Assembly: GCA_027858855.1 (NCBI GenBank)
Contig: JAQIBV010000060.1
Location: 1-33,656 of the forward strand
DNA length: 33,656 nucleotides
Reading direction: 5' to 3'
From: Spirochaetota bacterium
GTDB lineage: Bacteria > Spirochaetota > UBA4802 > JAFGJZ01
Shown here: positions 1 through 33,656 of the stretch, one piece after another
How positions within the stretch are numbered: position 1 is the stretch's first letter
Layout of the letters: each line of letters begins with the position of its first letter
Position numbers and translations under genes: made by a program
Notes under the pieces: model-generated
Told to the model about the DNA's origin: nothing
The model's database searches: none
Seen by the model: only the letters and a program-made list of their open reading frames with translations

Positions 1-105
1 AAAATCAAAAGAATGGCGTGTGGATTCAGAAACAGGAAAAGATTTAAAAACGCGATCATGTTTCACCTCGGTGGACTTGACATGAGGCACTTTGCCACAC
101 GATAG
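1..105 (+). CDS. Transposase, C-terminal fragment (ISL3-like DDE)
   Basis: Frame 1 is open from the window edge to a TAG at 103-105 and gives 34 residues that begin KIKRMACGFRNRKRF and continue into a FHLGGLD motif. That pattern (IKR.A.GFRN...F..AI.FH.GGL) is typical of the end of IS204/IS1001/IS1096/IS1165 (ISL3) transposases, where it follows the last catalytic acidic residue. The rest of the gene lies upstream of the window, so whether the enzyme is intact cannot be judged. The stop lies just inside the presumed terminal repeat, as is usual for compact insertion sequences. Confidence 0.6.
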   Translation, partial: KIKRMACGFRNRKRFKNAIMFHLGGLDMRHFATR

Positions 106-116
106 TCTGAAGAGCC
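1..116 (+). mobile_element. Right end of an ISL3-family-like insertion sequence
   Basis: The window opens inside a transposase gene. Eleven bases after its stop the sequence reads CTGAAGAGCC, whose reverse complement GGCTCTTCAG resembles the GGCTCTTC-type terminal inverted repeats of ISL3-family elements (family knowledge). I therefore place the element boundary at 116. The next eight bases, AAACTTAT, would be the target duplication if the other end, outside the window, carries the same octamer. The family call rests on the transposase tail plus this terminus. Confidence 0.65.
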
Positions 117-582
117 AAACTTATAAGTAATTTTTAAATGATCTCCGTATGTCCCTATATGTCAGGGGCTTTTGCTGTATACTGCACTTGATTATTACTT
201 CCTTTCCTTCGGTTTAATTTCTACAAAAAAACAACGTATAGAAGTGGTGCACAGGTCTTGCGCCCGATTGATCTAATTGGCGAGACACTTTCGCCCAACT
301 AATTTATATGCGACCAACTTCGTATATAATCGCCTTGTAATAGTTTCGTATATCCTGCCAAATAAGCATGATATAATATCAATGTTTCTTATTCGATAAC
401 AGTAAAAGCTTATATACGAAACGTTCACTGCTTATCCTCTTTGCCTAATCTCCCCGGAAACAAATATTATTGCAATAAAAAAAGCATAACAAACAGTAAT
501 AGGCGACCAGCGACGCGGTCTCTTTTTGTAAAGGTTTTACATCGTCTCTTTTGATTACAACCGGAAACTTCACGCCGGAGAG
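117..582. other. AT-rich gap with three TTCGTATAT repeats
   Basis: No convincing gene is seen between the IS end and the broken HEPN-like gene. The stretch contains TTCGTATAT at 319-327, TTTCGTATAT at 344-353, and the reverse complement ATATACGAAA at 412-421. The last two form a perfect 10-bp inverted repeat about 58 bases apart. A weak hairpin (TTGGCGA / TCGCCCAA) lies near 277-298. These may be regulator sites or remnants of the disrupted accessory region. Confidence 0.3.
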
Positions 583-952
583 TTAAAGCTGATATTCGTC
601 ATCTACACGTTTAAAAAACGGCATCTTGTCGTGTATTGCGTATTTTATGAATATTTCGCAAATCCTGAGACAGTTCATTGGATAGGTATTTGTAACAGTG
701 GCACACTCCAATCATGTCTATAAACTGTAAATCGTTAAGGGCGTCTTCATCTTTCAAAGTAATCACCGGGCTTTTGGCTGACCGCGTGTATTCTATACAT
801 TTTGTAACTTTAAAGTGGTTTTTTACTTTAAGATGCAGCATTGCTTCAAGCATCATACCGCAAAGAACTATGGTCGCGACAAAGTTTCCGGTATAAAAGG
901 CGCTGTGTGTATCACGCAAAAGTGTCAAAATATATTTTTTTCTTACGGACAT
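583..952 (-). pseudogene. HEPN/DUF4145-like helical protein, probably frameshifted
   Basis: The frame from ATG 952 gives 113 residues with a GNF.ATIVLCGMMLEAML segment, which resembles helices of HEPN- or DUF4145-like proteins. It ends soon after KIRN at a stop at 611-613. In these families an RN...H motif is expected near there. Changing frame just after KIRN gives an IHDKMPFFKRVDDEYQL tail ending at 583, which would restore a His a few residues after RN. I read this as a one-base insertion or two-base deletion near 630. The protein is too short and divergent for a firm family call, and no neighbouring nucleotidyltransferase partner is visible. Confidence 0.4.
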
Positions 953-995
953 TTAGCCAAAAGTTATTCTGTTATAATCAAAAGTGCCCCGCCTG

Positions 996-1103
996 CTAGA
1001 GGTATTTTTTTAAAAATTCTTCATCCGTATAACGTTTTTTCAGGGTATCATCAGAATCAGCCCTTGCCCGGCCTCCTGAATTCTGGAATTTTTTATCCTT
1101 AAA
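996..1103 (-). pseudogene. Orphan coding scrap upstream of the HEPN-like gene
   Basis: A stop-to-stop frame encodes about 35 residues with coding character, including NSGGRARADSDDTLKKRY and a TDEEFLKKYL end. It stops 43 bases before the start of the HEPN-like gene on the same strand. There is no ATG, GTG or TTG start, because an in-frame TAA precedes the first codons. It is probably the 3' end of a gene truncated when this accessory region decayed. The opposite-strand frame reads less like protein. Confidence 0.25.
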
Positions 1104-1327
1104 TTAATATTACATAACAATTAAATTTCAGGAACAATTTTGACATGTTTAAATAATCCGAATTTTATTAATTTTTGTGCAAAGAATATGCGAAATCCGG
1201 CTTGCAACAATTCAGTCTGTCGCAAATTGTAAATAGTTCTTTACATGAAATAAAAATTTATTTTAATAGTACAGTTATATATTGATTTATTCCAGCCATA
1301 TTGAATATTATTTTAAAAGGAGTTTAT

Positions 1328-2236
1328 ATGAACATAGGTATTGTCGGCTCCGGTTTTATGGGTTCAATGCATGCTAATTTATATAAAAAAGTCAAGTATG
1401 CAAGCATCAGAGGCATCACCAGTAAAACCAACATTAACGCGAAAAAAATTGCAGATGATCTTTCAATACAGTGCTATCAGGATTATAAAAAAATGCTTAA
1501 TGATTCTGCTATAGATATTGTGGACATCTGCACACCAACGGACTCCCATGCTTTAATAGCAATCGAAAGCATGAAAATGGATAAACATGTCATTCTTGAA
1601 TTTCCTGCTGTTAGAAGCCTTTCAGAACTGGAAGAACTTCGCACGGTAAGCAAAGAAACAGGAAAAATTTGCGCTCTTGCCTACTATTCACGATTTCAGA
1701 GCCAATACAAATATATTTTCGATGCTGCCGTTTCCGGCTCACTTGGAAAAATTAACGGCCTGTCAATATCCAGAAAAAGTTCACCTGTTTTTTACTCAGA
1801 CGACATTGTAAATAATTTAATGAGTCAGGATATAGACTTTATGGTACGCCTACTCGGCAAACCGAATGAAATCCATGCCACAAACATAAAACAGGAGTGT
1901 GCTATTTTTATCTTTGAATACGACTGTTTGTCAGCCGTAATCGCGGGTACCGTTAATATGCACAAAAACTTTCCTTTTTCAACTCATCATCACGTTTCGG
2001 GCACAAAAGGTTCTCTTGATCTCTCATGGAAATTTACAGATCATCCTGAATACACCATGACTCAAACTTCTGAAAGTGGCAGCAACGATATTAACAATCA
2101 GGACTACGACCCCTATCACAAGGAACTGGAAGTTATTATCGAAGGGATTGCAAATAACCAAACATCGGCTTTTGATATTGAATCTGCCGCAATGGGAATA
2201 GCACTAAGCCTTGAGTGCCGGGAACTGTTAAGGTAG
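1328..2236 (+). CDS. Gfo/Idh/MocA-family protein with altered catalytic residues
   Basis: The 302-residue product has a Rossmann fold at its start: the GxGxxG motif is GSGFMG at residues 7-12, for NAD(P) binding. A C-terminal alpha/beta domain of the Gfo/Idh/MocA oxidoreductase family follows. The usual EKP motif reads EFP at 91-93, so the catalytic Lys is Phe. The DxxxH pair seen in inositol dehydrogenases aligns with NLMSQ at 163-167, so Asp and His are Asn and Gln. That makes classical sugar dehydrogenase activity doubtful. A nucleotide-binding sensor or a non-redox role is possible. ATG 1328 is chosen because AAAAGGAG lies just upstream; a TTG at 1301 has no ribosome site. It stands alone, with no sugar-catabolic neighbours. 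Confidence 0.8.
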   Translation: MNIGIVGSGFMGSMHANLYKKVKYASIRGITSKTNINAKKIADDLSIQCYQDYKKMLNDSAIDIVDICTPTDSHALIAIESMKMDKHVILEFPAVRSLSELEELRTVSKETGKICALAYYSRFQSQYKYIFDAAVSGSLGKINGLSISRKSSPVFYSDDIVNNLMSQDIDFMVRLLGKPNEIHATNIKQECAIFIFEYDCLSAVIAGTVNMHKNFPFSTHHHVSGTKGSLDLSWKFTDHPEYTMTQTSESGSNDINNQDYDPYHKELEVIIEGIANNQTSAFDIESAAMGIALSLECRELLR

Positions 2237-2558
2237 AAAACCCGAAATACTTAATCGAAATCCGGCATTGTTTTTAAAAGCAAAGCCAAACATCTTTATT
2301 CATATTTTGTCCATTTAAAAATATTACTTTGCAGATCACCTGAAATGTATATATTTTAAAACGTTCCGTGGTATAATCGTCACAACTGTCGTTATAGGCT
2401 TTTCCAATTTTTCAGAGTCAAAAAGTTTTACCAAGTATACCAGAAAATGATATTGGATAATTATTCACAGTTAAGTCCATATCCGAATTAAAGTCTGACT
2501 TTAATATTATATAATCATGTTTTCCCTTTATATTAATTCCGTACAATTTATCATAAAA
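2237..2558. other. Intergenic, no gene seen
   Basis: This AT-rich stretch lies between the convergent oxidoreductase-like gene and the aldo/keto reductase gene. I see no open frame with coding character and no clear terminator for the upstream plus-strand gene. Confidence 0.4.
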
Positions 2559-2610
2559 ATAGAGACGCACTTGAATATCAGTATTCGCTAATATCAACGT
2601 GCGTCTCTAT
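2559..2610 (-). terminator. Terminator of the tetR-AKR unit
   Basis: A 12-bp perfect stem (ATAGAGACGCAC at 2559-2570 with GTGCGTCTCTAT at 2599-2610) has a partly self-complementary loop. Read on the minus strand it is followed by ATTTTTAT, which fits a Rho-independent terminator about 40 bases after the aldo/keto reductase stop. Confidence 0.7.
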
Positions 2611-2652
2611 CTTCCGATTAATGAACAACTTTCTTGTTAAAACTTTACCTCT

Positions 2653-3630
2653 TTACCGCTCCAGAACCTTCTCTATCTCTTTCATCTGTTCGCTACTCAA
2701 CGGGCCCTTCTCTAAAGCGCCTGCGTTCTCCTCGACCTGCTTAACGTTTTTAAACCCCGGTATCGGAATGGTCTTGCCGCTTCTTGCCCAGAGCCAGGAG
2801 ATAGCACCCTGTGTCAAAGTACGACCATCAGATGTGAGTATCTGCCGGATCGAATCCAGCCTTTTAAGACTTTCCGCATCCGGTCTACCATCTTTAAAAA
2901 ATGGCACCCACGAATGCCCTGCACCACGTACATCATCCCTGGCAACAAACGACCCGGAATTGAACTTACCTGTTAGAAATCCCATAGCTAATGGACTACG
3001 AGTAATCGAGGCCAGATCATTTTGTTCACAAAACTCGATCATATCAGGCGCGTCCTGAAAAATATTCATACAGTGCTGTATCGCTCTGCAGTTTTCTCTC
3101 TGCGAAAAAAGCCGAGCCCCATTAACAAGATCCGTACTCCATCCGTACGTACGAATCTTCCCCTTCTGCACAAGCCGGTCAAGAGTATCCAGTATCGGAT
3201 CCACTTCCGCAATTGAGATATTCCACTGATGCAGCTGATAGAGATCAATATAGTCAATTCTCAGTCTTTCGAGCGAGGCTTCACATGCCCGCTCGATATA
3301 GTCCGGTGAAAGATTCACTCCGTGAAGAGTCTTGGTTGCCTCATTGCCAAAAAATGCGAATTTTGTAGCTATTACAACACCGTCTCTTTTACCCTCAAGC
3401 GCACGGCCGATTACCTCTTCACTGTGTCCCACACCGTAACAGTCAGCAGTATCGATAAAATTCACCCCCAGTTCCAGTGCACAGTGAATCGCGCGGATCG
3501 ACTCTTTATCGTCAATCTGACCCCAGCCATCTGCCATGTTATCCAGAATAAACGGGCCGCCAATTGCCCAGCAACCCAATCCCAATGCAGATACTTCGAT
3601 ACCGCTTTTTCCCAATTTTCGTTTTTTCAT
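2653..3630 (-). CDS. Aldo/keto reductase
   Basis: The 325-residue protein has the usual length and motifs of NADPH-dependent aldo/keto reductases. The start is KLGKSGIEVSALGLGCW. The catalytic tetrad is visible as Asp60 and Tyr65 (DTADCYG), Lys90 (IATKFA) and His134 (LYQLHQW). The C-terminal IPGFKN segment belongs to the cofactor site. It would reduce an aldehyde or ketone in the cytoplasm; the substrate cannot be told. The start at 3630 has AAGGAGAT upstream. It follows a TetR gene on the same strand, with a palindrome shared by both promoter regions, so it is probably that regulator's target and may respond to a reactive carbonyl or xenobiotic. Confidence 0.9.
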   Translation of the reverse strand: MKKRKLGKSGIEVSALGLGCWAIGGPFILDNMADGWGQIDDKESIRAIHCALELGVNFIDTADCYGVGHSEEVIGRALEGKRDGVVIATKFAFFGNEATKTLHGVNLSPDYIERACEASLERLRIDYIDLYQLHQWNISIAEVDPILDTLDRLVQKGKIRTYGWSTDLVNGARLFSQRENCRAIQHCMNIFQDAPDMIEFCEQNDLASITRSPLAMGFLTGKFNSGSFVARDDVRGAGHSWVPFFKDGRPDAESLKRLDSIRQILTSDGRTLTQGAISWLWARSGKTIPIPGFKNVKQVEENAGALEKGPLSSEQMKEIEKVLER

Positions 3631-3650
3631 TTGCTTATCTCCTTATTTCT

Positions 3651-3668
3651 ACCAACCATTTGGTTGGC
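3651..3668. promoter_or_regulatory. TetR-type operator upstream of the aldo/keto reductase
   Basis: CCAACCA-TT-TGGTTGG at 3652-3667 is a perfect 7-bp-arm palindrome in the gap between tetR and the reductase. The motif TACCAAC..TTTGGTT recurs upstream of tetR. The form fits an operator for the adjacent TetR-family protein; binding is inferred. Confidence 0.6.
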
Positions 3669-3686
3669 TATAATACAAAAAAAATA

Positions 3687-4274
3687 TTACTTCGAAATAC
3701 TCTGCCAAAAAAAATCCAGACAGTCTTTCATATCAGATAACCCCTCTTTTTTTGTCATTATATCCTTTGATAGTGCAACACAGGTAAGTGAATAGTAAAG
3801 AATAGAGGCCGCTTTTTTGCTGTCAATATCACGCACCTGTTTTCTCACCTTACCATCATCAATAATCTTTGCAAGTTCGGTCATCATACACTCTTTATCA
3901 TCTTTTGTCAGCTTAAGAATATCATCACGCATCTGTGCCGGTGGCAGATAATAAATACGGTTCCAGAAATCTATCTCGGGATTATCAAAGCTATCCTGCA
4001 GATAATTATGACAAAACTTATCGAGCCTCTCCCGTGTTTCAAGCCCGGAAACCAAATCAGCAGTCCGGCGTATAAAAGACTTGTACTTACGCAATATTCC
4101 GTTAAAAAGCTCTCTGAATATCTCCTCTTTACTTTTAAAATGAAAATAGAGCGAAGCCTTATTAATCCCCACCGCAGCGGCGATTTTGTCCATACGCGCC
4201 CCATCATACCCATGCAGAGCAAACGCACTCAAAGCCTCTTTCAGTATCCTCTCTTTTGTATCGGAGCCCTTCAT
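3687..4274 (-). CDS. TetR-family transcriptional regulator
   Basis: The 195-residue protein has a typical TetR N-terminal DNA-binding domain (residues about 5-50): TKERILKEALSAFALHGYDG, then DKIAAAVGINKASLYFHFKS, whose YFHF..KE pattern marks the recognition helix. The rest is a helical ligand-binding and dimer domain without family-specific clues. ATG 4274 is preferred, with an AGG-type ribosome site, over the GTG just before it. It lies first in a two-gene unit with the aldo/keto reductase, 56 bases apart. Operator-like palindromes precede both genes, so it probably represses itself and the reductase until an inducer binds. Confidence 0.92.
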   Translation of the reverse strand: MKGSDTKERILKEALSAFALHGYDGARMDKIAAAVGINKASLYFHFKSKEEIFRELFNGILRKYKSFIRRTADLVSGLETRERLDKFCHNYLQDSFDNPEIDFWNRIYYLPPAQMRDDILKLTKDDKECMMTELAKIIDDGKVRKQVRDIDSKKAASILYYSLTCVALSKDIMTKKEGLSDMKDCLDFFWQSISK

Positions 4275-4290
4275 CACTCAACCTTTTGCC

Positions 4291-4308
4291 TACCAACTGT
4301 TTGGTTAC
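4291..4308. promoter_or_regulatory. Second TetR-type operator, upstream of tetR
   Basis: TACCAACTGTTTGGTTAC at 4291-4308 matches the site at 3650-3667 over TACCAAC..TTTGGTT, with a degenerate second arm. It lies 17 bases before the tetR start, where binding would block transcription, consistent with autoregulation. Confidence 0.55.
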
Positions 4309-4580
4309 TTTGTCTAATATATAGTAATAAGTCAATAAAAACTCTAATAAAACATAAAAAATTATTCTTTAATACTCTCCCTCCCCTCACAAAAGCGGGA
4401 GTAGACGTTATAATATATAACTCATTTAACTTGACATCGTATAAGCCTAAGTTAAATTTCTAAGATGGACAAGTTAACTTTAAGCCCTAATAGATCTGAT
4501 TAACTCGACACAGATTTTTAGACAGCATTTTTTGTTTAATAAATTTAAATTAATTGTCGCGGCATAAGAGAATTTATTTT

Positions 4581-4746
4581 ATGCGTTTGTCAGATGACAC
4601 AATAGAAAAGATAAATAAATACAATTAACTATGCTTTCCTCAGGATTCCAGCCTCCATATTTTTTTGAAGCCGTGTTGATAATTACAAAAAGGGAGAAGA
4701 TATAGACTGGCGAAAAAAAGTTGACTCTATATTAAAATATGTTTAA
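4581..4746 (+). pseudogene. Possible remnant of a small antitoxin-like gene
   Basis: Two coding-like pieces lie in different frames of a 540-base gap. The first is MRLSDDTIEKINKYN from ATG 4581. The second is YKKGEDIDWRKKVDSILKYV, ending at a TAA at 4744-4746. The second piece resembles the helix-helix end of short ribbon-helix-helix antitoxins (BrnA-like). The pieces are not joined without frame changes and no toxin gene is beside them. It may be a relic or chance; confidence is low. Apart from this and the tetR operator, 4309-4813 shows nothing recognisable. Confidence 0.2.
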
Positions 4747-4813
4747 TTAGGGTTAGCATTGGCGCATTTCGGGCATCGTTTTTTAAGAAATCATTTTACA
4801 TTGGAGAAAATAT

Positions 4814-5515
4814 ATGAGATTATCCTTTATATGGGGTTCTGTAGTTATTGCTGTAGGCGTTGTGCTTCTTCTGAATAATCTTGGGTTTACTGACTTGAGC
4901 ATTGGCCAGCTTGCAAGAACCTACTGGCCAATCATCTTTATTATTTCTGGCATTAATTCCATAGCAGAAATTAAAGGCAAAAAAAACATCGGATCCTACC
5001 TTTGGGGGGTGATTCTCATTGCCATAGGAGCTATAATTATAGCAGGGAATCTTAATCTGTTCACATTTGATTGGTCTTTTCTATGGAGATACGGAATACC
5101 AGTGCTCTTGATACTAATAGGAATTAATCTCTTCCGTTCAGGAGGATTACCAGGTAAAGGAAACATGACCTTCATGAGTGGAACGGAAAAAAACTATAAA
5201 GACATTATTTTGAAGGACTCCCGCTTCATGGCTATAATGGGAGGTATGGAACTCGATCTTCGCGGAGCCGATATTCAGGATGGCACGACATCTCTTAATC
5301 TCAGGGCATTAATGGGAGGAATAGAAATCAAGGCTGATCCGCATGTTAACTACACGTTAACCGCAACAACGATACTGGGCGGAATTGAGTTTTTTGATGA
5401 AGAAAGCGGCGGTATTGTCGTAAACCGACAACATGAACATAAAAGCGACACACCATCTGCGAAGACAATAGTTATCACTGCCCACTGTATGCTTGGAGGT
5501 ATTGAGATTAAATAA
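4814..5515 (+). CDS. LiaF-like membrane protein (DUF5668 / LiaF C-terminal)
   Basis: The 233-residue protein begins with four hydrophobic segments (about residues 5-23, 38-47, 60-80, 90-108), as in the LiaI/LiaF-like membrane domain. The soluble C-terminal half repeats GG-containing beta strands (MGGMELDLRGA, LMGGIEIKA, LGGIEFF, LGGIEIK). This is the hallmark of the LiaF/YvqF C-terminal domain, whose Firmicutes members restrain a cell-envelope-stress sensor kinase. No LiaS/LiaR pair is adjacent, so a stress-signalling role here is inferred from family only. The start has GGAGAAA upstream. No flanking gene shares its strand closely. Confidence 0.8.
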   Translation: MRLSFIWGSVVIAVGVVLLLNNLGFTDLSIGQLARTYWPIIFIISGINSIAEIKGKKNIGSYLWGVILIAIGAIIIAGNLNLFTFDWSFLWRYGIPVLLILIGINLFRSGGLPGKGNMTFMSGTEKNYKDIILKDSRFMAIMGGMELDLRGADIQDGTTSLNLRALMGGIEIKADPHVNYTLTATTILGGIEFFDEESGGIVVNRQHEHKSDTPSAKTIVITAHCMLGGIEIK

Positions 5516-5668
5516 TCTCACCTACTCTGTTATAAAAATAGAGCCAGATGGTATAATTCATTTTATTTAACCAGGGTAAATATATAAACTAATATCCTTA
5601 TCTGCAAAAACAAATCTTTTCATTTTACCTGATAAAGTATATCCAAACAAGAAAAAGGAGCTTATATC

Positions 5669-5722
5669 TTGAATCAAAGAACAGATCTAAGAATCTTTGC
5701 CACAGATAAAAAAAGTGATTAA
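5669..5722 (+). CDS. 17-codon leader overlapping the radical SAM gene
   Basis: A TTG start at 5669 is preceded by AAAAAGGAG at an 8-base spacing, the best ribosome site in this gap. It encodes MNQRTDLRIFATDKKSD and stops at TAA 5720-5722. That stop overlaps the ATG of the radical SAM gene (TAATG). The larger gene has only an A-rich run before its ATG, so translational coupling through this leader is likely. Whether the peptide has its own function is unknown. Confidence 0.4.
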   Translation: MNQRTDLRIFATDKKSD

Positions 5723-7071
5723 TGGAAATTTGCCTGATTAACCCACCGATAGAAGACTTCTATTACACACGCATAAGGCGTCAGCCTCTTGGACTTTTAT
5801 ACATAGCAGCTACTCTGCTTACTGCCGGGTATACAGTTTCGCTTATAGACAGTCATTCACATCACACAAAGCATCTTGAGCTACCACATAAATTCAACTA
5901 TCTGAAAAAATATATAGACCATAACAACCCGCTATTAAGATTCCCTTTTAAACGCTACTCACATTTCGGAATTAGCTTTCAGGAAATTCGACAACAAATT
6001 CTAAAAAGCAATGCAACACTATTTATGATTTCATCCATGTTCACAACGTACCACCAGGAATGCGAAATTATTGTTTCCATAATAAAAGAATGCAGACCTA
6101 AAGCTCTGATTGCGGTAGGAGGTTATCACGCATCACTTCATTATAATTATTTTTTACAAACAATAAAAGTTGATTTTATAGTTCAGGGTGAAGGCGAAAT
6201 TCCAGCAGTAAGGCTGGCTGAAGCGGTATTTAAGAATCGACATCTTGACATGGTTCCCGGACTTTGCTACATCAAAGACGGAATAATAATTAAAAACCCA
6301 GCACTAACACAAAACAAAAACATTGGCATCATTCCCTTTCCCGAAAGATCCCTTTTACATCACCGACAGTTCAAATATTATCGGGGAGCCATTACTCCAA
6401 TAATTACTTCAAGAGGGTGCCCCAACAACTGTCGATTCTGTTCAGGGAAAATAATCTGGGGAAATAGTCATCGTTCGCGCAGTATTAAAAACATTATCAC
6501 CGAAATTGACTCATGCGTCAAAGCCTACGGTATAACATGTTTTAATTTCGAAGATGAAAATCTCTTTGTTACAAATGATCGCGCTATTGAAATTCTAACT
6601 GCACTAATACACTACCGGGAAAGCTGTTCTTCTTCTCTTGAATTTACCGCAATGAATGGAACATCAATAGAAAAAATTGATGCGGATATTATTCGTTTAA
6701 TGAAAAAGGCCGGTTTTAATGAGCTAAATATTTCGCTGGTTACACATTCAACATCACTGCAAAAGACTGAAAATCGCCCCTTTGATACTGACCATTTTAC
6801 TGAAATTGTACAAGCAGCACAGAAAAACGATATAAAGATACGAGCCTATTTTATTCTGGGTCTTCCCAGCCAGACAAAAAAAGAGATAGAGGCGACCATC
6901 GCTTTTTTACAATCTTTTAAAATACCATTTTATCCTTCTGTCTACTATAATGTCTGGGCAAGTCCTGATGAGTGGAAGTGTCAACGCTCATCAGCCTTTT
7001 TTAACGAAACCGACTATCTTTCACGAGAAGATCTTCTTTATTTCTTTAATAAATGCCACCTTTCAGATTAA
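5722..7071 (+). CDS. B12-binding-domain radical SAM protein
   Basis: The 449-residue protein begins with ICLINPPI and PLGLLYIAATLLTAGY, typical of the cobalamin-binding Rossmann domain of class B radical SAM enzymes. AVGGYHASLH and the VQGEGE motif (about residues 131-160) follow. The iron-sulfur motif CxxxCxxC is C233, C237 and C240 (GCPNNCRFC). It is followed by a TIM-barrel core with FEDENLFV and GLPSQTKKE. Such proteins carry out radical methylations or rearrangements in the cytoplasm; the substrate cannot be told. The ATG lacks a good ribosome site and overlaps the stop of the 17-codon leader, suggesting coupled translation. No biosynthetic cluster surrounds it. A hairpin at 7110-7138 may end the transcript. 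Confidence 0.88.
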   Translation: MEICLINPPIEDFYYTRIRRQPLGLLYIAATLLTAGYTVSLIDSHSHHTKHLELPHKFNYLKKYIDHNNPLLRFPFKRYSHFGISFQEIRQQILKSNATLFMISSMFTTYHQECEIIVSIIKECRPKALIAVGGYHASLHYNYFLQTIKVDFIVQGEGEIPAVRLAEAVFKNRHLDMVPGLCYIKDGIIIKNPALTQNKNIGIIPFPERSLLHHRQFKYYRGAITPIITSRGCPNNCRFCSGKIIWGNSHRSRSIKNIITEIDSCVKAYGITCFNFEDENLFVTNDRAIEILTALIHYRESCSSSLEFTAMNGTSIEKIDADIIRLMKKAGFNELNISLVTHSTSLQKTENRPFDTDHFTEIVQAAQKNDIKIRAYFILGLPSQTKKEIEATIAFLQSFKIPFYPSVYYNVWASPDEWKCQRSSAFFNETDYLSREDLLYFFNKCHLSD

Positions 7072-7109
7072 TTTTTAACAAATAACCTTTTTTCCCAGTT
7101 ATACATAAT

Positions 7110-7138
7110 GAGGGCAGCTATGCATTAAACGCGCCCTC
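7110..7138 (+). terminator. GAGGGC/GCCCTC hairpin after the radical SAM gene
   Basis: GAGGGC (7110-7115) and GCCCTC (7133-7138) form a 6-bp stem, with GC pairs extending inside, just after the radical SAM stop and 23 bases before the next start. The run that follows (TAATTTATAA) is a poor U tract, so it may be a weak terminator or a regulatory structure. Confidence 0.35.
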
Positions 7139-7160
7139 TAATTTATAACAGGTGGAAGCT

Positions 7161-7610
7161 ATGAAACAGTTACAAAATGCCGTCAGAACGACTTATCTAA
7201 TACGAGCTGATCGATATAATCGCATTCTATCTATTATGAAAGATCAGAGGATAAAACTTTCAGATCTGATAAAGCCTGCGCTGATGAAAACGGTTAACAA
7301 ATTAAGCAGTGAAAAATTAATCAACTATGGTACGACTCAATACCAACCTGATGCTGATGAGTGGATAACCAAAGAGATTTCATTTTCTCATCCTGAGTTT
7401 AATGCTATTGTTTGTTTGAAAGCTCTTTGTCGTTTTTCTCTTGGTCTTATAATTGCTATGGCCATTGACAACTATATCCTTGGAGAACCAAAAGAAGTTG
7501 AACATAGTTATGGTATTTATTCCTTCACAACAAGTGTTGATATTGTGGATGGGAAGCCATTATGTCTCTTTTACTGGGGAACAATGAGAAAAAAAAGAGA
7601 AAAAACATAA
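7161..7610 (+). CDS. Unknown protein with two ribbon-helix-helix-like modules
   Basis: I do not recognise a named family. The 149-residue product has two segments with a beta-helix-helix look: RTTYLIRADRYNRILSIMKD plus IKLSDLIKPALMKTV (residues about 9-44), and EISFSHPEFNAIV plus RFSLGLIIAMAIDNYI (about 73-106). A Lys/Arg-rich tail ends it. It is colinear with the minus-strand protein at 16335-16781. Both have RT near the start, a YQP at the same distance, and a gap-free 46-residue stretch after YQP with identical K, N, R, S and A positions. Both end in a KREK-like tail. The two are paralogues, perhaps DNA-binding regulators. ATG 7161 follows AGGTGG; the upstream GTG lacks a site. Confidence 0.6.
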   Translation: MKQLQNAVRTTYLIRADRYNRILSIMKDQRIKLSDLIKPALMKTVNKLSSEKLINYGTTQYQPDADEWITKEISFSHPEFNAIVCLKALCRFSLGLIIAMAIDNYILGEPKEVEHSYGIYSFTTSVDIVDGKPLCLFYWGTMRKKREKT

Positions 7611-7762
7611 AATAGCAGTCAAAAACCATAAACTTACAGATCCTGATTCATTTTTTAGAATACTGTATTCTGCAGGCTGAATTGTCATACCCATATTAAT
7701 AAAAGGTCTCCTTTTTTCAGCAAATATATAAATTCATTGATATTAAAAAACAATTAATCATA

Positions 7763-7882
7763 ATGCATCATGATTTAAGTCGTACATTTTATAAAGGAAG
7801 TCTTGAATCTATATATCAAAATGATTCATTTTTATCTAATAAACTGGTATATAATCACTTCAGGACTATGGAGTCAATATGA
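7763..7882 (+). CDS. Possible 39-codon ORF overlapping the next gene
   Basis: ATG 7763 opens a frame of 39 codons whose TGA at 7880-7882 overlaps the next start (ATGA). No ribosome site precedes it and the composition is ordinary for this AT-rich gap, so it may be chance. The downstream gene has its own site (GGAG at 7869-7872) and does not need coupling. Confidence 0.15.
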   Translation: MHHDLSRTFYKGSLESIYQNDSFLSNKLVYNHFRTMESI

Positions 7883-8346
7883 ACAAAAAAAGCTCACTCA
7901 TTCTATTTATATCTATTATTTCATTCGCAACATTGATCACTGCTGCAGGGAAACCCTTTATCTATAATGGCATTACCTTTGATTTATCACAAAAAGAAAC
8001 TCTAAAAATTGCTGGAAAATCTGCGAACTGTGTTACCATCGATAAACAATCAGTAATCTGTGGCAACTATAAGGATGCATCACTACGACTGATCTACAAG
8101 GATGATAAGCTTGAAGAGATTACCGTAAAAACAGATATAACTGATGTTAACAAAACCTTCGCACGCAAACTGACTGAATTAACTGAAGTCTATGGAAAAC
8201 CTACAAAAATTAACCTCTCCAAAAAATCGGCTATCTTCAATAAAGATTCATCGCAAGCGGCGATTTGGCTTCGTGATAATGGAATACTGCTTTATTATAT
8301 GTGCAAAAAGAGCGGCTGTAAATCAATTTCTGAAATTGAGATCTAA
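7879..8346 (+). CDS. Small secreted protein of unknown family
   Basis: The 155-residue product begins with a Sec signal peptide (MNKKSSLILFISIISFATLI, then TAAGKP) and should be exported to the periplasm. The mature part is short and beta-rich, with four Cys: two in a SANCVTIDKQSVICGNY segment and two near the end in YMCKKSGCKS. They could form two disulfides. The middle (KLTELTEVYGKPTKINL) resembles small periplasmic proteins that compare a computed slope or ligand, but no family was recognised. The start has GGAG six bases upstream. A strong hairpin at 8393-8424 ends the transcript, so it is probably monocistronic. Confidence 0.7.
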   Translation: MNKKSSLILFISIISFATLITAAGKPFIYNGITFDLSQKETLKIAGKSANCVTIDKQSVICGNYKDASLRLIYKDDKLEEITVKTDITDVNKTFARKLTELTEVYGKPTKINLSKKSAIFNKDSSQAAIWLRDNGILLYYMCKKSGCKSISEIEI

Positions 8347-8392
8347 TTCACTTTAGACTACACTTACCTAATATTTGAAACATTTGCATAAT

Positions 8393-8426
8393 AACAGCCC
8401 GCAGAAACAAATCTGCGGGCTGTTTT
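8393..8426 (+). terminator. Rho-independent terminator
   Basis: A 13-bp perfect stem (AACAGCCCGCAGA at 8393-8405, TCTGCGGGCTGTT at 8412-8424) with a 6-base loop is followed by TTTTAAT. It lies 47 bases after the secreted-protein stop. Confidence 0.85.
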
Positions 8427-8470
8427 AATCTTACTTATTGAATATTCCAACAATTCTTGCGGCCATTTTA

Positions 8471-8890
8471 ATGCGAACAACTCCTGTACTTATACATATT
8501 AGCGATACACCCGATCATATTTATAAGTATATTTTTCAAATTATTTCATCTGTTCGACCCGAATTCGTTGTTCATACCGGCGATGTTGTTGACAACACTA
8601 AACTTGAAAGCCAGGAACATCTTTCAGGTGAATACAGCCGTATAGTTTCAAGCTTCATCAATAAGCTTGAAACTATAACAAATGGAACAGTCGTTCTCAC
8701 TCCGGGTAATCATGACAATATTGGTTTAATGAAGCACTACAGCAATTCAATTGGGAAAAAAGGCTTTTACAATGGTTACAACCATATAAACTTTATACTT
8801 CCAGAAGAAGAAATGATTTTCACAATGAAGTATCCACTCGGGATCTCTGAAATGAGAGGAATAAATCGTCCATTATTCAGGGGGATATAA
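8471..8890 (+). pseudogene. Metallophosphoesterase-like N-terminal piece of a broken gene
   Basis: The 139 residues from ATG 8471 carry calcineurin-like phosphoesterase motifs: HISDTPDH (the first metal motif, usually DxH), HTGDVVDN and TPGNHDN. These are followed by a segment that lacks the later His motifs. The frame stops at 8888-8890 just after a run of five G (8880-8884). Adding one G would read through as PLFRGDIMQLYRLASEF, continuing straight into the next open frame. Two more -1 shifts lie downstream. The intact gene would run 8471-9841 and encode about 457 residues. The start is uncertain: a TTG at 8438 is in frame, and neither has a ribosome site. Either gene decay or sequencing error at homopolymers could explain the breaks. 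Confidence 0.6.
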
Positions 8891-9315
8891 TGCAACTATA
8901 CAGACTGGCATCAGAATTCATTTTTATAGAATGCGAAAAACCTGAAACAGTTAAAAATTCTTTAAGCAGATTAATGCATGTATCTGATGAAAACTACCTG
9001 CAGGCGTTAAGAAAGGGATGTGAAGGCAGTACTGTTGTCTTTTTTCGCACAGGAAAAACGATTAATGATCCTGTGAACAGTAACGAAAGAGTTCTGCTGA
9101 TTGACACCGATGCACTGCAAATAGCATCTTCTCTGTTCAACATGCAGACCCGTAGTACTATTTTAAAGATACATAGTGGACCCAAATTTATCATACTCCG
9201 ATATTTTGAATACGGAGAAGCTGACCTTAAAAAATATTATCACATATTCAGAGCTCTGAAGAAATTGATTGGGACAATGCATTGCTCAAGGGGCGTCAAC
9301 AGAACACAGTTCTAA
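8890..9315 (+). pseudogene. Middle piece of the broken phosphoesterase-like gene
   Basis: The frame reads MQLYRLASEFIFIECEKPET to SGPKFIILRYFEYGEADLKK and is plausible protein throughout, but no domain is recognised. Its true reading probably ends near the A6 run at 9229-9234. Losing one base there explains why sense continues in the next frame as SSEEIDWDNALLKGRQQN, while this frame runs on to an unlikely NRTQF tail at 9315. Its ATG overlaps the preceding stop (TAATG). A separate, translationally coupled gene is therefore the alternative, but the shift at a G run makes a frameshift simpler. Confidence 0.45.
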
Positions 9316-9841
9316 TAGCTTTAACTGATCAATCACTTTCTGAGAATCTTAAGCCGGAAGATTTTTTCGGCCGAATGGTTCTTGTCAAAAAACCGTTAGT
9401 TTCAATTTTAAGGCAATTACGCCAACAAAGCCTTTGCTTTATCTCATCCGCATTGCAAGAAAGTCAGTGGCATGAACTGAAAATTGTTATTTATGACAGT
9501 GACAATAGAATAATGGAACACTATGATCGTCTAATAAAAAAACTTGGGGAGCTTGAAGCAGGGTTGATTCTAAACGAAAACTGGACAAAAGATCATCCAT
9601 TCGTAATGGTTACTATACTTGCATATCAAATAACAATTTTAACACTTCAAAAGCCCTGGTTTATTAAAACAATTCTTTTGGGCTTGAATATGACTGCGAC
9701 GGCAATAGGTTGGTAGACTTCGACCTATATCATGGCAAGAAGAAGATATCCTGGACAGATAAACACATTAAAAATATGGGAGACAACCGACATGAAATTG
9801 GAATGATTCTCAGGAAAAAGTTTATATGGTCTTCAGAATAG
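9250..9841 (+). pseudogene. C-terminal pieces of the broken phosphoesterase-like gene
   Basis: Sense resumes near 9250 (SSEEIDWDNALLKGRQQN, then LSENLKPEDFFGRMVLVKK) and runs to about 9666. A third -1 shift there, near AAAA 9666-9669, moves it to the frame that reads NSFGLEYDCDGNRLVDFDLY and ends with GMILRKKFIWSSE at TAG 9839-9841. Left in its own frame the first part ends at 9716. No known domain was recognised in this region; the charged, beta-rich tail could be a substrate-recognition part of the phosphoesterase. The gene is convergent with the HD-domain gene that ends at 9879. Confidence 0.45.
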
Positions 9842-9878
9842 AGTTTAAAACTTCTTCGCATATAATATTAGCAGAAAC

Positions 9879-10379
9879 TCATGAATGACCATTCTTGTTC
9901 AAGTATAGCTCCTTAAATATTTTCTTTCCTGTTTCTGTTTGAAAATATTTATTATATATAGATTCCACAGCAGAACGGCTTGCCTTATCTTCATCTACAT
10001 TAACCAGAAAATCAGCTTCTACTATTATCTGAAAATCTATTCCATCAATTTTTGTATAACTGTGATGATTCCCTACAATAAAACAGACTCTCTCAATGGT
10101 CTCTTCATCAATTTTGTATTTATGCAAAATACTTCGAGCAACAGCCGGCCCTTCAATCTCCTGATATTTACCGGCTGTTGAGTTATGCTTCTTCTGGGCA
10201 AGAATTATTCCAATATCATGCAAAATCGAGGCATAATGAACTACATTAACAGAGTCCGAAGCCACGCCTTCCATTCCGGCTATTAAAGAGGCAAAACTAT
10301 AAACCTTTAATGAATGGTTAACCCGCGCAACATCTCCCTCAAAATAGTTAATCATATCCATCATAATTTCATTGTACAT
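9879..10379 (-). CDS. HD-domain protein (putative metal-dependent phosphohydrolase)
   Basis: The 166-residue protein is a single HD domain. The metal ligands are visible as His22 (VNHSLKVYSFA), His54-Asp55 (ILHDIGI), His105/His106 (GNHHS) and Asp123 (EADFLVN). HD proteins of this size hydrolyse phosphate esters or nucleotides; the substrate is unknown. ATG 10379 has GGAGG six bases upstream, whereas the in-frame start at 10403 has none. It follows the outer-membrane beta-barrel gene by 35 bases on the same strand and is probably the last gene of the envelope operon, although its role there is not obvious. Confidence 0.85.
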   Translation of the reverse strand: MYNEIMMDMINYFEGDVARVNHSLKVYSFASLIAGMEGVASDSVNVVHYASILHDIGIILAQKKHNSTAGKYQEIEGPAVARSILHKYKIDEETIERVCFIVGNHHSYTKIDGIDFQIIVEADFLVNVDEDKASRSAVESIYNKYFQTETGKKIFKELYLNKNGHS

Positions 10380-10414
10380 CCTGATCCTCCGACTCTGCAT
10401 CATGGGTGAATTTT

Positions 10415-11707
10415 CTAAAAGAGATATTCCAGCTCCAAACCTGCAAAAGCACGACTGTACATAATCTCGAATTCAGATTTTTCAGTTCCCTTAAAAACAG
10501 TCAAATCAAATTTGAGAGTTGAATTTCCAGATATCTCATACTGTGGAGATATTGTAAACATCCCGCCTAAGTTTTCAAAACCAATTACCATTACTGATGC
10601 TAAATTGAATTTTCGAAACAAAATATTATCTTTACTATATCTTAAAAACAAGTAGTGACGTCGTGCCGCTGTTATTCCACCGCTATCACGAATGGCACCA
10701 TTCAAATTATACATGCTGTATCGATTATATTTTAATGATACGTTTCTGCAATTATCAGCTGTATCCATCAACTCGTCCCACTCATTTTGAGTATAACCCA
10801 GGTGATTATAGTAATACTCGATATATAAATCTGTTCCACCAGAAAATGTATAGTGACCACCAGTTATCAGCTCCCACGGATACTGCATACTCGACTTTCG
10901 TTGCTCATACAACTCGCCATCATCACTATCTCCGGGCGGCAGCATAACAGGATTAAGTAAGTAGCGATCACGAATTTCTGAAATTCCAAATTCAGCACGA
11001 AGTACTACTGAGTTTCCAATTCCGGCTGACAAATTTGTTCCAAACTTCCAAACATCACCATAATAACAGAGAAGATTAATGTTAGAATTATCAAACTGAT
11101 ATGAAATGCGCCCCTGCATCTGAGTAATATTATTGTCTACAAACTCATTTTCCGGAGAAAATACTGCATCAAGTGAAAGAGAGCTTCCTAAAAAATATTC
11201 GGCCTTAACCAAAACATTTCCGATTAAATTTGAATCTTGCTCATCTTTAGATCGGGACAGTTTTGAATTATCCGATGAACTGAAAAAATTACTCGGGTTC
11301 CTATAAAAAGCACTACCTGCTCGTTCAACTTTTCGTCCGGCATCGATAAAAAACGATTCACCTATTGTAAAGGTTGCATACAGCTGCCTTAAGTCGCTAG
11401 AATGTTCTAGCTCATCTGCATCGTCAGGCTTTTCTTCAAAATAGTTAGCTCTGAACAGCATTGTGTTCACTACCGAAACTGTAAACTTCTCATGAAAAAG
11501 CAGACGAATATCAACATCACCTGCAACTGTCCCTGAAAGTGGATACCCCATATCAAGAATATTATCTGGGTTTAGAACTGAATCATTTTTCATGTCTTTT
11601 GTAACAGCAGTGGAAATACCGAAATTTCCGTCATAGGCTAAACCATAAAGGTTTCCGAAAGAGAGTATCATAAGGAACAGAAAACAACAATAAAGTCGTA
11701 TATACAT
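10415..11707 (-). CDS. Outer-membrane beta-barrel protein
   Basis: The 430-residue product starts with a signal peptide (MYIRLYCCFLFLMILSFGNL, then YGLAYDG). It continues as alternating polar and aromatic beta strands (FTVSVVNTMLFRANYF, INLLCYYGDVWKFG, TDLYIEYYYNHLGYTQNEW). It ends FAGLELEYLF, and a C-terminal Phe is the usual signature of barrels inserted by BamA. The length suggests a barrel of 16 or more strands; its cargo is unknown. Its ATG abuts the stop of the LolA-like gene (TAAATG) with AAGGAT upstream. The context, a LolCD-type transporter plus a LolA-like carrier, suggests the barrel is the outer-membrane partner of that export or lipid-transfer system. Confidence 0.82.
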   Translation of the reverse strand: MYIRLYCCFLFLMILSFGNLYGLAYDGNFGISTAVTKDMKNDSVLNPDNILDMGYPLSGTVAGDVDIRLLFHEKFTVSVVNTMLFRANYFEEKPDDADELEHSSDLRQLYATFTIGESFFIDAGRKVERAGSAFYRNPSNFFSSSDNSKLSRSKDEQDSNLIGNVLVKAEYFLGSSLSLDAVFSPENEFVDNNITQMQGRISYQFDNSNINLLCYYGDVWKFGTNLSAGIGNSVVLRAEFGISEIRDRYLLNPVMLPPGDSDDGELYEQRKSSMQYPWELITGGHYTFSGGTDLYIEYYYNHLGYTQNEWDELMDTADNCRNVSLKYNRYSMYNLNGAIRDSGGITAARRHYLFLRYSKDNILFRKFNLASVMVIGFENLGGMFTISPQYEISGNSTLKFDLTVFKGTEKSEFEIMYSRAFAGLELEYLF

Positions 11708-12442
11708 TTATCTTATCCTTGGTAAAAATTTTTGATGAAAATGAGAATCTGGTAATTTCTCACGTGTTATTGAATTAACCTTAATAATCGTCTTCTCATT
11801 TTTTTTCAGATCATCAATAAGATGAAGTTCAGACATAAATACCCTTCCGGAAAAAGTTCTTGGGTTTTTAAAAAAACCTGTCTTTAGTAAACGGCCACTC
11901 TTTGCGAAGAAAAGAGCTTTAACAGGCCTATTAGATTTCAAAGCAACATAATACTCAATTTTCTGATATGTGGCACCGCCCTGCTTTGCAGTAAGCTCTA
12001 AATGGTAACAGAGTAATCCATCTACATCCTCTTTACCAAGAATAGTTGCCATATAGTCTTCGCTATAGTTCGTTCGCGCAACGTCTCCATTTGAGGCCTG
12101 CCCAAGAAGTTGCTGCTGAGGAGTCAAACGTATCGGATTACGTGTACCTGGAATATAGAGCCAAATATTATTACCCGTCATAAGCATAATACGTCCCTTG
12201 TCACGTCCAGGACCTAAAAATTTAACCAATGATTTTTCCCCATTATGAATGTAAACTTTCAAATGCTGAGACGACTCTTTTTCTCCATTTTTATAATGAA
12301 TCGCTTCAGACTCCTGAGCAAAACTCCCTGCAAATCCTCTATATCTGTCTGCTTCACGCACTATTTTATCAGCATCCTGTGCCTGTAACAGAACAGAGAG
12401 ACTCATTAAAAATATTGTCATAATTCTGATTTTTGTTTTCAT
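11708..12442 (-). CDS. LolA-like outer-membrane lipoprotein-sorting protein
   Basis: The 244-residue periplasmic protein has a signal peptide (MKTKIRIMTIFLMSLSVLLQ) and the concave beta-sheet pattern of the LolA/LolB-like family (PF17131 type). The marker segments are GRIMLMTGNNIWLYIPGT, IRLTPQQQLLGQASNGDVAR, LLCYHLELTAK and KIEYYVALKSNRPVKALFF. Family members carry lipoproteins or other lipids across the periplasm. ATG 12442 has AGGAG six bases upstream. It begins inside the 3' end of the ATPase gene, a 74-base overlap on the same strand. Together with the ABC pair and the barrel it forms a complete inner-to-outer-membrane route. Confidence 0.85.
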   Translation of the reverse strand: MKTKIRIMTIFLMSLSVLLQAQDADKIVREADRYRGFAGSFAQESEAIHYKNGEKESSQHLKVYIHNGEKSLVKFLGPGRDKGRIMLMTGNNIWLYIPGTRNPIRLTPQQQLLGQASNGDVARTNYSEDYMATILGKEDVDGLLCYHLELTAKQGGATYQKIEYYVALKSNRPVKALFFAKSGRLLKTGFFKNPRTFSGRVFMSELHLIDDLKKNEKTIIKVNSITREKLPDSHFHQKFLPRIR

Positions 12443-13136
12443 CACATTCTCCTATATCAGATTGAACCTTCCCATCAATTATGCTAATTATTCTTCGAGC
12501 TCTTTTCATAATCATTTCACTATGAGTAGAAATCACAAATGTAGTTCCATAGAGCTCATTTAGTCGCTGCATAATCGAAATAATCTCTGAGCCGGTATTG
12601 TAATCCAGATTAGCCGTCGGTTCATCGGCAATCACTATGTCTGGATTATTTACAAGCGCCCGTGCAACAGCCACCCGCTGTCGTTGTCCTCCTGACAATT
12701 TATCAGGTCGATGCTTAATAAAATCTGTAAGACCAACCTCTTCAATAAGATTCATTATTTTTATCTTAACGGATTTATCGATTCTCTTTCCTCCGATGCG
12801 TAACGGATATTCAATATTTTCATAAGTATTGAGTACAGGGATCAAATTGAAATTTTGAAACACATAACCTATAGTACTATTACGAAAGAAAGATGCCTCA
12901 TTATCACTCATCATTCGATGATTTTTACCTTTTACAAGAACTTCACCACTCGTAGCGTCATCGATACAACCAACCATATTAAGAATAGTAGTTTTGCCAC
13001 TACCGGATGGTCCAGCAATCACGGTAAATTCTCCAGGTGCAATTGCAAATGAAACTCCATTTACTGCTCGAACAACAGTTTTACCAAGCATATATTCTTT
13101 AAATACATCATTCAACTCAATCACGTTCTGTTCCAT
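12369..13136 (-). CDS. ABC transporter ATP-binding protein (LolD/MacB type)
   Basis: The 255-residue ATPase has all motifs: Walker A GPSGSGKT (42-49), Q-loop Gln94 in YVFQNFNLIPVLNTYEN, signature LSGGQRQRVAVARAL (147 on), Walker B IVIADEP and the H-loop His205 in STHS. The YVFQ.F.L.P...ENI pattern and the FtsX-type partner place it in the LolD/MacB/FtsE group, whose complexes act on substrates in the periplasmic leaflet. ATG 13136 follows a near-perfect GGAGGTGAT. The residues after about 230 look like non-homologous extension read through the next gene's start, perhaps after loss of an earlier stop. Confidence 0.93.
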   Translation of the reverse strand: MEQNVIELNDVFKEYMLGKTVVRAVNGVSFAIAPGEFTVIAGPSGSGKTTILNMVGCIDDATSGEVLVKGKNHRMMSDNEASFFRNSTIGYVFQNFNLIPVLNTYENIEYPLRIGGKRIDKSVKIKIMNLIEEVGLTDFIKHRPDKLSGGQRQRVAVARALVNNPDIVIADEPTANLDYNTGSEIISIMQRLNELYGTTFVISTHSEMIMKRARRIISIIDGKVQSDIGECDENKNQNYDNIFNESLCSVTGTGC

Positions 13137-13149
13137 ATCACCTCCAACG

Positions 13150-14373
13150 TTATATGTAACGCAATGATTCATCAATTTTTACACGTGCGGCTCGGAACGC
13201 AGGTATTAAAGACCCAAGGATCACAGAGAACATAACAATACAGCCAACCTGAAAGTAGCGAATCATATCTGGTCGAATCATTGTATGGTAACCTGTGCTC
13301 TGCCCCGGAGGTGGTGCGATATAAATACCACCGAAAAAGTTTATTACCCAGGCTACTCCAACAGCTGCGACTATCCCCAGAATAAAAGAAAAAACACCAA
13401 GCCAGACTCCCTCATAAAAAAACATCCGCACAACACCTGCGCGAGTCATACCTATTGCTCGTATCGTTCCTATCTCCCGCATACGCTCATAAATCACCAT
13501 TCGCATGGTGTTCACGATTGAAAAGGCAACTATTACAAGAATAATCAGCTGTGTAATAAAAAAATAGGTTTCGTTCATCTCTTTAACTTGATGGTAAAAT
13601 TTAGCTAACTCAGACCAGGTTCGTATTTCAATACCCAGCTCAGAAACCATACCACTATCTTTAAGCGATGCTGTAACGGAATCAACAGCATCAGTATCAT
13701 CAAGCATAACGACATAACGTTCGGGAGCATTAACATCAAGTAACATCTGTGCAATATCTATTGACATTATGGAAAGACGTTCATCATACTCATCAATTCC
13801 GGTCTCAATGATTCCAACGACCATAAGGTCTATTGCATTCAGGCCTCCCTGTCTGGTCGTAGTCATAATAGTCAAATATGATCCAATTGTTGCATTCAGT
13901 TTTTCGGCAAGAATGGAACCAAGAGCTATCTCATAACTATCAGCATCTGTTATAAATTCACCCTCAACAACCTTGAAAGAATCTTTTATAATCGACACAG
14001 ATGTAACATCATATCCCCGACCCAAAGTAATCTCACTAACCTCTCCATTTGAAAGAATACCCTGCACCTCAAGTTCAGGAGTAACCTCACGTATATGTGC
14101 AGTACGCATCAGCAGCCTGTACACCTCACGCTCGTTTTCTATCAAATAATTTATAGATCGCTCGGATCCACGAGAGTTATACCCTTTTTTATAAACCCTA
14201 AAATGACCAAGTCCCCCCTTGATAGTCTGTTCCCGGAAACCCCACATTGAAAAATCTATATAACCAGCATAAACAAGCATACCTACTATGCCCAATACAA
14301 GTACCGACATAGTAAGCACTGTCCTTTTATAATTGCGTAGCAAATTCCGCAGACTCATCTTTATCTGATCCAT
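13150..14373 (-). CDS. FtsX/MacB-type ABC transporter permease (LolC/E-like)
   Basis: The 407-residue membrane protein has the FtsX/MacB layout: one N-terminal helix (RTVLTMSVLVLGIVGMLVYA), a periplasmic domain of about 230 residues (MacB periplasmic core, including GGLGHFRVYKKGYNSRGSER), then three C-terminal helices. The conserved cytoplasmic coupling motif is MVIYERMREIGTIRAIGMTR. The last helix ends SLIPAFRAARVKIDESLRYI, a typical permease tail. It would pair with the ATPase encoded 13 bases downstream to extract or move lipoproteins, lipids or small molecules. The start follows GAGGAG. Confidence 0.92.
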   Translation of the reverse strand: MDQIKMSLRNLLRNYKRTVLTMSVLVLGIVGMLVYAGYIDFSMWGFREQTIKGGLGHFRVYKKGYNSRGSERSINYLIENEREVYRLLMRTAHIREVTPELEVQGILSNGEVSEITLGRGYDVTSVSIIKDSFKVVEGEFITDADSYEIALGSILAEKLNATIGSYLTIMTTTRQGGLNAIDLMVVGIIETGIDEYDERLSIMSIDIAQMLLDVNAPERYVVMLDDTDAVDSVTASLKDSGMVSELGIEIRTWSELAKFYHQVKEMNETYFFITQLIILVIVAFSIVNTMRMVIYERMREIGTIRAIGMTRAGVVRMFFYEGVWLGVFSFILGIVAAVGVAWVINFFGGIYIAPPPGQSTGYHTMIRPDMIRYFQVGCIVMFSVILGSLIPAFRAARVKIDESLRYI

Positions 14374-14418
14374 CAGACTCTCCTCAATTACTTACTACAA
14401 ATTTGTACAAACCGCTAA

Positions 14419-15126
14419 TCACTCAAGAGCTTCTGCAGCAATTTTTGATTTCTCCGCAATATCACTTTCAGGCGCAAAATCAGATACTTTTTCAAAATAG
14501 CTAATTGCCTTCTCTATTTCTCCTTCACGCCTTAGAAGTTCTGCACGGTTATGGAAAACAACAGCTATCTGATTATCAGGAAGGTTACAACTTTTATCAC
14601 TCATGCAAGAAATCAAGAAATCATAATCCTCACGAGCAATATCTGCACGGTCAAAGAAATCAGGCATCTCGTACGAAGTATGAGCACGAACCAGACGTAT
14701 AGTTGGATTAGTATCATTCATTGCAACAGCTGTATCAGTTAATGCATTTGAATCATCCGCATACTTTATTTTATTAGTAACATTTTCATCATATATTGCA
14801 TTTAGTCCTACAACCGATCCATAATAAGCCAGAACAAGTGCATTCTTAGGAAAACGTTTATGCAGATGTTCAAGCCTCTCTTTCATTAATAGAACGGCAT
14901 CCCATATCTCTGCTTTACTTGCAAAAATCATATATTGGAGAGCAAGAGCTTCATATTCCTCTTCATTCAAACCATCTCTATTTTCCATTTCCTGAATTTT
15001 CACAAAAAGTGTATCATCTCCATAATGCGCTATTACAACTGATTCATCTGCCTTTTTAGAACAACCCGTTAAAGAACACAAAATCGGAATAAAGCAGATC
15101 ACGAATAAAACTTTATTAATTTTCAC
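14419..15126 (-). CDS. Lipoprotein with TPR-like repeats
   Basis: The 235-residue protein has a lipoprotein signal sequence with the lipobox LTGC at residues 19-22 (Cys22). The following SKK should allow outer-membrane sorting if the usual rule applies here. The remainder is helical with TPR-like repeats; the clearest is FHNRAELLRREGEIEKAISY. GTG 15126 is chosen because AAGGA precedes it and the signal sequence then starts at residue 1. The longer frame from 15189 would put about 21 residues before it. As part of the envelope operon it may be an accessory lipoprotein or a cargo of the transporter. Confidence 0.75.
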   Translation of the reverse strand: MKINKVLFVICFIPILCSLTGCSKKADESVVIAHYGDDTLFVKIQEMENRDGLNEEEYEALALQYMIFASKAEIWDAVLLMKERLEHLHKRFPKNALVLAYYGSVVGLNAIYDENVTNKIKYADDSNALTDTAVAMNDTNPTIRLVRAHTSYEMPDFFDRADIAREDYDFLISCMSDKSCNLPDNQIAVVFHNRAELLRREGEIEKAISYFEKVSDFAPESDIAEKSKIAAEALE

Positions 15127-15237
15127 TTTCTTTTCCTTAGCTTTAATTACATACTTAGAATCAAGTATTATCGAACAACATTTCATCATAATTCTTTATT
15201 GAAGAGATTGCCTACATAGTAAATGCTCTCTGCAATT

Positions 15238-15681
15238 TTATTCAGACTCTTCTTCGGCTTTAGATAAAGGAATGTGTATTTCATTCACACCTTCAACAAC
15301 CTTGAATCGTGCATTTTTAAATGATGGAGGACCTAATAGTTTCGGATTATTTGATACACCATAAGGCTCAAGAGGTATCCCAAGAATCGGAAATTTATCC
15401 AATTTATTGTTTTCATTGCGGTCCTGATAAAACATCAGACCATATTCACCAGCAACAAGGTCATCAAACTGAATGACCATTGTAGATTTAGTTACCTTTA
15501 CTCTTCGTGACTGAACTGGTTCTTTATCATTATTGAAAGAATCCGCTGAATCGTATAGAGCTAGCATCAGATTCCCTTCAATATGCTCTATCCCCGTTAC
15601 TTTTAGTGCAATTGATGTTGTTTCAGCATAAACCACATCAATTGATGCAAGAACCACTAACAATAAAAAAAGCTTTTTCAT
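15238..15681 (-). CDS. DUF2141-family exported protein
   Basis: The 147-residue product has a signal peptide of about 19 residues (MKKLFLLLVVLASIDVVYA). The mature part carries DUF2141 marks: IEGNLMLALYDSADSFNND, AGEYGLMFYQDRNENNKLD, then PYGVSNN. Family members are periplasmic or surface beta-sandwich proteins of unknown biochemical role, and an Asp/Asn-rich turn (DRNENNKLD) could bind calcium. The start follows GGGAG. It is the first gene after the repeat-bearing promoter and thus leads the seven-gene envelope operon running to 9879. Confidence 0.85.
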   Translation of the reverse strand: MKKLFLLLVVLASIDVVYAETTSIALKVTGIEHIEGNLMLALYDSADSFNNDKEPVQSRRVKVTKSTMVIQFDDLVAGEYGLMFYQDRNENNKLDKFPILGIPLEPYGVSNNPKLLGPPSFKNARFKVVEGVNEIHIPLSKAEEESE

Positions 15682-15696
15682 AACTCCCTCACTTTG

Positions 15697-15777
15697 TATC
15701 TTAATTTACTTTAAAATATAAAGTAAACACATAAATTGTCAATACAATTTATGTGTTTCGCAAAAAAAATTAAGATA
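15697..15777 (-). promoter_or_regulatory. Envelope-operon promoter within nested inverted repeats
   Basis: On the minus strand TTGACA (15737-15742) and TATATT (15715-15720) are separated by 16 bases, a strong sigma-70-type promoter starting transcription about 25 bases before the DUF2141 gene. TTTACTTTA-N5-TAAAGTAAA (15705-15727) covers the -10. AAACACATAAATTG-N6-CAATTTATGTGTTT (15725-15758), a perfect 14-bp repeat, covers the -35. An outer pair TATCTTAATTT (15697-15707) / AAATTAAGATA (15767-15777) encloses both. The sites look like operators for one or more dimeric repressors. Confidence 0.65.
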
Positions 15778-15795
15778 AAGGAGATTATTATTGTA

Positions 15796-16252
15796 TCAGG
15801 AAGTCCATTTCCTTTTGATCTGACAATACAAGGATTTTATCTGATGTTCATCGACATTAAAAACGCTAAATAGCTTTTCCAATTCAGAAAGTGTTTTCAA
15901 AGCATAACAATTTGGATTGTCAAACTTAACAATTGAGCCGTTTATTACCCAAAAGGGATATATCAGACAAAACAGAGGCCTAACGGAAGGTGGCAACAAA
16001 CAACCATGTTCACCTAAAAATGAGCAGGACTATCTTTTCATAGAAACTTACTGAATTTGATACACTTTCAATATACTGTGTTTTTTTGTGTGCAAAACGA
16101 TTGGAATGTTTTCCCAAATAATCACAAATCACCAGGTATTCATCTTCGGATATAACAGTCATAGTGTCTTTCCGAACGTCCTCAGCAACACAACATGTAC
16201 GGGAGACCTTGCTGTAGAATGCACAAACGGATAAATGTTCATCATTTTCCAT
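15796..16252 (-). pseudogene. Unknown small gene split by a -1 frameshift
   Basis: An 80-codon frame from ATG 16252 (MENDEHLSVCAFYSKVSRTC, with EDEYLVICDYLGKH) stops at 16010, just after five T on the coding strand (complement of A5 at 16016-16020). The next frame reads on as FLGEHGCLLPPSVRPLFC and ends LYCQIKRKWTS at 15796. One extra T would join them into about 152 residues. Several Cys residues are present and no family is recognised. It lies 83 bases after the tandem-RHH-like gene on the same strand and may belong with it. As at 8471-9841, the shift is a single missing base in a homopolymer. Confidence 0.45.
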
Positions 16253-16334
16253 AACTTCTACTCTTTCCGGACATAAGGAACCGTATGCCCTTTTTACAAC
16301 TAAGTGATTTTTATAAGTTTATCTTTTTTTCAAT

Positions 16335-16781
16335 TTATGGTTCTTTTTCCCTTTTGATTTTGTACGATACATTCCATTCTATAAAGCTTTTATCAAAAAA
16401 ATGCCTCATTTGGCAATGGAAATCTACATAGTTATGCATCATCACATCTTCCTGAGTTTTTTTGTCTGCTATTTGCTCAAAAAAGTACTCAAGAGCTAGC
16501 GAAACAAGAAAAGAAACAGAAATTCGACCAAAATCCCGAAAATTGAGAACCAAATTATAGACCCGTGCATCCAGCACAACATTCTTTATGCTATAGCCCA
16601 AACCTGATGGTTGATACTCAACCGCCCGCTCCTCAATAAACCGAGCATTTCGTCTCTGCCCGCTTGCAAGATACTTTCCTAAACAATCACAAACAAGCTG
16701 CGAAATACTTAAACCTGAAAAACCACAGTACACAACTATTCTGGATAAGTCAGAAATTCGGAAATTTACAGAAGTTCTCAT
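16335..16781 (-). CDS. Tandem ribbon-helix-helix-like protein, paralogue of 7161-7610
   Basis: The 148-residue product has two beta-helix-helix-like segments: RTSVNFRISDLSRIVVYCGF plus LSISQLVCDCLGKYL (about 2-38), and KNVVLDARVYNLVLNFRDFG plus RISVSFLVSLALEYFF (about 67-102). It ends KIKREKEP. The alignment with the plus-strand protein at 7161 is gap-free over 46 residues after a shared YQP. Proteins with one such fold are usually dimeric DNA-binding regulators; two in one chain could act as a built-in dimer. AGAGGTAATAATC precedes the ATG. It is divergent from the response regulator, with a palindromic site between them that it might bind. Confidence 0.6.
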   Translation of the reverse strand: MRTSVNFRISDLSRIVVYCGFSGLSISQLVCDCLGKYLASGQRRNARFIEERAVEYQPSGLGYSIKNVVLDARVYNLVLNFRDFGRISVSFLVSLALEYFFEQIADKKTQEDVMMHNYVDFHCQMRHFFDKSFIEWNVSYKIKREKEP

Positions 16782-16884
16782 GATTATTACCTCTGTAAGT
16801 TAAAACGGTATAATCCCGAAAACTGTAAAAATTTTATGGATTTTTTTAAAAAAATTGAAACTTTAACAGCAGTGCAAGATTACC

Positions 16885-16912
16885 TTGACTTTACATCAAT
16901 ACGATGTAACTT
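16885..16912 (+). promoter_or_regulatory. Promoter with palindromic operator before the response regulator
   Basis: TTGACT (16885-16890) and TAACTT (16907-16912) are spaced 16 bases. The spacer is almost filled by TTACATC-N5-GATGTAA (16891-16909), a perfect 7-bp-arm palindrome in a classic repressor position. It lies about 125 bases before the GTG start, in the gap shared with the divergent tandem-RHH-like gene. Confidence 0.45.
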
Positions 16913-17035
16913 TAACCTGTACATGTCCTTTTAAATCATTTTACTATCCAAGAACCTGATTTATAGAAAGGACAGTCATAATCCGGAATACCAACTTCCG
17001 GAGTGTCTTTATTATTTTCACTAACGGAGAAAACC

Positions 17036-17416
17036 GTGATTAGAACAATTATAGTAGAAGATGAAGTTCTTATCAGAATTGCATTGCGCTCCAAGCTTGA
17101 AAGTGCCGGTTGCGAAATCATCGGTGAATCAGGTGACGGCGCCGAATCGATTGCCTTAATCAAAAAAAGCCCACCCGACCTTCTGCTTCTCGATATAAAA
17201 CTTCATGGTAAAATTAGCGGTATAGACATTCTTAAAGAAATTAATAGATCTTTATCAATCCCAACTGTTTTCATCAGCGCCTACGATTTTGAAGATTATA
17301 AAGATGAGATTAGTTGTGACAACATGATCGCCGCTTATGACAAGCCACTATCTGATGTCGATATTATGGGGATTGTTGATGCATATAAAGAGTTTATAAA
17401 AAACAAAAAAGAGTAA
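17036..17416 (+). CDS. Stand-alone response-regulator receiver domain
   Basis: The 126-residue protein is a single CheY-like receiver. It has the acidic pocket Glu8-Asp9 (IIVEDE), the phospho-acceptor Asp53 (PDLLLLDIKL), the switch Ser81 (FISAY) and Lys103 (YDKPLS). There is no output domain, so it would signal through protein contacts or a phosphorelay. No histidine kinase gene is in the window. GTG 17036 is preferred for its GGAG site; an earlier in-frame GTG at 17003 lacks one. It is divergent from the tandem-RHH-like gene and ends in a terminator shared with the convergent gene. Confidence 0.9.
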   Translation: MIRTIIVEDEVLIRIALRSKLESAGCEIIGESGDGAESIALIKKSPPDLLLLDIKLHGKISGIDILKEINRSLSIPTVFISAYDFEDYKDEISCDNMIAAYDKPLSDVDIMGIVDAYKEFIKNKKE

Positions 17417-17419
17417 GGC

Positions 17420-17444
17420 AAGGCCGAAAATCCGGCCTTATTTT
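17420..17444. terminator. Bidirectional terminator
   Basis: AAGGCCG (17420-17426) pairs with CGGCCTT (17433-17439), followed by ATTTT on the plus strand. It lies between two convergent stops and overlaps the stop of the minus-strand gene. Confidence 0.65.
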
Positions 17445-17935
17445 AAAGCATACTCAATAAACCCGTCTCCATCATCAACGTCTTCGTAATACTCTTCATT
17501 TAACGAATCAGCAAGTACATATTCATACTTACGCGTTCGCGATAAAACTACTTCTCGTCCATCAACTTCACGTTCGACGAGTGCAAAATCGACAGCAAAA
17601 ATCTTTTCTCCAACAGATCCTGAAAACTGGGGAATCGAGAAGGCTAATTCTTCGTTGCTGCTTTCTCCAACTTTAATCTCGTACACTTCGGAGTACCTGT
17701 AGCTATCTTTGTCCGAATAAAGCCGTGCTATAATAACTGTATTTTCATGATTATTTGTACGATAATGTAACCGGGCATAACACAATTCCCCGGATAAAAT
17801 AATTGCCCTCTCTTCCGGATAAATAGAAACCAGTGCAATACGATCACCTTTTTTAGATCCGTTAAAAACCGGATTATCCGTAAAAAATGTCATTAAACCA
17901 AAGAACATAACAACAATAATTAATACCGTTTTCAT
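17438..17935 (-). CDS. Membrane-anchored or exported protein of unknown family
   Basis: The 165-residue product has an N-terminal hydrophobic segment (MKTVLIIVVMFFGLMTFF), either a signal peptide or an anchor. The mature part has beta-sandwich character (IALVSIYPEERAIILSGELC, LHYRTNNHENTVIIARLYSD) and ends in an acidic stretch (EEYYEDVDDGDGF). No family was recognised. ATG 17935 has AAGGAG upstream, so the 12 extra residues of the longer frame are not used. It is probably monocistronic and convergent with the response regulator. Confidence 0.65.
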   Translation of the reverse strand: MKTVLIIVVMFFGLMTFFTDNPVFNGSKKGDRIALVSIYPEERAIILSGELCYARLHYRTNNHENTVIIARLYSDKDSYRYSEVYEIKVGESSNEELAFSIPQFSGSVGEKIFAVDFALVEREVDGREVVLSRTRKYEYVLADSLNEEYYEDVDDGDGFIEYALK

Positions 17936-18271
17936 AGAATTCTCCTTATCGAATACTGTGTATTGAATCAAAGTCTACTGAAACGGCCGTTTTTAAAGAG
18001 CTCGTATATAAGACGGTTACGACATCGGTTTTGTTCCCCAAAAAATATTTTTTATCGAAAATCTTTTTAAAACCACCTTTACTTTTTCTAAAAAAGATGA
18101 CAGTTATCATAAGAATCTTTTAAAAACCTGAATTAACAAGACCTTATCCTAACAAATGCAACACTCATTTTTTCTGTTATTTGAATATCAGGTGTGGAGT
18201 CTCTTTCTGGTCGGTCATACAGACTAAGCTGAACCGCCTTATTGAGAACTTACTATTAGTAGGTATCTGAA
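17936..18271. other. Intergenic, no gene seen
   Basis: This AT-rich gap separates divergent genes. A short palindrome AATAC-TGT-GTATT lies at 17952-17964 just upstream of the minus-strand gene. I found no trace of the missing front half of the GH18 gene that follows. Confidence 0.35.
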
Positions 18272-18544
18272 ATGCGCAAACTGATTCTTGGAGCTCCTCT
18301 ATACGGGTATGGTTGGGAACAAAACGGGAAAATGAATGTTATAACAGAAAAGCAGTTCTATAAAATGTTTAAGAGAAGTGAATATCACCACAAGAACGGA
18401 GTTACAAAACTTATAAAACCTCAAAAGCATGGCTATACGTATCTGTCAATTGGAGACTCAAAAACAGAAAAAGAGTTTTTATCTTTAGTACGGAAGTTCA
18501 AGTTGAAGGGGCTTGCCATCTGGAGGCTTGGCTTCGAGAAATGA
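18272..18544 (+). pseudogene. GH18 glycoside hydrolase, C-terminal remnant
   Basis: The 90 residues match only the end of a family 18 glycosidase (chitinase/YaaH-like). KLILGAPLYGYGWEQ is the conserved beta-strand segment, and LKGLAIWRLGFEK is the last barrel strand with its Trp. The catalytic DxxDxDxE motif and the whole front of the barrel are absent, and an in-frame stop lies just upstream. The ATG has only a weak site, so expression is doubtful. It is best read as a degraded gene. It is convergent with hisA, with five bases between the two stops. Confidence 0.7.
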
Positions 18545-18549
18545 GGCCA

Positions 18550-19302
18550 TTATTCTGAACAAAAAGTTACTACTTCATCATATGGCAAGTAACCACCAAA
18601 GATATCCAATGCGCTCCCGATGGTAACATCCACCTTTCCACGGCCAGTCCTACGAATAATTTCCAGGTCATTAAACGAGGCAACGCCTCCTGCGTAGGTA
18701 ACCGGTATGTTAGCCCACCCGGCAAGCATCGAAACAAGATCCTGCTCTATTCCATTACATTTGCCCTCAACATCGGCCGCATGCACCAAAAATTCATCGC
18801 AGTGATCAGCAAGCATATTCAGGTTAGACTCTGTTATCTCAAATTCTGTAAAATTCTGCCATTTATCAGTAACAACATAATAGCTGCCATCTTTTTTACG
18901 ACAGCTTAAATCCAACACAAGCCTCTCCTTACCCACCTCTGTTTCCAGATATTCCAGATTAAGCCAGTTAATAGCACCCTCTCTGAAGACATACGATGTC
19001 ACAATCACATGGCTTGCACCAGCCTCAAGAAATGATGTCGCATTCTCACGGGTCACACCTCCACCCAACTGAAGACCACCCGGATAAGCATTTAATGCGT
19101 TAAGCGCCTCTTCATCATTACCAGGACCAAGTTTAATTATATGTCCGCCTGTTAAGCCACTTTTTTTATACAGCTGCGCATAATAGGCCGCGCTATTGGG
19201 TGAAATATAATTTTCGATTACAGGATTACAACTGTTAAGTGTTGAACCAACAATCTGTTTAACCTGACCATTATGCAAATCAATACAAGGGCGAAAACGC
19301 AT
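18550..19302 (-). CDS. hisA: HisA, plant/fungal-type ProFAR isomerase
   Basis: The 250-residue protein closely follows the eukaryotic-type HisA (yeast HIS6, plant HISN3) rather than the common bacterial form. It starts MRFRPCIDLHNGQVKQIVGS, with YPGGLQLGGG, ASHVIVTSYVF, LVLDLSCRKKDG, DEFLVHAADVEG, and VTYAGGVASFNDLE with VDVTIGSALDIFGG near the end. The catalytic acid pair is Asp8 and Asp131. It would isomerise ProFAR to PRFAR in histidine synthesis in the cytoplasm. ATG 19302 has AAGGA upstream, and the start lies one base after the stop of the zinc-ribbon gene. No other his gene is near, so the pathway genes are scattered. Confidence 0.92.
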   Translation of the reverse strand: MRFRPCIDLHNGQVKQIVGSTLNSCNPVIENYISPNSAAYYAQLYKKSGLTGGHIIKLGPGNDEEALNALNAYPGGLQLGGGVTRENATSFLEAGASHVIVTSYVFREGAINWLNLEYLETEVGKERLVLDLSCRKKDGSYYVVTDKWQNFTEFEITESNLNMLADHCDEFLVHAADVEGKCNGIEQDLVSMLAGWANIPVTYAGGVASFNDLEIIRRTGRGKVDVTIGSALDIFGGYLPYDEVVTFCSE

Positions 19303-19303
19303 A

Positions 19304-19669
19304 TTAATTATCCTTAAAAGTTTTAACAAAATTTATAAACGACTCTTCCTTTAACGATGATAACTCACCTGCGTCAAGAAACATTCCGCTACAAGCAGGG
19401 CACTGTTCATAAACCACATCCGGCATCAGTGGATCCGCCAAATGAATCATTAGCACTCCGCATCGCGGGCAAACTATATCATGTTTCTCATTCATTAATT
19501 TTCCTATGGCTCTATCGCCGGAATCAACAATCTCTGCCCCATGCATCTCAATAAGAGTCTTAGTTTCATTGGCATCAAGCCAGAATCCCTTACACTCAGA
19601 ACAACGATCCGTTTCAACAGTACCATAAACAACTGTTTCCATATCTGAACCACACTTTGGACACTTCAT
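19304..19669 (-). CDS. Double zinc-ribbon protein (zf-TFIIB type)
   Basis: The 121-residue protein has two zf-TFIIB-like ribbons. In the first, the ligands are C3, C6, C23 and C26 (MKCPKCGSDM, DRCSECKGFWLD). In the second they are C67, C70, C90 and C93 (VCPRCGVLM, EQCPACSGMFLD). Each ribbon is followed by the usual GE/NE..L helix. Family members are small zinc proteins of unclear role. The start has GAGG upstream. Its stop is one base before the hisA start, so the two are cotranscribed and perhaps translationally coupled, although no functional link is known. Confidence 0.85.
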   Translation of the reverse strand: MKCPKCGSDMETVVYGTVETDRCSECKGFWLDANETKTLIEMHGAEIVDSGDRAIGKLMNEKHDIVCPRCGVLMIHLADPLMPDVVYEQCPACSGMFLDAGELSSLKEESFINFVKTFKDN

Positions 19670-20404
19670 TTAAGCCTCCTCTCTAACCTGTAAATTTATA
19701 AGACACTCCAAAACAGATCAACTCGATCGTTATCGGGAAACCTCGAAATTTATCCTGTTTTGAAAAGTTACTTTTTTATAGACTCAGATTTAAACAAATT
19801 TTACAGAAATATCTTGTTAAAAAGTCAATTTTCAAAGATTATCACCAGATTATAATTACCAATAGGAAACTTCGAAAAATTACCAAAGAATTTTGAAAAA
19901 TTTTCTAAATTCCAGAAAGGAACATCGTTTAAGTGCCTATTAAGGACAATTCACTCGCAAAACATTTAAGCTTTAAATTTCCTATAATATTTATACCCTA
20001 ACTATTTTGTAAAGCATGAAATCAATGTGTAAATAGGTTTCATTATTGATTATTTGAATTATCTTTTCACACCAATATTCCTTACATTATAATAGTATTA
20101 GGAAGGTAAAGATGTTTTACTTTCCTGAGCACAGATATACCGGTGCGATGTCTTGATAATTTAAAGATTATATTAATTTTTTATGAAATAGATGGAGAGA
20201 TTCGCAAAATACGAAGGATAAAAACATTTTGACTATTACAGGCGAGTGTTTTCCAACCGATTCAGGCGGAGGGAAAGCTATAACTTGAAAGAAATAACAG
20301 AGTTAATTATCTAACACATATTACAAGTACTGGTTCGTTCTTGACAAAAAAGATATATATTATTTATGTAAAGAATATGCTTAAAATCATTCGGAGATAA
20401 ACTG
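19670..20404. other. Long AT-rich intergenic region with hairpin and candidate promoters
   Basis: No gene is convincing in these 735 bases. TATAAT at 20088-20093 is followed within eight bases by a hairpin: GGAAGGTAAA at 20101-20110 pairs with TTTACTTTCC at 20116-20125, with one G-U pair. That would form the 5' end of a transcript starting there. A second candidate promoter, TTGACA at 20341-20346 with TTATGT 17 bases on, lies nearer the small membrane-protein gene at 20405. A structured leader or small RNA at 20100-20340 is possible but unproven. Confidence 0.3.
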
Positions 20405-20599
20405 ATGAAATTCTTTATAATGAACTTTTTACTCATCTTTGTAGGCTCCTATTTCTTTATTACTGGTATAAAGAACATCCGCAACAGTGAATCGGAGCTG
20501 CATGGGGTTCTTGTTGCACTTGGAATAGCTTTTATTCCGGCAGGTGCATTTCTGTTTATAGCAGGAGTAGTGAATCTATTTTTCTATTTTTTCAAATAG
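20405..20599 (+). CDS. Small membrane protein with two transmembrane helices
   Basis: The 64-residue product is almost all membrane: helix 1 MNFLLIFVGSYFFITGI and helix 2 ALGIAFIPAGAFLFIAGVVN, joined by a short loop (KNIRNSESELHG). No family is recognised. CGGAGATAAACTG precedes the ATG, a good ribosome site, and a TTGACA-type promoter lies at 20341. It is convergent with the 6-phosphogluconolactonase gene. Confidence 0.6.
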   Translation: MKFFIMNFLLIFVGSYFFITGIKNIRNSESELHGVLVALGIAFIPAGAFLFIAGVVNLFFYFFK

Positions 20600-20624
20600 T
20601 GACTCCCCACGATAACTTCAAGGG

Positions 20625-21335
20625 TTAAATCAGAAGAGAAGCCGCAGCTTTATCAAGAAAAAAATGCAGATTTTTACCTGAAATATGAGCTGCAGGAAGA
20701 TCAACAGAATGTTTCTGTATAACCCTGAAGGCACTCTCTTGCTTTGACATGCCTGTCACTAAAAAGAACAGAGCCCGGCTTCTGTTTAAAAAATCGATAG
20801 TCATCGAAATGCGATAATACCCATTGTACTCCTTATCTGTTGAAACTATTATTTTTTCCTTTTCATACAACAGCGAGTCACCTGGAAAAACCGACGCAGT
20901 ATGACCATCATCACCCATACCCAGCACAACAGCATCCAGCACAGCATCAAACTCTTTTTTGTTAAAAAAATCATTCACACTATTTTCATACTCACAGGCG
21001 GCAATGTCTGCATTTTCCAAATTGGTATCAACAAAAAAAATATGATCAACGGGATTATCTGCTACTGAAAACAGAACATCGTTCATCATCCGATAGTTAC
21101 TGTCCTTTGAGTTAAGAGGAGTAAAACGTTCATCAACCAGAAACAGATAAACACGTCTCCAGTCAAAAACACCCGATTCCGCAAGCTTTTTATATAGTGG
21201 CTTCGGTGTAGATCCTCCTGAGAGTGCGAGAGTGAAACATCCTCTACTTTTCACAGCCAGCTGATACATACTTTCCAACTCACTCAGCACAAGTTCATAA
21301 AGACGAGGAGGTTCTTCAACGACGATATCTTTCAT
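20625..21335 (-). CDS. pgl: 6-phosphogluconolactonase
   Basis: The 236-residue protein is a DevB-type 6-phosphogluconolactonase, the second enzyme of the oxidative pentose phosphate pathway (6-phosphogluconolactone to 6-phosphogluconate, cytoplasm). The motifs are FTLALSGGSTPKPLYKKLAE, VYLFLVDERFTPLNSKDSNY, VVLGMGDDGHTASVFPG and RISMTIDFLNRSRALFFLV. Its start lies two bases after the zwf stop with no strong ribosome site of its own, so translation is probably coupled to zwf. Length and motifs are normal. Confidence 0.95.
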   Translation of the reverse strand: MKDIVVEEPPRLYELVLSELESMYQLAVKSRGCFTLALSGGSTPKPLYKKLAESGVFDWRRVYLFLVDERFTPLNSKDSNYRMMNDVLFSVADNPVDHIFFVDTNLENADIAACEYENSVNDFFNKKEFDAVLDAVVLGMGDDGHTASVFPGDSLLYEKEKIIVSTDKEYNGYYRISMTIDFLNRSRALFFLVTGMSKQESAFRVIQKHSVDLPAAHISGKNLHFFLDKAAASLLI

Positions 21336-21337
21336 AA

Positions 21338-22882
21338 CTATATCGTATACCAGAGGCGACCATCACGCTTCAATAGTTCGTCAGCACTTTCTGGCCCCCA
21401 GGTTCCGGCAGCATAATTGGGAAAGGTTTTACACTCCATGCATTCCCACTGCTCAATAATAGGGTCAACAATACCCCATAAAGCATCAATTCCATCCTCG
21501 CGCACAAACAGTGTAAGATCACCACGCAAACAATCAAGAATAAGCCTGGAATAGGGAGGATAACTTTTTTCAGAAAAAGCATCTTTATAATTAAAGTCCA
21601 TATTAATGCGATTAATCCTGTAGACATCATTAGGATACTTAACATTCATAAACATATTTATCTCTTCTTTCGGCTGAATTCTTAGTCGTAAAAGGTCGGC
21701 CGGAAGAACGTCACATTCCGTTCCGAATATTTTTAAAGGCGGCTTTTTAAAACGAATAACTATATCAGTCGAGCGTTGAGGCATTCTTTTACCTGTACGA
21801 ATATAAAAAGGCACGTCGGCCCATCTCCAGTTATCAATGAACAGTTTGGCAGCAAAAAATGTTGGGGTTTTCGAATCAGGCGCCACACGAAACTCGTCAC
21901 GGTAACCGACAACATCTTCGCCGTTCACACTCCCAGGGCCGTATTGCCCCTGAATGCAATTATCACGAATGTAATTTTTACTCATCGGTCGAAACGAATT
22001 AAAAACCTTTACCTTCTCATTACGGATGGCATCGGGTTCGAACCCGACAGGTGGTTCCATGGCAACGAAGGCAATCAACTGTAATATATGATTCTGAACA
22101 ATATCGCGAATTACTCCCGCCTGTTCATAAAATTTCCCACGGTGTTCTACACCAATATCTTCAGCAACGGTTATTTGAACCGAGTCGATATAGTTTCGAT
22201 TCCACAACGGTTCAAAAATAATATTCGAAAAGCGAAAATAGATAATGTTCTGAACAGTCTCTTTCCCAAGATAGTGATCAATTCTAAAAATACGATTCTC
22301 ATCAAAACAGGTGTGCAGAAGGTAATTCAATTCAAGTGCAGTTTTTAAATTTGTTCCAAAAGGCTTTTCAATCACAATCCGGGGATCATAATGAGGCTTG
22401 TTCAAAGAGCTCCTTTTTAACTGCTCTAAAATAACAGGCAAAAAGGAGGGGTGAACAGACATGTAATAGAGAAGAGTTGCTTCAGATTCAGAATCGATTC
22501 TCTTTTTTAACAATTCGTAGCCTGAAAAATCATCAAAATAGCATCCCTGAAAATACAGGTGCTTTAAAAAACTGGCAAAACTCTTCTCCTCATACAAATC
22601 CGGTTCGAACTCCTTCATTGACTCTAATACCCGTTGTCGAAATGATTCATCTGTTCCATCCGGGGGAGAGCCAAAACCAATAACGGAAAATCCGGCCGGT
22701 AAAAGGTTCTCCTTAAACAGATGATATATGGTAGGTATTAATTTTCGGCGCGACAGATCACCACCGCCGCCGAAAATGACTATTGTAACCGAATTAAGAG
22801 GAGCTGTATCACTACACATACCGCAAGGCTTTATGTACCTGCTTTTTGGAATATCAATCAGATCTACTCTGTCTTTACTCAC
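21338..22882 (-). CDS. zwf: Glucose-6-phosphate 1-dehydrogenase
   Basis: The 514-residue enzyme oxidises glucose 6-phosphate to 6-phosphogluconolactone with NAD(P)+. The nucleotide motif is FGGGGDLSRRKLIP (37-50), and the signature with catalytic residues is RIDHYLGKE (200-208). IEKPFG and VQITVAEDIGVEHRGKFYEQ are also conserved. About 30 residues precede the Rossmann fold and include PCGMC, unusual for this enzyme and possibly metal- or redox-sensitive. The GTG start at 22882 follows GAGGG. It is first of the zwf-pgl pair and lies 47 bases after the FecR/OmpA gene on the same strand. Confidence 0.96.
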   Translation of the reverse strand: MSKDRVDLIDIPKSRYIKPCGMCSDTAPLNSVTIVIFGGGGDLSRRKLIPTIYHLFKENLLPAGFSVIGFGSPPDGTDESFRQRVLESMKEFEPDLYEEKSFASFLKHLYFQGCYFDDFSGYELLKKRIDSESEATLLYYMSVHPSFLPVILEQLKRSSLNKPHYDPRIVIEKPFGTNLKTALELNYLLHTCFDENRIFRIDHYLGKETVQNIIYFRFSNIIFEPLWNRNYIDSVQITVAEDIGVEHRGKFYEQAGVIRDIVQNHILQLIAFVAMEPPVGFEPDAIRNEKVKVFNSFRPMSKNYIRDNCIQGQYGPGSVNGEDVVGYRDEFRVAPDSKTPTFFAAKLFIDNWRWADVPFYIRTGKRMPQRSTDIVIRFKKPPLKIFGTECDVLPADLLRLRIQPKEEINMFMNVKYPNDVYRINRINMDFNYKDAFSEKSYPPYSRLILDCLRGDLTLFVREDGIDALWGIVDPIIEQWECMECKTFPNYAAGTWGPESADELLKRDGRLWYTI

Positions 22883-22929
22883 CTACAGCCCTCTTTGATC
22901 GCTATTTTAAATCCAAAAGATGGCGTGTC

Positions 22930-24090
22930 TCACCACCATAGAATTCCCTTTTTATTACTCTGCTCAACAACGATGAATTCAACACGGCGATTCTGTGCAC
23001 GTTTTTCCTTTGTCAAGTTATCAGTTACCGGTTGTGACGCACCATAGCCTGCCGCTGTTAAACGATCAGCATCTATCCCTTTTTCAATCAGATATGTTCT
23101 GATCGAATCTGCACGATCAAATGATAACTGCTGATTCTTAGCATCTGATCCGACATTGTCGGTATGACCATCAATTCTTATACTTACCTTCTTTTCATTA
23201 AGAATTGCAACAATTTTATCAAGCTCCTCATAAGAGCTTTCTAATATGGTTGAACTGCCACTTTTAAAGAGAATAGTATCTGAAATAAGTAAAACCTCCT
23301 CGAAATGAATCGAATTGAGAGTCTTTCTAATTCTGTCCATATCGGCATCAGAGATCTCTTCAGTATCACCGGCAGGCTGCCCTTCTAACACATTAATTTT
23401 CCGCTGATATGAAAGTAGCACCTTCTGCTCATAAAATTCGGGATTATAAATTTCTGTAATTCCGGTAAGTGCGTAAACTACTGTTGACGGCACCATCGCA
23501 ACATCCTCTGTCACCTTCTCTTTGTGATCTTCATCTTTCTCAGATTTGGATTCAGTACTGCCGGCATCAGCACTATTTTCATCGCTGTCTTTATCAGAAA
23601 CAGCATCTGCCTTAATAAAGGGCGATTCTCCAATTTCAAAAGCCAGGTCGGTACCGCGAACAGCCGCAACGGTAGATATAGTTTTTATTATTAAGGAGTG
23701 TTCATCATACAATTTATGAAATTTGCCATATAAAGCTCCGGATTTAAGATTTACATCCATTGCCTTTATACTGTTGGCATCAATCGTCAGATGTGAATTT
23801 TCAGTTATTCTGATTGCCATGGTCGAATGGAACCGAATATCGGCAAGTGACGACTTCCCGGTTTTTATCTGGTAGCCCGGAAGCAGAATTTCACCTACCA
23901 TAAGATTTTGCCAGCCATCATCTTCGCCTTTATTAACTTTGACATCACCAACAACAAATGTAATTTTTGCGTTTTCATGTACCAGTGCGGGTGTTCTATA
24001 AATCATCTTCTCGGATTTCACAAGATACGCAGCGAAGCCAGCGACAACACAAAAAATTAACAGTAAAAAACCAAACAGTACTCGTTTCAT
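22930..24090 (-). CDS. FecR-like plus OmpA-domain envelope protein
   Basis: The 386-residue protein has an N-terminal membrane anchor or signal (MKRVLFGFLLLIFCVVAGFA). A FecR-like beta domain (about 40-150) follows, with VVGDVKVNKG, LLPGYQIKTGKSSLADIRF and VAAVRGTDLAFEI. Next come an acidic Ser/Asp/Glu-rich linker (about 160-195) and a C-terminal OmpA domain (about 265-380) with SGSSTILESSYEELDKIVAI, IRIDGHTDNVGS and KRAQNRRVEF. The OmpA domain should bind peptidoglycan, so the protein may tie the cell wall to the membrane or sense the envelope. ATG 24090 follows GAGGGTTT. The promoter at 24261-24288 leaves a leader of about 160 bases. Confidence 0.85.
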   Translation of the reverse strand: MKRVLFGFLLLIFCVVAGFAAYLVKSEKMIYRTPALVHENAKITFVVGDVKVNKGEDDGWQNLMVGEILLPGYQIKTGKSSLADIRFHSTMAIRITENSHLTIDANSIKAMDVNLKSGALYGKFHKLYDEHSLIIKTISTVAAVRGTDLAFEIGESPFIKADAVSDKDSDENSADAGSTESKSEKDEDHKEKVTEDVAMVPSTVVYALTGITEIYNPEFYEQKVLLSYQRKINVLEGQPAGDTEEISDADMDRIRKTLNSIHFEEVLLISDTILFKSGSSTILESSYEELDKIVAILNEKKVSIRIDGHTDNVGSDAKNQQLSFDRADSIRTYLIEKGIDADRLTAAGYGASQPVTDNLTKEKRAQNRRVEFIVVEQSNKKGILWW

Positions 24091-24260
24091 AAACCCTCGT
24101 TTTGTCCAAGAGAGACTCCCCCTCAAACTATTTATTTATGATAAACTCAATAAAGATAATTGTTGTGGGTACTTTAATGATAATATACACAAATAGCAGC
24201 TTATCCAAACCATTATCCGCGAGCAGGTTCGTCGATGTAGTGCAATTCTCCTACTTTTCG

Positions 24261-24304
24261 AATATACACTTATATTGTCATTTGTCAACCGTTATAAACG
24301 GTTG
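24261..24304 (-). promoter_or_regulatory. Promoter with operator-like palindrome for the FecR/OmpA gene
   Basis: Read on the minus strand, TTGACA (24283-24288) and TATATT (24261-24266) are 16 bases apart. CAACCGTT-ATA-AACGGTTG (24286-24304) is an 8-bp palindrome overlapping the -35. The spacing and both hexamers are the same as in the envelope-operon promoter at 15715-15742. Confidence 0.55.
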
Positions 24305-24315
24305 CTTAAATTCGT

Positions 24316-25203
24316 CTATTCAATCATACACATGTCGGCATAGGGTTCCAGATGCACCAGGACATCGACTACATCTTCATTCCCATCCAAAATAGAATGC
24401 TTAACCTTACTGCTTATACGATGCCCTTCAGACACGGTCATTGATTCATCCACCTGTATATGAAGATCAACAAAATAATTACCACCTGCACTACGCATGC
24501 GTATTTTGTGAAAAGACAGTATTTCATCAAACTTGCTTAATTCATTCTCGATATATTTTTTCAGCTCCTTGTTTGACGACCTGTCAGTCAGAATATCAAA
24601 TGCCGGTAGAGCAATGTCGATCGAAACCTTAAATATAAAAAGCGATACAATAATCGCACCAATCTGATCCACAAAATATAGTTCAGGGAATCCGATAGAA
24701 ACAGCTACGGCAATAAAGGCTGGAACTGAACTGATAGAATCAGAACGATGATGCCAGGCATTTGCAATGGTTGCAGGTGACTTATGCCGCTTTCCAACAA
24801 GTACCGTTACACGGTACAAAATCTCTTTAAAAACAATACTCGAGAGCGGTCCTGCAAGGGCTATCAGCAACGCATCACTGCTTTTTTCCTCACCAAATGA
24901 CTCAATAGCCCCCCAGACCAACTTGACAGCAACCAACATCAGAAGTATACCGATAAAAAGAGTAACGATAGACTCGATCTTTTTATGACCATACGGATGA
25001 TCTTCATCCGGCGGGACGTCCCAGAACTTAACACCAATTAAAAGTGCAACATCAGAGACAATATCCGACAAACTGTGCACAGCATCCGCAATTACAGCAC
25101 TACTATTACCAAAAGAACCTACTGCAAATTTAAATGTAGCCAACAGGACATTCAAAACCATTCCGACAACCGTAACTGCCATTATATCATTTTCTTTTTT
25201 CAC
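24316..25203 (-). CDS. Cation diffusion facilitator (CDF) transporter
   Basis: The 295-residue membrane protein has six hydrophobic segments and the two CDF metal-site motifs: ADAVHSLSDIVSDV in helix 2 and NAWHHRSDSISSV in helix 5, with the DHPYGHKKIE loop between. The C-terminal cytoplasmic domain (FHKIRMRSAGGNYFVDLHIQ) carries ligands and ends in VDVLVHLEPY. CDF proteins export Zn2+, Fe2+, Mn2+ or Co2+ by proton exchange; the metal is not certain. GTG 25203 is preferred to ATG 25209 because GAGGG is spaced correctly for it and directly abuts the ATG. Confidence 0.93.
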   Translation of the reverse strand: MKKENDIMAVTVVGMVLNVLLATFKFAVGSFGNSSAVIADAVHSLSDIVSDVALLIGVKFWDVPPDEDHPYGHKKIESIVTLFIGILLMLVAVKLVWGAIESFGEEKSSDALLIALAGPLSSIVFKEILYRVTVLVGKRHKSPATIANAWHHRSDSISSVPAFIAVAVSIGFPELYFVDQIGAIIVSLFIFKVSIDIALPAFDILTDRSSNKELKKYIENELSKFDEILSFHKIRMRSAGGNYFVDLHIQVDESMTVSEGHRISSKVKHSILDGNEDVVDVLVHLEPYADMCMIE

Positions 25204-25252
25204 GAACATTCCCTCGTCACTTCATCAGATTAAAAATCATCATAGAACTTAT

Positions 25253-25309
25253 ATTCATATGGAGAATTTATCCCCCGCCAAAGGCGAGGGATAAATTCTC
25301 CATATGAAT
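25253..25309. repeat. Near-perfect 57-nt hairpin with 22-bp arms
   Basis: Arms 25253-25274 and 25288-25309 are perfectly complementary (22 bp). After one mismatch the stem continues as CGCC/GGCG around an AAA loop. It lies between the CDF start and the oad terminator. No U tract follows on either strand, so it is not a standard terminator. It could be a dispersed repeat element or a processing or regulatory structure in the CDF leader. Confidence 0.7.
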
Positions 25310-25344
25310 GAATCAGGATATAAACCAAAATTTTAGATGTCTAC

Positions 25345-25378
25345 AAAAAAAAAGAGAGCGTCTCCACTCTCTTTTTTT
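25345..25378 (-). terminator. Terminator of the alaA-oad block
   Basis: GAGAG (25354-25358) pairs with CTCTC (25367-25371), extended by A/T runs. On the minus strand it is followed by nine T. It lies about 60 bases after the oadB stop. Confidence 0.75.
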
Positions 25379-25440
25379 AATAATACTAAATATTCCTAAA
25401 TAACACGGAAAATTAAATCAGGATCCGTATTAAGTATAAA

Positions 25441-26634
25441 TTACAAGGCCCCGCAAAGAGCAATCAGAACACCAGCTGCAACGGCAGACCCGATTACACC
25501 AGCAACATTCGGCCCCATTGCATGCATAAGAAGAAAGTTTTGAGGGTTATCTTCGAGACCAACCTTGTTTACAACACGTGCAGCCATCGGTACAGCCGAA
25601 ACACCGGCAGCTCCAATTAATGGATTAATCTTCTCTTTAGAGAATTTATTCATTAACTTGGCAAGCAACAATCCGCACGCCGTTCCGATACAAAAAGCTA
25701 CAAGACCCAAGGCAATAATTCCCAAAGTTTCCGGTTTTAGAAACTTATCAGCAGCAAGTTTTGAACCGACTGCAAGCCCCAGAAAAATGGTAACTATGTT
25801 AATTAAGGCGTTCTGCATAGTATCCGAAAGACGATTGACCACACCGCACTCCTTAGCAAGGTTACCAAACATTAAAGCGCCAATAAGCGGAGTAGCATCT
25901 GGTAATAAAAGAACACAAAGCACCAGTACAAGAATCGGAAAAATAATCTTTTCACGTTTTGATACATGACGCAACTGAGTCATCTCGATCTGACGCTCTT
26001 CCTTGCTCGTTAATAGACGCATAATAGGAGGCTGAATAATAGGCACCAGCGCCATATACGAATAGGCAGCAACGGCTATCCCCCCCATTAAATTCGGTGC
26101 CAGCTTGCTCGACACATAAATCGCAGTAGGGCCGTCCGCACCGCCAATAATACCAATTGCAGAAGCCTGCTGAATAGTATAGTTCAGACCGGGCACAAAT
26201 TTTGTCAGAACAAGTGCGCCAATCAATGTTGCAAAAATACCAAACTGAGCAGCAGCTCCTAAAAGAGCCGTCTTCGGATTAGCCAGAAGCGGCCCGAAGT
26301 CGGTCATCGCACCAACACCCATGAATATTATCAATGGGAACAGGCCATTCTCAATACCGAAGCCATAGATAATTCCTAAAAACCCGGTCGGGCCTGCAAT
26401 GTCTGCTATAGGAATATTAGCCAAAATTCCACCAAAACCTATCGGTATCAGCAGAAGCGGCTCAAATCCCTTCACAATTCCAAGGTACAGTAAAACCATA
26501 CCTACTGCTATCATCACCAGCTCACCTGGAACAATACTAAAGCCATTAATTGAAATGAAATTCTGGCTTGTCATAAAACCGTATATTCCAGTGGACTGAG
26601 CAAGGTCTAAAAATGATCCAAATATCTGATCCAC
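25441..26634 (-). CDS. oadB: Sodium-pumping decarboxylase, beta subunit
   Basis: The 397-residue membrane protein belongs to the OadB/GcdB/MmdB family, the carboxybiotin decarboxylase that couples CO2 release to sodium export. Conserved segments include [17 protein letters not shown] and [20 protein letters not shown], whose Asp167 matches the essential Asp of this family. SVGSK-type and [13 protein letters not shown] segments lie near the end, and [16 protein letters not shown] closes it. GTG 26634 follows AGGAG. It is the last gene after oadG and oadA. The substrate (oxaloacetate or another acyl-CoA) depends on OadA. Confidence 0.93.
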
Positions 26635-26653
26635 AATAATCTCCTGTATACCC

Positions 26654-28468
26654 TTAGTTTATTGTTGCAAGAAGCTGCCCTGCAGTAACCTGATCACCTG
26701 CCGCAACAGATATCTGCGATACATGTCCGTCAACCGGCGATTTGATTTCAGTCTCCATCTTCATTGCTTCAAGAATAAGGATGACATCACCCTCAGCTAC
26801 ATGATCACCAACACCGGCAACAAGCTTAAAAACTGCTCCCGGAAGTGGTGCTTTAATTGCTACAGAATCTTCACTCTCTGTAGTGGCAGTCTTTGATCCG
26901 GTATTTTTTGATGCATCAGCATCAATACCTTCTTTTACGTCCACGTTATACGATTTTCCATTAACAGTGGCCTTGCCATCAGCAAGTACAACGCCATAAG
27001 GTTTATTATTAACAGTAACTGTAAATTCATTACCAGAAGCTCCTTCAGACTTCGCCGCATTTTTACGAACTCCACTTTTGGCCTCACCCTTAAGAAACTG
27101 AATACCTTTTTCCTTACATGTAGCAGATATGAATATATTCTCATCTGTAACTGGCAGGCCAGCCTCCTCAAGACGCTTGGTTGCTGATGCAACACCTTTT
27201 GTCTCGTCACGGTCATTAATATCAACTACCAATTCGGTTGTCGGCTCAAGACCAAGCTGTTCAGAAGCAATCTTTATAATTTTAGCATCTGGTGCAATAG
27301 GAGTCTTTCCAAAATAACCAAGTACCATCTTGCCATAACCTTCAGCAATTTTTGACCATGGACCGAAAATCGTATTGTTGAATGCTTGCTGAAAGTAAAA
27401 CTGTGAAACGGGTGTTACAGATGTTCCGAATCCACCAAGCTGCACAACTTCTTTCATGTTTTTAATGATTTCAGGATACTTATCCATAATATTATTATCA
27501 CGCAGCATCTGAGTGTTTGCAGTTAACGCTCCACCCGGCATTGGTGAAAAAGGAATAAGCGGCTCAACAGCCTTGGCTTCAGGCGGCATAAAATAGTCTT
27601 TCATACAGTCTTTAAAGACCTCTTCTGCTTCACGCATCTTGTCGATATCAATTCCAAGATCCCATTCTGTTCCACGAAGCGCATGCCACATCGAAATGAC
27701 ATCACTCTGACATGTTCCCCCTGAAACTGGCGCCATTGATAGATCAAGACCATTTGCTCCCCCCTGAAGAGCGGCCATGTACTGAGAAACACAGGTTCCC
27801 GCAGTGTCATGCGAATGGAAACGAATGTGTGTTCCTTCCGGTAACATTTCTTTAGCTTTTTTAATTGTCTCATATACTGTTGTCGGAGTCGAAGTACCTG
27901 ACGCATCTTTAAAACAGACAGAATCATAAGGAATTCCTGCATCAAGAATTTCTCTTAATGTCTGAGCATAAAACTCAGGTGTATGCGCCTTTTCAGCTCC
28001 CGGTGTTCCCGGAGGCAGGCTCATCAATGTAACAACAACCTCATGCTTAAGTCCGGCATCATGAATACACTGACCTGAGTAAATAAGATTATTTACATCA
28101 TTAAGCGCGTCAAAGTTACGAATGGTAGTAATACCATGTTTTTTGAAGAGCTCAGCATGCATTTTAATGATATCACGTGACTGAGAATCAAGACCAACAA
28201 CATTGACCCCTCGAGCCAGAGTCTGAAGATTCGCTTTTGGTCCGGCCGTCTCTCTGAAACGATCCATCATTGTAAACGCATCCTCATTACAATAGAAATA
28301 GAGCGACTGAAAGCGCGCCCCGCCACCCGCTTCAAAATGATTTATACCGGCATTAACCGATGCCTCAACAGCGGGAAGAAAATCATCTGTAAATACACGC
28401 GCACCGTATACCGACTGAAAGCCGTCGCGAAACGCGGTAACCATAACTTCTACATTCTTTTTTGCCAC
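26654..28468 (-). CDS. oadA: Biotin-dependent decarboxylase alpha subunit (oxaloacetate type)
   Basis: The 604-residue protein has an N-terminal carboxyltransferase TIM barrel and a C-terminal biotinyl domain with EAMKMET, Lys570 being the biotinylated residue. The metal site is visible in [20 protein letters not shown]. The canonical TLRDAHQS near the start reads [20 protein letters not shown], so His is replaced by Phe, a divergent subfamily. The middle has the pyruvate carboxylase-like [13 protein letters not shown]. It probably decarboxylates oxaloacetate to pyruvate with the membrane subunits. GTG 28468 has GAGGT upstream, 13 bases after the oadG stop. Confidence 0.92.
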
Positions 28469-28481
28469 TTTCTATACCTCT

Positions 28482-28706
28482 TTACTTTTTCATCGAATAT
28501 GCGGTCGCAATAGCAACTGCAATTTCCTGAGTATTGCTTCCTGAAGCCGGTGCAGAAGCAGTCTCTGCAGGTTCGGGGAAGTACTTATTAAGCTGTGTTA
28601 CAACTAACCTTAAAACAGTCATTGAGATTACCATTGTAATTAAAAACAGAAACACAACAGTTACACCAATGATCATAAACTCTAGACCCTGGAAAATGAT
28701 TCCCAT
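28482..28706 (-). CDS. oadG: Decarboxylase gamma subunit
   Basis: The 74-residue protein has one transmembrane helix (MIIGVTVVFLFLITMVIS), a Pro/Ala-rich hinge (PEPAETASAPASGSN) and a short C-terminal segment (EIAVAIATAYSMKK). This is the layout of OadG, which anchors and stabilises the alpha-beta complex. It overlaps the end of birA by 25 bases and takes its GGGGGA ribosome site from inside that gene. Confidence 0.85.
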   Translation of the reverse strand: MGIIFQGLEFMIIGVTVVFLFLITMVISMTVLRLVVTQLNKYFPEPAETASAPASGSNTQEIAVAIATAYSMKK

Positions 28707-29440
28707 ACCATGTCCCCCAATACTATATTTTGTAACTGACCCGATCCGTTGTCAATAACCAGCTCTCCATCAGCCGAAACATCAACTACCGTCCCCGGTC
28801 CGTTAGTAATACCATTTTCAATTGTCACCTCTTTCCCGATAAATGGGAAATATTTCAGGTAACTTTCCCTAATTGCTGAAAAACCTGTTTCACTGAACAG
28901 GTCATAATATGCATCATACAGAAGTGCTGCTTTTTTTATTATCTCTTCACGGCTTACCGTTTGCCCGCACTCATGCAGTAATGTAGTAACTCCCTGATTA
29001 CGATCCAAAACTTCCGATGGATCCGAAGCCAGGTTCATTCCGACACCAATAACAATACCGTTAAATCTTTCACCAGAAAACGAAACTTCACTCAAAATAC
29101 CCACAACTTTCTTTCCATTAATAAGAATATCATTCGGCCATTTTATCTGTGGAGTAACTCCATAACTGCTTATGACTTCAGCAAAAATAACACAAAAAAG
29201 CTGTGTAAAGTTCACCAAAGGAAGCCGTCTGTAATCACCTTCCGGTTTTATAACAACAGAACAATAGAGGTTTTTGGAGGAATCCGACACCCATTCTCGA
29301 TTGAGACGCCCCCGTCCGGAGGTCTGAATATCAGCATAAATGAAAGTATTATGAGCAAGGGTATCAATATTGGATAGTGCGTAGCTGTTAGTAGAATCAA
29401 CACTATCAAGTTTTTTTATTTTAAAAGTGAAATATGACAC
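28682..29440 (-). CDS. birA: Biotin-protein ligase (no DNA-binding domain)
   Basis: The 252-residue enzyme joins biotin to the Lys of the OadA biotinyl domain via biotinyl-AMP. Motifs are SVDSTNSY, the GRGRLNREW loop at 42-50, IKWPNDILINGKKVVGIL (KWPND at 100-104) and GIVIGVGMNLAS. There is no N-terminal winged helix, so it should not act as the biotin-operon repressor. GTG 29440 is chosen because AGGGG precedes it and the catalytic fold begins directly; a longer TTG start at 29491 adds residues without motifs. A TTGACA at 29486-29491 with a weak -10 could give it its own promoter. Its overlap with oadG couples ligase and substrate expression. Confidence 0.93.
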   Translation of the reverse strand: MSYFTFKIKKLDSVDSTNSYALSNIDTLAHNTFIYADIQTSGRGRLNREWVSDSSKNLYCSVVIKPEGDYRRLPLVNFTQLFCVIFAEVISSYGVTPQIKWPNDILINGKKVVGILSEVSFSGERFNGIVIGVGMNLASDPSEVLDRNQGVTTLLHECGQTVSREEIIKKAALLYDAYYDLFSETGFSAIRESYLKYFPFIGKEVTIENGITNGPGTVVDVSADGELVIDNGSGQLQNIVLGDMVWESFSRV

Positions 29441-29537
29441 ACCATTAACCCCTATACCTATCACATCTATTAAACGAGTTTTATTTGTCAAGTGTGTAAC
29501 AGCAAATAGGATAGGAATAGTTCTATTTTATAGCTGC

Positions 29538-30005
29538 CTACTCATGGGGAAGTTTATCTACAAAAATGTCATAATCAAGAGGATCAAAATGTATATCAAA
29601 ACGGTTATGTTCAACTATCGAACCTATTTCATTACGCAGATTATCTGATTCCAACGCATTTAAAACATCCGGTATAATTTCATTGCAGGCATAATCAGAA
29701 CCAACCGCACCGTTTAAAAGCAGAGTGGGGTAATGCTTGGCAAGAAACGAAAGATTCTGTGCCGTATCCTCAGTTTCCCAACGATGAGCATCCACAATAC
29801 CGGAATCATTTGTCCAGGTTGCTGTACCAAAGCTGTTAGATGAAAAGAATAACTGTTCAACAATATTATTTTTCCGGTTAACCGTAATCTTGAGCATTTT
29901 ACTGACAAAATCAACCCTTAAATAGGATATATATATAATTGTATAAAAATTATCGCTTACCTTTACGGCCTGTATTTCCATGTAATTTGTATCGGCTGCT
30001 GACAT
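29538..30005 (-). CDS. Unknown protein between alaA and birA
   Basis: The 155-residue product (MSAADTNYMEIQAVKVSDNF to HFDPLDYDIFVDKLPHE) is soluble by appearance, with a beta-rich first half and a helical second half (CNEIIPDVLNALESDNLRNE). No family is recognised and no catalytic motif is obvious. ATG 30005 has GGAGG upstream. It follows the aminotransferase stop by 10 bases and is thus cotranscribed with alaA. Confidence 0.65.
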   Translation of the reverse strand: MSAADTNYMEIQAVKVSDNFYTIIYISYLRVDFVSKMLKITVNRKNNIVEQLFFSSNSFGTATWTNDSGIVDAHRWETEDTAQNLSFLAKHYPTLLLNGAVGSDYACNEIIPDVLNALESDNLRNEIGSIVEHNRFDIHFDPLDYDIFVDKLPHE

Positions 30006-30015
30006 AAATCCTCCG

Positions 30016-31236
30016 TTACTCCTCCTGTTGGTAATGCTCGAGAAACTCACGTAGTCGTGTCATTGCATCCTTTAACATATCAATATCCGGAAGAAATACT
30101 ATCCGAAAATGATCTTCGGCTGGCCAGTTAAAGCCACTCCCCTGAACCAGAAGCATCTTCTTTTGCAACAAAAGATCATATACAAACTTGACATCACTTT
30201 TAATTGAAAACCGTTTTACATCTATACGGGGAAACATGTAGAGAGCCCCTTTCGGTTTTACACATTCAATGCCCGGAATAGAGGTTAACAGATCATAACA
30301 CAACTCTCGCTGCTTACCCAGGCGTCCACTTGGAACAATCAGATCATTAATACTCTGATACCCACCAAGAGCCGTCTGTATTGAATACTGAGACGGCACA
30401 TTGCTGCACAGACGCATACTCGCCAGAATATCCAACCCATCAATAAAGTCCTGAGCATTGCTCTTATGTCCCGAAAGCATCATCCAGCCGGCCCTGAGCC
30501 CAGGAGCACGATAGGACTTAGAAAGGCCATTATATGTTATCACCAGAACATCGGGCTCCATAGTTGCTGGTGAATAATGCTGATGCCCATCATAAATAAT
30601 CTTCTCGTATATCTCATCAGAAAGTATAATCAGCTTATGCTCTTCTGCACATGCTACAATCTGCTCAACAATCTCTTTCGCATAAACACTGCCTGTAGGA
30701 TTATTGGGATTGATTATAACAATCGCTTTTGTTCTATCACTGATTTTCGACTTAATATCATCTATATCTGGGTACCAGTCTGACTTCTCATCGCAAACAT
30801 AGTGAACCGGCTTACCACCTGAAAGTGAGACGGCAGCCGTCCACAGGGGATAATCCGGAGCGGGAATCAGAACCTCATCTCCATTATTCAGCAGCCCCTG
30901 CATTGTCATCACAATCAGCTCACTGACACCGTTACCGATATAAATATCTTCGAGATCTACATCCAGGATTCCCTTCTGCTGATAATACTGCATTACAGCC
31001 TTGCGGGCAGCAAAAAGACCTTTAGAATCGCAATACCCCTGAGACCTGGGCATATTCAGAATCACATCATGAATCATCTCGTCAGGTGCCATCAACCCAA
31101 ATGGTGCTGTATTACCAATATTCAGCTTTAAAATCTGGAACCCCTCTTCTTCAAGACGCTGAGCCTCTTTTAAAACAGGCCCGCGAATCTCATAACAGAC
31201 ATTTTCCAGCTTTTGAGATTTATTTATCTTCTTCAT
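30016..31236 (-). CDS. alaA: Glutamate-pyruvate aminotransferase AlaA
   Basis: The 406-residue PLP enzyme follows E. coli AlaA closely: KLENVCYEIRGPVLKEAQRL at the start, QGYCDSKGLFAARKAVMQYY, DIYIGNGVSELIV, INPNNPTGSVY, SDEIYEKIIYDGHQHYS, and the PLP Lys240 in NGLSKSYRAPGLRAGWM. It makes alanine from pyruvate and glutamate, or the reverse. Its placement upstream of the oxaloacetate-type decarboxylase genes, whose product is pyruvate, suggests a shared pyruvate node. GGAGCG precedes the ATG. A terminator at 31285-31315 separates it from the upstream gene. Confidence 0.93.
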   Translation of the reverse strand: MKKINKSQKLENVCYEIRGPVLKEAQRLEEEGFQILKLNIGNTAPFGLMAPDEMIHDVILNMPRSQGYCDSKGLFAARKAVMQYYQQKGILDVDLEDIYIGNGVSELIVMTMQGLLNNGDEVLIPAPDYPLWTAAVSLSGGKPVHYVCDEKSDWYPDIDDIKSKISDRTKAIVIINPNNPTGSVYAKEIVEQIVACAEEHKLIILSDEIYEKIIYDGHQHYSPATMEPDVLVITYNGLSKSYRAPGLRAGWMMLSGHKSNAQDFIDGLDILASMRLCSNVPSQYSIQTALGGYQSINDLIVPSGRLGKQRELCYDLLTSIPGIECVKPKGALYMFPRIDVKRFSIKSDVKFVYDLLLQKKMLLVQGSGFNWPAEDHFRIVFLPDIDMLKDAMTRLREFLEHYQQEE

Positions 31237-31284
31237 TTTTTCGCTCCAAGTGAAGATAAGCTATACATCTTTCGTCGACAATTA

Positions 31285-31315
31285 AAAAAAAGGACTCCTC
31301 AACGGAGCCCTTTTT
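31285..31315 (-). terminator. Terminator after the Ser/Lys-tail gene
   Basis: AAAAAGGACTCC pairs with GGAGCCCTTTTT (one A-C mismatch) around TCAAC, and a T run follows on the minus strand. It lies 25 bases after the stop of the gene at 31340. Confidence 0.7.
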
Positions 31316-31339
31316 ATGTTTAATAATTTCAGAAGCGGT

Positions 31340-32437
31340 CTACAGCTCACGCAAACCGCCGGATTTTCGTTTTTTCACGACCTTGGCTGATTTAGACGAT
31401 TTCACCGATGATTTAGATGATTTCGATGACTTGGATGATTTCGAAAGGGGTGCCGATTGCCCCCGTTTTACTTCAAGACCTTCAGTTTTATCCGGAACAG
31501 CACCGACACGATCAAGAATTTCAATCTCCTGAGAAAAGAGCCAGTAAAATTTGAAGTTATCACGCTCATCCTTCTCGGTCATCATTTTCATATATACGGT
31601 AAATATATCACAAAGAGCATCCCAGAAGCGGTCGTTCATCAATCCATGTTTTGTTAGCATCGCAATTATCTGCTTGGTTACTTCGCGTATAACTTCTTTC
31701 TCGAAATATTTCTTCTCCATACCGCCCTCAATCAGGTCGACACAGGTATAAAGAATCTTATTAGCAATTTCAGAAGAGATAAACTCAAAAGTACTGGCCT
31801 TATCCACCAGGAGAGTCAACTCCTCAATATATCTTCTGAGCTCGGGATTAGGATCAGCCTTAAACTTCTGCACATAACTTTCAATAAGGTTCGAATAAAG
31901 AATTATCCCTAATTCGTACATTGTAAAATCTACATATTTGGAATACTTTTCGATGCCCAGACGTCTTGTATACTTATAGAACTCTTCAAATGCCAGATTT
32001 CTCACTTCGTCCACATAATTCCTCATATACTTTGTCAAAATACCCGCAAGCCGCTCAAGATACTCTTCATCAATACCATACCGTTTAACGACATCCATAA
32101 CCATGTCAATCTGATAAATGCAATACTCCTGCAGATCCGCCTCAGGTACATTATTCAGAAATATAGTCTCAACAAAGGCATCGATCATCTGCAAAGAAGT
32201 CTCTATCGTAACTTCCCTGATATTTTCGTTTTTCCCGTAACCAATCGCATCACAGTCATTCAAAACCTTGTTAAGTACAATCCAGTACTTTTCAACCAGC
32301 AGATGCGATTCTCTGTCTTTTTTAACATCTATAAGGGCATCATAGTTGTCCTTGATATCCTTGATAAAAAGCTCTTCGATATAGTTGTTTAAAAAGACCC
32401 GTGAAGACATATTATTTGTATTAGAAACGATTGGCAT
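31340..32437 (-). CDS. Helical protein with Ser/Lys-repeat tail, unknown family
   Basis: The 365-residue protein is mostly amphipathic helices with many acidic and aromatic residues (RESHLLVEKYWIVLNKVLND, EEYLERLAGILTKYMRNYVD), probably a helical repeat fold. The final 34 residues are a low-complexity SKSSKSSKSSKSS-type tail ending KKRKSGGLREL, strongly positive and disordered, which could contact nucleic acid, membrane or an acidic partner. No signal peptide and no domain is recognised. ATG 32437 is chosen for its AAGGAG site; the longer frame from 32533 lacks one. A TTGACA at 32572-32577 with a weak -10 may be its promoter. Confidence 0.65.
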   Translation of the reverse strand: MPIVSNTNNMSSRVFLNNYIEELFIKDIKDNYDALIDVKKDRESHLLVEKYWIVLNKVLNDCDAIGYGKNENIREVTIETSLQMIDAFVETIFLNNVPEADLQEYCIYQIDMVMDVVKRYGIDEEYLERLAGILTKYMRNYVDEVRNLAFEEFYKYTRRLGIEKYSKYVDFTMYELGIILYSNLIESYVQKFKADPNPELRRYIEELTLLVDKASTFEFISSEIANKILYTCVDLIEGGMEKKYFEKEVIREVTKQIIAMLTKHGLMNDRFWDALCDIFTVYMKMMTEKDERDNFKFYWLFSQEIEILDRVGAVPDKTEGLEVKRGQSAPLSKSSKSSKSSKSSVKSSKSAKVVKKRKSGGLREL

Positions 32438-32779
32438 TATTTTCTCCTTAAGAATAGGGTTCTGTATCTTTTTTTTAGATATGCCCGGAAAAAAACGGGT
32501 GACCTGACCACTCACCTGCATACTGTGGCTCACAGTCTTCTTTTATGTAAGAAATAAGATTTTTTTTCAACTGTCAAGTTTTTTACATTCAGATTACTAT
32601 TAATTTTACTATGAGCGCTTAGAAAAACCCTATTTTTTGATCTTAAAGCTTCCCCGGAGCCCGATAATTGAAATAAGTGACGCCGGAATGAACAGACCTT
32701 ACGCTAATCGTTGGGATTTTATAAAAATTATGTTTTTCAAGGAACTCATTAAAAACATCTATATAATGGTGTACTCAGA
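32438..32779. other. Divergent intergenic region
   Basis: The gap separates the Ser/Lys-tail gene (minus) and the TtcA-like gene (plus). On the minus strand TTGACA lies at 32572-32577. On the plus strand TATAAT at 32762-32767 is 12 bases before the start at 32780, so a short leader is likely. A GC-richer patch near 32650-32700 folds weakly and shows no known riboswitch pattern. Confidence 0.4.
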
Positions 32780-33550
32780 ATGAATACGTCGCATAAAATG
32801 AAAGTTTCAGATGCATCCTATTGTAAAAAACTGCTTAAAAAATGTGGCAAAACGATCAACAAACACTCCCTTGTTTCGTCTGACGACCATATACTCGTCG
32901 CACTGTCGGGCGGAAAAGACTCCCTTGCAATGCTTGACATGCTCTCTGAAAGACGCAAACACCTGCCTGTAACCTACAAAATAACTGCCGCCTTCATTAA
33001 CACTATCGGCATAACAGAATCGGTTAATCAGTCTATTCTACGGGAATTTTGCCAACAGCGCGACACAACCTTCATCAGTGAGTCTATAGAAGTTGACTTT
33101 ACACAGAACGCGGACCCCTGTTTTGCCTGCTCGTGGCATCGCCGCAAGATTCTCTTCAATATTTGTCGCGACCGCAACATTAACTCTCTGGCTCTGGGGC
33201 ACACCTTGAACGACACAACAAACACACTTCTTATGAACATCATGTTCCAGGGAAACTTTTCATCCATGACCCCCATGCTAAAACTATTCGATGGCAAGCT
33301 GTCGGTCATACGCCCGCTAATAGAGATCAGCGAAGAGGATATTATCAGGTACTGCTCCATAAAAGAGCTTCCAATACAGAAAGCGCCCTGTGAATACGGA
33401 AAAGCACAAACACGAGGAGAGATTGACACTCTGCTGAGCAAACTGGAACGACGTCATCCCCATATACGCCAAAACATCTACAGCTCTCTCACAAACATTC
33501 ACACCGACTATCTTCCTAATCAGAACACATTAGGAACCCCTAATAATTAA
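32780..33550 (+). CDS. TtcA-like tRNA thiolation PP-loop ATPase
   Basis: The 256-residue protein has the PP-loop SGGKDS (43-48) that forms adenylated tRNA intermediates. CFAC (C114, C117) and a later Cys204 (APCEYG) match the three Cys that hold the iron-sulfur cluster in TtcA. GHTLNDTTNTLLMN replaces the common GHHRDD pattern. TtcA makes 2-thiocytidine in tRNA; this member may be that enzyme or a related PP-loop thiolase with a different target. TATAAT (32762-32767) sits just before the ATG. The tail after residue 240 looks unstructured. A 43-bp tandem repeat begins 10 bases after the stop. Confidence 0.78.
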   Translation: MNTSHKMKVSDASYCKKLLKKCGKTINKHSLVSSDDHILVALSGGKDSLAMLDMLSERRKHLPVTYKITAAFINTIGITESVNQSILREFCQQRDTTFISESIEVDFTQNADPCFACSWHRRKILFNICRDRNINSLALGHTLNDTTNTLLMNIMFQGNFSSMTPMLKLFDGKLSVIRPLIEISEEDIIRYCSIKELPIQKAPCEYGKAQTRGEIDTLLSKLERRHPHIRQNIYSSLTNIHTDYLPNQNTLGTPNN

Positions 33551-33560
33551 CTTTTTAACT

Positions 33561-33656
33561 AGGTTGCATATGCGAGCAGCAAGAGTCATCTTGCGACCAG
33601 CATAGGTTGCATGTGCGAGCAGCAAGAGTCATCTTGCGACCAGCATAGGTTGCATG
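33561..33656. repeat. 43-bp tandem repeat array, running off the window
   Basis: Two full units (33561-33603, 33604-33646) and ten bases of a third are contiguous and differ at one position (A or G at unit base 10). Each unit holds GCAAGA-GTCA-TCTTGC, a small hairpin, flanked by GCGAGCA and GCGACCA. No spacers are present, so it is not a CRISPR array. The array begins right after the TtcA-like gene and continues beyond the window, so the copy number is unknown. Confidence 0.85.

Follow-up and report, generated by a model that had tools for sequence, protein, structure and literature searches.

An enzyme of the 'eukaryotic' HisA subfamily is very probably the only HisA of a Spirochaetota bacterium in which the hisA site of the histidine operon is empty

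We analyzed a 33,656 nt stretch of DNA, here referred to as the window, from the draft genome of a Spirochaetota bacterium. The hisA gene located at positions 18550..19302 (minus strand) very probably encodes the only HisA of this organism, a ProFAR isomerase of a mainly bacterial subfamily, which was gained from another bacterium and displaced ordinary HisA. The subfamily itself is known: it is defined by the established NCBIfam model TIGR02129, is large, and owes the name 'eukaryotic' to its presence in yeast and plants. Given its wide distribution in bacteria the label 'eukaryotic-type', which we retain here, is misleading. No paper on eukaryotic-type HisA in bacteria was found in the open literature.

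The open reading frame is intact, starts with an ATG at position 19302 and has a product of 250 aa. The initial annotation had assigned this protein to the plant and yeast type of HisA and not to the usual bacterial type, and profile score, structural relatives and conserved alignment columns all bear this out. The TIGR02129 model (hisA_euk) matched over its full length with 346.9 bits (E=8e-104; curated cut-off 229.3), whereas the model for ordinary HisA, TIGR00007, gave 68.3 bits, below its cut-off of 228.95. The closest solved structures were those of the Medicago (9fcf, 283 bits) and yeast (2agk, 218 bits) enzymes; the best bacterial HisA structure, 4gj1, scored 36 bits. Plant HISN3 and yeast HIS6 belong to the same subfamily, align over their full length with the window HisA and share with it the motifs CIDLHNGxVKQIVG, DLSCRK and GSxLDIFGG. 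The window HisA carries the family motifs CIDxHxGxVKQIVG, DLSC and GSxLDxFGG together with both catalytic aspartates. The motifs that had been noticed initially are real and far beyond chance. What the window HisA lacks is the longer loop of plant HISN3, and also the AMN motif and the insertion of one residue found in both yeast HIS6 and Verrucomicrobiota. In the alignment, 125/127 family members agree at the column of Asp8 (CIDLHNG) and 127/127 at that of Asp131 (VLDLSCRK); the Medicago chain has an N at the first catalytic site and is perhaps an engineered mutant. Judged by its sequence, the protein would be an isomerase built as a (beta/alpha)8 barrel and would turn ProFAR into PRFAR, the fourth step of histidine synthesis, with Asp8 and Asp131 probably forming the acid/base pair, a role that we take from general knowledge of HisA.

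The closest relative of the window HisA, at 71% identity, is encoded by the Spirochaetes MAG JAFGRW01 (locus L013), a record that seems to correspond to genome G001 of the same genus. Identity is ∼60% to other bacterial members and ∼47% to yeast. Members from Lachnospiraceae and Bacilli (e.g. L020 from Lysinibacillus and L047 from Clostridium aminobutyricum) are 55-60% identical; as for the window gene, their genes are mostly isolated from other his genes, but neighbours and hosts differ. Ordinary bacterial HisA, such as that of genome G002 from a sister genus, shares with the window HisA the superfamily PF00977 and presumably the reaction, but is separated from the eukaryotic type by a very long branch.

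The genome that contains the window (G000) is a draft of 3.35 Mb in 63 contigs that is ∼97% complete. Besides the window hisA, searching it with PF00977 returned only a clear-cut HisF (contig C3) and a single match under the threshold. Hence, no second HisA was found on the contigs of this ∼97% complete draft, in which the usual operon site of ordinary hisA is present and empty. The his genes that were found are hisF (C3), hisD (C56), hisG-hisE (C41) and hisB-hisH (C21), all of them on other contigs. The initial statement that hisA lies away from the other his genes and next to a zinc-ribbon gene is therefore correct; since the his genes found are scattered over the contigs, this isolation reflects a genome-wide habit that is not particular to hisA. 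Ordinary HisA scoring over the TIGR00007 cut-off was likewise detected in none of the 26 searched genomes having the eukaryotic type, while it is present in G002, which does not have that type. Weak additional HisA-like matches in G007 and G174 proved to be HisF-like paralogues; comparable weak matches occur in other genomes. Of the two HisF-like genes in G007, one scores less than the hisF cut-off. Both G007 and G018 are >90% complete and have a eukaryotic-type HisA, and a search at E<=1e-20 detected hisH in neither.

The site from which ordinary hisA is missing can be read in relatives of the organism. Ordinary hisA directly follows hisB-hisH in all 17 sampled genomes of the host's order that have it, and in 16 of these 17 the next gene starts like the GGDEF protein gene identified in G000 and G002. 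The ancestral operon of the order is hisB-hisH-hisA-GGDEF. In G000, G001, G036, G193 and G196, which are all the genomes with eukaryotic-type hisA whose site could be read on both sides, the block consists of hisB-hisH and the GGDEF gene without hisA in between, hisH and the GGDEF gene being separated by 171, 4, 52, 96 and 90 bp, respectively. No remnant of hisA was detected by tblastn in the emptied site of these five genomes. The G199 contig breaks off right behind hisH. The five genomes come from two host families; as ordinary hisA persists in sister genera of each family, it has most likely been lost from the operon at least twice. That the eukaryotic-type gene is present where ordinary hisA became dispensable is the strongest functional evidence for its role.

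The initial annotation had implied that a eukaryotic-type HisA is a rarity in bacteria. This did not hold: the type is widespread and occurs in several phyla. TIGR02129 matches over the cut-off were obtained for 15/393 genomes of Spirochaetota (∼4%), for 34/395 genomes (∼9%) of the phylum of a Desulfobulbaceae genome, for 160/388 genomes (∼41%) of the phylum of a Kiritimatiellales genome, and for 9/398 genomes of the phylum of Clostridium aminobutyricum; 14 well-known control genomes gave none. Members from the phylum of the Kiritimatiellales genome fall with Verrucomicrobia, Lentisphaerae and Kiritimatiellota in the trees. Scanning genome contigs yielded 177 relatives of the window HisA, the best 80 of which are mainly from Lachnospiraceae and also from Bacilli (Lysinibacillus, Terribacillus), Desulfobulbaceae, Kiritimatiellales and Verrucomicrobia. 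Viral contigs, when scanned for more HisA sequences of the plant-like kind, yielded none. Two members of another Spirochaetota family (L101 and L102, from G060 and G070) are very divergent, of ∼300 aa, long-branched and 36-37% identical to the window HisA. In one genome two tandem eukaryotic-type hisA copies with equal scores lie ∼1.2 kb apart (G954, contig C42, 48040-50726); the duplication may be genuine or may stem from the assembly.

We then consider two trees, a main tree of 80 rows (LG+C20) and a second one based on another sample (LG+G4). The deep branches are weak, the branch leading to the ordinary-HisA outgroup is extremely long, and both trees were read unrooted. In the phylogeny, a check that had been proposed initially, the window HisA does not group with ordinary bacterial HisA but with Bacillota and other Spirochaetota. 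In the main tree it joins G001/L006 (support 100/98), and the two fall within a group made up of Bacillota and Spirochaetota (81/71). These positions suggest that the eukaryotic-type gene would have reached the spirochaete lineage by transfer from another bacterium, a donor that the weak deep branches do not place; the acquired enzyme would have taken over the job of ordinary HisA, whose gene would then have been lost from hisB-hisH-hisA. For the host's order, one acquisition with later losses is compatible with the AU test when the six main sequences of the order are constrained to one clade (p=0.32), and less so when G007 is added to that clade (p=0.076). The former value also agrees with the idea that the eukaryotic type is ancestral in Spirochaetota as a whole and was repeatedly lost instead of gained. 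We regard this idea as very unlikely, because carriers make up only 15/393 genomes of the phylum and are scattered over the tree, mixed with Desulfobacterota and Bacillota, and because the vacant position in an operon that is conserved in other respects shows that its original occupant was ordinary hisA.

The same trees bear on the origin of eukaryotic HisA, as the initial annotation anticipated: both eukaryotic sequences used, yeast and Medicago, lie inside bacterial diversity. In the main tree yeast HIS6, which has a long branch, is located inside a Verrucomicrobiota clade (100/95; wider clade 99/92) and Medicago HISN3 in a small Spirochaetota/Desulfobacterota clade (98/86), although in the second tree no small starred clade includes Medicago. 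Constraining plant and yeast together was weakly rejected for the 80-row alignment under LG+C20 (AU p=0.038) and more clearly for the second sample under LG+G4 (p=0.004). The placement of yeast agrees with a rare one-residue insertion after the SWLF motif, which is present in yeast and in 14 of 23 Verrucomicrobiota rows, 13 of these 14 also having the AMN motif of yeast; the insertion is absent from the other scored rows, including Medicago and the window HisA (8 rows could not be scored).

Acquisition of the window gene from a plant, an alga or a fungus would account for its high similarity to the plant and yeast enzymes, and has a precedent in the plant-to-bacteria transfer that Fani and others proposed for HisHF of delta-proteobacteria (PMC1963479). 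It is nevertheless highly improbable: the nearest relatives are bacterial, yeast being the more distant in identity, the trees place yeast and plant in two bacterial positions neither of which is next to the window HisA, and bacteria hold by far the greater diversity of the family. Nor are signs of a recent transfer from a eukaryote present; the protein is not nested in eukaryotes, as far as two eukaryotic sequences can tell, and GC content (0.43) and codon distance (0.19) of the gene are inside the range of the window genes, so that the foreign base composition named initially as contrary evidence was not observed.

The HisHF fusion of delta-proteobacteria (PMC1963479) is, like the window HisA, a eukaryotic-type histidine enzyme in bacteria, but it is absent from the genome studied here, in which hisH and hisF are separate. 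HisH-HisF fusions of 531 aa that are colinear with yeast HIS7, including the yeast inserts, are encoded by two Desulfobulbaceae loci (L209:2677-4272 and L210:4834-6429, both minus strand), and one desulfobacterial fusion aligned to HIS7 with 568 bits. Fusions were detected in 11/18 searched desulfobacterial genomes with eukaryotic-type HisA, not counting a weak match with an internal stop in G469, and in 2/14 without it. The idea that the fusion accompanies eukaryotic-type HisA in spirochaetes was rejected, fusions being found in desulfobacterial genomes only.

Directly upstream of hisA lies a gene for a zinc-ribbon protein with two Zn_ribbon_TFIIB motifs, as identified by domain matches (19304..19669, minus strand); its stop is 1 base apart from the hisA ATG. 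A putative ribosome-binding stretch, AAGGATAATTAAT (19303..19316, minus strand), is positioned directly before this ATG and overlaps the end of the zinc-ribbon gene, an arrangement that suggests translational coupling of the two genes. Conservation of this neighbour is confined to the genus, whose other genome (L013/L214) has it at 70% identity and likewise 1 base from hisA. The neighbourhood of eukaryotic-type hisA differs in nearly each of the 17 loci inspected; in the Lachnospira-like loci L036 and L039, hisF and hisH are a few kilobases away. On the plus strand of the window, at 18272-18544, a 90-aa ORF (LGAPLYGYGWE...KGLAIWRLGFE) looks, by eye, like the C terminus of a chitinase-like protein from glycoside hydrolase family 18 and is possibly a gene remnant. 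The location of hisA beside a zinc-ribbon gene and apart from the other his genes, and a HisA activity that is predicted, would fit a HisA/HisF-superfamily isomerase with another job, but this is very unlikely in view of the full-length, equivalog-level match with both catalytic aspartates, the lack of another HisA in a genome that has other his genes, and the loss of ordinary hisA exactly where the eukaryotic-type gene exists.

We consider the window HisA to be a housekeeping histidine enzyme from a mainly bacterial subfamily; the initial picture of an unusual eukaryotic gene in a bacterium was not borne out. The note of the TIGR02129 model reportedly names a Fibrobacter HisA that is presumed to have come from plants, and for plant HISN3 an origin outside the cyanobacteria has been suggested. 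The abundance and diversity of the type in bacteria make plants and fungi the more likely recipients. We give about equal weight to accepting and to doubting the broader view in which 'eukaryotic' HisA, a bacterial subfamily, was passed to eukaryotes on two or more occasions, the fungal form coming from a Verrucomicrobiota branch (insertion and AMNxW) and the plant form from a Spirochaetota/Desulfobacterota-like branch, and in which it repeatedly displaces ordinary HisA in bacteria and leaves its place in the his operon vacant. The usual reading of bacterial 'eukaryotic-type' histidine genes as transfers from plants would thereby be turned round. Of interest are the clean replacement in the operon and, as judged from two eukaryotic sequences, the derivation of fungal and plant HisA from different bacterial branches; in the former, a distant relative has cleanly taken the place of a biosynthetic enzyme, and related genomes still show the vacated operon slot.
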